Below, one piece after another: positions 1 to 64,000 of a stretch of 64,000 bases of DNA. The notes beneath the pieces are model-generated. The model had not been told where the DNA came from and searched no databases. It worked only from the letters and a program-made list of their open reading frames with translations. Every line of letters begins with the position of its first letter. The stretch's first letter is position 1. The DNA is from Cylindrotheca closterium (lineage: Eukaryota; Bacillariophyta; Bacillariophyceae; Bacillariales; Bacillariaceae). The stretch spans positions 651,887-715,886 of the forward strand of contig CAKOGP040001112.1 of the NCBI GenBank assembly GCA_933822405.4. The letters run 5' to 3'. The translations under genes were made by a program, and so were the position numbers.

Positions 1-414
1 CCTCACGCTGCTGTTACGAATGGTTGACGACTTGACATCATCGACATCACTAAAATGTCTGTTATTTTTGAAAACCCGAAGGAGTCGCGCTCCTGACGTG
101 TTCGGCCCAACCCGCCTATCACATCCTCGCATCTTCGACTCCAATCGTCCAAATCCACTCAATGCCCAAAGTTTGAAAATTCAAGAAGATCACGCAAGAG
201 ACGCACTGACTCACCCATCATATATCTTTTTTCTCTCTGCTGCTTCCAACCATATTCTCACCGAGACAGCCAACAACATTCTCATCAAGACGGTACAAAC
301 ACGAGTCGAAAACGAACTACAACACTCGACCAGATTGCTCAAGACATAAACGGATTGGACAATACTTCTGTCGAAAGCGAAGATTCAGACACAAACAGAC
401 GACACACAAACAAC
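1..414. other. upstream region of first GLTP gene
   Basis: No gene is supported here. An open frame runs from about 20 to 349, but it has no recognisable domain, is Ser/Thr/Arg-rich in a way typical of chance frames, and sits just before the first ATG of the GLTP-like gene, so it is more likely promoter and 5' UTR. Confidence 0.4.
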
Positions 415-2052
415 ATGAGGAAGAGTTCGATAGAAAGACAATGGAGTCTGGGCAGAGTATCTGTCCTACTCTTGGTATTTGTCAGCCTGACGGATGTGAT
501 AATACACCTTGCCGATGCCAAGATGGATTCACTAGAATCCATTGAGGAATACGATACTCTAAGTTCGGAAGTGATTCGGCCAGCATTTCAATACACTTCC
601 GATTCAGCAGCAAAAACGGCATCAGAGGGCAAACCCTTTTCCTCGTTGACTTTTGTCTTGGATCCGATAGTATCTTCGGTATCAAGTGACAACAGCTGGC
701 TGGAAGGAGTGGTCGAGTCGTTCACTGCAGCAATGTACTCGGCTCGAGACACCTTTTGGTTATCCGGTCACAGCAGCAGTGACTCTACTGCATCCATACT
801 GAATACAGCCCGAGGTGGTTCTTCTGCTTCCACAACGACATCCAAGCGACCACGAAAAACATTGAAAAAGTCCCATCACACCTTTACGCTCTCCAGCTCG
901 GAACCCTTTGTTTCCTCAAGGGACATTGCACAGTTGACTCTTCGCGATGTGGCCATGGCATTTCGCTATGCATTGGAAAGCACTCGCAAAGAATTCAATA
1001 ACAACAAGTTCATATCCAAGGCCTCTCCTAGAGTCAAGAAGGTCTTTGCACAAATGTCTGCAGCTGCAGCACAATCACGAGGCAAATATGTCAAGGTACC
1101 AACCACCAGGTCTGGATTGTTCTCCGGCGATATTGATGCCCTGCAGTTTTGCGCTGCCATGCGCATCTTTGCCGAATGGCGAGTAGTCCGACAAGTACCA
1201 GAAGGATACAAGGGTTATGCCGTTGGTATGAGCTTGGGACAAAAGGACATTGTTCAGAACGTTGCCAAGATCGAGCACGCTGTCCACACTCTCATTGAAC
1301 ATAGGGAAAATGAGCTAGCATCGCAAGAAGGAAGTGAGGAAGAGGAGGTGCAAAGTCCCACTCTTCGAGACTTGCTTCAATTCGAAGTGGACACCAAGGT
1401 TCACGGAAGTAAACTTCCAAAATTGAAGGAAAAGTCTGCAGCCATGGGATTGCTTTGGGTAAGGCGACAGTTGCACTACCAAACAGCATTATTCAAGAAT
1501 GTGATCAAGGTCCCGGAACAGTTCGAGTCCACGGCAGCAGCAGTGACAGCCGCTTACAATGAAGTTTACGATAAATTTCACGGTTGGGCTATCCAAAAGA
1601 TCTTCAACTACAGTTTCCAAGCAGCACCTGATGCCAGATTGATCTATAGTTACATGAACCCAGACAAGCTGAAGGAAGCTACCGAAGACGCCCGGACTGC
1701 AGACTTTAACGGACAAGTAACTAGGCGACAGCCGTCTAGTATGAAAAAAAAGAAGGAAAAGGAGAATCCGTTGGATCGATTCGGAAAGCACATTGGCAAT
1801 GAGTGGGGAAAACTTTCCAGCTCTGTCATGCGACTCTTTGGCAAGTCCGAATCGAAATCCATGAGCTCCAACGATATGGTGGCAGAAGAGATGGATTCCA
1901 ATAAAGCAAGTGCTCAAGACTATATTGACGACGTCATGATGACGGATGCCCATGAAATGATTTTGGAATACCTTGAAGTTGCACAACCTCTCTTGCTAGA
2001 TCTTGCCAAGCTATTTGACGAGTTCAATATGGATGATCCCACCAAAGTGTAG
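415..2052 (+). CDS. GLTP-fold (glycolipid transfer protein) family protein, signal-anchored, copy 1
   Basis: A 545-aa protein. The first in-frame ATG is at 415; the open frame extends to 355 only through a TTG. Residues ~12-35 form a hydrophobic signal peptide or anchor. The GLTP domain fills roughly residues 180-420. The headgroup-recognition set known from human GLTP (Asp48, Asn52, Lys55, Trp96, His140) can be placed here as D278, N282 and K285 in KDIVQNVAKIE, W348 in GLLWVRRQL and H389 in YDKFHGWAIQKIF. The family moves sphingolipids or ceramide-1-phosphate between membranes. The N-terminal hydrophobic segment and the acidic/Lys-rich C-terminal extension are not part of ordinary ~210-aa GLTPs. 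A paralogue lies directly downstream in the same orientation. Family assignment is by motif; substrate and compartment are inferred. Confidence 0.8.
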   Translation: MRKSSIERQWSLGRVSVLLLVFVSLTDVIIHLADAKMDSLESIEEYDTLSSEVIRPAFQYTSDSAAKTASEGKPFSSLTFVLDPIVSSVSSDNSWLEGVVESFTAAMYSARDTFWLSGHSSSDSTASILNTARGGSSASTTTSKRPRKTLKKSHHTFTLSSSEPFVSSRDIAQLTLRDVAMAFRYALESTRKEFNNNKFISKASPRVKKVFAQMSAAAAQSRGKYVKVPTTRSGLFSGDIDALQFCAAMRIFAEWRVVRQVPEGYKGYAVGMSLGQKDIVQNVAKIEHAVHTLIEHRENELASQEGSEEEEVQSPTLRDLLQFEVDTKVHGSKLPKLKEKSAAMGLLWVRRQLHYQTALFKNVIKVPEQFESTAAAVTAAYNEVYDKFHGWAIQKIFNYSFQAAPDARLIYSYMNPDKLKEATEDARTADFNGQVTRRQPSSMKKKKEKENPLDRFGKHIGNEWGKLSSSVMRLFGKSESKSMSSNDMVAEEMDSNKASAQDYIDDVMMTDAHEMILEYLEVAQPLLLDLAKLFDEFNMDDPTKV

Positions 2053-2491
2053 AATATTATTATTAATTCATAGCCTATTAGATTTGTACATTTTCTCAAA
2101 ATCTTCTTCCCGTACTGTACATGTGCATAATATACCGGTATGTTGTGCTCCGTTCAGAACTATTTCTAACGCCAAAATCATCAATAGCATGGATGACAGA
2201 CACCTCAGAGGTCGCACGCTACCATCATTCAACGGTTGGCGATGACCCAATCGCTCGAATATTTGACGTCAGTCGAAAAGAAGGCCACACGCACAGACTA
2301 ATCCCATCACAAAAGTACCGCGCTTTTGGAGGAACCAATTCTTTATCTTGACACACATGTTGTCACCTTGTTGAAACGCAACACCTTTCTCACAACAACC
2401 ACTTTCACCTGAAAACTCAAACAAATTCAAATTTTATCAGCCAAAAACGGCCAAACCCATTCAAATCCAAACAACAATCGAACCCTTGACG
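2053..2491. other. intergenic region between GLTP paralogues
   Basis: A 439-bp spacer without a supportable gene. It contains one copy of the palindrome TACCGGTA at 2133-2140 and should hold the 3' UTR of the first GLTP-like gene and the promoter of the second. Confidence 0.5.
2133..2140. repeat. palindrome TACCGGTA, copy 1
   Basis: Exact 8-bp palindrome, intergenic, 81 bp after the first GLTP-like stop codon. Confidence 0.9.
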
Positions 2492-4129
2492 ATGTGCCTG
2501 CGGTTCGATACGAACAAGAAACTTCAGAACAAATGTGCCGATTCTCAGAACAAAAGCAGTCTTTCACAAATGTTTCCATCCGTTCCAACGATTGCACTGA
2601 ATCTCCTAGCAATCATCTTTGTAGGGAGACTACTTACGATTGATATCGTCTCACGGAGTGTGACTATGATTTCATACCTTTTGATTTTCGTTTGCTTCGT
2701 ATCACTTTCGCCTCCCTTGGTCACTTCGTTCGTGGAGACGTGCAAAGGCATCCGTTCTAGATGGAGAGATGGTTCAATGCGTCGCAGCATATCAAGAGAT
2801 GCATTAAAATCTCTCTCTCGCATAAAGTCGAGCGCAGCTTTATCGACCTTACGAAAAGTACCTTCCAGAGCAGCTTTCAGAGAATTTTCCAAGTCAATCC
2901 GAACATCGCTCAGCTCCTACGCCACCAGACGATCAGTGAAGGCGATAACTGGGAAGAAGTTTTTTGTCCGTCGGAGCTACATGGACAAGCTTTCGATCAC
3001 AGATATTGCGCTGCTATATCGCTATGCCAGTGATATGAATCAAATCGATTTCAAAAAGAAAGAGTTCATGTCTGACCAATCTCAGTTGATCAGATCAGTC
3101 ATTACTGCCATTGATCTTGCTGTCAAGATCTCCCGCGGTGGCATTTCAAGAGGTCCTCTTCAAGTGAAAGAAAGAAAAGTGGGAGACATCGATGCTCTTT
3201 GCTTTGTGGCAGTGAGTCGTATATTCGCAGAGTGGAGAACGATTCACCTTGCCTTGGAAGGCAAAGGTTACAGGAGTTACACTACTTCGATCAACTTTAG
3301 TTCTCGGGATATGATCCAGAATCTCTCCAAGATTGAGGATGGAGTACATCTATACTTAAAGAAACTAGGATTGGAGAGATCAGCTGAAGATGCAACCATT
3401 CCGACTCCAACGATTCGACAACTGCTTCAGTTCGAAGCAGAGAGCGGGATCCACAAGAAAATGCCTCAACTTGAAGAAAAATCAGCTGCGTCAGGACTTC
3501 TATGGACAAAAAGGCAAATAAGTTATCAAGTCGCAGTTCTCCGAAATATGCTTAATGTCCCTAGCGAGTTTCCGAGAGGAGAAGATGCTGGGCGGGCTGC
3601 GTACAATGAAGTCTACGCCGAATACCACAACTGGGCTTTGAGACAAGTCTTCGCTCGAACTTTTGGATCTGCTCCTCCTGTGGAACAGCTATTTCTGGCC
3701 TTGAAGCTTCCAGACGATCATGAGCTTGCTGATGATGCAACAACTCCAACTTTGATGAGTCACCTATCTGAAGAGGATTCTTCTAGAGACGGTTCGAAAG
3801 AAGGAGAGAACGACGAAAATGAGTTGCTCATAGCGTTGGACAACTTTGGCAAGGATGTGGCCGAGAAATGGGAGGATTTCCTTGGTCTATTCAACTGTAT
3901 AGATGACAAAAAAAAGAAGACCCATCCAGATAACATCCTTCAGCTCAGTGAGAGCTACGTGTCAATTCATGATGAATATGATTATGATGCCTTGAAGCCA
4001 CCCAGTCCAAAGCCACTGGAAACGGCCAAGCAAGCCGTTGGGGATTTTGTGGAAGACATGGCACCCTTATTGAGCGATTTCGAGTCTCTCATCAATAAAT
4101 TCAACATGAACGACCCATCGCGAGTTTAA
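2492..4129 (+). CDS. GLTP-fold family protein, signal-anchored, copy 2
   Basis: A 545-aa tandem paralogue of the preceding gene. The first ATG is at 2492; an alternative is at 2570 (MFPSVPTIALN), just before two hydrophobic stretches (about residues 30-50 and 57-75), so this copy may be anchored by two segments. The GLTP headgroup residues are kept: D273, N277 and K280 in RDMIQNLSKIE, W338 in GLLWTKRQI and H379 in YAEYHNWALRQVF. Both copies also share GDIDAL.F....RIFAEWR and end in FNM(D/N)DP(T/S)(K/R)V, so the C-terminal extension is homologous too. The function (intermembrane sphingolipid transfer or sensing) is inferred from the fold. Confidence 0.8.
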   Translation: MCLRFDTNKKLQNKCADSQNKSSLSQMFPSVPTIALNLLAIIFVGRLLTIDIVSRSVTMISYLLIFVCFVSLSPPLVTSFVETCKGIRSRWRDGSMRRSISRDALKSLSRIKSSAALSTLRKVPSRAAFREFSKSIRTSLSSYATRRSVKAITGKKFFVRRSYMDKLSITDIALLYRYASDMNQIDFKKKEFMSDQSQLIRSVITAIDLAVKISRGGISRGPLQVKERKVGDIDALCFVAVSRIFAEWRTIHLALEGKGYRSYTTSINFSSRDMIQNLSKIEDGVHLYLKKLGLERSAEDATIPTPTIRQLLQFEAESGIHKKMPQLEEKSAASGLLWTKRQISYQVAVLRNMLNVPSEFPRGEDAGRAAYNEVYAEYHNWALRQVFARTFGSAPPVEQLFLALKLPDDHELADDATTPTLMSHLSEEDSSRDGSKEGENDENELLIALDNFGKDVAEKWEDFLGLFNCIDDKKKKTHPDNILQLSESYVSIHDEYDYDALKPPSPKPLETAKQAVGDFVEDMAPLLSDFESLINKFNMNDPSRV

Positions 4130-4328
4130 GCTATCGCGAAAACTGCTATTGCTATTATATTAAAGTTAAAACTAGAACTGTACATATCTCTATGAATCAC
4201 ACGCCACATTGTTTATGAAGTAGATAATCACGCAACAGGAGTTCAATATAAGCGTTATGTGTTATGTGTTATGATTACATATCTACTCGGTCCCTGCTCT
4301 AGTTGTTAAGAGCCCTGGAGGAGGCCTA

Positions 4329-4859
4329 CTATCTCGCTTTCTTGTCATGTACTCGAAACACACCTCCCTTCATGAAACCAATGTTTGGCGCAGGGCCATA
4401 TAATTTATAGGTTGAGTCGGCCTTTTCAGTGTCTTTGCTTGCCTTTGGAAGGACAATGCCAGCTTCTCTAGCCTCTTGTCGTTCCTTTGCTTCCCGTTTC
4501 GCTGCAGCTTTCTTTATTCCTCTCAGAATAGGGAGTGGTGTTTGAGGCTTTTTCTTTTGTCTCCCAGTGAGCTTGAGGTACTCTTCATCCTGATAATTTC
4601 TTTTCTGTTTTCCCACGAATGCGGTTGCGCCATACGCCCGGATTTCTTTCGCTGTGTCATCCCAATCTAGAAGTTTCGATGGTCTTCCTGAGTTGGTTTG
4701 CGGTTCCTCATTTCGTTCCACAGTCGCCTCTCGACCCCTTTTTCTCGCCCTTGCAGTAGTAGAAATTGGAAAAGCGCCGGGAGCTCTTACAATCTCGATC
4801 TGGCGTTTTGGCTTCTGTCTTTTGGTGGCTTTCTTTGGCTTGCATTCGTCTTTGGCCAT
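4329..4859 (-). CDS. Faf1/C1orf131-like ribosome biogenesis protein (DUF4602-type)
   Basis: A 176-aa, very basic protein rich in Lys/Arg, with no signal peptide. The C-terminal half has a Lys/Glu helix (IKKAAAKREAKERQEAREAG) followed by YKLYGPAPNIGFMKGGVFRV, which resembles the C-terminal GxFKxGxLxL element of yeast Faf1 and human C1orf131. Those are components of the 90S/small-subunit processome. It is divergent from GAR1 with only 145 bp between the start codons, and both proteins would act in the nucleolus. The assignment rests on remembered motif resemblance, so it is moderate. Confidence 0.55.
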   Translation of the reverse strand: MAKDECKPKKATKRQKPKRQIEIVRAPGAFPISTTARARKRGREATVERNEEPQTNSGRPSKLLDWDDTAKEIRAYGATAFVGKQKRNYQDEEYLKLTGRQKKKPQTPLPILRGIKKAAAKREAKERQEAREAGIVLPKASKDTEKADSTYKLYGPAPNIGFMKGGVFRVHDKKAR

Positions 4860-5004
4860 GTTGATGTTTTCGGTTGTATATTTTGTGGCCTGATTGCAAA
4901 TTTTAAGTGCGCCAGAACGGACAACTGACGGACCCTCATCTGCTGATCAATCAAAATATATGATGAAATAGGAGATATCAACAGAAAGTGTTGATAAAGA
5001 AACT
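4860..5004. promoter_or_regulatory. putative bidirectional promoter, Faf1-like / GAR1
   Basis: 145 bp separate the two divergent start codons, so both 5' UTRs and core promoters must fit here or overlap. No canonical TATA box was identified with confidence. Confidence 0.5.
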
Positions 5005-5805
5005 ATGAGCGGAAGAGGAAGATTTAGCGGAAGGGGCGGTCGCAGCCCTGGCAGAGGAGGACGTGGTAGAGGTGGATTTGGAAGGGGAAGAGATGAAGGA
5101 CCACCTGACGAAATCGTTGGTACGGCTGATTATTGATGTGTATCATCCTTTGTTTTGGTGTTGTCTCATAACGTTGGCCCCTATTGCTATCAGAGGTTGG
5201 TCAGGTTTTGCACGATTGCGAGGCCGAATTGGTATGCCGCTTGACTTTGGATGATAAGGTACCATACTTCAACGCTGGTATCTATCTGGAGAACAAGCGC
5301 AAGATCGGGAAGGTTGATGAAATTCTGGGCAAAGTGTCCGAGATTTTCTTCACCGTAAAAATGGATGCCGGAATACTATCCAAATCTTTCCAAGTAAATG
5401 ACTTGGTGTACATTGGAACAGACAAACTGCTCCCATTAACGCGGTTTACGAATCCTGGGTACGTGATGACGCTATTGGGGAATTTTTCTGACATGATGTC
5501 TGAGCGAAACGACTCATGATATTGAATCTTTGTCTTTAGGGCTCCTTCAGGTGGCCGTGGTCGTGGCGGTGGCCGTGGGGGTAGAGGCGGTGGCCGTGGT
5601 GGAGGTCGTGGTGGTGGCCGTGGTGGCTTTGGAGGACGTGGTGGTGGCCGAGGTGGCTTTGGAGGTCGTGGCGGTGGCCGAGGTACGTGAACGAGATGGT
5701 ATCAGACACGTTTGATATCAGAATCAATCTAAACTTACTTGCAATTCCTCTGTAGGTGGTTTCGGACGTGGGGGTGGTCGTGGCAGAGGTAGAGGCCGTT
5801 ACTAA
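5005..5805 (+). CDS. GAR1: H/ACA ribonucleoprotein subunit GAR1
   Basis: Four exons: 5005-5119, 5194-5458, 5540-5682 and 5756-5805, all with GT-AG introns, giving 190 aa. The protein has an N-terminal RGG tract, the GAR1 core starting at GPPDEIVEVGQVLHDCE and including GKVDEILG and SKSFQVNDLVYIGTDKLLP, and a long C-terminal Gly-Arg-rich tail ending GRGRGRY. GAR1 joins dyskerin/Cbf5, Nop10 and Nhp2 in the box H/ACA particle that pseudouridylates rRNA and snRNA. The splice sites were chosen because they restore the conserved EIVEVG and TNPG-APSGG junctions in frame. Introns 2 and 3 flank the repetitive RGG coding sequence. Confidence 0.93.
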
Positions 5806-6030
5806 ACGCCGTCTCTTTTTTCCATGAAATCAATGCTGAACTTAAAACACGCATTCGGAGCTAGAAGCCTCTTCATTGGAACCACAATCCTTTCGAGGCA
5901 CATACCACAATCACTATGTTTCATATTCAATTCAATTATTATCTTTGTACGGAGTACTCATCTATTTCTAGTGACATACACTAATTAGTTAGTCTCTCAA
6001 GGTGTTTGCTGCATAGGTGTGCTTTCACAT

Positions 6031-8802
6031 TTAGTAAAGGTCAAAAGGGTTGCCTTGTTGCGGCTGCCCTCCTTGAGCTCCAGCTTGCATTTGTGGTGCA
6101 CGTTGAGCATTTGGAGCCATCTGTTGGTTCGGCATCATTTGCTGCTGCCCCATTTGTGGCTGTTGCATTTGTTGGTTCGGCATCATTTGTTGCTGCCCCA
6201 TTTGCTGGTTTGGCCTCATTTGCTGTTGTCCCATTTGTGGCTGTTGCATTTGTGGTTGCTGCATTTGCTGGTTCGGCATCATTTGCTGTTGTCCCAGTTG
6301 CTGGTTTGGCATTTGTTGCCGCATTTGTTGGTTTGGCATCTGTTGTTGCATTTGTGGCTGCTGCATTTGCTGTTGCGGTTGTCCCATAGTCATCTGCGGC
6401 GCAAGGCCCATCTGCCCACCATTTTGTTGAGGCATATTCTGACCTGGCATTCCTGGCTGACCTGTTTGTCCCATTTGATTTGGAGGCAATCGCGGCCGAT
6501 TCGGGGTTCCCATGCCAGCCTGATTTCCTAGCGGAGGACCTGGGATCTGGTTGGCCAATTGCTGTGGAGAAGGACTTGGGGCTACAGCTTGATTGCCCAT
6601 CTGTTGAGGCTGAGGACTTGGGATTCCGCCCAGACCAGGCTGTTTTGGTTGAGGGCTGGGGACGCCACCCAGACTTTGCTGCTTTGGTTGCGGACTCGGG
6701 ATTCCACTCAAACTAGGCTGCTGAGGATTCTGCTGCTGTATCGAGGGCATGGCTTGGGTTGCCATGTTGTGTGCTGGTGCTGTATGCATGGATATGTTTG
6801 GCATTGCTTGCTGTTGACCCATCTGTGGTTGTCCTGTAGGCATCATGGGACTCGGAGCTTGGCCCATGTTGGGTGCTGGACCGTTGGTCGGAGCTGACAA
6901 CGGTTGCGATTGGCCTGCTGGAGCTGGAGCTTTTGATTGCACGCTTTGCATAGTAGATAAGAACTGGACAGTCTTCGCCATGTCTTCTTCGGATAGTTGA
7001 AGAATACTCTGAAGCACGTTTTCAAAACCGGCGGAGATCTCTTGCAAATGCGCATTATCCGTTTGTTTCTCTTTTCCAAAGTCACGCACGATCGTGTAGT
7101 ATGGTTTGAGCTCATCATCTAGATGAACCTTCTCGATTCTTGCTAGCGAGAAGGTTCCGTTGCTCTTGTAGCAAAGCACTTGCCCTGTCTCATACTTTTT
7201 GTCCTTATCATCACTATCATTACCCACAGCCTGTGATTTTGCTGCACCGGACAGCTCGGATATTGTGCTTTGTGCATCACCACCACCACCACCACCAATA
7301 CTCAAACTATTAAAGGCATCCATTCGATCACCAGATGGAGCGCCCATCATGGATCCTTGTGGAGCTGGAGGCTGCTGCATTGTAGGATTGGCTATGGTCT
7401 GCGGAGCCGTTGCTTGCATCTGGGGCATGCCTCCGGTCATTTGAGCACCAGGCTGATTAAGCTGCTGTGGGTTCATGCCTCCAAACTGATTCGGGTTTTG
7501 GGGTAGAGCTTGCTGCTGCGGCTGTCCCATGGTCATGTTCGTAGGTATTTGGTTCGGAGCCTGCTGTTGAACCATTTGTGGGTTCGGCTGCTGCTGCCCA
7601 ACACTAGGCTGTTGCATTTGCTGTTGTGGTGGAGGTTGTTGCTGTCCACCAAAGTTTCCAAATTGCTGCTGCTGTTGAGGAGACTGGCCCCCAAAGTTTC
7701 CAAATTGCTGTTGTGGTGGTGGCTGCTGTTGCACCTGCTGTGGTTGAGGTGGTTGTTGTTGCATCTGCTGTGGTTGGGGAGGTTGTTGTTGTCCGCCAAA
7801 GTTTCCAAATTGTTGTTGTTGCGGAGGAAGTTGTTGCGGTTGACCAAAGTTCTGCTGTGGTGGAGCCTGAGCAGCAGGTTGAGGTTGACCACCACCAAAG
7901 TTAGCAAAGTTTTGTTGTTGCTGCTGAGGAGGAGCTGGTGCAGTCGCAAAAGGATCATTTGGAGGTTGGTTGGCTGCATTGGATGGTGAATTAAAGTTGG
8001 CAAAGTTGCCTTGCTGTTGCGGTGTTTGCTGCTGCTGCTGCTGATTCGATCCACCAAAAGCATCCCACCCACCATTGTTTGGCGGCTGTACCGGCGGACC
8101 ACTCGCGAATGGGTCGTTTGGTGGAGCCTTGGCAGGAGATCCACCAAAGTTGGCAAAGTTGTTTTGCTGTTGCGGTGGTTGCTGGTGTTGCTGATTCGAC
8201 CCCCCAAAGGCATCCCAAGAATTATTTGCTGGTTGCTGTGGGGCTGGAGCCGGGGCAGGAGCACCAAAACCTCCTAGAAGATCTGGGGTCGCAGCCTGGT
8301 TCGCAGGAGGCATTTGTGCCACGGTAGCTTGTGGTGGACCTCTTTGAGGAGGTGCTCCGCCTCCACCACCACTGCCTCCATACCAGGCTTTCGATAGATA
8401 CTTTTTACGAATCCAAGCACGCAGGTGTTGCTGATCTTGGTTTCCTCGAGGAGCCTTCATTCTATCACGGGCAGGATCGTAACGTGCCAACCAAATGCGA
8501 TTGACCTTGTCATTGTCGGTTTCCTTCATCTTTTGCGCTTCCTCTTCAGTAAATGAAGAGTGGCCTAAACCCTTGATTCGGCTATTGAGCTCGCGGTGAA
8601 CACCAGCACAAGACATGCAAATGAATGTCAGATGCGTCAAGTTCACACATTGTGGAAGTTTGGCATCGCAATCGGCACATCGTTTGTTGGGAGGATTGCG
8701 ACCAATTTGTCGCAATAGCTCGTCTGGCGACAATGCTTGGGTCTTTCGACGATTACCGCCATAAGCCTTTCGTGTTCCACCAGATCCAGGGGGAGCTAAC
8801 AT
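6031..8802 (-). CDS. ArfGAP-domain protein with Q-rich FG-like repeats and C-terminal NPF
   Basis: A single-exon, 923-aa protein. Residues ~25-140 are an ArfGAP domain with the zinc ligands C42, C45, C62 and C65 (CADC-x16-CMSC) and the catalytic arginine R70 in AGVHREL. After it come long Gln/Pro/Met tracts with repeated FANFGG/FGNFGG units. A compact segment around residues 530-590 (GQVLCYKSNGTFSLARIEKV onward) looks Tudor/Agenet-like. More QP repeats follow, and the protein ends in NPFDLY, an EH-domain-type NPF motif. ArfGAPs stimulate GTP hydrolysis on Arf during coat assembly; FG-rich and NPF features recall the AGFG/Hrb class. It is divergent from a second ArfGAP-domain gene 299 bp away. 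Confidence 0.85.
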   Translation of the reverse strand: MLAPPGSGGTRKAYGGNRRKTQALSPDELLRQIGRNPPNKRCADCDAKLPQCVNLTHLTFICMSCAGVHRELNSRIKGLGHSSFTEEEAQKMKETDNDKVNRIWLARYDPARDRMKAPRGNQDQQHLRAWIRKKYLSKAWYGGSGGGGGAPPQRGPPQATVAQMPPANQAATPDLLGGFGAPAPAPAPQQPANNSWDAFGGSNQQHQQPPQQQNNFANFGGSPAKAPPNDPFASGPPVQPPNNGGWDAFGGSNQQQQQQTPQQQGNFANFNSPSNAANQPPNDPFATAPAPPQQQQQNFANFGGGQPQPAAQAPPQQNFGQPQQLPPQQQQFGNFGGQQQPPQPQQMQQQPPQPQQVQQQPPPQQQFGNFGGQSPQQQQQFGNFGGQQQPPPQQQMQQPSVGQQQPNPQMVQQQAPNQIPTNMTMGQPQQQALPQNPNQFGGMNPQQLNQPGAQMTGGMPQMQATAPQTIANPTMQQPPAPQGSMMGAPSGDRMDAFNSLSIGGGGGGDAQSTISELSGAAKSQAVGNDSDDKDKKYETGQVLCYKSNGTFSLARIEKVHLDDELKPYYTIVRDFGKEKQTDNAHLQEISAGFENVLQSILQLSEEDMAKTVQFLSTMQSVQSKAPAPAGQSQPLSAPTNGPAPNMGQAPSPMMPTGQPQMGQQQAMPNISMHTAPAHNMATQAMPSIQQQNPQQPSLSGIPSPQPKQQSLGGVPSPQPKQPGLGGIPSPQPQQMGNQAVAPSPSPQQLANQIPGPPLGNQAGMGTPNRPRLPPNQMGQTGQPGMPGQNMPQQNGGQMGLAPQMTMGQPQQQMQQPQMQQQMPNQQMRQQMPNQQLGQQQMMPNQQMQQPQMQQPQMGQQQMRPNQQMGQQQMMPNQQMQQPQMGQQQMMPNQQMAPNAQRAPQMQAGAQGGQPQQGNPFDLY
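6067..6400 (-). repeat. Gln/Met/Asn/Pro-rich imperfect tandem repeat in ArfGAP gene
   Basis: Coding repeat near the C-terminus of the ArfGAP protein, made of variants of MMPNQQMQQPQMQ and QQMPNQQ. The DNA is a degenerate array built on cat-ttg-ctg-ttg type units. It is low-complexity and likely to vary in copy number between alleles. Confidence 0.7.
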
Positions 8803-9101
8803 CCTTCTTCAAGCTAAGTGGCAATGATCTAAGGAATTATCCAACTTTGATTCGTGATGGGTGCGTATTAGGAACCGTGGTGAGAATGTTTCACGTGGTC
8901 ATTGAAATTCAGAAAACTCAACGCCAGATTCGAAACACGTAGTTTACCGTGATTTTCGTCGCAAAGTCTTTCAACCAGGACTGATCGATTAGGACGATTG
9001 GATGAACCAAATTTTTTTGGCTACCGATACGGAACTCAAAATAGAACTGAATACATATTATATTAGTTACAACAACAAGGAGCAATAGAATATTTGCCAC
9101 G

Positions 9102-11432
9102 ATGAACAGCCAAGAGACCAAAGACCGTCTTCGAAAACTGACGGCAGTCGACGGCAACACATCTTGCGCGGATTGTAAGACTCCAAGACCCACATGGACA
9201 TCATTAATCGTCCTTCCAAAAGGAGAAGAACCTGTGGAAGATGAATCCATACCAAACATGCTTGGCATATTCATCTGTTTTAAATGTTGTGCTGTGCAAA
9301 AAGGAATAGGGTCCCAATTCTGTAAAGCAAAATCGATGGCGTTGGACAAGTGTAAGATCCTGAAAAACTTGAACCCTGGACTGCGCAATCCGTATGTTGT
9401 GTCTAACTCTTTTTTTTTAAAAACTCACCAACTACGTATCAACATATTCTGTCTTCCCGATGAACGAACAGGGACAGAAAAAGAGTTGAAAGCGCTCGAA
9501 TTGGGAGGAAACAATACTGTAAACTCAGTTTTTGAAGCGAAGGAAGTGACGGGAAGACCGGAACCAAAGGCAATGATGAACCCCAGGAAAGAGTTTCTGA
9601 AAGAAAAATATGTGGAAAGGAAGTTTCTGGATATGGATAAGCTTGAGCAGCTTTTGGAATGGATCTCACTCGCTCAAGCACAAGAAGAAGAGAGTAGATT
9701 GGAGGCAATGAGGCAACAAGAGGAGAAACAATCTGATGAACTAAAAAACGGTGGTATCGACAGTTCGCTGCATTTTGACGACGGCAAATTTTTCCCGTCG
9801 CCACAAATTACCCAAACAAAGACTGCGTCAACACCAGCTGACAACAATCAGGATAGTAGTGAGTTTCCTGAGGATTTCCCCAACTTTCCAGACTTTGACA
9901 GTTCCCGACCAGATTTGACCAGGGAAGTATCGCAGATGGGAGGAATGGCTGATGTCCGCCAATCTTTCCTGGCTACCGTGCCGGAGACAAGGTTAACAGG
10001 CACAAAGGAGACCATGTCCCTTGATGAATTCAGCGCTGACTCATTTGGTGACGAGAACGGTTCTTCACATGACGCTGGGGAGTCCCAGTCGTCCAAACCA
10101 CATGCCCCAATTGACGATGATGATGAGTTCAGCGAGGACGATTTCGATGACGACGGAGTGGACTCTTCATTTGCGGCCGCCAAAACCTCTGCAAAACCAA
10201 AGGATATTGAAGAACCCAGTGAATCTGAAGTTGGAGGCGCACCAGATTCATCATTCGTGGCATTTACATCACCCCCACAAATTTTAATGGAAAGTGAAGA
10301 ACCGAAACCGGCCGAGGATGACGAGTCATCATCGCACTCTTCACATTCCTCTCACACCTCCCCAGGACCAAAGGCCGTAGAAGAATCCAATGAATCTGAT
10401 GTTGATGACGCACCGAATTCATCATTTGTGGCCGCTCCATTGCCCCCACAAGTTTCAGTTGAAAGGGAAGAACCGAAACCGGCGGAGGACGACGAGGCGT
10501 CATCGCACTCTTCACACATGTCGCATTCATCCCATTCGTCTCAAACCTCTCCAAACCCAAAGGCTTTTGAAGAATCCAACGATTCTGCAGTTGGAGACGA
10601 ACCGGATTCATCATTCGTGGCTGCTCCATCACCCCCACAAGCTTTCATTGAAAGCGAAGAGCCGAAACCCGCTGAGGATGACGAGTCATCATCGCAATCT
10701 TCACACAAGTCGGATTCAACCCACTCCTCTCACTCATCGGCAGAAGAGGGATTTAGATCAATCTACGACGCAGGTGAGCCTGATTCACAAGACCCTTTTG
10801 GCGAAGAGCTAGCATTTCCAGAGGAGCCATTGCCCCGAGCAAACGATGTTCTCGAATCTTTGGATGATCCTTTCAACGCAGATGCCCCCTTGGATACGCA
10901 GAAAGCGACAAATACGGATCCATTTTCGAATGACGAAGGTGAGACCGATCGGAACGTTCCATCGACGGATTCAGGATTCGAGGCCTTCAAATCGAATGCT
11001 TTCAGTGAACAAGACAACGCATTTGGAGATCCTTTTTCTTTCAATGGAGGAGACAATGCTTTTCCCCATGGCTCGAGTAATGACGAAGATTTTCAATCCA
11101 TGCCATCAGCCTTCAACACGAGTTCTTCCGATCAGCAACTCCCTTTTGACACCGACGCTGCATTTCCTGACGATTCAGTACCATCATCGCAAAATCCTGG
11201 TCAATCGCCAGAGAATGCATTCCAAACTGACGCTTTTGGCGAACAAGCTACGGCAGAATCATTTGCCTTTGACAAACCTAGCAACAGCAAATCGTTCGAC
11301 GAATCGTTTGGGGAAGATGCGTTTGGCGCACAGAATGGGGACCCATTTGCCGCTGATGGAGATGGCGATGATTTCTTGGGCAGTTCAAACAGCGATGGAG
11401 GATTTGGAGAGCCCTTCTCATCGACTTCATGA
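9102..11432 (+). CDS. divergent ArfGAP-domain protein lacking the arginine finger, with DPF motifs
   Basis: A 776-aa open frame. The N-terminus aligns with ArfGAP: C22/C25 and C59/C62 form the zinc finger, followed by MALDKCK and GGNNTVNSVFEA, which match the family's TLDxW and GN..AN..WE elements. There is a ~17-residue insertion between the cysteine pairs. The usual SGIHR is CAVQK, so the catalytic arginine is lysine (K67). The C-terminal ~550 residues are acidic and disordered, with three ~60-aa repeats and many DPF/EPF motifs of the kind that bind adaptor appendage domains. Bases 9392-9471 look like an intron (GTATGT...ACAG) but removing them breaks the frame; reading through adds ~26 residues, and a GC donor at 9385 would keep frame. 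Confidence 0.7.
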   Translation: MNSQETKDRLRKLTAVDGNTSCADCKTPRPTWTSLIVLPKGEEPVEDESIPNMLGIFICFKCCAVQKGIGSQFCKAKSMALDKCKILKNLNPGLRNPYVVSNSFFLKTHQLRINIFCLPDERTGTEKELKALELGGNNTVNSVFEAKEVTGRPEPKAMMNPRKEFLKEKYVERKFLDMDKLEQLLEWISLAQAQEEESRLEAMRQQEEKQSDELKNGGIDSSLHFDDGKFFPSPQITQTKTASTPADNNQDSSEFPEDFPNFPDFDSSRPDLTREVSQMGGMADVRQSFLATVPETRLTGTKETMSLDEFSADSFGDENGSSHDAGESQSSKPHAPIDDDDEFSEDDFDDDGVDSSFAAAKTSAKPKDIEEPSESEVGGAPDSSFVAFTSPPQILMESEEPKPAEDDESSSHSSHSSHTSPGPKAVEESNESDVDDAPNSSFVAAPLPPQVSVEREEPKPAEDDEASSHSSHMSHSSHSSQTSPNPKAFEESNDSAVGDEPDSSFVAAPSPPQAFIESEEPKPAEDDESSSQSSHKSDSTHSSHSSAEEGFRSIYDAGEPDSQDPFGEELAFPEEPLPRANDVLESLDDPFNADAPLDTQKATNTDPFSNDEGETDRNVPSTDSGFEAFKSNAFSEQDNAFGDPFSFNGGDNAFPHGSSNDEDFQSMPSAFNTSSSDQQLPFDTDAAFPDDSVPSSQNPGQSPENAFQTDAFGEQATAESFAFDKPSNSKSFDESFGEDAFGAQNGDPFAADGDGDDFLGSSNSDGGFGEPFSSTS
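10197..10750 (+). repeat. three ~60-aa tandem repeats in the ArfGAP-like protein
   Basis: Three imperfect copies begin near 10197, 10371 and 10557. Each has PK..EES(N/E)(E/D)S, then (D/N)SSFVA..SPPQ, then EEPKPAEDDE and a Ser-His tract (SSHSSH). The Ser/His and acidic stretches suggest a disordered, phosphorylatable linker. Confidence 0.8.
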
Positions 11433-11663
11433 TGATTAATGGATCATCTTCATTTTTGCCAATGCTGATAATAAATATTCTACTCATTGATAATCATACT
11501 TCACTAAACTAATTTCACTAAATTACTTGTATATACTTGTCATACTGGCCAGGCAGCAGGAGCCTCACGTATAGCAACAGATAGCACGGAAATGCGACAC
11601 ATACCACATGCAGATATATTTAAGAGAGAGGACTTCAGGAATCCTCGTCACACTGCATAAACA

Positions 11664-12557
11664 CTATACGTTCCGATTGAACGCTTTGGGAGCAAAATGA
11701 GATGGGTGCTTATAGGTGTTTCCAAGCTGATCAAACCACATGAACAAATGTCCATAGTTGTACTTGAAAAAAGCATGATGAACATGATGATCAGCAGGTG
11801 TTCCGAAACCAAATATATGGAATAGGTTATCCCACGGAAAGGTGTACTCGGAATGAATCAATGTAAGCCAGTTGGCGTACATGCTTCCAAAGGCCATGTA
11901 GGTCCAGACATTGCAATGCACAATGTTGGCTGTAGCATAGAGTGGAATCAAAATCATGCAAATGGTATCCAAAATAGAACCATTGAATGCATCAAACAGC
12001 CGCGGATTGGTAAACTTGTGATGCGGTTTGTGGGAATACTTGTAAAACGCGGGCGAGGCATCATGTTCCAACCGGTGCATGGCATACTGGATGCCATCTT
12101 GTGCCACCAAACACCCAAAGACTTTGACCCATTCTATTCCACCTTCAAAGGAATAGTATGAATCCGGCATTAGTTTTCCCATCCACGTTCCCGCAAGGTA
12201 TAGAAAGAGGAGCACAAAGCCCTCTGGCTGTGCCAAATGAGTCATAACACCCTCCGAAAATACATAGGGCCTCGCTCCTTTGGTTTGAATTGACAAAGGT
12301 TCCTGTCCCATGGTAAAGTAGCCAAACTTGAATCCCCCAAAGACACAGAGTATTAGTACTTGCCCCACCGCTACTGCTAGTAGTCCCAAACTCAACCCAA
12401 GTGGCTTTGGCATTACGTCATCTGTCGAGGGATCGTATTCGTACCAACGTTTTTGGAATATTTCCGAGTAATGCAATGGACTTCCGGGAGTTGTCATTGC
12501 CAAGGGCACTGCTAGCATGCATGGCCACACTATTGCGCTCATCCACGGAAGGATCAT
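11664..12557 (-). CDS. fatty acid hydroxylase / sterol desaturase superfamily membrane protein
   Basis: A 297-aa membrane protein with several hydrophobic segments and the three histidine clusters of the di-iron hydroxylase/desaturase superfamily: HRLEH at 161-165, HKPHH at 176-180 and HHVHH at 257-261, plus H235 in LIHSEY. This spacing fits sterol C4-methyl oxidase, sterol C5-desaturase and alkane/fatty-acid hydroxylase relatives, which use O2 and electrons from cytochrome b5 in the ER. The exact substrate cannot be told from sequence alone. A CTACAG about 40 bp upstream of the ATG could be the acceptor of an intron in a longer 5' region. Confidence 0.8.
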   Translation of the reverse strand: MILPWMSAIVWPCMLAVPLAMTTPGSPLHYSEIFQKRWYEYDPSTDDVMPKPLGLSLGLLAVAVGQVLILCVFGGFKFGYFTMGQEPLSIQTKGARPYVFSEGVMTHLAQPEGFVLLFLYLAGTWMGKLMPDSYYSFEGGIEWVKVFGCLVAQDGIQYAMHRLEHDASPAFYKYSHKPHHKFTNPRLFDAFNGSILDTICMILIPLYATANIVHCNVWTYMAFGSMYANWLTLIHSEYTFPWDNLFHIFGFGTPADHHVHHAFFKYNYGHLFMWFDQLGNTYKHPSHFAPKAFNRNV

Positions 12558-13249
12558 GTAATTCGTGGAAGATGGATATGATTCTGTAGTGTAAATGGAT
12601 GGTTAGTTTGCATTCAAATGACGGACAATGACAACGGCGATTGATTCTTCTGCAAACGTGAACTGGTTGAAACAGGCAGATTGATTCTTGAATTCTTCAC
12701 ATACCATTAACATTCAGATTTTTTCCCATTTTTATTTCACAACTATATTCGCATATCTTGGTAGAAACAGAACCTGGTAAACTCTTGGTCGGTTAGTCTA
12801 TTGTGCCGTTTCCAAGGTTTGTTGAATTGTGAAGTGATGTCGACAACACCAACCCGAATCAAACCAAGAAGAAAGTCGGTTTTGTTACAATATGGGAAAG
12901 AATCGTGTGACGCAGAGGCGGCAGATTTGAGTTCCGCGCCGGCAGGGCACGAAGGAAATTGTAGTCCAACGTATCAATGATTGAAATACTGTACAATATC
13001 AAATACAGTAGGTTCTGTAGGAAGGTGGCTGCAGTGTCATGTGTCATATTATACCGGTACTAATGAGTTTGTTCCAGTTCGACAGCAGAAATTCTCATTG
13101 AACCATTCATTGTAACCCCACTGTACACGATGAGTTACAACTAGGACTATAGTTGAATGAATATAGAAGCTGGATACAAAAATCAAAGCGTCGTTTAATT
13201 AACTATCATGTACTGTCCTACCGTGGTGTTACACCAACTATAACTACTT
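12558..13249. other. intergenic region
   Basis: 692 bp without a supportable gene. One TACCGGTA copy lies at 13052-13059. It should contain the promoter of the hydroxylase gene and the 3' UTR of the rhomboid-like gene, both on the minus strand. Confidence 0.5.
13052..13059. repeat. palindrome TACCGGTA, copy 2
   Basis: Exact copy in the spacer between the hydroxylase and rhomboid-like genes. Confidence 0.9.
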
Positions 13250-14356
13250 TTATAGCGAACCAGGATTCCAAAGGCCTTTCAATATTTTGACAGGAATCAT
13301 GCGATATTTATCATCTGCAAGAAAAATTGCTGCAGCTACGACTGCCCAGTAGATTGGAAGTGGAACCCAACCTCCTCGAGTTGGTAGAATGCCATACCCA
13401 ACCTCTTGTCGATACTCCCTCGACAATGGATCGACTTCCACGCTATTTTTTCGCGTCAACGAGTAGCTCTTCTTGTAGCCAGGGGCACAGAGAATACCAA
13501 CAAATGCTCCACCAACAAACCCACCGACTTGGGAAACAGGATTTACGTTTTCAATGAGAGTTCCAATCAAGAAGACTAATCCCATGCCCTTGATCACTCG
13601 AAACATGCCTCGTGAAGTTTCCATTTTCATTAGTTGGACATACATGAGTCCATAGATTCCCCCGATTGCACCATTGGCTCCCATCGATATTGTGCGATCG
13701 AACGGATTCTTAATGTACCATTGTTGTGCTACATTTCCAGCCACAATGCTACTCAAATAGGTTGTAAGGTAGAGTGGTCCACCGAGCCCCATGGCTAGCC
13801 ATGATGGCTGATTTCGAATCGCTATCATATCAACAAGAAAATGAATGATTGAATGATGCACAAATCCTGATGTGAGGAAACGATGAGGTTGTCGGTTTCC
13901 CAATCCGTTCGAGTACAAGAAATCCTTCTTGTATGGCCCACCAACTGACTTCCCCAACAAAACATCAGCAATAATGGACAGTGCATGCTTAGGCCAATAT
14001 GAACGGTGACCCTTGCGAATGACATTGACAGCTGTGACCGTTTGGTACAGAAAAAAGAGCCAATGAACCGTAATCAGGGCGTTCTTTGTCCGACTCGTAG
14101 AGATCGAGATATCATATCGTCCAATGCGGCGTCTCAGACGGGATAGGAAACGAATATCATCCCCATCCCACTCGGGTAGCCATCTCTTTCCATCGAGACG
14201 TGTAGAGGCATATTTCGGACATCGAATTTGGATGTTGGAATCTTGAGTTGAGAATGAGCTGCTTGGACTCTGCCTGATGAAAATTTTCTGCTTTGAAGGC
14301 TGGGTGAAGGCAGATGCTCTACGAATCAGAAAGATTAGGAAGAAAAGAGTCTTCAT
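13250..14356 (-). CDS. plastid-targeted rhomboid-family pseudoprotease
   Basis: A 368-aa protein. The N-terminus is a short hydrophobic signal ending in RRASAFTQP, a good match to the ASAFAP-type diatom plastid presequence. The rhomboid fold is recognisable from HRFLTSGFVHHSIIHFLVDM (~158-177), SMGANGAIGGIYGLM (225-238) and VSQVGGFVGGAFVGI (274-288), all within membrane segments. In active rhomboids the GxSG serine is the nucleophile and a histidine precedes a GG in the next helix. Here these positions are N228 and Q276, so the protein is predicted to be catalytically dead, like iRhoms. Its role in a plastid membrane, possibly chaperoning or degradation, is inferred. Confidence 0.78.
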   Translation of the reverse strand: MKTLFFLIFLIRRASAFTQPSKQKIFIRQSPSSSFSTQDSNIQIRCPKYASTRLDGKRWLPEWDGDDIRFLSRLRRRIGRYDISISTSRTKNALITVHWLFFLYQTVTAVNVIRKGHRSYWPKHALSIIADVLLGKSVGGPYKKDFLYSNGLGNRQPHRFLTSGFVHHSIIHFLVDMIAIRNQPSWLAMGLGGPLYLTTYLSSIVAGNVAQQWYIKNPFDRTISMGANGAIGGIYGLMYVQLMKMETSRGMFRVIKGMGLVFLIGTLIENVNPVSQVGGFVGGAFVGILCAPGYKKSYSLTRKNSVEVDPLSREYRQEVGYGILPTRGGWVPLPIYWAVVAAAIFLADDKYRMIPVKILKGLWNPGSL

Positions 14357-14507
14357 GGTGACAATGGTAGTATTCTGTTTCCGAGCGGATGTTTAGGGTG
14401 GCAATAACCACAGAGTTGCAAAACGTTTCAAAAATCTTGAAATTGAAGTTAAAATTTTAAAAATAAAACAGCTATCTCAGTACTAAGTCATGGTGGATGT
14501 AGAGTAA

Positions 14508-14515
14508 TACCGGTA
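14508..14515. repeat. palindrome TACCGGTA, copy 3
   Basis: Exact copy 152 bp upstream of the rhomboid-like ATG (minus strand) and 81 bp before the RCC1-gene stop in plus coordinates. Confidence 0.9.
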
Positions 14516-14595
14516 TGTGGCTGTCTAGAACGGATGGAACTCGTATTTACAACGTCTAGCCTCTATAATCCAGTTAAATGCCTTGAGGGCGATAT

Positions 14596-16914
14596 CTACA
14601 AGTCTGATCGCGCACGCATTATATTCTTTCTGCCTGGGACTTTAGGAGGAGCCTTCGTGTTCAGGCGTCCTTTTGAAACCTTGTCGCTCTGATCATGAAA
14701 AAGACACAATCCACCATGGAGTGGCTGAGGATCCAGGACATCTGTATCTACCTCACCCTTTCCAAGCCGACCAGATTTCTTGCCAAATGAAAGTACTTGC
14801 CCCGACCGCATCAGTAGAATGGAGCTATCATAACCGGCACAGACCTGAACACAAGTAGTTGAATCATCAGCAGATCCACTATGGTTTCGAGAGGCATGCT
14901 GCTTGATATCAATTCGTTGCGGTACCCACTCGATGGCGAGGGTCTGCGCACCTTCTCCTGGTCCAAAACTACCGAAATCACTGACGCGGAGACCGAGGCG
15001 TCCATCCTTATCGACTCCCCAGGACCAGGTCCCTCCGTCTGCTGTGGTGCAAAGCACGTGACATGCGCCGGTACTGAGTGCTACTATTGTGTTGCTAGCC
15101 TCAGAGTCGCCCTGTTGAGGAAGAAATATCTCTTTCGGTTCACTCGTATGCGTCATTCCAAATCCTTGTCCAAGCATACCTTCGGCACTGAATCCAAATG
15201 ACATGCACCTGCCACTTGACATGAGAACAAATGAGCAGTATCGTCCAAGAGCCAACGACATTGGGACACCAATTGTTGAATCTTTCGTCGTGTACGACAA
15301 ATCTTCTATCAGAGTAGGATGCGGAAACACAGTTTCCACATTGGACACTGGTTTCTTTCCAATTTCGCCCGTCACAACAACATTTTTACCATTGCCATCA
15401 AACTTTCCAAGCGCACCCATACTTGCATTTCCCCACATGTATACTTCAACATCTCCTGTGGGTCGTCGCATCAGGGCAGCTGAGTGCTCTGCAGATGCAG
15501 CAATATCAAAAATTCCTTGAGGCGGGAGCGACCCCTTGGATGCCAAGTTGTCCTCTGGCCAGACAGTACAATGTAAAGCGACTCGGTGGGGCAATAATAT
15601 ATCTTCATCTTCATTCGCAAAATCACTGTCTCCTTCTAAGGATGCATTGACTAAACCCACCTTCAAAAAGTCATTGTGTCCAAAACCATAGACTTGGTGG
15701 TGTTGCACCGATTCGTCCGAAACGTCCAAGTCATCATCTTCAAACCGCGATGGCGATGACGTCTGTCGTTTCAACGAAACAATACCATCATCCGAGTGTT
15801 CATCACAGTTTCTCTTTATTTTTTGCAACCGCCTCCCCTCTGTTGACACAACAACTAGTGAGTGGTCAATACCAGCTGCACAGTTGATCGTCTTCCCACC
15901 ATTCTCCAACAATGGCGTAACAAGGGTTGGTGATGTGACGAATCCTCGTGATCCATCTTTGAGACTTGATTTGATTCCAATCCCTAGTTGGCCATGATTA
16001 TTCAGACCATATGTTAACAAGAGCGCTTCCGCTGATATCATCAGGACATGTGCCCCAAGCGGATTGGCTGAAACTTTGGTTATTCGAATTTGTGATAGAG
16101 ACGTGAGAAAAACAGGAACGCCGTGGAAAAATGGTTGGACCTCTGCTATAGCAGTGTCGTCCTCTTCTTTCTTTTCCTCAAACGGCGATTCATGAATGGT
16201 TGGGGGCAATTTCTTCATTCGAAAGTTAGGAGGAATCATATCGTTATTGCCCTCGTGTATATGCGAGTAGTCAAAGCTTGGCATTGAGATAATGCCGACT
16301 GTGTCACTCAGTTCCGAATCCTTTGAGTCCATGCTGGAAAATACCAGTTCCACACCTGATTCTTTAGGAGAAGTCTTTGTTGGTGGGTCCTTGATTATTC
16401 GTTTGGGTTCACTTTTGCTAATGTTCTTCTTTCTCATAACCTGCTTGTCAAGTTTTTCCCATTCGTAGGATGATACACCTGACGCGACGCTTTCATCACC
16501 TCTTGGAATATAATTGTCTGCACCACCATTGGTCAATTTATTAGACCATGGAACATCAATGGTAGACATAAAATCAGACATGGCTCCGAAATCAGATTCA
16601 AAACAAATGTTGGGTTCTGACACTCCGGCAACATTGGTTAGATAAGGAGTCGACGACCGCCGGCATCTAGACACCATTACATCTCCTGTAGCGGACACAA
16701 GTACAGATTCTGTTCTTGACATGGCAATGGAGCAACTTTCTGCAAGTGTTTTGACTTTCTTGGCAGTTTTCGTCACAGGTTTCTTGTTCTTTTTTGGAGA
16801 AACCGGAGGTATTCCTTGAGATGCGGACCTCGGTCTTCCACTTGGAGGCAAGGGCACTGGCTTTTCACGGCCCCGTGAATGAGGCGCTGAACCTGACCTT
16901 GCCGTCTTCTGCAT
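14596..16914 (-). CDS. RCC1-repeat (beta-propeller) protein
   Basis: A 772-aa protein. The first ~270 residues are Ser/Lys-rich and low-complexity. From ~300 onward RCC1-like repeats appear: YGLNNHGQLGIG, VYGFGHNDFLKVG, MWGNASMGALGKF, MSFGFSAEGMLGQG, WSWGVDKDGRLGLR and LSFGKKSGRLGKG, spaced ~50-90 residues apart, consistent with a seven-bladed propeller. The family includes Ran exchange factors and many protein-interaction scaffolds. Nothing here singles out Ran exchange, so only the fold is claimed. The signature glycines of each blade are retained. Confidence 0.8.
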   Translation of the reverse strand: MQKTARSGSAPHSRGREKPVPLPPSGRPRSASQGIPPVSPKKNKKPVTKTAKKVKTLAESCSIAMSRTESVLVSATGDVMVSRCRRSSTPYLTNVAGVSEPNICFESDFGAMSDFMSTIDVPWSNKLTNGGADNYIPRGDESVASGVSSYEWEKLDKQVMRKKNISKSEPKRIIKDPPTKTSPKESGVELVFSSMDSKDSELSDTVGIISMPSFDYSHIHEGNNDMIPPNFRMKKLPPTIHESPFEEKKEEDDTAIAEVQPFFHGVPVFLTSLSQIRITKVSANPLGAHVLMISAEALLLTYGLNNHGQLGIGIKSSLKDGSRGFVTSPTLVTPLLENGGKTINCAAGIDHSLVVVSTEGRRLQKIKRNCDEHSDDGIVSLKRQTSSPSRFEDDDLDVSDESVQHHQVYGFGHNDFLKVGLVNASLEGDSDFANEDEDILLPHRVALHCTVWPEDNLASKGSLPPQGIFDIAASAEHSAALMRRPTGDVEVYMWGNASMGALGKFDGNGKNVVVTGEIGKKPVSNVETVFPHPTLIEDLSYTTKDSTIGVPMSLALGRYCSFVLMSSGRCMSFGFSAEGMLGQGFGMTHTSEPKEIFLPQQGDSEASNTIVALSTGACHVLCTTADGGTWSWGVDKDGRLGLRVSDFGSFGPGEGAQTLAIEWVPQRIDIKQHASRNHSGSADDSTTCVQVCAGYDSSILLMRSGQVLSFGKKSGRLGKGEVDTDVLDPQPLHGGLCLFHDQSDKVSKGRLNTKAPPKVPGRKNIMRARSDL

Positions 16915-17424
16915 TTTTGTTGTGTGTTTTCGAAATTAGACTCTCCTGAAGAAGCTTGTTTGACAGATTTAGATATTCATTTCCTTCCAGGTTTGTGTAC
17001 TTTTATTGGTGGTTTTGAAGCTGGAAACTCTTGATTGCCAAATGGAATTATTTGCGCAAAATCCTACGTCCAAGATTTCAAAATTTAAAGTCTACAAGTG
17101 ATGTAATGCTTCCTGGAAGCTTTGTTGAAGGTTTCGTTTTTTAGTTGGCTCTTTGATTGCTCTCACAAGGTGAATTAGATTTGATGTGCGAGAAGTGTGC
17201 GAATTTATTAGGTACATACAACACGAACCGCCCAGCCGTTTTTAAATTTATGGGATTGGTACGCCGGGCTTTACTGGGATAACGACTAACGACCAATGCT
17301 GGAGGTAGGGCAAGCTACAGTACTCGATTGATTCCTTCGATCAAGCTTCTTCGAAAATCGAAAAACGACAAAAAACGACAACAACGACCAAAACTTGCAC
17401 AAAGTTGCAACCACATCAACATTA
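16915..17424. other. intergenic region, divergent promoters
   Basis: 510 bp between divergent starts of the RCC1-repeat gene (minus) and PIG-P (plus). No gene, repeat or RNA is supported. Confidence 0.5.
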
Positions 17425-18084
17425 ATGGAAAAGAAGACATCTGTTATGGAGGTATAGTAGGACCGGCAATTTCATTCCTCGAAATGGCAATTGATTTTTC
17501 TAACATTTTAAATTCTCAGAAATGTAGTCTTATTTGCCACCTCCTGACATTTCCAATAGGATTGCTTTACTCTCTGTGGATCCTGCTGCCTGACGAAGAC
17601 TTGGAAGCCTTGTAAGTCTTTACGGTCTTCACATATCAAAGAAGACGAAACTATAAAACGTGATCTGACTATTTCACAATTCATACTAACATATCATATC
17701 CTGTATTTTAGGAACATAACTTACTATCCACCAAAACAATGGGCCTTCAACATACCTTTGGTGGCATTGATTCTGTTTTTTGCAATACCTATAGCCTACG
17801 TCTGGTTGAATTCCCTCACGGTTCCTGCCACGACATCTTCAGATTTGCTGGAAGATCAATACACTCGAAGACCGACGACTACGATAAAGCGTCAGAAAGG
17901 GTAGGTTCGGTGATGCATATTTTTAGCAAAAGACTCGTCACTCTCTCAGATCTTGGCGATGATTCATTCCTTGCTAACCATCACATGTGTTCAATATTTT
18001 AGAATTGCACCACATTTGCCGCTTCCGGAAATCTGTGATTTGGATCCCGCAGGCCTTGTATGGTACCCAAACAAATCAGACTAG
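17425..18084 (+). CDS. PIGP: GPI-GlcNAc transferase subunit P (PIG-P)
   Basis: Four exons: 17425-17451, 17520-17611, 17712-17900 and 18003-18084, giving 129 aa. The protein has two membrane segments (about ICHLLTFPIGLLYSLWILLP and FNIPLVALILFFAIPIAYVW). Between them is the family hallmark PDEDLEALNITYYPPKQWA, matching the PD..L...GI.YYP..YWA pattern of PIG-P. The C-terminus APHLPLPEICDLD resembles the family's PI.DI...VN.L end. PIG-P is a small subunit of the ER complex that transfers GlcNAc to phosphatidylinositol, the first step of GPI-anchor synthesis. Exons 2-4 are secure; the tiny first exon is the least certain, and an ATG at 17484 is an alternative. Confidence 0.82.
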
Positions 18085-18251
18085 ACGTCAACCAGTTTTC
18101 CTTTGCGCAGGTACTATATTTCCTCGTCAGGAACAATCAATCAATCAATTAATTAATTAATCCATGTTACCACTAGCAGTAAAATATCAACATCACAGGT
18201 TACAATACAAGTCCATTTCTTGTTCTAAATTCTATTTGTAAAACATGTATA

Positions 18252-19508
18252 TTACATGTTTGCTCCCAATAGGCCAGCTTGGCTACGGAGTAGGTCGTAG
18301 ACAACATTGGCTCGCCGGTTCTCTTGTGGAATTGATTCTTTTCCGCCCGTGTAGGTTGCTTTGCAAGCTTTGCTCAACACAAGAGGCCAAAGCGACTCTA
18401 CATCATCTGCTTCCAAAAGTCTTCTTCCGCCCTTGTTCAAATCCGCAAAGTGAGTAATCCAGCTCGCATACACGCAACCGCTAGAAAGAATCACTTGTTC
18501 TATTGATGTGTTCGAAATCATTGCCATGACAAATTCTTCTCCCCCCCCTTCTGGTTGTAGTCTAAAGCCTTCAATATTGAGATACTTCAGTCCCCTCATT
18601 CTCGCGATCCATGGAGCTATTGACAGGATAAGGTCGTCTTCTTTAGAGGCCAGAAACGAAAGATCCATTCCCGTGATCTTTGTATTCGCGACGGCAACTC
18701 TTCCCAAATAATCCATGTCCTGTGGATCGGCCATTTTTGGCGTGATGCAATACGAACAGCTTCCCTCAGATGACAACTTGTGAAGATTAAAATGATGGTC
18801 GTCAATCAATAGATTCAATCTTTCAATGTTGTTTTGGGGGCTCTCTGCTAACTGTCGCAATCTGACGACCATTTTCTTATCCAGGCAAGGGATTGCCATT
18901 TCCAACTCCTTAATCAGTGTATGCGTCACCAGACCTTTCAACAGCATTAATAGCTGTCGGCTATCCAGCTGGTTCTTTCGCAAAACCAACTTGTTTAGAT
19001 TCGGTATTTTGGGCAACACTTCTGCCAGTACTCTACCAACCCTATTCCCGGATCGGTCAATTTTTTGTGCCAAATTGAATTCCAGATGTTCCAGTGATGG
19101 GCAGTTCTCAAGACCATGTCTTAAAGCATCAGGAAATTGCCTTGAAGCGAGACAGCCGTGTAGGTGTAGTCGTTTGAGAGTGGTTGTGACTTCTAATCCC
19201 TTCCCCAATGCCATGGCAGCTGAATCGTCGAAGGAATCGGGAATGAACGTGTTGACGACAAACTCTCTTATTCTCATCTGTCCAAGAAAGAATGATATTG
19301 CCGCATCCATCTTACCCCTACACGAAAACAGACATATCGTCTCAAACTCGCGAGAGGAGAGATCTTGTAATCGTTCGAGGACCTCGTCAGTAAAGTCCAC
19401 ATAGACGAAACGAAGATTTGAAACCTTGGTATCTTCGTGCACCGTTGACAGGTCGGACAGAGTTTCATCTTGGGTGATCCACATTGGGACCTTTGAAGCC
19501 TTCGTCAT
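18252..19508 (-). CDS. leucine-rich repeat protein
   Basis: A 418-aa soluble protein. Irregular LRRs are visible from ~80 to ~370, for example LKRLHLHGC, LEHLEFNL, LNKLVLRKNQL, IKELEMAI, ITGMDLSFL and LKYLNIEGF, in the ribonuclease-inhibitor/NLR style rather than the plant 24-residue style. There is no signal peptide, membrane segment or partner catalytic domain. Specific function is unknown; proteins of this kind are abundant in stramenopiles and usually act as scaffolds. It converges with PIG-P and diverges from SPT4. Confidence 0.7.
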   Translation of the reverse strand: MTKASKVPMWITQDETLSDLSTVHEDTKVSNLRFVYVDFTDEVLERLQDLSSREFETICLFSCRGKMDAAISFFLGQMRIREFVVNTFIPDSFDDSAAMALGKGLEVTTTLKRLHLHGCLASRQFPDALRHGLENCPSLEHLEFNLAQKIDRSGNRVGRVLAEVLPKIPNLNKLVLRKNQLDSRQLLMLLKGLVTHTLIKELEMAIPCLDKKMVVRLRQLAESPQNNIERLNLLIDDHHFNLHKLSSEGSCSYCITPKMADPQDMDYLGRVAVANTKITGMDLSFLASKEDDLILSIAPWIARMRGLKYLNIEGFRLQPEGGGEEFVMAMISNTSIEQVILSSGCVYASWITHFADLNKGGRRLLEADDVESLWPLVLSKACKATYTGGKESIPQENRRANVVYDLLRSQAGLLGANM

Positions 19509-19842
19509 TTCGTCTACAGTTAAAGATGAAAAAATGGATGAAGGCCCTTGCTAATACTCCTCTGCGTCGATCTATGGTTTCACTGCAAGGGTTTTGTATG
19601 TTTGAATTTTTCGACGCGTTCTAATGCATCACAACAAAAAGAGAAACAAGCTTGTACGGAAAAATAAAAAAGCTTCCCTTCGTCTTGTGGGCGATGAGCG
19701 AGATCGAGCGAGTCGATATTCGAATCAGTCGATTAAAAGTCGAAGTGGCCAAACCTTCAAAACACCGATCATTTCATTTCAACGATTGCGTTGCCGATTG
19801 ACAACACATCCATCTGCTGTTTCATTGAAATATTAATATATA

Positions 19843-20353
19843 ATGAGCGACGAAGAAAGAGACGAAGAAAGCGGAGGCGAAGAGGAGGAAGTCCCTCAAG
19901 TCGTTGCCGATCTGGCGCAAGCCAGCGTTCCAACACAGCTCAAAGGAATTCGATCTTGCAAGCGATGTGGTATTTTGAAGACTCTAGATCAGTTTATGAA
20001 TGAGGGTTGCGAAAACTGTCCCTTTCTGGATATGGTATGTTGTTATACACTTTATATTGATATCGACCTGTGCATGTCGTCAATTTCCGTGATCACGATT
20101 GGAGATCTAATACACTTCGTTTGGTCATTTGCAGATTGACAATCAAGACCAGTGCAATTCCTGCACCACTGCGTTTTTCGAAGGACAAGTAGCAATTATG
20201 GACCCTAGAGAAAGCTGGGCGGCCAAATGGATCCGCGCCGACAATTATCTGCCAGGAGTTTATGCTATCTCGGTTATTGGAAACTTTGACAAGGAAATGG
20301 AAGATGATTTGGAGTCACGGGGAATTCGCTGGCGCTGCAGGCCGCCTACCTAA
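19843..20353 (+). CDS. SPT4: transcription elongation factor SPT4
   Basis: Two exons, 19843-20034 and 20135-20353, with a GT-AG intron in phase 0, giving 136 aa. After an acidic N-terminus the SPT4 fold is clear: the zinc finger CKRCGILKTLDQF...GCENC, then CNSCTTAFFEGQVAIMDP, then ESWAAKWIRADNYLPGVYAI and a final ESRGIRWRCR. Spt4 pairs with the NGN domain of Spt5 to form the DSIF-type processivity clamp on RNA polymerase II. The acidic extension of ~35 residues is longer than in yeast. All four cysteines of the finger are present. Confidence 0.95.
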
Positions 20354-20638
20354 CTCTTCTCCGATACAATGGCAGGTCTCAATAAGTGATAGTAGGCTTG
20401 GGTTTGGGAATAATAATAAAAGTTGTTGGGACATGAAACGCACTAAGGGTTGTCATCAGACACGTTTTTAAAAAGGGTGGTCCTCATGATGATTCATTGC
20501 GATGCTGAATCAATCTCTTCTCGTAATCCAGCTCTAGAAGCAAACAGTATTAACAAGATGATTTATAGCAAATCAACAAAATCTATAGTAGTTTCATTAT
20601 CCGTTATTGCAATACATGTCTAGTCCTAGTGACAAGGT

Positions 20639-21493
20639 TTATTGCTTGAAATAATTCTCCAGGTCGGGGATTCCGCAACTGTCTTGAAGGTAACCAGACA
20701 CCATCAGCTGTCCCCATGCTTGACTGAGTGCGGGACCGCCACGATTTTGACAGAGCTTGGTCTTCTTGACCAATTCATTGTACTTTCTGTAACTTCTTCC
20801 GTATTGGTCTCTTTGGTCGGGACCAGCGGGAGGGACCGGTTTCATTTCAGAAAGTCCAGTGACTCCATTCAGAAGAACCAAGAATTGATTGTACGCAAGG
20901 CGACCGTCTTCCCATCCTTTTAGGGCATTATCAATACTCGAACGAGGAACTTCTACTGGTAAATCCTTTCGGTAACCACCAGTGGCCTTGCTAATCTGTT
21001 GCATGGCAGCTTCAAACTTGAATTGGGCTTCTCTCATTTCGTCCGAAACATCTGGTGGCATACTAAGCAAGACAATTCTCATGGGATTCACAAAGTCACG
21101 CTCAATTCTGGAAGGTTGACCTTGTCCACCACGGGCATTATTGGACGCGAATAACTGACCAATGTTGCCCCACTCGTCCAGATTGCCAACCTTTTCTTGG
21201 AGCTCGAAAATGTAGTAATCCGCTGCGAGTTGGAGAGGAATGCGGTATTGGTAGTAAGATTTGGCAGCATCTGGGGGAAGATCGTCAAACGCAGCAGCTG
21301 GAGTCGCAAAGGCTGGTTCAGCGCCCCAAAAGGCAGCGCTTTGAGAAGCCACTAGAGCAGCTGGCACGACCGTCAGCAGATTTCGTCGTCCTGTATCCAA
21401 ACTTTCTACGTTGTGTCTCTCATTTTTCATGGAAAAACCAAGAGCGTCATGCGACAGCAAAGCCATTGTTGTGATAGCAAAAGAAACTTTCAT
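20639..21493 (-). CDS. thylakoid-lumen protein of unknown function, TAT-type targeting
   Basis: A 284-aa protein with layered targeting: a signal peptide (MKVSFAITTMALLSHDALGF, Phe at the likely cleavage site), a transit-peptide region, then GRRNLL followed by a hydrophobic stretch ending AFA before TPAAAF, which looks like a twin-arginine lumenal signal. The mature ~210-residue part is mostly helical and soluble (SYYQYRIPLQLAADYYIFEL; MREAQFKFEAAMQQISKATG). This is what is expected of a photosystem II extrinsic or other lumenal protein, and it vaguely recalls PsbQ-like four-helix proteins, but I do not recognise the family. Location is inferred with fair confidence, function is not. Confidence 0.65.
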   Translation of the reverse strand: MKVSFAITTMALLSHDALGFSMKNERHNVESLDTGRRNLLTVVPAALVASQSAAFWGAEPAFATPAAAFDDLPPDAAKSYYQYRIPLQLAADYYIFELQEKVGNLDEWGNIGQLFASNNARGGQGQPSRIERDFVNPMRIVLLSMPPDVSDEMREAQFKFEAAMQQISKATGGYRKDLPVEVPRSSIDNALKGWEDGRLAYNQFLVLLNGVTGLSEMKPVPPAGPDQRDQYGRSYRKYNELVKKTKLCQNRGGPALSQAWGQLMVSGYLQDSCGIPDLENYFKQ

Positions 21494-21753
21494 GGTTGTA
21501 TATGATTGAATCGTAAGCTTACGTTTCTATTGTGTCTGTAGCGGTGTCAAGATAAGAATGAAAAGCAGATGCAAGAGATCCAAACCACGTGTTGAGTTTA
21601 AAAGTATGGGGAGGGGACGGTTTCCTCCAATTGGTGAAAATATGAAGATTATTCCCCCAAATCGAACAAGAAATTGTCAAGTGGAACATCAAAGATTGAT
21701 TCATTCATTCATTCATTTCCATTGCAATCCTTAGGTTGCCAAGAAATACCGCA

Positions 21754-23484
21754 ATGAAGCTTACGTTGCTCCTATGGTGTGCAGTATTGCTTCTGCAACA
21801 ACCATTCTGTGCAAGAGCGAGCGACATTGAAAGTGAAAATTCCCATAACAGTAGCCAAATCGACGATGCTGACGTATCACCCATTGAGATGAACCCTGAT
21901 TTTGAAGAATATTATGGATCCGAAGACAGCGATAGCGATAGCGATAGCGATAGCGATAGCGATAGTGATCTATCAGATGATGAGGCTGACTCTAAACTGA
22001 ATCCAAAGAAACTCGCCAAGTCGTCCATCAGTGCAGCCTTGAAGAAGAAAAAGACGCAAATAGCAAAGAAACGGACCATTATTACATTGGCTTTGGCTGT
22101 CTTTGCCTTTCGCCGGGAAATTTTATACTCAATTCTTCATTTCCTAAACAAGCTTTTCGTCAATCCAAGAACTGGAAAATTGAATCTGAGTCTAACGCAA
22201 ATATTGAAGCTCGTCTTGTTCATCGACCTAATGAGGAAACTCCAAAACACAAGTGGGATGAGAAACGGCAGTTGGATGAACAATTCCACCAACACGAATT
22301 CTAAGCATGCAATCGAAATGCTAGGGTTAATGAACCCACTTTTTGGGATCCTAGTAAAGAGCTTGATAACGCCCAACCCTGCCTACATTCCATCGCTGTA
22401 TCAACACTACACCTTTGAAAGAGTGAACGAACGACATCTAAAAGATGGACTGGCTCTTCACAAGGCAATTCATTCAACCCATGATGAATTCAAGTGGCCA
22501 TCTTCTCAATCTCAAGTATACGAAAATATTGAAAGACCAATAATAAAGATGCCGGACGGCAAAAAATCGAACGAAACGGCCATCATCTTGGATCTGACAA
22601 AGTTGGGCCCTAGTCCATCCGAAGACATTCGAGATAAGGTTTCCTTTGTGCTAAGTCAATATCGTCACGCCGCAATGATAACAAAAGACAATATTTCAAC
22701 CGGTATTGAAATTGTCGTGATCCTCGAATCGCCTGGGGGAAGTGCTGTTGATTTCGGGTTGGCAGCACAGCAGCTTCTACGTTTGAGAAATGAGCCAGGA
22801 GTTCTTCTTACAATTTGCGTCGACCGCGTGGCTGCTTCTGGTGGTTACATGCTTGCATGCACCGCTAGTCCAGGACGATTGTTTGCTGCTCCCTTTAGCG
22901 TTGTCGGATCCATTGGAGTTATTGGGCAAATAATCAACATTAATGAACTCCTGGAACGATCGGGTGTATCACCAATAGTCTTTCGGGGAGGAAAGAATAA
23001 GGCCCCACTCGGTCTGATTGGAAAGGTTACCAAACACTCTATAGCCAAGACTCAATCAATGGTCGATGACACGCATAGGGCTTTCAAGCAGCATGTCGTT
23101 GACTCAAGGCCAATACTCAAAGAGAGGATTGAAAACGTTGGGACTGGCGATGTCTGGCTCGGATCGGATGCTATTACGCTCGATTTAATCGACCGCATCA
23201 CCACTAGCGACGAATATATCTCAGAGAAAGTATCAAATGGAGTGAGAGTCTTGAAAATGATCAAGTGTCCTCCTCGTAGCTTGTTATTTGGGAGGCAACT
23301 ACCCCCCGGGGCGACAAGTATGCAAGCCGGCTCAATCAGCGCCTTGGTGCAAGGTTTTCTCGCCTTTGTGAAGAACACCGTTGCCATGAATCAAGACCCA
23401 AGGATATTATTTCGAGAGGGAATGGATTCGGAAAAACTTCCTATTGCTGCATCAACTATGGACACACCAAAAATGAAGCTTTGA
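21754..23484 (+). CDS. SohB/SppA-like signal peptide peptidase (peptidase S49)
   Basis: A 576-aa protein from the ATG at 21754, which begins a clear signal peptide (KLTLLLWCAVLLLQQPFCARA). An acidic Asp-Ser repeat follows, then Lys-rich sequence and a membrane segment near 110-135. The S49 domain spans ~275-510: ILESPGGSA, the serine nucleophile S362 in VAASGGYMLA, GSIGVIGQI, and the lysine base candidate K416 in FRGGKNKAPL. S49 enzymes use a Ser-Lys dyad to cut membrane-embedded signal peptides. Single-domain SohB architecture, not tandem SppA. The compartment (ER, plastid or thylakoid) is not certain. Confidence 0.85.
   Translation: MKLTLLLWCAVLLLQQPFCARASDIESENSHNSSQIDDADVSPIEMNPDFEEYYGSEDSDSDSDSDSDSDSDLSDDEADSKLNPKKLAKSSISAALKKKKTQIAKKRTIITLALAVFAFRREILYSILHFLNKLFVNPRTGKLNLSLTQILKLVLFIDLMRKLQNTSGMRNGSWMNNSTNTNSKHAIEMLGLMNPLFGILVKSLITPNPAYIPSLYQHYTFERVNERHLKDGLALHKAIHSTHDEFKWPSSQSQVYENIERPIIKMPDGKKSNETAIILDLTKLGPSPSEDIRDKVSFVLSQYRHAAMITKDNISTGIEIVVILESPGGSAVDFGLAAQQLLRLRNEPGVLLTICVDRVAASGGYMLACTASPGRLFAAPFSVVGSIGVIGQIININELLERSGVSPIVFRGGKNKAPLGLIGKVTKHSIAKTQSMVDDTHRAFKQHVVDSRPILKERIENVGTGDVWLGSDAITLDLIDRITTSDEYISEKVSNGVRVLKMIKCPPRSLLFGRQLPPGATSMQAGSISALVQGFLAFVKNTVAMNQDPRILFREGMDSEKLPIAASTMDTPKMKL
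21931..21966 (+). repeat. coding hexanucleotide microsatellite (GATAGC)n
   Basis: Five perfect GATAGC units and one GATAGT encode alternating Asp-Ser in the lumenal/acidic region of the S49 peptidase. Being hexameric, it can change length without shifting frame. Confidence 0.9.
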
Positions 23485-23572
23485 TAGAACTACCAGGTCC
23501 TGTATGGGTTTCTAAACTAAATTTTGGTTATTCTACGGCGAGACATATGATGAAATGCTAAATACCATATTC

Positions 23573-24340
23573 TTACGAGCTAGCCTTAGCAATAGCATCC
23601 ACAACCTTTGAATATTTGGATCCTTTCACGACCGCATAGTTGTTTTGTCGTTCCCGAAGCATCGGGAGGGATCCGGTAGGCTTCCCGCGTGCAAGCTCTT
23701 CACCGTCGTCGTCCACCAAAACAAATGTATCAAATAACGCATTCGGGACCCATACGAGTTTGAATGCTATTCTTGATCGGAATTGAACATGAGCGACGTC
23801 TTGCGGTGGGTCTCTGTTGCAACCCAATATGCAGGTGCTCCAGGAGCCTCCAGGTCCAAGCTCAGGGAGAGATGCGACACGAATACCATTTCCCAACCGA
23901 TTACCAATAGCAATTCCCTTCACACTTCCATCATTTTCATTGTCAGATGTTTCGTCAGCCATGCAAGTAAGATCGACGTGATTGAAATCATTGAACGAAT
24001 GACCTGTATATCCCTGTCCCGGGATTGCGTCGGGAAGATCCTTTAGGCCTCCAGCCCAAAGAATACGTCTTCGGACATTGTCCCAGTCGCCATTTAAATC
24101 TTCAGTTGTTAATTCCTTCACTCTAGATCGAGCATTCATCATCCGCTCGACAGCGGTTCCGGGATATTCGGGATCGAATTTAGCTGACATATTTGAAGTT
24201 GTGGCAATGTTTCTGATTCCTCCGAATGCGGATACAACAAATGCGGTCTCGTTCGCCGAAGCTCGTGCTAACGATGAAGAAACTGCCAACGAAACTAAAA
24301 GTGGGAATCGTGCAGCTTGGATAGGGCGAGTCCACGACAT
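23573..24340 (-). CDS. secreted or membrane-anchored protein of unknown function
   Basis: A 255-aa protein from the ATG at 24340; the frame extends to 24367 only through a GTG. Residues ~11-30 (ARFPLLVSLAVSSSLARASA) are a signal peptide or anchor. The body is well-ordered globular sequence with WDNVRRRILWAGGLKDLPD, then GYTGHSFNDFNHVDLTCM and LGPGGSWSTCILGCNRDPP, and several cysteines. I do not recognise the family; it reads as a conserved protein rather than a chance frame. It converges with the S49 peptidase (88 bp between stops) and diverges from the cyclin-F-like gene. Confidence 0.6.
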   Translation of the reverse strand: MSWTRPIQAARFPLLVSLAVSSSLARASANETAFVVSAFGGIRNIATTSNMSAKFDPEYPGTAVERMMNARSRVKELTTEDLNGDWDNVRRRILWAGGLKDLPDAIPGQGYTGHSFNDFNHVDLTCMADETSDNENDGSVKGIAIGNRLGNGIRVASLPELGPGGSWSTCILGCNRDPPQDVAHVQFRSRIAFKLVWVPNALFDTFVLVDDDGEELARGKPTGSLPMLRERQNNYAVVKGSKYSKVVDAIAKASS

Positions 24341-24647
24341 GTTTCTTTCGAAATATGACCTTAGCACAAAGGCGTTGTCGATCTTTTATCGAAACACCGA
24401 CCAAACATGATGAGTCATTTGAGTCTAACTATGTACTTTGTTCGACCCGTTGGATCCTACAGTACAGTACCTACAACTTTTGAATTTGAAACCACTTTTA
24501 TTTGACTTGAATTCAATCGGAACATACCGGACGACCATCTCAACGGTTCTATCCCATTAAGATTTAAAATCTGGGATTCAACGCGAACCAATTCATCACA
24601 CAATACAGTGTTACAACTATTAAACTCTCCCCCATCCTATTAACAAC
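24341..24647. promoter_or_regulatory. divergent promoter region
   Basis: 307 bp between divergent start codons. It contains the short element TACAGTACAGTACC near 24458; nothing else is supported. Confidence 0.4.
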
Positions 24648-26159
24648 ATGAAGAGACAGCTTTGTATTACATCTGAACTGCCAGAGCCACGAAGACGGAA
24701 GCGTTCCGCTAGAATGCATCCAGCATCCGTGGTAGACATTTCTTCTCTTTCACCAGATGTTTTACATACAATTCTTTCGTTTCTAGTTTCAGAGAGTGGA
24801 TGCGTCGATTGTGAATCACTCAAGTCCGCTTCTCTGGTATGCAAGAAATGGAGAGAAGTGTCATTATCACGATCCTTGTGGTCGATTCCGACAAATCTTC
24901 AGGGAAATGGGGTGCATAAAAAGGATTCCATTAATATTTCTTTATCGATATGGGATTCCTCTCCCTATGATGGCAGAATAGGTGGTCAAAGCTTGATGGG
25001 TTTCATCAAGATCTGTCACCTTGAGTCATCGAAGGAAAGTGACGCTACACGATTTCTCGCGAAGGAAAAGGCAACGGGGAAAGATTGCATCTTGTCAATT
25101 GCCAAGTCAAAACAAAAATCAAGCAACATGATAAAAGAGGTATTTCGTGGGCACCAAGTGGAACAACGTCACTTCCTTTGTCCGCACTTGGAATCCTTCG
25201 ACCGAAATGTGCCAAGAGGAATTCGACTTTTGAATGACAGAGTGGTCCGTTGGTACGAAAACAACACTGTTCATCCAGTGACCCCTCCTGCCACCTCGAA
25301 TCCTCGTTGCGATGCTGACTTTCAGCGCAATGATGATAGTCCCATGTCTCAAATGTTCAAGCTCCAAAGTACTATGGGGGAGCAGAATCCCTCAAGACAA
25401 CGTCTAAGATCGGATTCGTGGGCAATGATCGTTGACTGGATCGCTGAAGTAGCAGAATGTTTTGATCTTGATGATGAAACCATTTTTCGAACCATGGATC
25501 TTGTGGATCGTGTGGTCACCGCAAGCAAGTACACCATGAAAAAGCAGTATTATCAGCTAGTTGCTGCGGCATGCTTGCAGATTGCTTCAAAATGTAGTAG
25601 CAAAGAAATCAGCGGCTCAAATATTTGCATGTGCTCCGACAACTCGTTTACCGTCGCAGTTTTGGCCAGAACTGAAGAGTACGTTCTGACCAAACTGGGA
25701 TGGAAGCTCGCGTTCCCAAGTTCACTGGACTTTTTGAATCAGCTACGAGTCATCCTTGATCTAGACAAGGACAGCAGAATGTTTCAGGTGATGCGATACG
25801 TTTCAGAGTTGGCATTGCAGACAAAGCTGTATGTTCACTTTGAGCCGTCCATGGTTGCTGCCACCGCTGTGGTTCTTTCCAACTACAGTCTAGACAACCA
25901 AGAGCTATGGTCAGACGAATTGGAAGGGCATACCACATATTCTTTGGAGGATCTTGCAGAGTGCACAATTGCAATGTCAAGACTCTTGCAGGATGTTCGT
26001 CACCGATACCCGAACTTGATCATTATTGATCAACGATACCGAAAAGCATCGAGAGGATGCGTGGCTGAAATATCAATTCCAATCATTCCATCATTTGCTT
26101 CCTTGGTTTCGTATCAACAAACTAGATCTCGACAGAACCCTGATGCAGTATCTCCTTGA
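24648..26159 (+). CDS. F-box plus cyclin-domain protein (cyclin-F-like)
   Basis: A single-exon, 503-aa protein. Residues ~33-82 are an F-box (SSLSPDVLHTILSFLV ... ASLVCKKWREVSLSRSLW). Residues ~235-355 are a cyclin box with RLRSDSWAMIVDWIAEVAE, equivalent to the MRAILVDWL motif, and YYQLVAAACLQIASK; a second cyclin fold follows to ~480. This F-box then cyclin order is that of animal cyclin F, an SCF substrate receptor that does not activate a CDK. The middle (~85-200) is vaguely kinase N-lobe-like (GFIKICHLESS...AKEKATGKDCILSIAK), but that resemblance is weak. Function in ubiquitin-mediated cell-cycle control is inferred. Confidence 0.8.
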   Translation: MKRQLCITSELPEPRRRKRSARMHPASVVDISSLSPDVLHTILSFLVSESGCVDCESLKSASLVCKKWREVSLSRSLWSIPTNLQGNGVHKKDSINISLSIWDSSPYDGRIGGQSLMGFIKICHLESSKESDATRFLAKEKATGKDCILSIAKSKQKSSNMIKEVFRGHQVEQRHFLCPHLESFDRNVPRGIRLLNDRVVRWYENNTVHPVTPPATSNPRCDADFQRNDDSPMSQMFKLQSTMGEQNPSRQRLRSDSWAMIVDWIAEVAECFDLDDETIFRTMDLVDRVVTASKYTMKKQYYQLVAAACLQIASKCSSKEISGSNICMCSDNSFTVAVLARTEEYVLTKLGWKLAFPSSLDFLNQLRVILDLDKDSRMFQVMRYVSELALQTKLYVHFEPSMVAATAVVLSNYSLDNQELWSDELEGHTTYSLEDLAECTIAMSRLLQDVRHRYPNLIIIDQRYRKASRGCVAEISIPIIPSFASLVSYQQTRSRQNPDAVSP

Positions 26160-26312
26160 AACAATAAATAGTTTTAAATTTTAAAATGAACTACAGTATA
26201 TGACAGAGTAATGCAACATTACAACAACGAATTTACAATTATACTCTTAGAGGCACTGAAGACAGAGAACTTGCAACCGAACTACTAGGACTGCTGCTAT
26301 CCCCATTCATTC

Positions 26313-27353
26313 TCACAATGCTTCTGCAGCTGTCTTTAGATTCACACCAATTGCCGCCATGTCCTTTTGAAATATTTCTCCCGATTCTTCAAATCCTGGT
26401 ACTGACGAAGCACAATCCGTCAATAGGGTAATATTTCCATACTTTTCCTTGGGCCATCGTTCCACAATCGAACGTAACGTATAATTCACACAATGACTCA
26501 TGGCCTGTCCACATACTAGTAAATGATCAGACTCTTCCAAACGCTTTTGCAAGGATTCATTGAAGGAAGTTCCTTTTGTGACTGGGACCTCTGCCTCCAA
26601 TGCCGAATACGACTCTGTAATCAAGTTTTGGCCCTTCAAGATCTGCACCAATGTGAATTGTGTCAGCACGATCGCAATTAGAATCAAGTCAGTCAGTCAG
26701 TTAGTCAGCAGTTATCGGCATACTATCAACGATTGTTCCTTTCACAGATAGATGGATATATAGTTTGATTGATTGATTGATTGATCGATTGATTGACTTA
26801 CATATTCGACACTACCACCAGTCGTCATGGACCATTCATCAATGGCTTTCATAATGGGATCTACCATGCAATGTCCCTCCTTGCCCACCAAACAATGTTC
26901 GGGCCAAATGCACAATTGGAATTTTCCCTTTTCTTCCAGTCGCTTGGTATATTCAATGGAATACTTGAGCAAGTCAATTTTACCATCAGCGTCCACCACT
27001 TTGTCAAGTCCATGAAACACACTGCCGTCTATTTGATCGTCTCCCAAGTCCAAATTGAGAGTGGACCGAGGTTTCCATTTGCCATCCACAATTTCTTGCG
27101 ACGAAATAAGGGTGAAGGGCGTTGGTTGCGTTTTTCCATCCGCACCAGAAACCCAAAACCCAGGATGTGCAATGTGCAATTTCAAGTGGGAATCCATGGT
27201 GGCCACAATGCGGGTAATTTGGGAGCCGTGGGTTTCAATCAGTTTGGCAATCTTGTCGGCGTCGTCGTTGGCAGCGGGAATGGCCAAGCTGCCGCCGGGA
27301 TGAAAGTCTTTTTGAACGTCTACGAGGAGAAGCGTGGTTATCTTATCGGTCAT
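26313..27353 (-). CDS. nicotinamidase (isochorismatase-like hydrolase)
   Basis: Two exons, 27353-26802 and 26642-26313, with a 159-bp GT-AG intron in phase 0, giving 293 aa. Active-site features of PncA-type nicotinamidases are present: D12 in LLLVDVQKDFHPGGSLA, the metal-site pattern D54-x-H56-x3-H60, and the nucleophile C235 in VCGQAMSHCVNYT. The enzyme deamidates nicotinamide to nicotinate for NAD salvage. At 293 aa it is longer than bacterial PncA (~190-220), closer to larger eukaryotic forms, with an extra stretch around 70-150. No signal peptide, so probably cytosolic or peroxisomal. Confidence 0.87.
26766..26797. repeat. TTGA/GATT tetranucleotide microsatellite inside intron
   Basis: Seven to eight tandem GATT-type units with one interruption (GATC) lie next to the donor of the nicotinamidase intron. 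The other end of the same intron has a short CAGT repeat near 26690-26708. Confidence 0.85.
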
Positions 27354-27894
27354 CTTGCTGTTGTTGGCTGGAGGTACTGTAATTAATGGTATGCGTTTGT
27401 GCTAAGAAAGAACCTTTGATTTTGTACCAAGAAGCGTGATGGGACGATTTCACTGTTCTCATTGTGAACGAATGGATCTTTCGCCTTTTGATTTTTGGAC
27501 TCCATCCGGGTTCTTTCTTCTGTGGTCAGACAAACAGACCTCCGATCAGAGCGCCGGTCTGACTGCATCTGACTCATGACATCAACATGGAAACTCGAAC
27601 TCAAAAACAAAGAATCTTCAATAAAAATCTCGTCTTCCGGTCTGTCATCCACGTACGTGGTCATCCGGTACTTCTTCTCAAATTGAATTCTACCTAGCTA
27701 GAGCGCGGGTGTCAACATCACTTGTGAATACGGGAGGAAGGCACAAAAGTGGCACCACCTTGCATCCAGTCTTACGACCAAAAGGAACGTGTCCTCTGCT
27801 GACCTACAACACACCACAAGTACATCCACAAACCTCACAAGCTATCTAAAAATCCAGAGCTGAGGCACTAAGAACCACAAATACAATCGCCATC
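27354..27894. promoter_or_regulatory. divergent promoter region, nicotinamidase / ABC1 kinase
   Basis: 541 bp between divergent starts. A 93-aa open frame on the minus strand (27383-27664) has no recognisable domain and probably is not a gene. Confidence 0.45.
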
Positions 27895-30730
27895 ATGACT
27901 ACCAACTGGATGATTCTTCATCTGTTTATACTGACACTATCCATTGGCAACAACGTTATTGAAGGATTCAACACCCGGACCATTTCTCCTTTTTGCTCAA
28001 GATTATCAACAGAGCGATCTTTTGGATGTTACGCAACAACCAAGGAACGAAAAGTGGTGGAAGATGATACCACAGCCGATAAAAACCGAGGTGACACTGT
28101 CACGAATGGTGCCATGGAAATTGTCAATGGAGTGAACGGCGTAAAGGAAGACAAGAGTAGTACTAGTACTTCTGCTCAAGAATCTACCACTGACTCATTG
28201 ACAGCCTACAATATTACCCAAATGATGGACGAAATCAGCCGAAAAATCAACGACGGATCCATGGAAGTCTTTGAAAACATTACCGATGCCATGGACGAAC
28301 GCTTTCATACGGTTGCCTTGACGGAGACTTCGGCTCAAGAAATGTCGGAATATATTACTGATCTGGCCAAAAAGATGCAAGTGGCTCAACAACGGGAACT
28401 CCAATTTCAGTTGGAAGAATTGAACAAGAGATTCTTGGAACCCATTGAACAAATTGCCTTTTCGGATGCACCCCTCTTTGACATGCCATCCACTCCAGTC
28501 AAACAGAAAAATGTGGACGAGGATGCCGACGACAAGCCACTAAACATTCTATTTGGTCAGAACTCTACAATCTCAATGACTTCTCGCATGAAGACGAGTG
28601 AGATCTTGAATAATTTGAACGTGGCTCCACTCTACTATTCGGTAGCCTTGACGCTGAGATATTTGCGCAAGGCGTCATACCCCTCTATTTGGCTACTGTC
28701 GACCTTCAAGGGCTTGGCAAATATTTTTAAATCGGGATCGCCCAAGGCCCGTACAAAGGGAAAGTTGTCCTATGAAGAATACATTAAAGATGCCGCAGCC
28801 ATGCAGTCGGGTTGGAAGCGAACAGGGGAGATTGCCGCCAAGGGTTCCGTGGCCAAGAAATGGGCCATTTTGCGGCGATCTCTTGAGGTTTGGGCCTACT
28901 TTTCGTCGTTTTACTTGAAGGACAGACGGATTGCCCGCAAGTTCGAAAGTGGCAAGTGGTCCGAGGAAAAGTTTAGTGAAGAGCGATCCAAACTGGGAGC
29001 AGAGATTACACAGAATCTTTTGCGACTGGGACCCACATTCATCAAGGTTGGACAGCTGTTCTCTACAAGAGTCGACTTGGTACCGCAAGAATACATTGAG
29101 CAACTCAAGTTACTGCAAGATAATGTCCCACCCTTTTCTGGAGAGATTGCGGTGGATATCATTGAAAACGAATTGGGCAAGCCCATTGACCGAATTTTTG
29201 ATACCTTTGAGAAGAAAGCCATTGCGGGTGCCTCGCTCGGTCAAGTCCATATTGCTACTAAGGGCGGCAAGACGTTTGCAGTCAAGATTCAAAGACAATT
29301 CTTGAAGGAATTGTTTGAAGTCGATTTGGGGCAGCTTCGCCAACTTGCTCTATTTGCGGATGCCATTGATGTCACTTCGGAAGGAGGGCTCTTTGACAAG
29401 AATACTAAACGAGATTGGGTTAGCATTTACGAGGAGAACAGGCGCCTATTGTACGAAGAAATTGACTACACCAATGAGCTCAAGAACTGCGAGCGATTCC
29501 GGTAAGTGACAAATGGTAATCTCGTTCTTCATTTTTGCAGTACGCATAAAATTCTCACTGTTTCGCCGTCACTTGTTCAATAGCAAAAACTTTGATGCCC
29601 CAAGGTTCAAACATATTCGTGTTCCAGAGACTTACCCGGAATACTCCAGCGGAAAGGTACTCTGTATGGAATACGTCCCCGGAGCCAAGATTACCGACAT
29701 GGAGAAGATCCAGGAATTGGGTCTCGATCCAATCGACATTAGTATAAAGTCTGCGGAAGCCTTCTTGGAACAATTGTGCCGCCACGGCTTCTTTCATAGT
29801 GACCCTCATCCTGGAAACATTTCCGTGGAACGGGCAGAGGATGGCTCGGCCAGGCTAATCTTTTACGACTTTGGAATGATGGACAAGTTCGGAGTGCAAG
29901 AGCGAAAAGGATTTGTTGACTTTGCATTTGCTGTATACTATGATGCCAACGTGAAAGATGCTGCGAATGCCTTGGAAAGAATGGGAATGCTCCGCACTGG
30001 GGCCGACCTGGATCGAGTAGCCATTGAACGTGTTGGTCAAGACTTTATTGATCGATTCCAATCCACTCTCAGTAGAGATGCTGGATGGGAAAACGAGTTG
30101 GATCCTGAGGAGCAAAGGAAAATCAACCGCGAGCGAAGAACAGCTTTGGGAGAGGAGTTCCTATCATTGAATCGCGATTCGCCATTCATCTTCCCTCCGA
30201 CTTGGACATTTGTCCTTCGTGCATTCTTCACATTGGACGGAATTGGAAAGACGCTGAATCCAAAGTATGATATGACTCGTATCATGCTTCCCTATCTTAA
30301 GGAGCTGATTGATTTGAAGGACGGCAGTGCTATCAAGACTACGTTGTTGCGAATCGGGAAACGTGTTGGGTTAAGACCGGAAGATATCAATCAATTGGTG
30401 ACACAGCCTCGTCGTACAGCAAATATTCAGGACGTGATCACGAGACTGGAGAAAGGAGACTTCAAGCTGCGCGTTAGAGCTTTGGATGTCGAGCGTCAAA
30501 ATGAGCGCAGCAAAATTGTCCTGAAGAACACATACGAAGCGATAATACTTGGTCTACTTTTCCAGGGTGGAATCAGCATGCTCACAATAGGCAGTGGACT
30601 CAAGGGAGCCCGCCCATTGAGTCGAATACTTCTTGGGGCAGCCGCGTTCCTGGCGCTGAGAGTACCATTTAATCTCAACAAGCTGAAAAAGCTGGACAAA
30701 TACAACGAAAATTACGGGATCAAAGCCTAG
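27895..30730 (+). CDS. ABC1/UbiB (ADCK) atypical kinase, probably plastid
   Basis: Two exons, 27895-29501 and 29584-30730, giving 917 aa; the junction restores [14 protein letters not shown]. The N-terminus begins with a signal peptide ([21 protein letters not shown] then FNTR), as expected for plastid import in diatoms. The ABC1 set is complete: K384-V-G-Q in [13 protein letters not shown], the Ala-rich-loop equivalent [36 protein letters not shown] and the DFG in [11 protein letters not shown]1 proteins regulate prenylquinone metabolism (ubiquinone, plastoquinone, tocopherol). The ~280-residue N-terminal extension is helical and unusual in length. Two hydrophobic segments lie near the C-terminus, as in UbiB. 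Confidence 0.9.
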
Positions 30731-31015
30731 ACCAAGCAACCTGCTACAGTAGCTAGAAGACTTGAGTGTCCAATTTGAGTTATGGAACTCTATTTCAGGC
30801 GAAATTACGATCGGCACTTTGCCTGCTACGAAGAAAAAAAGTATAGAAGTTTGCCCTCAGCATAATTGACATAGAATGATGCTGTATACCTATTATGATA
30901 TATAACACCGTATTGATGTATTGTAGGAAAAAAAGTGTCGGTTGGAGTCCACCTTTTCAAATCTGGTGCCGTGCACGCGCTCGAACGGATTCTTTTCCAA
31001 AAGCAACACCAAACA

Positions 31016-31447
31016 ATGAAACGAAACAGCGCTCGCAACATGTCATCCCCAAGAACCCCTAGCAGCGATGGTTTGAGCAACCGTTACAGCTCCTACCAGC
31101 AAAACGGCTCCTATGTTCCTCCAGCACAACAGTACGCAGAGAAACAGACAAACACAATTTCAGATACGGTCAAAACGCAGTATGAAGCTGAAAATACTGC
31201 AAATGCCGTTCTGCAGCAATTGAATGCCCAACGACAGCAAATTCAGGGCGCGAATGAGGATGTGTGGGATATGCGAAACGCTACAGACGAGACAAAGAGA
31301 GAACTTCGGAATTTGCGAGAAAAATACCGGGCGAGAAAAAGAAATCTGTACATTTACATTGCGATCCTTGGGACTGTCGATCTACTTCTGTTTCTACGAC
31401 TTCTTCGATGCGGGGGAAGTTTCTTTTGCCGACAACGATATCACTAG
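31016..31447 (+). CDS. small Qb-type SNARE (Vti1/NPSN-like)
   Basis: A 143-aa tail-anchored protein from the ATG at 31016. A disordered N-terminus (~45 residues) is followed by a heptad-patterned SNARE-like helix (~50-105) with LQQLNAQRQQIQGANEDVWD, where a central Gln falls at the likely zero layer. A basic KYRARKRN then precedes the C-terminal membrane anchor LYIYIAILGTVDLLLFLRLL and a short Cys-containing tail. It lacks the N-terminal three-helix domain of full-length Vti1. Assignment to Qb is by pattern only; Bet1-like Qc is an alternative. Confidence 0.6.
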   Translation: MKRNSARNMSSPRTPSSDGLSNRYSSYQQNGSYVPPAQQYAEKQTNTISDTVKTQYEAENTANAVLQQLNAQRQQIQGANEDVWDMRNATDETKRELRNLREKYRARKRNLYIYIAILGTVDLLLFLRLLRCGGSFFCRQRYH

Positions 31448-31623
31448 ATTACATTTATTCTCCAATCCTTCGCTGTGGCAACTCTGGAAAAATTGAGGTT
31501 GAAAAAAATTGAAAAAAATGATCCCATGACAATGACGCCATCTCAAATAAAAGATATAATACTGAACTCCTCTATTCTAATCATATGTTTCTGCTTTTTA
31601 AAATGACTGGCAGCCATTATTTA

Positions 31624-32346
31624 TTAGTTGCCAGCTTCGAAAATGCCATCCCAGAACATAATTTCGTACTGTTGCAAGAGCCGCACTGGCTCGATGATTT
31701 CTTCATAGGTTGCATTCTCTTCATCAATGATTGCTGCAGCCATTTTGTCCAAGTCATCGATGGGCGTGGCAAAAAACTTGACGAAAGCTAAAGCGTCATC
31801 GTCGTCACCCTTGTACTCCTCGTAGGCCTCGCCATCTTTCAGTGCATCCAACAGTTTACGGCACATTTGGCCCCAAGCAGGAAAGTTGACAGCACAAGCA
31901 GCAGCTCCAGCCGCCCGATTTCCCGATAGTGCTAGGCGGGCCCAATACGAAGGATATGCCTGTGATTTTGCGTTCAAAGGTGCCGATTTTTGGAGTGCAT
32001 CCTCATCAAGCCCAAGTTTCGTTGCGTAGTTGAGGAGCAACGGTGCTGCATACACTTCACCCCCAAGGAGGAATTGAAATAAGTCGACCTTGTCACGTTT
32101 GGCTTCTGGGACACTTGCACCGGTAAGAGTCGAAGGTGCAAAGCCTTCGTGGCCTGCCAGAACTGCAAAAGATCTTGCGTCGGACAACTGAACATGATAC
32201 TGCTCTCTAGCAAAAGCTTGTCGCTGAGCAAGCGTTAGGATCCCATTTTCGGCAGCTTTAAGATATGGATGAGAGATGAGCTTTTCATCTGTTTCTTGAT
32301 TGAAGGCCTCTTGCCGAATCTTCGAAATTATATCCAGGCCTGACAT
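31624..32346 (-). CDS. TENA/THI-4 family protein (thiaminase II-like fold)
   Basis: A 240-aa all-helical protein. Family features are HPYLKAAENGILTLAQRQAFAREQYH near the N-terminus, LLGGEVYAAPLLLNYA in the middle and the C-terminal LLQQYEIMFWDGIFEA, matching the conserved E..FW of TenA. TenA proteins hydrolyse thiamine breakdown products for pyrimidine salvage; many eukaryotic relatives with the same fold have no known substrate. Divergent from the DUF6824-MORN gene. Confidence 0.75.
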   Translation of the reverse strand: MSGLDIISKIRQEAFNQETDEKLISHPYLKAAENGILTLAQRQAFAREQYHVQLSDARSFAVLAGHEGFAPSTLTGASVPEAKRDKVDLFQFLLGGEVYAAPLLLNYATKLGLDEDALQKSAPLNAKSQAYPSYWARLALSGNRAAGAAACAVNFPAWGQMCRKLLDALKDGEAYEEYKGDDDDALAFVKFFATPIDDLDKMAAAIIDEENATYEEIIEPVRLLQQYEIMFWDGIFEAGN

Positions 32347-32710
32347 GTTGAAATGCTGAAGTCATGGATGTTTGTACCGTACCGGTATGTATGCAAGGTG
32401 GATATAGGTCGACTAATATGACTGCCTCTCGAATGGTGCCGATACCACCAGATTCAAGATGCTGCGCTGTCGGTAAACTGAAATTCATTACAAGTGTTTT
32501 ACCGCGGTTTTCGTTGAAAAAGTGGTCTGGATCACACACTCCAGTGCTTTTCCTATTTGGTTCTAGGGAATTTTGTCGCCCCAACGACAATTTTAAATTC
32601 CAAACGTACACACAGGAGGCCTCCAAGGTTGATCACTGATGACCGCGTCTAACCGCAACATTTATTCAGAGAAAAGATTTCTCTCACAGAAATCATTTCT
32701 CTAGAAGACC
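32347..32710. promoter_or_regulatory. divergent promoter region
   Basis: 364 bp between the TENA-like gene (minus) and the DUF6824-MORN gene (plus). A TACCGGTA palindrome lies at 32380-32387, 34 bp upstream of the TENA-like ATG. Confidence 0.45.
32380..32387. repeat. palindrome TACCGGTA, copy 4
   Basis: Exact copy 34 bp upstream of the TENA-like ATG, inside GTACCGTACCGGTATG. Confidence 0.9.
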
Positions 32711-34142
32711 ATGATTCTTGACAATGATATACTTTGCCGCAGAGGTAAAGGCGGACACCCAGGAAACTCCAACCTTCGGGGGAAAACCAAAGCAATGTTC
32801 GTTGAGTATGAAGCAGGTAACAAACAGACCAAAAAAAAGATTGCGGATGACCTCGTATTGGAAGTACAGGTCAATGGCGGGCGATTCATGGGATGGGACG
32901 AGGACAATCCACGCTACTTTGAGATGTCCAACCGGGACGCTGTGAAGGTTGTCAAAACAGGATTTGACAGATTCAAACACAAACTGAGTAAGGGTCGAGC
33001 TAAGCAACAACTCGCCCAAAAAACCAGTAGTGCCATCAAAGATGTTGGTTCTGGTGAAGCCCCATGCAAGAAGAAACCATCAAATGGTAACGAGATTGCG
33101 ACTCTGGAACCAATTGACGAGGTGATGGTTGATTCACTGGGATCACTTTCAGATAATTTGTATAGAGAGTTACTGCAGGATCTTTATGGTCCCTTTGAAG
33201 ACGAGCTTGCAGTTCAGAACAAACCGTTGCGAGATGAAGGTGACGATTCGGCAAGAGGTAGGCTGCTGGCCCTTTTATCCGATGAGGGAAGCGAGCAACT
33301 CGCAGAAGCTGTACTATCCATCGTGAACTCATCAGCAGGCCCAGATATAGCAACATCAGCTACACGCAGCAGCATTTCTTTGACCTTGGACTATCAAGCA
33401 CAAACTACTCTAAAAAAGGCAAAGAAATCCCTTCAGCAGCCACAATGGAGGCAGTCGAAACGTCCTAGACGAAATGCCCCAGGGATAACCAAAGAAGATG
33501 GAGGCAGTCAGCCAGACGATGCTTTGGGTAAAGTTGGAGCATTGAAGGACGATTTATCGAAATCCATTTACAGCTCTCAATTAGTTCGACCCTTAACGAC
33601 CGAACGAGTCATGGCTAAAATCAAAATTGAGAAGCAACTCAGAGTGGGCAACAAGAACGACAGAGAATACACTGGTTCGACTCTGGAGGGCAAGCCGCAT
33701 GGCTCGGGTTTCATGATCTTCAAGAATGGTAAAATCCTTTGCGGGAACTGGTGCGTATGGACTTTCATTTGCCTAATCATTCGGACTTCGGATCGTCAAT
33801 ACCCACTCATCGACGGTTTCATTTCTCTCTATCAGGCTACATGGAGTTTTCGAAGGTCAAGGATGTGCTCTCTATGAGAATGGGGATACATGCTTTGGAT
33901 CATTTCTTGAGAACAAGGTGCATGGCTATGCAACCTACAAGACAACGTTCACCAAGTACGTCGGTCAATACCATATGAACAAAAGACACGGAAAAGGAGT
34001 GCTCAATGACATGGAAATGGGCATATACAATGGTGACTTTGTGGATGGTAAATTCGAAGGCCTAGGAGTGCATACACCCATTAGTGGGAACATCCAAAAA
34101 TTTCGAAAACTGGAAAATCAAGAAGGGCAATGGCAGTGCTGA
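32711..34142 (+). CDS. DUF6824-like / MORN-repeat fusion protein
   Basis: Two exons, 32711-33750 and 33836-34142, giving 448 aa. Residues ~5-85 resemble the diatom DUF6824 domain: NDILCRRGKGGHPGN, then YEAGNKQTKKKIADDLVLEV and NGGRFMGWDED, ending in VVKTGFDRFK. A long acidic/Lys-rich linker follows. Residues ~330-435 hold five MORN repeats, for example YTGSTLEGKPHGSGFMIFKN, LCGNWLHGVFEGQGCALYEN and YNGDFVDGKFEGLGVHTP. The junction was placed so that GNW-LHGVFEGQG continues the MORN pattern. MORN repeats often associate with membranes or cytoskeleton. Overall function unknown. Confidence 0.78.
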
Positions 34143-34360
34143 AGACGACAAGAAGGAATTCAGCATGAATATCCCCAACGACAAGGAAGAGAGAGCTTTG
34201 CCCCAATTCACTTCCAGTACGCGATAAATTAAAAGCGAAGTATGGCAGAGGAAGTTATTATTACTTTGATGAAATACACTGTAAACTTATTTATTTTCGT
34301 ATTTTTCAACTGCTGCAATCGACCCAAAACTGCCGCTTCGGAAACCTCGTTCCACTGGCT

Positions 34361-35707
34361 TCATGTATCATCTGGAGGCACATTGTCATAATATCCGACT
34401 ACATCCGCCTCTTGCTTGCCTTGACTGCGCAAGACGTTTCCCATCAAATGGTATATTCCAGCAGCCGCAGGATGATCCGGTCCAAGTGCCTTCAATTCGA
34501 TCTGTAGGGCCTTTTGGTATTGTTGTATTGCGTCCTCGTATTTGCATTTATTGAAGAAGACGTTTCCAATGCTGCAATATGTTGCAGCAGTCGAGTCATG
34601 TTCCGATCCAAGTGTATTCAAAAAGATCGCAAGCGCCTTTTGATAGTGTTGCATTGCGTCGTCGCACTTGCCTGGTCGGTACAAGACTTTTCCAATCCAT
34701 GATATGTTATAGCACTCGAGGAATGATCTGCTCCAAGTGTCTTCATTCTGATCTTAAGCGCCTTTTGGTATTTCTGCATGGATTTCTCGTCCTTGCCTTG
34801 ATCGTAAAACACGTTCCCAGTACAATGGTATGTTGTAGCAGTCGAACTATGCTCAGATCCAAATGCATGCAAGTTGATCGTAAGCGCCTTTTGGTGTTGC
34901 TTCATAGCTTCTTCAAACTTGCCTTGTCTGTTCAAGACCATGGCAAACTTTCTATACGTGTCTGCCATTTCCGGTTCATCATCGCATTGAAGGACTTTCT
35001 TCTCAATTTCCAGCCTCTTTTCAAAAAGTTCGATGGCTTCGTCCCATCTTGCGTCTTCGAATAGTAGGTACGCAAGCTGGTCATACAATTTCGCCACCTC
35101 TGGGTCCACCAAACCTTTTTCCACGCCCTTTTCACCCATTTTTATCGAAATCATCCCAGAGACGTCTTCGTTTGGTTTCGAATTTCTCTGATGCAGATAA
35201 AATAGATCGAGGGCGCTTTTGGCACTTTGAAGACGGCTCTCCACTAGTGGAACGTCGATTACCGTCATCCTGACTTAGGGAGCTTACTTGAGAAAAGCTT
35301 TCGTGTCTCGTCTGTTCCTTTGGTGAAGCTGAGACTTCAGTACGGGCCGGCCGACAATCATCCTCCGGCCTTGCGGTGCTTGCTTGAGAAATGCCACTTC
35401 CTTCCTTTGTCTGTTCCTGCGATGAGTGTCCAGTAATCCTTGATGCTTCATCGATTTTCATGGAATTATGGATGTCCTACCATTTCCATTCCTGAAGGGA
35501 TCTCCTTCGCTGCCAGGTGCAGCCGTGCCGTCTTCCTCGTCTTCGAACATACTAATGCCATCCCAAGCCTGATGACTATCTTTCAATTCGACCACTGAGG
35601 TCACCGGTATACTTTCTGAAGAAATAAGAAATGAAGTCAGTTGTCACCAAGCAAAATCAAAAGACTAGTTATCACCTCTCAAATGTAATCGTACCTGTGT
35701 CACTCAT
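34361..35707 (-). pseudogene. TPR (kinesin-light-chain-like) protein gene with an internal frameshift
   Basis: TPR coding sequence runs from ~35268 down to 34361 with repeats such as KFEEAMKQHQKALTINLHAF and DAIQQYQKALQIELKALGP, each ~42 residues in kinesin-light-chain style. Around 34688-34695 the frame is lost: upstream reads TYHGLEKSC, but adding one base would read GLGKVLYRPGKCDDAMQHYQ, a good TPR. Either the gene is broken or a base is missing in the assembly. A tentative 5' part is 35707-35695, 35615-35481 and from 35273, starting MSDTESIPVTSVVE; this part is weak. Confidence 0.5.
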
Positions 35708-35861
35708 TGGACTGTGTTCCTTTTGATTTGCACAAAGCTTTTGTTTCTCTTGCTTTTTGAAATCGTAATTGTGGAGTGAGTCCCAGTCGCGAAATGCAAC
35801 TTTTTAAAATAGAAACACACACGGCGAATTCCAGAAGGGCTTGTTTTATGGTGGTGGGGTC

Positions 35862-35973
35862 TTTAGTGAATTTTTAGCCAATAAGAGTTAGTCGATTCAC
35901 TAAAGATGAGTCTATTATTAGTCGTATGAGCCAATCACAGCTCTCTATCTCTAATGATAGATTCGACTAACTC
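35862..35973. repeat. nested inverted repeats (foldback or MITE-like)
   Basis: TTTAGTGAAT at 35862-35871 pairs with ATTCACTAAA at 35895-35904, and GAGTTAGTCGA at 35885-35895 pairs with TCGACTAACTC at 35963-35973. The arms overlap, giving two competing hairpins in ~110 bp. No transposase is nearby. Confidence 0.6.
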
Positions 35974-37179
35974 TCTTCCACACTAAATTAGTACTCTCCA
36001 CAGACTTCAAATGATGTTAGGGGGATGTTAGGTCCAAGCTCCATACGGCCATAGCAGTTTCTCTTTGTCTTATCAAACAGCTAAACATCTTGTCTTAAGG
36101 AACAACCTTAGCCCTCGATCATGAGGAAGCGCTGTAGATCCCCTAGGATCACTTCTAGCTGCCCTGAAGAACGGGGTGGTAGGTTGTCAACTGAAATTGA
36201 CTGGTACTACATGAGGTAATAGATAGATCAAACAATAGACCCTGACTTTTCAATCTTGCAGATAGAGTACTACTATGCATTATCGAGTATCGTTCAGTCT
36301 TCCTCTCTGATGGCAGATTGAAATCAACTGCTGATACCGGAAGAGGTAGGTAGTGGGTAGTATTCTCTTCACCTTTGGAATCAAGTCATTGTCTCAAACG
36401 GGTGCAAAAAGGTTGATTGTATTGCCATCAGAGTAGAATGTACAATACCCGAATCTGAAAGCATCATATATGACTATACTGTAACAGACTTTCCTATCGC
36501 GGCTTTGGCCAACAACAGGAATCATGAAAGGTTTCTGTCTATGTTTTCGCCTGTGAATCTTACTCAAAACCAGTTGATTGTTGCATGCCTTCAATCGTAG
36601 AACATGTATTTACTCTCTTTGCGATGAAATCGGGCTTTGTAGTGGCCCTTACCCATCTTGCTTGGTTCCCTAAATATTGAGTCCATTGAGGACACCGCCG
36701 ATTGTCTATCGAATCCAATACTGGCTGGTTCTCGCAAGCCTCGCATAAGTAAGCGTTTCAATAGTATCATAGCAATAATATCAGCTGCTAGAGTCGAGCA
36801 TTATTTCATGCCTTGATTCACCTTCCTTCCAAATGGTTTGTTGTCGACACAAGATCGGGCTGTGCTCTCTTTTTATATACACTGACATCACTTTCATGTT
36901 TCCAATCTTGAAGTATTCGAGACACCAAAAATCGCGGCGCGATGAGCCTCCGAGTCTCAATCTATTCTTCGATATGTAGGGACAGTAGATATTGTTATTG
37001 GCTTAGAGGTGCTTGGACATCATTTCAATACTGCAGGCGGTTCAGACGCATCGATTATCACATCAAACATTCATGGATTGTTACCTCGTTCTAAATCCGT
37101 CTAAATCGCGTATGTCATCTTGCGACGCCATGCATGAAACCAGCACTGTGTTGTTGAGCCCCTTCATTGCAATCCTATT

Positions 37180-37250
37180 GCTTTCTCCTCTATTTTCTTC
37201 TCTTCGTTTTTTCTTTTCTTCTTCCTCTCTCCCCTTCTTTTCTCCCCGGG
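37180..37250 (+). repeat. polypyrimidine tract
   Basis: About 70 nt almost entirely of C and T, ending in CCCCGGGGG. It lies in a gene-poor stretch, ~620 bp upstream of the next gene's start. Confidence 0.75.
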
Positions 37251-37419
37251 GGATCTAGTATAAACTGCTCCACCAGCATAAAATAAAAACCTCCAGAAGA
37301 GCAAAGCAGGACCCCCAAATAAATCGTCCGTCGATCGACGGTGCGGTTTTCTAAATTTCATAGCTCGACTTTTGAAATTTTCAACATATAGCTGTACAGT
37401 ACCATCGTACCAGGTACCG

Positions 37420-37427
37420 TACCGGTA
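37420..37427. repeat. palindrome TACCGGTA, copy 5
   Basis: Exact copy within a GTACC-rich cluster (GGTACCGTACCGGTACC) in the gene-poor region. Confidence 0.9.
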
Positions 37428-37872
37428 CCCCGGAGCCTGGATTTTCTTGTGGAAAAAGTATTATTTTGACCTGTTTCATGTCGGCACACGTACAATAGCA
37501 GTGACTGACCAGTTTCGATTTCTGGTTTCAAAAGGTCGTTTTATAATTCGTTCGGGGTCCTGCTGATAGGGAACAACGTAGCGCCGATGTTGATCCGCTC
37601 GATTGACGGACGAGTTGCAAGGGTCCAGACTCCAGACTAGCTGGTCACCGGGTATTTTGGAAGTAGGGCTTTCGGCTTGCGTGGCAGAAAGATTATGCTT
37701 TTTTCATTCATCAAATGACTTTGGAAGGACTTCATGGAATCTGGCATCTGGTTGGGATGACCAAAGCGACTAACGTGAACGTACGATAACTTTGACCACA
37801 TCAGCATTTTCAGAATTCACAACTCTTCTCATGCCTACAGTGAATTTGTTCAGAATAACAACACAAACAAAC

Positions 37873-39438
37873 ATGACATCTGAAAACAGTTCTTGCTTCC
37901 TACGGTTCCAGAGAATAAGAATATTCTTCTTGCTCGCATCTTTCACTTTATCGAAAAGTTTTGTCCATCGGTTGCCATCCAATTCCGACTCACGACAAGT
38001 GCAATGGAAACTGAGGTCAGAGCCTTCGACACTTTCCGATGATACAGCAGTCAAAAAGTCTACCGATATTTTAGCGCTAAAGAGACTTGATCAATGTGCA
38101 TCTGGCAGTGCAGCGAAGGCGTTGCTTGAGGATTTTACTGGAGACGGCAGCTTGTACCGCAGCATATCGATACCTGCTGGTGCGTCCGACCGTGGAATTA
38201 GTGATGGCGACCTGGCTATTCAGACGAAGATTCGCAACAAAAAGTATGGAATTTTCGACCTTATTGACCTCAATGGTAATCGAGACGCCGATCGTGCTTC
38301 AGCGGGCGTCTTGGGAGTCTTTCTTGCCAGCAGCTTCTCCGCAATCGCCGCGAACCAAAACCTTCCTGGACCAGAGATTTTTCGGTTTGTTGTGGTATGG
38401 ATTCTATCCTTTGCCCCACTTGCACTTGTCGGCTATGGAATTGCAACTCCTGACAACCTTCAGGCCTTGTTAGTCTCGATTCAACGGGAGTTATTCCCAA
38501 CCTACCGTAAGCGTATGATTCAGCACGAAGCAGGACACTTTTTGATCTCACATTTATTGGGGTTCCCGATCAAAGGATACTCCGTGAATGCTGTCAAAAA
38601 TGCAGTCGAGTTTTATCCATTGAGTGATCGAGATGCTGGAGTGCAGAGAGCCAAACAACTTGGATTTGATAAACCAATCAACGAACGAGTAGAAGACTTT
38701 TTCGAACCACCGTCCGAAGATGTTCCCTACTTTAGTAAGGATGGTAGTGGTGGATCAATCGTGGAAACCCAATCCGTCTTTCGGAATGCCAAAAACTACA
38801 CTGACAACCCATTCCTCCGGCTTTCACCTCGAGACGAGCCCCGAGAATCCTGGCCATTCCGAGGCTTCAACCACCAAACCATTGACCAATTGGCTGCAAT
38901 CAGCGTCGCTGGAGTCTGTGCCGAAATCTTGGCGTTTGGAAATGCGGAAGGAGGTGTGGCAGACTTTAGCCAGTTGCGTCAGATCTTTTCTAGTGCAGAA
39001 CCGGAGCTCACCGAGCGGGAAATGGAAAACAGAATACGCTACGCGGTTGGTTACACCATGACGCAGCTACGACTCCACCTTGGTGCGTTGGATAGCCTCG
39101 CGGAGGTCATGGCAAGAGATGGCACTGTGTCCGAATGCGTCGCAGCAATTGAAACCTGCGAAAACGTCAGTGGCGCCGATGCCATTTTTGGCGACTATGA
39201 ACTTCGGAGAAGAAAGGAATTCAAGAATCTTGGCGCAGGAATTATCGAGAAACTCTTTCTCGGTGAGAAGAACGCAGATACCGAAGAAGACCGCCTAATT
39301 GAGGGAAAGGGTGGTGGCTATCGCAAAACCAAAGAGCCCTTGATCAAAATTACCGGAGACGATCCACTCTACATTGCACTAGGGATATCTTGCCTATTTG
39401 TGGCATGGGCCACAAATGGAGGTCTTTCCTTGCATTAG
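37873..39438 (+). CDS. plastid M41/FtsH-like metalloprotease without AAA domain
   Basis: A 521-aa protein. The ATG at 37873 was chosen over 37831 because it places a signal peptide (IRIFFLLASFTLSKS then FVHRLP) with Phe at the cleavage site, as in diatom plastid precursors. Two hydrophobic segments lie at ~130-190. The zinc motif H218-E-A-G-H222 in QHEAGHFLISHLLGFPIKGY is the M41 signature, and IDQLAAISVAGVCAEILAFG contains the later M41-type helix and possible third ligand region. There is no Walker A/B or AAA module. Plants have comparable AAA-free, FtsH-like plastid proteins. Another hydrophobic segment closes the C-terminus. Confidence 0.78.
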   Translation: MTSENSSCFLRFQRIRIFFLLASFTLSKSFVHRLPSNSDSRQVQWKLRSEPSTLSDDTAVKKSTDILALKRLDQCASGSAAKALLEDFTGDGSLYRSISIPAGASDRGISDGDLAIQTKIRNKKYGIFDLIDLNGNRDADRASAGVLGVFLASSFSAIAANQNLPGPEIFRFVVVWILSFAPLALVGYGIATPDNLQALLVSIQRELFPTYRKRMIQHEAGHFLISHLLGFPIKGYSVNAVKNAVEFYPLSDRDAGVQRAKQLGFDKPINERVEDFFEPPSEDVPYFSKDGSGGSIVETQSVFRNAKNYTDNPFLRLSPRDEPRESWPFRGFNHQTIDQLAAISVAGVCAEILAFGNAEGGVADFSQLRQIFSSAEPELTEREMENRIRYAVGYTMTQLRLHLGALDSLAEVMARDGTVSECVAAIETCENVSGADAIFGDYELRRRKEFKNLGAGIIEKLFLGEKNADTEEDRLIEGKGGGYRKTKEPLIKITGDDPLYIALGISCLFVAWATNGGLSLH

Positions 39439-39564
39439 TTCTGAGCTTAGATTCGATCAAGTTTTTCAGGTTTTAGACATGTTCTAATGTCAACTACGTG
39501 CTCCTTGGCTTACAAATTGTACACTGCAGTACTATGGGCATCTATTGTCGTCAACGTGAGACAC

Positions 39565-42024
39565 TTAGTCTTGGATGATCTTCAAGACTTTGTTGGATCG
39601 AGACTTTTGGAAGTGACCTTGGACAACTTCCCATTCGTTGCCATTTTTGGCGAACTCGTTGTCGTGCTTCTTCAGCAAGAGTGCTTTCCAGCAGCGTTCA
39701 CTCTGACGACCGAGTATCTGATTTTCAACTGCATCCTTCGTGGCGCTCTTGATGTGTGGGAGAGATCGATTCTGGCATACTTGATACCCCGATGCCAGGC
39801 GCTTGAAAATAACAAGTCGACTTGTACCATCCGTCCGAGGAGCAAGATCGTCCAAGGATGAGAATAAATTCTTCTTGACTCGAGGTGCATCGTCAATCTC
39901 TCCGACCTGTTCTTCGAACTTGTTGACCTGCGCAACGAAAGATTCCCACAGTGGCTGAATGGCAGATCCCTTGATCGCTTCGGACCCTGCATCGTCATCC
40001 ATGATGGCTCCCGAATCCACAATCGGAATGTATTCCGCTTCGACAGAAGGAACACAGGTATCCTCGTCGACATTCTGGCGTCCAAAACATACGGGCCAGC
40101 TCCATTTGATCCAGTCTTTCTTGTGGATATGAAAGGTATCGCGAAGATCTTCCTTTTCCTTGGTGAGTTTCTTCATGACTGCAAAGCGTTGCTTCAAGGC
40201 GGAGAGCCGTTCCGCCTTGACCGTATCGAATCGGTGTTGGAGGATTCTTGTGGCAAGATCAAAGGGATCCTTCTCAAAGGGACGAATCATGACAAAGCAT
40301 TCTTGTTTATCAAAGATTGAAAGCTTGTCCCTGTTGTTTTCGCGAGCTCCAGAACTCTTTTTCCAACGATAGCGCTTGGCCTGCTGGGGTGTGCATTCGG
40401 AGACATCCTCTTTGGGAATGTTGAAGTAAAGTGCTACACCTCTCACGGAAGGATCCGAATCAGGACCAAAGGCGAGTTCTCTGAGGAATGGAAAGTAAGC
40501 AAGAATGCAAAAGAGGTGAATCTTTATCCGACTGGATTCGAAAGGATTGCAAGAGCCAACGTACCGAACCAGAATGTGTCCCGAGTGCTCAGCCTTGTAC
40601 TTGTTCAATGGTATAGGAAGTGCCGTGCCCGATTTCTCCAACCGAAAGGCCCTCTTTTGTAGCACCATGCAAAGAGTACCACGAATAAAATGCTGTGGAC
40701 GATACTTGTACATCCAACCCGCCTCTCCTCGCATTTGCAGTGCCATGGATAGCTTGTGAATTTCGGAAAGGTTGTTGCGCCGACGCTTGTTGCTACTGGT
40801 ATTGTTGCAGATCAATTTGTAGAGATCTGCAAAATCGTCCAATTCAATGGAAAACTGATCCCCAAAGGGATTCCCATATTGAATGGAGTGCAAGCGCTTT
40901 TGGTGCAAGCCATCGACATTGATGTCCGTGGACATGCTGTTGCCTTGGGTTTCCGTGTGTGGGAGCCAAGAAGAGACAGTGCCAGTAGTGCGAGGATCGT
41001 GAATGCTACCACAACGTCTTCCAAATGGACTGGACAAGAGAAAACAATAGCACATAATGAAAATAATTGTAGTTAGATGATGATTGATTCCAATAGCAAA
41101 ATAGTAACGATTGTGTCTTTGAAAGAATACTTACCAAGATCCAGTGGCAACGTAGGTCCAGCAAGGCTTGGTGCGATAGGTTTCGGCATCTTCAATGAGT
41201 CCGGCACGTTGCATGTCCATCAATCGGGTCAATTGGAGCTCTTCTTCTCCATGAGCATAGGTGCACTTTTCCCCAAATGGACAATCGTTGCCTCTGCGGT
41301 GATGCATGCAAAGTTCCGTTTTGATGCGTTGTTTGCGATTGGGGTCGTCCATGGCACTTCCGACACTGGAGGCCGAATTGGGTGCTCGACGCTGCTTGGT
41401 GGGACTTCGACGAGGAGTGGAAAAGCCAGGAGGATTGGCATTGGCATTGTTACTGTTGTTACTGTTGTTACTGTTGTTGTTGTATTCATAATTGGACGTG
41501 CTGTTGTGATGACTGGTAGGGGTGGACGCTCGAGATCCGTGGCGACTGTTTGCGTGAAGAGTAGATAGATAAGCTGGTGGTGGTGACATTGGCTGGCAGT
41601 AGGGCACTGCGTCGGGGCTCAAGGTAGTAATTGGAATAAAGTATGGATTGTTTTGGGTAGTGCTGCTGTATACCGAAATATCCACTTCAGTAGGAGTCGC
41701 AGTCATTGGTGCCGTAGTTGCTGTCATCATGGATGGTGCCGGAGAATAGAAAGCCGATGGTGAATGGGGAAAGCTGGTTGGAGATCGAACGTAGCGTTCC
41801 TCCCAGCTCTCGACAGACTCATTCCATCCTTTGGGATACCGAGACGATGGCTTGGAAGGACCCTTGCGATGCAATCTCAGGTCATTGTAGTTGAGTGTTG
41901 TTTCGTCAAAGTTACTTTGGCCTTCTGGAACTTGAAACAGAGGCGGAGGAGGAAGACCTGCCGCGTCTCTGCCACCAGCAGTACGAAACACACGCTTGCG
42001 GGGAGAGGGTGTACGTGGGTTCAT
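39565..42024 (-). CDS. tandem CCCH zinc-finger protein
   Basis: Two exons, 42024-41135 and 41029-39565, giving 784 aa. The first ATG in frame is at 42024. The fingers are C-x8-C-x5-C-x3-H: C239, C248, C254, H258 and C288, C297, C303, H307. C297 is split by the intron, and splicing restores it exactly, which confirms the junction. The fingers are preceded by RIKTELC and YRTKPC, the leads typical of tristetraprolin-type RNA-binding tandem fingers. The N-terminus is Pro/Ser-rich with an Asn-Ser repeat. The ~480-residue C-terminus is globular but unrecognised. A role in mRNA turnover or translation is inferred. Confidence 0.85.
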
Positions 42025-42610
42025 GATACTCTGTTCAATTGATACAGAAGAGAGATTGCAGGAACGAAGGATATCGACATTCAATTCTCCTCTTGCGCCC
42101 AGGAAGTGAAGTTGCAGTTGCAGTGCAAGAACACAAATTGTGAATGAACAATGTCGGCAAACCAAAATTCTAAAATTCTACTTATGGACAAAATCTTTAC
42201 GGTGCATAAACATTGGAATTACATATGGTTTGAAAGTTTGGCCCGCAGAAAAAGCAGATGGACCCATGCTGGAGAATTGCAACGAACGAGCTTTTTCTCG
42301 CGTCCAAGACTGGAAATATATCATCATCAAAAAAAGATGGACTGGATGTGCCCTTCGTCCGATCTGAATCACGCTCCAACGAGCGAGACAAGGAGGATGT
42401 AATGGTTTTAATTTTCATCAGGACCCTGTTTGTATCAACTTGCTAAACATAATCAATGAAATTAACTATTTGGTTTACCAATACAACATGCAAATTACTG
42501 TAGTCTATTCGGCTCGTACATGTGCGTGCACCTCTGTTGCTAATGGAAGAGAGGTAGAAAAAGCCCTTTTCATACATTGAAGTGTATCGAAAGTCTCAAA
42601 CTCCATTAAA
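42025..42610. other. intergenic region
   Basis: 586 bp between two minus-strand genes. No gene, RNA or strong repeat is supported. Confidence 0.5.
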
Positions 42611-44101
42611 CTATTCTTTCTTGCCCTTCTTCTTCTTCTTCCCTTCGCCTTTCTTTTTCGTGTCCTTCTTCTTGTCTCCCTTGCCTTGAACTCGATCAGC
42701 TACCAATTGGGCGATACTCAAAAAGATCAAAAATGGTATGAAGACACAAGCCTTGTCAAAGTACACAGGACCGTCTTCCATGCCAAACTTTTCTACCATA
42801 AAGTCGTGGAATGCTGACACGAATCCTGGGAGCTTTCCTCCAAATGGCAGTGCAAGGATTGGGAGGGCAATGCGTCGGGCATTCGAAACAGGGGTGGTGA
42901 AGATGAACTTTCGTGCCACATAGGCGGGTCCTTCAGTACCTGCCATCATGGCATGCACAGAACTGAGATCCATATTATGCTTGTTGTCAGTATTGTGGTG
43001 GACAATAGCCATTCCCTTTGTGGGGGTGATTTCCACTGGCTCCTTGGCGGAAGGAAACACAACGGAACCTCCATTGTCTGTCAAAAAGACAGTAATGGTA
43101 GCCATGGGGATCAAGTAAGGGTGTGTATCGTAGTGTGCCTTCCAATGCACTCCAGCATCCAGTCTATCAATTACAAAGTCACTGTGGTGCGCTGCTGGAA
43201 AGCCAGTCACCTGTTCGATTCGTTCTTCCACTGCCTTTCGTGCAGGCGATTGCAACATTCCTTGCCACACAACTGTTCGTTGCACGTTTTCAAAGTTCTC
43301 CTTGTCATTGCTGAATTGTAGAATGTCGTCCGTAATTGGACTTAACTTCGACTTGGCAGATTGCAACAAACTATCTGCTTCTTCGTCCGTCATGAGGTTG
43401 TGAATGAGGTACAGCGTAGGATCGGTTGGCTCGACATCTTCAAAGAAGGGACGATCGCCTCCGGCATATAACCTGACTCTATCGGGCATTCCATTATTCA
43501 CAATATCCTCTTTCGCCATATTTGCGGTTACCGTCGCTGTAGTCAGAACATTGGCGGAATTCAGTGAAATCATGACTACGGGGATATCGATATCCTCGGC
43601 ATCCTCGCCGTCCATCACTTCGAGGCGGTAAATGTCATCCGGTCTCTTTTCATCGATATTGACTACCAAAAGTGCAGCTGCGCCACTTAACTTGGCAACT
43701 TTGGCCATGCCAACTGCAGAAAGTCCGCCGTTGTCGGTCATCACGACCATATTTCCGCGGACATCATCAGCATTGTCGAGTTCTTGAATTGGGAGATTTC
43801 CTTCTTCATCCTCCTCCCTGTTGCCGACTCCATTGAGAGGTGATGCAAGAATTGGCATACATTCAACTTCTAACAAGGCGGCCTCAGTCGTCTGTGGTCC
43901 AAATTGTGCTACGGAGGCGTCAAGGGCCGAAATGATGGCCGAGTGTCCCCATTCCAGTACGGCGGCTTCTTCCTCGGTTCGTTGTGGATATACAATGTAA
44001 TCCAAGTCATGAAGATTTTTGTTGTCTACGGCACCTCTCGCTAAGGACAGAAGGGCCAGGATGCAAATACAGCACAGGGATAATCTATGCGTAAGAGTCA
44101 T
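42611..44101 (-). CDS. PA-domain prolyl-4-hydroxylase-like 2OG-Fe(II) oxygenase, ER type I membrane protein
   Basis: A 496-aa protein from the ATG at 44101, which starts a clean signal peptide (HRLSLCCICILALLSLARG). An ATG at 44200 would add 33 residues before it. Residues ~75-205 resemble a protease-associated (PA) domain. Residues ~225-402 are a P4H-type oxygenase with iron ligands H323 and D325 (HYDTHP) and H383, and the 2-oxoglutarate-binding K398. A membrane segment at ~455-475 is followed by a Lys-rich tail ending KGKKE, a KxKxx-type ER retrieval signal. This suggests an ER-lumenal prolyl hydroxylase, perhaps for cell-wall or secreted glycoproteins; the substrate is inferred. Confidence 0.82.
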   Translation of the reverse strand: MTLTHRLSLCCICILALLSLARGAVDNKNLHDLDYIVYPQRTEEEAAVLEWGHSAIISALDASVAQFGPQTTEAALLEVECMPILASPLNGVGNREEDEEGNLPIQELDNADDVRGNMVVMTDNGGLSAVGMAKVAKLSGAAALLVVNIDEKRPDDIYRLEVMDGEDAEDIDIPVVMISLNSANVLTTATVTANMAKEDIVNNGMPDRVRLYAGGDRPFFEDVEPTDPTLYLIHNLMTDEEADSLLQSAKSKLSPITDDILQFSNDKENFENVQRTVVWQGMLQSPARKAVEERIEQVTGFPAAHHSDFVIDRLDAGVHWKAHYDTHPYLIPMATITVFLTDNGGSVVFPSAKEPVEITPTKGMAIVHHNTDNKHNMDLSSVHAMMAGTEGPAYVARKFIFTTPVSNARRIALPILALPFGGKLPGFVSAFHDFMVEKFGMEDGPVYFDKACVFIPFLIFLSIAQLVADRVQGKGDKKKDTKKKGEGKKKKKGKKE

Positions 44102-44234
44102 GACGGATTGACTTGGGCTGAGAAGTGTTGCGGCGCTTGTTGCTTTGTGATGTGTGATCTTTATTGATGGGTTATGGCGACACGTGGAACGTACTGACAT
44201 AGCTGTAAATCGATGGTGGTGTCTCTCTAGAGCA

Positions 44235-47200
44235 TTACATAAATCTATCCTTTAGCTCTTGCGGTATCTCTTCAAACAATGTCAGGTCCTGTTGGCACTG
44301 GAATTTAATTCCACTGCAGTCATCTTGATCTACTGAACAACAAGTGCACGTATCCAGCTGCAATGCGCCACATTCATTCATCGTGGAGTCGGTGGAAAAA
44401 TCCAGTTGACACTCATTACTCCCAATGAGGGTACCAGCGAGGCCCGTTTTGGTAATGTCAAAACATTCTAGTAGGCTAAGTTAGTTTCACACTACAACAA
44501 AGAACGAGAGAATGTGACAAGATGCAAACGAACTTACCAAGGGATTCCAAGCCGGACAAATCAATGGTTGCATTTCCGCTGAAGGCCGTTTCTGCAAGAT
44601 CAATGATTTCTGGGTAGTAGTTTGTTAGTTTCAAATTTGAGTTTTGTCTTTAATCAATAGACAGCCATCCCAACCGTACCTAGGTTTGAGAGTGTGAAAA
44701 GATCTAGAGGGATACCGCCACTGACTAACAAATGGGAAAGGTGGAGTGATGCTGTGGCCAAAAGTGGTTAGGAAGGATCAAAGGATCAAACTGAACCAGT
44801 CAGTCAAGTCGTCGATAGTTATGCACTTACTCAAATTGGACAAGGAGAACAATTCAACTGGAAGGTCCTCCTCAATGTCTGTTCTAGACAGTGAAAGATA
44901 CTCTATCAGAAAGAAAAAACAAAGTGTTCGTTTAGGATCAGAGTCAGTCACTCTCGCACACAAACATGACCACTCCAGTCGAGACGATGTAGTGTATCCA
45001 CGTACCTAGGTATGCACAGTTTGCAATTTGATGTGGCAATACACCAGTGAAGCTGTTTCCTTCCACAGAAAGCGTCGCTGTCGAATCAATCAATCGAAAA
45101 ATATAGCCTGTGAGCAAGTCATGGGGTCCGGTAATGCGAAAACCGATTTTATCAATACATCTTACCTAAGCGTAAGAGACTTCCAATTTCTGTGGGCAGT
45201 TGGCCCGAGAATGCATTATTGTCCAGAATAAGCATGTCTGCAACAACAACAAAAAAGACAATGAGGGTTAGACATGGCTTCTTCGATATCTCGTATCTCG
45301 CATGCAATGCATACGTACTCAAATTTTGTAGGAGACCAATCTCGCTGACCAGCTCGTCAAAGAAGTCATTGTTTCCGAGATTCAAGTATTCTGATACGAG
45401 CAAAAATGCATGATTCAAATTGAGCAGTTGATGACACATTGGCATACAAACTAAATTCTAGGATTGACTGTACTTACCGAGGTTTGTCAGATTGAAAATC
45501 TCCATGGGAATTGGGCCATTGGCGTCGGTCTGTCGAGTGCTCAGAACTACTAGATTGACAAGCTCTCCAATCTCGGAAGGAAGATTTTGATTACTGGGGG
45601 CTGATCGAGCAACGTCAAGGTACTCCAATGAGCTCAATTGGTTAATGGATGGCGGAGGAAAGGTTTCCATTTTGGGAAGATCCGAGAGGGACAATGTACC
45701 TGTGAAAAAAGAGCAAGGACTCGAGTTAGCAAGGAGATCCAGCTTTCGTAGAGTGGAGATTGCTAACTAGCACCACTTACGTAGCTTGTCTAAACGGCCA
45801 ATACTGTCATACGGAAAGGTTCCAGACAGTTGAAAGTTGTTGCTGAGGTCCAGAGTTGTTAGGCTTGTGAGATTTCCTATTGTGGCTGGCACCGACCCAA
45901 TAAAGTTGACACTCAATTTAAGGGAAGCTGAGAAGGATAAAAGTGGGGTGAGAAATGAGAAAGAAAAAGGACCATTTGAAACTAGCTTGTCACGTACTCA
46001 GATCGGTAAAGAGCCCAATTTCCGATGGTATTGTAAGACTTTGTTCTGTCATGTTTTTAAACATGCTCCAGTCCAGTTCGACTATTTGCTTGGACTCGTT
46101 GCAAGAGATTCCCATCCAATCACATTCGGCAGTATTTGATAGCCACTTGGTTTGCTCGCTCCAGGTATCACCCTTCCAGGAAAGAAATAGAATGGCGAGC
46201 AAATAGCGGTTTTCTGCCACTTGGAAGGGGGATGACGATGCTTTGGACAATTCATCGCTCGCTAACCAGACCGATGCTCGGTGGTGCGCAGAGCACAAGT
46301 CTTCCAACGCATTTTCTGGGCTGGTGTAATCGGGCATTATCTTTTGCACCACATTCTCCATTAGCAGATTGTATTGATCCAAGGTGTCCACATCCATCAT
46401 TTGCACCAACGGATCAATATCACCAAAGTCGGAGCAGTCTTGTATCGGTAGTGAAGATGGTGCCGTAGTGGTGGGCATTGGCATGGACGACGCATTCTCC
46501 TTGGCGGCAATCTCTTCTTCCACTTTCAAAAACAGTCCCAGTACCACACCCAAAATGATTGCGACAATTATAACAAATACGCAAATTGCTCTGGGGACTA
46601 TCGAATCTTTGGGAGTATCTTCTACCAAAGGATCATCTGGAATGAGGGAAACGTCCACGGAATTGCTGTCGATGGATCCATTCCCCCCAAAAGTGACATT
46701 GTGCATTGGTCCAGTTGGTTCCGACAGGGAAAATTCGGCCGAAGCGACGGATGCCACGGCGTCAAAGGGCTCCGCCAAGTCAATGACTGTTTCTTCGAAT
46801 ACATTGTGATTCACGGCTTGTGGCGAGGGCGGCCGATGCCAGGCGGGCAAGTGACCAAAGGCTCGTTCTTGCACCTCGACAGCTCCGACCTGTTGGCCAT
46901 TCGTCAAAGGGGTGTTCTGTTCCTTGCCATTACTGCTGTATTGTTGTCCCTCGCTGTACATGCTCCGAATTGAAGGTTCCCGGGCCGATCGTGGTCCGGG
47001 AGTCTGACTTGAGACACTGTCAATTCGCCGTGGCGTCGATATCGATGGAACGCTGACCAAATTCTCCACCACCACATCGTCTCCGACATGCACCCCACCG
47101 CCGGTTTCATCGGGTATCGTGACGGACTCCTCATTTATTAACGGCACAGCATTTGCAGCGTTCTCTCGAGCAGCCCGCATTTGTGCTTTCAATTCCTCAT

Positions 47201-47363
47201 CTTGTGCAGTGTTCGTTTGGTTGTTTCGTTGTCGTCTTGGAACTCTAGGTTGTCGTGCTCGCCGAGCATTGGTCGTTTGACTGGCAATGCTATCTGCTGT
47301 CTGTGAATGCTCATTGGATTCGGATTGCGATGACTCGTTATTGTTATTGTCTTCCGTCGACAT
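44235..47363 (-). CDS. type II membrane LRR protein, ten exons with one LRR per 72-nt exon
   Basis: Exons: 47363-45998, 45927-45781, 45699-45478, 45390-45319, 45237-45166, 45077-45006, 44902-44831, 44751-44680, 44609-44538 and 44467-44235, giving 799 aa. Every intron is GT-AG and phase 1; exons 4-9 are each exactly 72 nt, one 24-residue LRR such as EYLNLGNNDFFDELVSEIG. The N-terminal ~257 residues are disordered, then a membrane segment (~258-279), then a cysteine-containing cap (CDWMGISCNESKQIVELDWS) and LRRs, so the repeats should lie outside the cytosol. A Cys-rich end (CTCCSVDQDDC) closes the domain. There is no kinase. Likely a surface recognition or adhesion protein. Confidence 0.88.
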
Positions 47364-47604
47364 TATTGTTGTTCTTCCACTGACCTGCGTGGTGATTAAT
47401 GGGTGCAAGATAGCTGCAAGATGGCTGCAAAAGATGCGGGTTACTGATCTTATTTGCACCCATGGTGTTTTTCTGGCACGGAATTTTGCCATTTTTTTCC
47501 CTTTTGACTGTCCGTTTGTCTGTCCGTTCCTATTCGTCACGTCACGCCTTATTTCCACCAATAAACCAAATCCCTCACAAAATTCAAAATCGAAAGAAAA
47601 CACA

Positions 47605-48081
47605 ATGGCAACCTTTGGACTCGGACAACCCATTCAGACGCTGCCACCCAATAGCGAAATTGATTCTTCCACACCCTGGATGGCGGCTTCGGAAGGCAAT
47701 TTACCCCTCCTACAACACTGCATTCAAACCATGGGACTCAATGTCAATGCAGCCGACGAAAACGGTTACACTTTGCTGCACGCGGCCTCCTCCTACAATC
47801 AAATGGGGATTATGCAATTCTTGTTGAGCCAAAATGTCAATGTTCACGCGGTCGATAGTGATGGGGATTCTGCCTTGCATCATGCTGGAACCGCTCAGAC
47901 CACCCAATTCTTGATCCAAGTCGCCAGAACCAATCCTTCGTTGCAGAATGCCGAAGGCAAGACTGCATTGCAAGTCAAAATGGACGAAGTGAATGAAATG
48001 ATGCAAGACGAAGACATTGAAGATGATGATCAAGATTTGGAGAAAGCCAAGGAAATTGTGACCTACCTGTCCAACCTTTGA
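47605..48081 (+). CDS. ankyrin-repeat protein
   Basis: A 158-aa protein. Ankyrin repeats are visible from ~22 to ~125: TPWMAASEGNLPLLQHCI, NGYTLLHAASSYNQMGIMQF and DGDSALHHAGTAQTTQFLI, then EGKTALQVK. The C-terminus is acidic with a final helix. No other domain. Short ankyrin proteins of this kind are usually adaptors. Divergent from the LRR membrane protein with 241 bp between starts. Confidence 0.85.
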   Translation: MATFGLGQPIQTLPPNSEIDSSTPWMAASEGNLPLLQHCIQTMGLNVNAADENGYTLLHAASSYNQMGIMQFLLSQNVNVHAVDSDGDSALHHAGTAQTTQFLIQVARTNPSLQNAEGKTALQVKMDEVNEMMQDEDIEDDDQDLEKAKEIVTYLSNL

Positions 48082-48584
48082 AGTTGAAATTGGCAGTGAA
48101 AGTCACAGATCATGGTGGTTGGGGCGGCGGGTATTAAGAAGAGTCTCACTGGCAGAATACTGAAGAGGATAGATGACACGACCCAACTGTATCATACGCC
48201 AGAATCAAATCAAATGAAATCAAAACATGTGTCTTCTGATTCTAGGCGCAATTCAGAAAGCGTGAAGAGATCCATGGAAATTCAGGAAAGTAGAGTTCTT
48301 GGTGTGCCAGCCACTAACAAGAACAAAATCAGATGCACATTGGACTAGGGCATACTCTTTGCTCCTTTGTCATTCTGCTGAATAGACAATTTATAACCAA
48401 TGGATTCATTTGAATGTATCTTATCATGTAATATGCAATTCTGGTGCCAATAAGCGGAAGGTGTCCGTTGGCTATTTTCATTTGAAACAAACAACTTCGC
48501 GGGACTCAGGACTCGGGACTTATCATCGACCATCAACCCATCACCAAACCACATTTTTGGAACGTCATCATCATACCAGTAGAA
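48082..48584. other. intergenic region
   Basis: 503 bp; a 78-aa open frame at 48112-48348 has no recognisable feature and is not called as a gene. Confidence 0.45.
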
Positions 48585-49694
48585 ATGCTTCCTAGTGCTG
48601 CCATTATATTACTTTCTCTGACAAGCTTGAACTCATGTGATTCTTTGGGTGGAAGGAAATCGCCTTGTACGCTACACGAGTCTTCCGAACCCAGTATATC
48701 TGCTCCAGAGACAAACGAAAAGCAAGGACTAGGAGGTCCTCGATCTGCTTACATGGCGATTGACAGCGATGGAATGTTCGAATCCGAATGTCAGGAAATT
48801 GCTTCCAAGCTATCCGTCCCCCTGTCCTCTAAAATAATTGATTCCCCTGATGAAAGGTATACACACGAGCTGAGTCTTGTCCCATATGAATTCCAAGAGG
48901 TCTCGACATTTGCGCTTGCCATTGAATCCATCACCGTCGGCTCGGAGGATTCTTCCAAAAACGCGAAACGACGGAAACGACCCAGCAAAAAGCCAAAATC
49001 AAATCCCCATTTCATCGACTTTTGTCCACCCAAGAATAGTCGGGCGGGAAAACGGAGCGGCCAAGAGAGTGGGACGGACTTACTGGTAAAGGCAACGATA
49101 CCAAAGAAATCAATCGGGAGCACTGTCGTCTGGGATTTGACCGCTGGATTTGGACAAGACTCGTTGATACTGGCACTGAATGGTGCCTCAAAGGTCCACA
49201 TGATAGAAAGAGATCCATTTGTATTTGCCTTGCTGGAGGATGGACTGAGACGGCTACGACAGCTCTCAAAAGTAGGACTTGAGTTTGCTCAGGATCTAGA
49301 GCAGAGACTCACACTGGGAGCTGGGGATGGGGTGGATGCTTTGCAACAAGTACTATTGGAGGGCGACAAAGCGATACGACCTGATATATGCTACCTTGAT
49401 CCAATGTTCCCGCCAAGAACCAAGTCGGCATCTGTAAAGAAACCAATGCAAATTCTACATGGTTTGCTGAACACCCAAGAGGAAGCAAAAGAATCAATTG
49501 AAGAGAGACTAGAAGAAGAACGGAAATTATTAGAATATGCTCTAGAAGCTGCAAAGTGTCGCGTAGTTGTAAAGAGACCAGCAAAAGCGCCTCTGTTGGG
49601 TGGAGAAAGTGGGGACGGTCGGAAGCCATCCTATGCTGTCGAAGGCTCTGTCAACCGATGGGATGTGTATATCTTAAGCAACAACAATGAATGA
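48585..49694 (+). CDS. RsmJ-like 16S rRNA (guanine-N2)-methyltransferase
   Basis: A 369-aa protein. The N-terminus looks like a signal peptide (LPSAAIILLSLTSLNSCDS), so targeting to an organelle, probably the plastid, is likely. The methyltransferase occupies ~130-367: SAM motif DLTAGFGQDSLILA (D184-G190), ERDPFVFALLEDGL, then the catalytic-type YLDPMFPPR (Y270-R278), SVKKPMQ, and RVVVKRPAKAPLL near the end. These are the hallmarks of bacterial RsmJ (YhiQ), which makes m2G1516 in E. coli 16S rRNA. A eukaryotic copy is presumably for organellar ribosomes. Length is greater than bacterial RsmJ (~250) because of the N-terminal extension. Confidence 0.87.
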   Translation: MLPSAAIILLSLTSLNSCDSLGGRKSPCTLHESSEPSISAPETNEKQGLGGPRSAYMAIDSDGMFESECQEIASKLSVPLSSKIIDSPDERYTHELSLVPYEFQEVSTFALAIESITVGSEDSSKNAKRRKRPSKKPKSNPHFIDFCPPKNSRAGKRSGQESGTDLLVKATIPKKSIGSTVVWDLTAGFGQDSLILALNGASKVHMIERDPFVFALLEDGLRRLRQLSKVGLEFAQDLEQRLTLGAGDGVDALQQVLLEGDKAIRPDICYLDPMFPPRTKSASVKKPMQILHGLLNTQEEAKESIEERLEEERKLLEYALEAAKCRVVVKRPAKAPLLGGESGDGRKPSYAVEGSVNRWDVYILSNNNE

Positions 49695-50002
49695 ATAGTT
49701 GCTAATCTCAGTTTGATGCACAAGTGTTCGTTCCATTCATACCGGTATATTAGAAAGTACCCAAAACCAAAACTCCCGAGATGCCAAGTGCAGGCTGTTT
49801 CGAAGGAGTCGGAGATTCGCTTCTGGTCGTGCTATTTTGTCAGCTGGCAAGCATTATTTAACGAATTTTCGATGTGCCGACGAAGAAAAGTGACAACACG
49901 ACAATTGTACAGTACCATCATCAACTACAAACTGACACTCCGTTGAATGAGTCGGGTAAGGGTACTGTAGCAGCAGCAGTACATCTAAACTTGACGAGCT
50001 AG
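49695..50002. other. intergenic region
   Basis: 308 bp. A TACCGGTA palindrome at 49740-49747 lies 46 bp after the RsmJ-like stop codon. Short GTACTGTA/CAGTAC elements occur near 49960-49980. Confidence 0.45.
49740..49747. repeat. palindrome TACCGGTA, copy 6
   Basis: Exact copy just downstream of the RsmJ-like gene. Confidence 0.9.
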
Positions 50003-52102
50003 ATGGTAACAGGAAATATGCTGCCTGATGCTCGAAACGCTAAAGGAGAAGAAGGAATTATGTATCATGGGGCAACGCGGGACCGAGGGGAAAAGAAGAA
50101 AGTAGGTTGGAAGAAGACCATAAGCACTTCGGAATCGTCTAATGATGTAGAAGATCGAAGTCCTAACTGGGACAGCGAAACAGGTATGTCGTAGGCACTC
50201 GATTTATTGCCAATCCTTCATCACATTATCGCATCTCTAACACCTCAATTCTTTTACGTGCAGGGAATATGCTGTCTTATTTTCTTGGGGACCCCATGTC
50301 TGGAGGTGAAAACTATGCTTCGGCAATGGCAGCGCATCAGAATCAAAAGATGGAATATGACATTCCACCAACGCCTGCAACGAGATACTACTACCATCAC
50401 CCAGATTCAAAGCCAAAGGCTTCATACGGAGAAAGTATGTCATTGAACAATCCTCTCATGAGGATGAAAGTCTCAAATAGTGCTGATAATAGCATCCATG
50501 CTGGAGATCAACCAATGGGGGGTGTACTTTCTCCAATTTCACCAACGACAATGTTTGGCCTTGGCCAAGAACCACTTATGTTACCTCCTCCGCCCAACAG
50601 CCACAATGAAGCCTACAAAAATCATATTAATTTGCTTCAGATGCACAATGTTGCGAATGAGCAGCAGCGAGTAGAAGAAGCTCAAAATATCTCCAGTATA
50701 CCGCCACCGCCAAACAGTCAAAACGAAGCTTACAAAAATCATATTGGTTTGTATCAGATGAACTCTGCTGCGAATGCGGGGCAGCGAGTGGCGGAAGCTT
50801 CCACACGCGAAGCTCAAATTACCAATATACCTCCACCTCCCGGGATGTCCATGCCACAGCCACTACACTACACTGGTGTACCTTCGATGCAACCAGTCAA
50901 TCTTCAAACGGTCGTCAACCCCGCCTTGTACAGTCACGCTGCACTAATGCAACAGCACGCATCGTCCGCTGGTGAATCCGAAGAGAAACGTGCCAAGCGG
51001 TTGGAACGAAACAGAGAATCGGCACGAAGGTCTCGTAGGAAGAAGAAGGAGCGCTTGTCGTCGTTGGAAGAGAAAGTTTCAAATCTGTACCAGCGAATTG
51101 AAACAGAAAGAAGGAATCAGATCAATTGCATGGATGATGCCTTTGAAGATGACCTTAAAGATAGTGTCGCCACCATGAGAACACTTGTCGGCCACACTGC
51201 CGAGCAAGACCAAAAAGCAAAGCTGGGGCATTTCCTTCAGTCAACAGGGATGAATTCAAAAGTTCGACGATCGGTCCTTGACTTTCAATATACCACATTG
51301 AAGCAAACTATTCTTCCACCTTACCACAAGTTTCTTTTGTGGATGACGCTGCATCCCGATAAGTTTTTTACACATGCACGAGAATCGCATGTCATTCAAG
51401 ACACCAAAAAGGTTCGTATCTTTTGCACTGACAGCGGTCAATTGGTTTTCTTTTTTTCGTAAGCATCGCTCTAATTAGTTCGTTTGATATGATAGGTTCG
51501 ACCACCACCAGGAAAGCTCAGTTCAAAGCAAGTTGGAGAGGAATTGGCAAATATTGACAAGGGAAAAACGTGGAGCCAATCAGCTCAGGCTGTTGACAAG
51601 ACGCGGATGTGGCCATTGTTTTGCTTTGAGTTGAGTGTCAGCGTTGACCAAGAGGAAAAGATGCTGCATACATTGAAAAAGTAAGTTGAATACCACTCGT
51701 TCACCCCTTTATTGGATTACAGCCGATGCTCATCTGTCTCTTTTCTTCAGAGTTCGGCAGCTTCAATTTATCAATGAACGCAGGTCACAGATGGAAAGTG
51801 CAACGAAAATGGCAACCCATTTAAAGGAGGCAATGATGTACCAGAGTCATGCTGTATCAGTGCGAAGCGCAAAAACTTTAACTGATATTTTGACACCACA
51901 GCAGACCTTGAAATACAAAGAATGGATGGGATCAAATAGGGATCGTTGCAAGGCACATTTTGAAAATCGAATGAAGTTGTCCAGATCAGCTTCTTCACAA
52001 CCATCCGACAAGACATCTTTGTCGGATGTATGCAGAAAGCTCGAGAAGATTGTGATATCACAAGAAATGTCATGTACTGATAATCGACCATTTCCTATTT
52101 GA
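50003..52102 (+). CDS. bZIP transcription factor
   Basis: Four exons: 50003-50183, 50264-51411, 51496-51680 and 51751-52102, giving 621 aa. The basic region NRESARRSRRKKKERL has the N-x7-R DNA-contact pattern, followed by a short zipper (LSSLEEKVSNLYQRIETE). The N-terminal part is Pro/Asn-rich with two ~40-aa repeats built on IPPPPNSQNEAYKNHI. The long C-terminus (~350-621) is helical, unlike small plant bZIPs, and could be a ligand or partner domain reminiscent of DOG1-type regions in length only. Exon 1 is less certain than the rest; the ATG at 50269 is an alternative start. Confidence 0.8.
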
Positions 52103-52339
52103 AATTTGCTGCGAGAAAGTCCTCTATCGACATTGAGCGGCGTGTCTATTTATACAATGCACATCTACCTAGGACTACCGATATCAATATCTTTAGCTTT
52201 GCCACTTTGAAAATAACTCCCATTTTGACCCCATCAGTCACTCTAACTTCATTTTGGATTCAAGCTCACAATATAATCGTCATTCCATCCCCACTATGAC
52301 ATTCTATGTCCCAACGAATATTTCCCGACCTTTTGTATC

Positions 52340-53136
52340 TTACGTAGTCTTTGCCCTTGGATCTGCTCCTCCGGGAGGGTCAGTTCTAGGTGGACCTGAG
52401 TAGGGTGGATGCTCTTGAGCCGCCATTCGATGCTGAACTCCATAGGGAGGTGGAGGTCCATTATGTGGATTCATTCCCGGTGGTGCACCCCGACCGTGAT
52501 AGCCTCCCCATTGTGGATGGTATTGTGGTGAAGGCCCTCTACCAGGTATTTGCTGACCGTAATCTGCAACAGGATGTTGGGGATGACTTCCGTGGTAGTA
52601 GTGTGGCGGATACCCAGCATATGGCGGATACTGAGCACGAGCAACTGGATATGGCTCCTCCGTTGTAGGCGTCAAAGTCGGCACCATCACCAAAACCTGC
52701 AATATGAAACAACCGAGAATCGTGAGAACAAGTCATGCAAAAGAACTCAAACATGGAAATTCAATTAACTCACATTGTCATTCGGTGGGGCGCCGCCTTT
52801 CTCTTGAAAGCTCGCAATTATCCGTTTCCGTTCTTCATTTTCACTGTGCAGTCTCCTCATCATGCGCAATGCCCGACCTATCAACTCCAATCGTGTGATG
52901 CCTGATGCATCCTCTCCCCCGTCCGACTTCTTGCGCTTCTTCTTAGCATCTGCATCTAGATCCCCACTTTCTGGATCAACCTGAACTATGAAGGCGGCTA
53001 ATTCATCAAACGCACTTGACAAGTCGCTCCGTCGTTGCTTTTCTCTTTGACGCTTTCGCTCGGAGCGTTTTGTTGCTTGCTGATGGTCTTCGGTCCCATC
53101 GTCAGTTGCTCCGTTGCCCTCGTTTTCGAGGGACAT
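52340..53136 (-). CDS. bHLH transcription factor
   Basis: Two exons, 53136-52774 and 52696-52340, with a phase-0 intron, giving 239 aa. Residues ~22-110 form a basic helix-loop-helix: KRSERKRQREKQRRSDLSSA (basic and helix 1), a long acidic/basic loop, then ITRLELIGRALRMMRRL (helix 2) running into a short leucine-poor coil. The C-terminal ~115 residues are Pro/Tyr/Gly/His-rich and disordered, a likely activation region. It lies tail-to-tail with the bZIP gene. The loop, with KKKRKK, is much longer than usual. Confidence 0.8.
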
Positions 53137-53507
53137 TGCGACGACTGAAGATTTTGATTGTGGATGTGGGCTCCTTTGGTTGATGTTATCCACACGCACC
53201 CAAGCCAATGCTATCTTTCAAACTTCTCAGTACCGGTACAGTAAGCTAATCAACATAAACATCAACTTGCTAAGGTGTGCACGTGCGCAAAGGAGGGATA
53301 ATTGAGCACGTGCTCCATTGGCAAGAAAACAGCTGGGGAAAACAACAGAATGCTGCACAGGACCCCTTGGCGACTGTTAAGTAATCTATTTATACCGTTA
53401 GTAAAAATCTAAAAATTCTTATTTAGCGTTCCGAAAACACCACGGACCTCGTGCTAGGGACAAGTGATGTCAAACCCCAAAAAACGGGATCAAGAGAAGG
53501 CCTCTTA
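53137..53507. other. intergenic region
   Basis: 371 bp. A TACCGGTA palindrome is at 53231-53238, 95 bp upstream of the bHLH start. Nothing else is supported. Confidence 0.45.
53231..53238. repeat. palindrome TACCGGTA, copy 7
   Basis: Exact copy 95 bp upstream of the bHLH gene start. Confidence 0.9.
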
Positions 53508-55586
53508 TCAATGAGGTTCATCTTGAAATCCTACCGGTCCTGAAAACGAAGGTGCATCACGAAGACCAAAGCGTGCGGAAGTACTATCTTCGATGGGAGT
53601 GTATGATAGGATTCGTTTCCCACACAAGCTGCCAGTCACCAAGACATAGGCGGCGATGGCTCCAACGATAGCTCCCAAGAGAATGAGCGAAAAGAACATC
53701 ATTATCCCCCTTTTGGTATTGACCACAGCAACTGAACTCATATAACCAGCTTTTTGCTTCGCTCCCGAAGTGCAATCAGTCGCACGGGTAGCGAATGGTT
53801 GGATAATTTGCATTAATGTCTGAAGGTCACAAAGTTCAAGATCGGCATGACAGCCAGGCACTTGCCCAGTCAAGACCTTTCCATTGTAAATCATTCGAAA
53901 GGCGTAGCGAGATTCGAACAGGGTTGTATTCCAAGAGTCAATAAATTCATGGATCTAAAACATGGCGCGCTTTTTGGTCAGCCGTGTCATATATGATAGC
54001 AACAAAAGCAATACCAGGAGAACCGCCCTTACCTCGAACAACAGCATACTTGCATAAGGCGCCCACTCAGTATCGTTCCATAGATCTGGGCTAATGGACG
54101 CGAGAAGGGGCATGATCGTGGTATCATGACCTGAATACAACGCTAATCTTGGTGGAACGGTTCCGTCTTCGCCAGATGGATTCTTTCCACGCTTGTCACG
54201 CCTCAAGAAGAGTTCCCAAATATCTTTCATTTCAGCCCACAATGGACCCATTGCGAGCCTTGAGTGTTCTTTTTAAAATAAAACAAAACAAATGGATGAG
54301 CATTAGGATAAAAGTATCCCATTTCTGTCACTCACACCAAACGTACCTGAATTATTGTATTTCATCACCCTGTTGTACTCCTCAATGTCCAAAGCTCCGA
54401 TCCTCTCAAACCAGCTATCTGGCTTCCCATAATCATTAATCACATCGGGTAGGTCTCGATCATTGCACATGGTAATCATGAGACAGTCCAGTATCTTGTT
54501 ATCGTCCATTCTACCAAGGGTGTTGTCGAGGAAATAATTGACTTCCAACGATTCCTTCGAGTTATTGAAGGTTTGATACTCGTCTGATTGCCTCGCTCGG
54601 TTGGCAATCTCATCAAGCCTTGGACAGACCTTGGCACTTGGCCCCATGATGTCACGTTCTCGATCGGCTATGTGTAGTGGAATCGTAGGGTACTCTCCCG
54701 TGTCACGAAAGTACGCCTCTGCTTCGTTTTCCAGCAGACCTCTCAACAACACTTGCCCCGACATGATTGTGCGCTGATCCGCATCCGCTCGAAATCGCAA
54801 ATGGTTCGGATCCCATGCAGAAAACTCGTGGAACGAAAGTTCAATTAGTCTCATTCTCTCATCATGATCCATAGTGTCGTATGTGTAGGTGTACGCATCT
54901 CGGAGAATCGCCCCATTCTTCAACTCCTGTTCGTATCCCTTTAGAAGTAGTTGTCCAACCTGACAAGTCCCATTGAGCTCGTTGCTCAGTCCGTCCTTCA
55001 AGTATGGCAAGGCATCGTAAAACTTTTCAAACAAGAAAAAGGAATTGTCCAGTCCTTTCGAATCATCGCCAAGCCCTTCTTCCTCACCAATAGTTAAGGA
55101 ACTTGGTGGTGTCATGATCGTCGTCAGTTTGCAATTCCATTCTGTGTCAGTGATATCAACAGGAAATTTCTGTGATGAGCACCATGACAAAAAAGGCGAG
55201 AGATGAGTATACACTATAACAATCCTTGACACTAATAGTAGATGATCCAACAACCGAGACGAAAAACTTACAGGAAAACAATTTTCATTGCTGGACCAAG
55301 GCGTCCTCGCCCCATGACGAATGATGGCGCTCACATGCTGAATTCTGGTTTCCCCATACACACTTCGACTGACTTCTGGCAAGGGAGGTACTGCCCGGGT
55401 TTCCATTTCTTTGGGAATCGAGCAATAGGGAGGATAGTGTTCGTATTTCTTGTACCAATTTTCGGGTCTCTGATTGTCATCGTTGGCGGCCAAAACAAAG
55501 GAGTCGCAATGCCATTGGACTACTGTTCCCCACAACACAAAGTATTGCAGAGTCTTCAACCCCCCACTATATCTCGTTTGTCCCAT
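53508..55586 (-). CDS. histidine acid phosphatase, membrane-anchored, catalytically intact copy
   Basis: Four exons: 55586-55272, 55169-54347, 54268-54033 and 53954-53508, giving 606 aa. An N-terminal hydrophobic stretch (FVLWGTVVQWHCDSFVLAA) acts as signal. The branch-2 histidine phosphatase motif is R90-H91-G-A-R-T-P, with H91 the expected phosphohistidine nucleophile, and the distal HD acid is present in YSGHDTTIMPLL. A C-terminal membrane segment (SLILLGAIVGAIAAYVLVTG) precedes a short cytosolic tail. The family includes lysosomal-type acid phosphatases, phytases and PXYLP1/ACPL2-like enzymes; substrate is open. It is head-to-head with a paralogue, 214 bp between starts. Confidence 0.87.
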
Positions 55587-55800
55587 CGCCACCGCCTTGA
55601 TTTGGATTTGTTTGTTTCCGATGTCTCTTTTGGAGTCCCGAGATAGCGTCAGTCGTGGCGCACCCACCAAAAAGACTGCTGAACACGATTGCTTCGATCC
55701 TCCTCCTCCAACAAAATAACCTTGCGGAATGTTGTCTCGATTCTTCTCAATGAATTCAGTGTCCGATACAGCACTGCAAAAGGGAAGAATAAGGTGGAAG
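55587..55800. promoter_or_regulatory. putative bidirectional promoter of the acid phosphatase pair
   Basis: 214 bp separate the two ATGs (72 fewer if the upstream ATG at 55729 is used for the plus-strand gene). Divergent paralogues with such a short shared spacer are likely to be co-regulated. Confidence 0.5.
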
Positions 55801-57876
55801 ATGGCAGCATACCAGTTCTTGACTCTGATCTTGCTGATACAAGGGTCTTTGGCATCAGAGAATATGGACGATCATCAGCGTTCTTGGTATCAAAGATACG
55901 CCGATTATCCACCATATTGCTCGACACCAGAACAGATGACCCAACGTTATATTCCAAAACTTTACATTCCCAATGGTACTAATTTCGGGGTTACCAGGCT
56001 TTCCCATGTGACTACGGTCCTGAATCACGGAGCTAGAACGACACTAGGTCCGGAAACAAATGGTCGGTGTTGGGACGGATACTGGGAGGATGAGGACACG
56101 GGAGTGTGGAATTGCGACATTAGAACTTATCTATCACCTCCTAGTGAGAAAAGGATCGAGGAAGAAGAGGACGAAGTTGCTCGTGGAGGAATACCTGTTT
56201 CCCGTGGAGGAACACCCATGTTTTTGTTCGATCTTGTATTCGATGCCTTGAAGCCACCGTTGTCGAACACACTGAATGGGACTTGTCAAGAGGGACAACT
56301 GCTCTTGCGAGGGTATGATCAGCAACTAGAAAATGGGAAAATACTGCGAAGTGCTTATTTGTTCGACCCTAAATCGGAGGAATCAGGCAGATCTGATTCA
56401 AATCCTCATGAAACAATGACATTGTTTTCTCTTGAGGGACATGCTGACGGTGAAACTGTGTCACCGCCATGGGACCCGCATTACCTTTATGTACGCTCTG
56501 GTGATAGCCAAGCGACCATGATGTCAGGCCAGATTCTCATGCGAGGATTGTTCGAACATGAGCTGGAAGATCATGGCGAAAGAGAAGAGTTTGGATTGGG
56601 GTCATTCCCTTCAATCCGAGTCCACACTGCAGACAACACGATGGATATTCTTGGGGGCTTTCAAAAGAATTGTCCGAAGCTCGATGGATTAAGACGAGAG
56701 AGTTTCTCTGCCAAGGAGTATAAGGAATTCTACGACAGCATAGAGTCACAGCAGGTTCGAGCTTTCATGGCTGACCAACTGAGTTACGGTCATGGCTTGT
56801 TCGATTGTATGATGACTACCATTTGCACGGATCGAAAACTTCCAGAACAGTTCGGAGACTACGAAGTGGATAAGAACACTTGGTTCAACCGGATTGCTAC
56901 CTACGTAAGAATGTCGCGTTGACGTCGAATGACCCTGGTCGCTTCTTGTCGCTGATACCTTTTTATGTTCCGTTATGCAGCACACAAGAAATCATACGTT
57001 CCCTCTTCGTTACAATGACGCTCAATTTTCCAAGCTAAGCATTGGGCCATTGTGGGCGGAAATTTTGGACCATATTGAGCCATCGATCGCTGGTAAAAAT
57101 GCAACAAGAAGTGGAAGGCACCCACCGGCAAAGCTTGCGATTTATTCAGGATATGACAGGTAAATCCAAAAATGTATCCCAAAAGAGTAATTTTGTTTGT
57201 GATGCTTATGTCGACCTTTGTTCAAACTTTCAATGCAGTACAATTATGGAACTTCTGGCTTCGCTAGGAGAAAACGTGTGGGACGGATTAGTGTGGCCCC
57301 CATACGCAAGTATGCTGATAGTGGAGGTAAGCAACATTGTCTTTCCGTTTTTCATTCAGACTACGATTCGAACTGGATTCTTACGGCCATCTTTAGATCC
57401 ACGAGTTGCTTGATGAAAATCGCAATAAAACGTTGGTTGAAAGCAACTCAGCATTTCGATTGATCTATAATGGGGATGTGTTGACTGATAGGGTACCTGG
57501 GTGTCAATTGGACTTGGAGCTCTGTGATATCAAGTTTCTCATGGAGCGAGTGGACCCAATCGCAGTGCGAAAAGTAGACTGTGACGACCCGACCGTACGC
57601 TCTGCCAACACTGTACGGATCGAGAAATCGGTCCTATCAACGACATGGGGCATACTATCTGCCATTCTAGCGATAGCCACAGGAGCGTTCGCTGGGGCAA
57701 CGATTGTCATTTACAAACTAACAGGAAGTCTACCAGACAAACTGAAGAAGAATAAAAATTTCCGATCCAGGAACGCATTTCAACATTCAGGAGTGTCGCA
57801 CCAGATTGCGATGGAAGGTCCTGCCGATGCCAGCCCTGCATTCATGGATCCTCACGACGACCCAGGCCTAACCTAA
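55801..57876 (+). CDS. histidine acid phosphatase paralogue with altered catalytic motifs (probable pseudoenzyme)
   Basis: Four exons: 55801-56904, 56981-57159, 57239-57326 and 57397-57876, giving 616 aa. The ATG at 55801 starts a signal peptide (YQFLTLILLIQGSLAS); an ATG at 55729 is alternative. It matches the minus-strand neighbour throughout, including YPPYCSTPEQM, GTCQEGQLLLRGYDQQL, IGPLWAE and DRVPGC. The RHGARTP motif is N75-H76-G-A-R-T-T: the nucleophile His remains but the first Arg and the Pro are changed. The distal YSGHD is YSGYD, losing the catalytic-motif His. A C-terminal membrane segment is kept. The open frame and domain are intact, so this is a divergent protein, not a dead gene. 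Confidence 0.85.
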
Positions 57877-58001
57877 AACCTAAGTTTTATTCCGTTTCCG
57901 GGTTACATTCATGGTACATAAATGTAGTAGGATTCACCCTGTAGCTTTGTTTTGGCAGGCTTCATGATGGGTTGCCTCATCATTTGTTGGCGCATGATAA
58001 C

Positions 58002-61000
58002 ATGTGGCAATCACGAGATGTAGCTCGAGAGGTGCCCTCAGATGTGGAATCATCTTTCAGTGTGTCTTCAACGTTTCGACACACCGGAAACTATAATCCA
58101 CCTCAACATCCCCATCCCAGACATGCCAAAGATGCGGAGCACAAACCTAAGACACACGGGTTATTCGGCGTCATGGTCGTTGGATTAGGTGGTGCTAATG
58201 GGACAACAATGCTGGGTAGGTAGAAATGAAAATTTGGTAGTTTGGTATGTTTCAGTGAATCATCAACATCTAACTCGTCTCGTCTGCATTTTATTGCCCA
58301 TAGCTGGGATATTGGCAAATCGATTGAAGATTGATTGGAGGGGACCAAGAGGAGAGCCAATGGGCCCGAATTACAACGGATGTATCACACAACTCGACCA
58401 ACGTGGTGTCCATGGTGGTGTTGGATACAGAGACCTTGTCACTGGATTGGCGGATGCGTCGATGGCTGCCGTAGGAGGGTGGGATATCCGACCTACAAAA
58501 CCGGGCGATGCTCTCTTGGAAGCACAGATTTTGGACTATGATTTGGTCAGACAAGTGAGAGATGAAATGAACGAAGTTAAAATGTTTAGAGGTCTCTTTG
58601 ATCCTCGCTTCATTGGAACATCCCAACATAACACGGCAAACTACATTTTGACAGAACAAGAAGCGAGAAGCGATAGCGATGCGTTAAAATGCTTAAGAGC
58701 TGATATCCGTTACTTCAAATGGAAGAATGGGGTAGTTGGTCACACAACAGTCATTTGGAGTGCTTCTGTCGAACCGAATTCAGAGGTAGTTGAGAGCATC
58801 CAAACTGCAGAGGAATTGATGATGTGCATTGATATGACAGAAGAAGAGCGAGGCGGTCCACTTCCACCTTCTATCTTGTATGCCACGGCAGCAGTGTTGG
58901 AAGGGTGCTCATTTGTGAATGGGGGCAGTCAAAATACTCTTGCTTGCCCTGGTTTAGCAGAACTCGCTCAACAACAACTTGGTGTGTACTGTCTCGGCAC
59001 CGACTTCAAAGCTGGTCAAACAAAATTCAAAACTGCAGCAGTCGAGTACATTCGAACAATGGGATTGGAACCAAGGGTTATTGCATCATCAAATCATTTG
59101 GGTAATAACGATATGCGAAATTTGGCGTCTGCAAAAGCAGCGAGTACCGCAAAGCTTAAGGTAAAGCATGATATCTTCGCGCCTTGGGAAGAAGAAGACT
59201 TGGACCACAAGGTCAGCATCATGTTCACTCCGTTTATCAACGACGAAAAGAGAGATTTTGTTGAGTACACTAGTTTGGGTTTCCTGGGACAGCCGCATAC
59301 TATGGTGACATACACAAGGGCATCAGATTCCGTTCTTTGTGTGCCCTTGATGATTGACGCAGCTGTCTGGTGTGATTTTTTCTCTGCTCGTTCATGGTCT
59401 TTCGAACGAGTTGCCAAGGCTTTGGCCTACCTGTTCAAGGTTCCTGAAGGAGCCGCGAATGGTGTCGACCCTGGTTTCTTCAGACAAATGGATGTGCTGA
59501 GATCTGAAGTATTAGCAGCGCATGAATCGAAAAAGAAAAGTAAACGACGAGTTCGCATCATTGACGAAGAAAAGGCTACAGAATGGGCAATTCCTCATGA
59601 TGCGAGAGTAATATGTGCTGGTCTAGCTTGCGTCGACATGCAACTTAACAACTCAACAGGTGGTGATGGCGGCGAAGCGATCGAGACTTTTGAAGGGGAA
59701 AAGAGTATCGGTGGAGGAAGGTGGGTCACACTGCTACGATCAATATATTGTTCACCATATCTCACTCATTAGGATATTTCATACATAGCGTTTCAATGGC
59801 TTGTAAAACTCTTGGTCGCCTATGCCATGGGGAGCCAATGGACAGTGGTCATATGCAAACAAGCCCACCAGTTGTCACTTCAGTCTTACCACTATGTATG
59901 ATCGGGAACGACGACACCGGCAACAAGCTGCTTGCGCTCTTAGAGAAATGTGGAGCGACATGCCGAAATGTCGACACGAGAGTTTCCCGAACCATCCGCT
60001 CGGACAGATCAGACATCCGTACAGCCCTTTCTGTTTTGCCTATTTACAGGGATGGACGTCGAGGGGTGAGTCTCCTTTCAGTTCATTGCAGTGCATATCA
60101 TTTATTTTCAGATCTCCAGAAGCTAACAATTTGTATCTTTCAAGTGCTTTTTCGACGCAGCGAGCAACGACACGTTCACACCGGATCAATTAATCAAAAT
60201 GTTGTCGCAGCTCTCGACAGGCACGAATGTGCGGACTCTCCAAGACACCACTCCTGTCTATGGAGCGCTTTTATTTGGATACCCACACTTGCTCCCCCTT
60301 CTTCAAGGAGAAGCCCTTGCTCGGGTATTTTATTCGTCTAGAAAAGTGATGATGGAAGGTGGAATTGTGGCCCTCGACTTAAACGGTGTTCCAGAAGCTC
60401 CTTTTGTCAGAGCAGGATCATTGCGCGATGTCGAAGATCTTCGAAATGATGCAGTAATAGGTGCTGCACTTCAGCATGTCGATATTCTTCACATGAATGA
60501 AGAAGAGTTGGAAATGTTGACTGGTTGTGAGCTCTCAAATACAGCCGATTTGGCACAGGATGATGAATTTGCTATTGCGAAAGCAACCGACCTTTTCTTG
60601 AAATGCGGCGTTGCTGTTGTAGCAGTAACAAGAGGAAAGAAGGGTAGCTACGTTGCCTGCAACAACGGGACAAGATTCCAGGAAAGTCCATTGCTGTAAG
60701 TATTCATTTGATTCTCTGTGGTGTCATGTTATGCTAGAGATGCATTCTCACGATTTCCCACTGCCCAAACCAGTCCAACATCATGGGTGAACTGTGCGGC
60801 CCACATTCCTGCAGCTCTATTGCCTCCAGGCACTGTGCTGAATACCAATGGAGCAGGCGATTCTTTTGTGTCAGGACTACTAGTCGCAACCATGCTTCGA
60901 CATACAGGAATGGATCTACCACCAACTCCAACCAAAAAGGAAGAGGTCAGTAGAGTCACGGAGGAACTTATTACCCCTCCAAGGACTACACCCCCTGGTA

Positions 61001-61437
61001 AAAAGGCAACTCCGTACAGCCTCTACATTAGAGAGAACTATATGTCTCTGAAGCAACAATACCACGATGACAAAAAGGCCATCTTCGAGAGATGCCATCA
61101 AATGTGGGAACATGAAACGCCCGATGTGAAGTACATGTTTGAACGTATGGCTCGAGAGGAGAATGAAGAACCCTCGGCAAATGTAAATGCTCTGGATATG
61201 ATGAGTGATGTCGGTACTATGCCACCCCAGATGGGCGATTCCCAGAACGATACAATCGCACGTCATTATTCGACTGACGAATCCCTCAGCCTCGAATCAG
61301 CAGTCACTCTTGCGAGTCTAGTTGCTGCGCACCATGTGGATATGAGTACAAGGGACCTTCCACAGCTCGATATACACAAATTGATTGAAAAGGCATCTGT
61401 TTTTTCTCATCCAGGCCGAGGGATGAGCGAAATCTAG
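58002..61437 (+). CDS. inositol-3-phosphate synthase (MIPS) fused to a PfkB kinase with an HMG-box-like insertion
   Basis: Five exons: 58002-58215, 58304-59720, 59789-60065, 60145-60695 and 60738-61437, giving 1052 aa. Residues ~55-480 are a full MIPS: NAD-binding GLGGANGTT (61-69), then [46 protein letters not shown] and [17 protein letters not shown] turns glucose-6-phosphate into Ins(3)P. From ~505 a PfkB sugar-kinase fold begins in the same exon ([15 protein letters not shown]) and continues through [28 protein letters not shown] and [12 protein letters not shown] with catalytic D861. A ~60-residue HMG-box-like stretch ([16 protein letters not shown] ... [18 protein letters not shown], ~905-965) sits inside the kinase before its last helices. 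Intron 4 is only 42 bp. Confidence 0.9.
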
Positions 61438-61922
61438 GTGAATCTATTCTGATGACGCTTTCAAAGCGACAGCTGTTCGTTTCTTTGAATTCTGACTTGA
61501 GAAGTGGTATTTTCTAAACGAATAAAATCCTTCTCTTGTACTACTCCTAGTTTTGGGCATGTGTTCGGGTCGTTTCGAAGGGCACGTTGCTGGAAAACGC
61601 GAGAGAAGAGGGTGAGAAAGAGATTTTACTACGGTAGGTATTACGAGAGTCTAGTGTTTGGCGTTCGGATGCGGGGGTATTTGTGAGCGAGGTATACTTC
61701 CGGCAGGCCGTTGACACACATCAACAACGGGTTCTTATAATTTTTGCGTAGGTAGATTTTATGGGGTGGTGGTACGTAATCCACAACGAATCCGAACACT
61801 ACGACATCAACAATCGAATGAATGCGAATCGTCGCATCTCAAACTGAAGAGCCTTACTCCGACGAAGGTTGCAAATCCAAGCACATTTCACCTTGAATAA
61901 CACAAAACGTTGCACAATCACA
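61438..61922. other. intergenic region
   Basis: 485 bp between two plus-strand genes. No gene or RNA is supported. GC-poor promoter-like sequence precedes the next ATG. Confidence 0.5.
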
Positions 61923-64000
61923 ATGGCAACAAAAGGTGAAGTACAACGAAAGACTTCTAACGTCGAAAAGGGGAAGTGTGTGGATGGTACGGGACGCGAC
62001 GGAAGCCGCCAATGGGTCTGTTGACGTCATTTTGTAGAATCACCACTGACGTTTTGTATTCTGTCATCATCGCGTATCATTATCAAAGGTAACTGGGCTG
62101 CGGCACATGTATCCTACCGCACCAATGATTCCGCATTCATCTTCCCTATTACCCCAAGCTCTCCAATGGGAGAAGAGGTGGATGCTTGGGCTGAACAACA
62201 TAAAAAGAACTTGTGGGGACAGGAATTGAAAGTCGTCGAGATGCAGGTAAATTTTTGCACGACTGCTGTCGTTCATTATGCATGTTAAAAGGATTCTAAC
62301 CTATTTTGTTATTTTTGCTGTAGAGTGAAGGTGGAGCTGCAGGTGCTCTACATGGCGCCTTGGTCTCTGGCGCTTTGGCAACTACCTATACGGCCAGTCA
62401 AGGATTACTTTTATTTATTCCGAATATGTACAAGATCGCTGGTGAGCTGCTGCCTACAGTAATACACGTGGCCTCTCGTGCTCTTGCTGGGCAGGGTCTA
62501 TCAATCTATGGTGATCATAGTGATACCATGTTGGTGCGCGGTTGTGGTTGGTCGATGATGAGTTCCTTCTCGGTCCAAGATGCCCACGACATGGCTGCAA
62601 TTTGCCAAGTCGCTACTCTGAACTCTCGAGTGCCATTTCTGGTAAGTTCTACATTCGTAGAAGAAATGTTGAGTGCTTACCATTGGCATCTATCTAATCT
62701 AATCCAATCCATTATTTCTTTTTTTCAGCACTTTTTTGATGGCTTCAGAACAAGTCATGAGGTCAACAAGATTCAGCTGATTTCTGACGAGCAACTTTTG
62801 GAATTGATGCCGTTTGACAAGATTGAGGAGCATCGTCAGCGCGCTCTATCTCCGATGCACCCAAGGTTAGTAGCATACTTCGGCACGTTTTTTCAACCTG
62901 TTGGGTCTCACCGTTTTCTTCACAAACCACAGTCAAAGGGGAACAGCACAAGCACCCGATGTATTCATGCAAATGGTGGAAAGCAGTAATCAGTACTACG
63001 CTGATGTTGAGGGTCACATTGTGAAAGCAATGGGTGATTTTCACCGTGTAACGGGTCGAAAGTACGAACCAATCGAGTACCGATACTATGGTACAACTGC
63101 ACCAAGAGTCGCTCTGATTTGCATGGGTTCTGGTGTAGCTGTTATTGACAGTACCTTGAAGCACCTGAAGAGCGAATCTGCTTGCTTGATTGGCATTCGA
63201 ATGTTCCGTCCTTGGAACAGAAAACGATTCTGCGATTTGATACCCAAGTCGGTCACGAGACTTGCTATTCTTGATCGTACTCGAGAGGGTGGTGCGCAGG
63301 GTGAGCCCTTGTATCTCGATGTTTGCACCTCCTTGATGCAAGAGGGCAGAGGCAGCATCTTTGTAGCAGGAGGACGATACGGATTAGGATCAAAGGACTT
63401 CACTCCGCGAATGGTTTCCTCCATCATCCAGAACATGTTGCGCAAGGATACCAATGACGTCCAGCGACCATTCACAGTTGGAATCACTGATGATGTGACA
63501 AATTTATCACTTCCTCTCGGAAGATCATTGAATGTGCTTGATCCGAGTGTCACTCAATGTGTGTTCTGGGGATTTGGCAGGTACGTTGCCCTTTTCTCCA
63601 ACTCGATTCGTTTTCGTATTACCTCAACTCCATTTTCCTTTCAGTGATGGAACTGTCGGTGCAAACAAGGAGGCTGTCAAAATGATTGGAAACTATCATG
63701 AGGATATGGAAGTCCAAGCATACTTTGAATACGATTCCAAAAAAAGTAGTGGATGGACCACTTCCCACCTTCGTTTCTCTTCCGATGTTTCCATTCAAGC
63801 TCCATGGCGAGTTGAGGAAAATGCTGCGGACTATGTCGCCTGCCATAATGAGTCCTATGTCCAAGCGAACAAGTTCGATGTTATCAAGTATCTCAAACGA
63901 AGAGGTAATTTTTTCCTCAACACGACAGCCGCTGCAATTGATGATCCAGAGAAGAGACTTGAAGCACTGGAGCATCTGGTATCACCCAAGATCCTTCGCA
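61923..64000 (+). CDS. pyruvate:ferredoxin (or NADP+) oxidoreductase, N-terminal part, cut by window end
   Basis: Exons 61923-61986, 62089-62246, 62324-62641, 62729-62865, 62933-63580 and 63645 to the window end. The start gives MATKGEVQRK, with no obvious presequence. Domain I is clear: VDGNWAAAHVSYRTND and FIFPITPSSPMGEEVDAWA, then EGGAAGALHGALVSGALATT, SRALAGQGLSIYGDHSD and RGTAQAPDVFMQMVESSN. Later blocks GTTAPRVALICMGSG, RMFRPWN and ILDRTREGGAQGEPLY match domains I-II. The enzyme decarboxylates pyruvate oxidatively to acetyl-CoA with thiamine diphosphate and iron-sulfur clusters, which are encoded beyond the window. Whether it ends as plain PFOR or as the PNO fusion with a reductase cannot be seen. 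Confidence 0.92.

Follow-up and report, generated by a model that had tools for sequence, protein, structure and literature searches.

Does a single diatom protein unite an inositol-3-phosphate synthase (MIPS) with a kinase of the PfkB family, and what would such a chain do? This question is raised by a gene at 58002..61437 on the forward strand of the window, i.e. the whole 64,000-nucleotide stretch of Cylindrotheca closterium DNA analyzed here (assembly of 47.6 Mb in 572 contigs). Five exons of the same strand (58002-58215, 58304-59720, 59789-60065, 60145-60695, and 60774-61437) join to one open frame of 1040 amino acids (aa). Splice sites were chosen by GTRNGT-like donors and by junctions agreeing with P0001, an MMETSP transcript protein of 1045 aa that is 92% identical over the whole length and shows the same architecture; 27 splice combinations leave the frame open. 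The fusion is independent of this choice because the junction between synthase and kinase lies inside exon 2, which encodes aa 72-544 and covers the last part of the MIPS domain as well as the first part of the kinase (Asp516, GGG at aa 541-543); the claim of the initial annotation that both lie in one uninterrupted exon (58304-59720) is confirmed. The insertion in the kinase does not depend on splicing either, since the NGAGD motif (aa 845-849), the entire insert, and the final kinase helices are all encoded by exon 5. The expectation of a single transcript is supported in a relative, by P0001, not in this strain. The in-frame fusion proposed at the outset is borne out by the 1040-aa frame and by Pfam: a domain search on the spliced protein, as had been suggested, placed NAD_binding_5 (PF07994, 200.5 bits), Inos-1-P_synth (PF01658, 75.1 bits), and PfkB (PF00294, 57.7 bits, cut-off 25.8) above their cut-offs but left the HMG_box of the window copy below. 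The nearest homologs are diatom proteins, and the architecture as such is confirmed as real.

The MIPS domain spans aa 55-475 (58164..59514, +, containing the intron 58216-58303) and is defined by PF07994 and PF01658; the closest solved structures of this half are MIPS enzymes, the best with 206.9 bits. The NAD-binding motif GLGGANG (aa 61-67, 58182..58202, +), given as GLGGANGTT by the initial annotation, is present, and so is NHLGNND (aa 335-341, 59092..59112, +); at the first Gly of the former, 69 of 121 alignment rows have no letter because their N-terminus is incomplete. K355, K359, K387, and K450 (59152..59439, +) are candidate catalytic lysines and putative counterparts of those of yeast MIPS. 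In 113 of 121 rows, lysine stands at each of these positions. In an alignment with the canonical MIPS of this genome (L001), K387 and K450 fall opposite lysines; the spacing of K355 and K359 is right, yet just K355 is matched to a Lys there, and the placement of this pair is ambiguous. No other part of the protein is as conserved as the MIPS domain (77% mean pairwise identity), which, together with the retention of the four lysines, suggests that selection maintains synthase activity in most rows.

In this search, the genome was found to harbor three MIPS genes, the fused one and two without a kinase. The fused MIPS half is about 35% identical to L001 and 61% to the unfused L002. Judged from these sequences, fused MIPS and L002 belong to a separate subfamily, apart from canonical MIPS; L002 (G000:C246:27688-28002, -) is an unfused member of the fused type that exists alongside L001. 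With eukaryotic MIPS/INO1 (PDB 9m53, 1vko, 9f2k, 1jkf), the window protein shares the fold family, the NAD motif, NHLGNND, and candidate lysines (the K355/K359 pair with ambiguous placement), but it differs in its attached kinase and its separate subfamily. Synthase and kinase meet at a basic linker (aa 481-491, 59530..59562, +); a basic cluster occurs in 103 of the 120 rows with a linker, a count that has no chance control.

The main part of the PfkB kinase extends over aa 506-868 (59605..60918, +, PF00294 on the spliced protein; introns 59721-59788, 60066-60144, and 60696-60773 inside), and the last helices of the fold follow at aa 991-1040 (61285..61434, +), as aligned with standalone relatives. 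The motif with the catalytic Asp that the initial annotation had noted in this half was found again, and GG, NxxE, and GAGD are all present. NGAGDS with Asp849 lies at 60847..60864 (+), and this Asp is invariant across the 103 rows that have a letter at its site. D516, N754, and two Gly of GGG are likewise kept in all rows with a letter at the respective position, E757 in 115 of 116. FGYPHLLP and DLNGV are common to the fused kinase and a standalone ochrophyte PfkB subfamily (P0238 to P0346). A search with P0238 yielded 114 proteins, among them standalone relatives without MIPS from diatoms, Fibrocapsa japonica, and Phaeomonas parva as named sources.

Neither NCBIfam nor PDB searches revealed a close relative with a known substrate. 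NCBIfam matches stay far below cut-off, the best weak ones being ribokinase, hexose kinase, and IolC-type. In the PDB, adenosine kinase ranks first for the fused kinases alone (33.1 bits), and 3h49 (YdjH) for a mixed profile with the standalone relatives (75.1 bits; among the best 60 of 84 entries at E <= 0.1). One step with kinase pieces used six of the eight chosen. The nearest solved relatives are generic ribokinases or sugar kinases, not an inositol enzyme. The kinase is best described as a divergent PfkB branch: it has GG, NxxE, and GAGD in common with PfkB/ribokinase sugar kinases such as YdjH (3h49), but sits on a branch of its own and bears an insert of about 120 aa with an HMG-like core. 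With the PfkB myo-inositol kinases MI3K_TK and TM0415 it shares the superfamily; the NCBIfam and PDB searches turned up nothing that links it specifically to inositol kinases. A search with P0242 for a standalone paralog in the own genome returned only the window's own exon (five candidates scored). Bacterial relatives were sought in two scans of 84,980 species genomes, each with only two short motifs; none of the 61 and 75 pattern matches was confirmed, which with queries this short does not amount to absence.

The insert occupies aa 869-990 (60919..61284, +) and is missing in the standalone relatives and in the fused proteins P0341, P0091, and P0097. In an alignment with the standalone relatives, the kinase sequence runs on without a gap at either side of it, which bears out the proposed position of an HMG-like segment after the GAGD helix and ahead of the last kinase helices; since fused proteins without the segment exist, it is properly called an insert. 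The initial annotation had placed the segment at aa 905-965; it is indeed present, but its core, defined by alignment, PF00505 matches, and conservation, is aa 896-950 (61000..61164, +). The window copy scores 14.2 bits for HMG_box on the whole protein, below the cut-off of 25.4, and the 55-aa segment scanned alone is still sub-threshold (18.2 bits, E 0.0034). The assignment is secured by the orthologs, because P0010, P0014, and P0040 pass the cut-off (25.9, 26.3, and 26.4 bits) and all 11 diverse insert segments used (of 12 chosen) match PF00505 at E <= 1, the best at 1.2e-6. A precomputed PF00505 label is present in 23 of the 120 listed homologs. A PDB profile search with the insert gave weak matches (best E 0.0097, HMGB1), but HMG-box proteins, going by their names, make up 24 of the 27 entries listed at E <= 10. 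With HMG boxes (PF00505), the domain has the Y, the W, and the helix pattern in common, and orthologs exceed the Pfam cut-off; it differs in that the window copy is sub-threshold and located within an enzyme domain.

Mean pairwise identity is 64% in the HMG core and 18% and 31% in its flanks (600 random pairs from 98 rows; the first flank was measurable in 305 pairs). The segment is present in 97 of the 102 rows spanning the site. A short loop takes its place in the fused P0091 and P0097, P0069 and P0101 have an insert without recognizable HMG, and in P0083 the HMG segment begins and then breaks off. The metagenomic P0341 joins the end of a MIPS domain to such a kinase without the HMG insert. 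As at least P0091, P0097, P0069, and P0101 have no recognizable copy, the HMG-like domain is dispensable. A source domain would have been at hand, because 55 further HMG-box matches occur in the own genome. Six HMG boxes, four of them equal-scoring, stand at a spacing of 396 bases in one 1175-codon frame at G000:C94:4519-6702 (-; L023-L026), which by its sequence is a tandem HMG-box protein.

Beyond the window, a homolog search restricted to proteins of 572-1820 aa found 181, of which 120 were listed (one homolog step used 71 of these). According to the precomputed Pfam annotation, PfkB occurs together with one or both MIPS models in 113 of the 120 listed homologs (with both in 101), and seven have MIPS models only. 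Ten named diatom sources are among the matches listed: Nitzschia inconspicua, a Bacillariaceae MAG, Seminavis robusta, Epithemia clementina, Mayamaea pseudoterrestris, Psemu1 (presumably Pseudo-nitzschia multiseries), Entomoneis paludosa (taxid 265537), Amphora coffeaeformis, Fistulifera solaris, and Chaetoceros sp. GSL56 (taxid 947934). The check for the same fusion in other diatoms, which had been proposed with the initial annotation, was thus positive. Compared with nine of the ten sources (without the MAG), the window protein is 74-85% identical in MIPS, 60-70% in the main part of the kinase, and 56-67% in the HMG core. That a MIPS-PfkB fusion with an HMG-like insert is conserved among diatoms is the strongest conclusion from these comparisons. 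A clade of all diatom fusions is absent from the best kinase tree, yet it is not rejected (p-AU 0.338). A fusion in Aureococcus anophagefferens is likely: the source annotation labels both MIPS and PfkB models in P0347, while the sister model P0348 gave no PfkB at E <= 0.01 in the scan performed here, and both sequences look scrambled past GYPHLLP.

The initial annotation knew of no described enzyme with this architecture. This agrees with the open-access PMC papers searched, in which no description of a MIPS-PfkB fusion was found, but automatic annotation already names such proteins 'myo-inositol-1-phosphate synthase' or '...synthase/sugar/nucleoside kinase', so the combination is recorded by database annotation though no paper was found. 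The diatom fusions TPI-GAPDH, UGP-PGM, and G6PDH-6PGDH likewise place two metabolic enzymes on one chain, as far as the accessible text of the reports goes (PMC2173943; PMC3527533). Those are known and consecutive; the three pairs that the PMC2173943 passage names do not include MIPS-PfkB, and each of the three metabolic fusions of Phaeodactylum is stated there to join two subsequent reactions.

In eight of 121 rows (P0032, P0039, P0088, P0104, P0106, P0107, P0108, and P0115), at least one of the four lysines is lost, and the same eight are the PfkB-bearing rows without a PF01658 label; in the scan performed here, P0032 had no PF01658 match and P0039 reached 18.5 bits (cut-off 27). All eight keep the kinase residues examined, apart from one row in which Ala replaces the first Gly of GGG, a variable position; P0104 is truncated ahead of NGAGD. 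Seven of the eight possess the HMG segment. In the kinase tree (59 rows with 30 of the 121 fusion rows; unrooted, as the end branches of its two outgroup rows reach length 10), a single clade of seven synthase-dead rows, without the truncated P0104, is rejected (log-likelihood 49.9 lower, p-AU 0.0024), which suggests repeated loss of the synthase. The MIPS tree counts against independent losses: a single branch can set the three dead rows in it apart from all others (support 34/92), and one origin is not rejected. The kinase tree is favored because the dead rows are long in the MIPS tree and decayed columns were kept. Some dead rows are single metagenomic gene models, for which gene-model error is possible; P0032 is a transcriptome protein. 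As synthase residues are lost in 8 of 121 rows, the two activities need not go together, and the combination of a dead synthase with retained kinase motifs argues that channeling alone does not account for the fusion.

Taken with even chances of being right, the preferred reading is a bifunctional diatom enzyme in which MIPS would make Ins3P, the kinase would act on inositol or Ins3P, and the HMG-like domain would position or regulate the enzyme. The synthase half would convert glucose-6-phosphate to Ins3P, and the kinase half is predicted to be an active small-molecule kinase on inositol or, slightly preferred, Ins3P. This preference derives from the three reported Phaeodactylum fusions, each of which joins subsequent reactions according to the available text (PMC2173943). 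Phosphorylation of Ins3P would yield an inositol bisphosphate and thereby commit both carbon and phosphate to the soluble pool of inositol phosphates; the channel from glucose-6-phosphate to inositol polyphosphates suggested by the initial annotation is possible. MIPS forms tetramers, and the MIPS half may double as an assembly scaffold, a role that would account for those variants in which the synthase is dead but the kinase live. As the least supported step, the HMG-like domain most probably binds nucleic acid or another polyanion and may place or regulate the enzyme. By analogy with Arabidopsis MIPS1, a nuclear MIPS precedent that is reported in the accessible text to bind its own promoter (PMC4844270) and to act with ATXR5/6 (PMC4844270, PMC5444476), the insert may attach the enzyme to nucleic acid. 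The conserved fusion offers one testable protein in diatoms, and an HMG-like domain in a metabolic kinase together with repeated synthase-dead variants makes a good case of a fusion enzyme changing its role. A more elaborate version would be a long shot: here the kinase would convert Ins3P to inositol bisphosphate as the first step of a lipid-independent route to inositol polyphosphates, on the same chain as the enzyme that forms Ins3P; the HMG insert would hold the complex on chromatin, so that one diatom protein would couple the supply of inositol phosphates to gene regulation; and synthase-dead copies would set the activity ratio in mixed tetramers.

Other explanations differ chiefly in the substrate of the kinase. 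Rather unlikely, though with precedents among PfkB enzymes, is a myo-inositol kinase for salvage. The accessible parts of the reports describe MI3K of Thermococcus, which forms Ins3P, and TM0415 of Thermotoga, which forms Ins1P (PMC5931981), as well as a plant MIK that can reverse the inositol monophosphatase reaction and matters for phytate (PMC4844270). As the product of MIPS is given there as Ins3P (PMC4844270), an inositol kinase of the Thermococcus kind would converge on the product of the synthase; both halves would then make Ins3P and the protein would be a two-input supply point, not a channel, and only an Ins3P kinase would act consecutively. The acceptor residues of MI3K are stated to be D12, G26, Q136, R140, and D219 (PMC5931981). 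Against this assignment stands the outcome of the NCBIfam and PDB searches, in which no specific similarity to inositol kinases appeared.

A substrate outside inositol metabolism, e.g. another sugar, a sugar acid, or a nucleoside, with MIPS as scaffold or metabolite sensor, is judged unlikely. It would fit the eight rows that lost synthase residues and kept kinase motifs, the rejection of one clade for seven of them in the kinase tree, the standalone relatives without MIPS in diatoms, Fibrocapsa, and Phaeomonas, and the weak best family matches, but it is at odds with the four lysines kept in 113 of 121 rows and the high identity of MIPS. Highly improbable is a gene-model artefact that merged two adjacent genes. 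The introns were chosen by rule among the open splice combinations and no RNA was seen from this strain; however, the MIPS-kinase junction lies within one exon, MMETSP transcriptome proteins such as P0001, P0032, and P0040 are full fusions, and 113 of the 120 listed homologs agree. An artefact of this kind is refuted unless the MMETSP assemblies are chimeric alike in several species.

As to other inositol-phosphate enzymes, the own genome gave matches of IPK2-type (PF03770, 158.8 bits) and IPK1-type (PF06090, 190.8 bits) as well as 14 matches of PF00459; PF05770 (ITPK) had no match in the own genome and none in the controls either. Within the window, two adjacent, divergently placed genes at 54303-55871 (-) and 55720-56922 (+) match the histidine phosphatase superfamily branch 2 with 46.1 and 24.3 bits (cut-off 23.6), a group that includes phytases and MINPP. 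Downstream of the fusion gene, at 62324-62989 (+), lies a POR_N match (153.5 bits) to pyruvate flavodoxin/ferredoxin oxidoreductase, an enzyme linked mostly with anaerobic metabolism.
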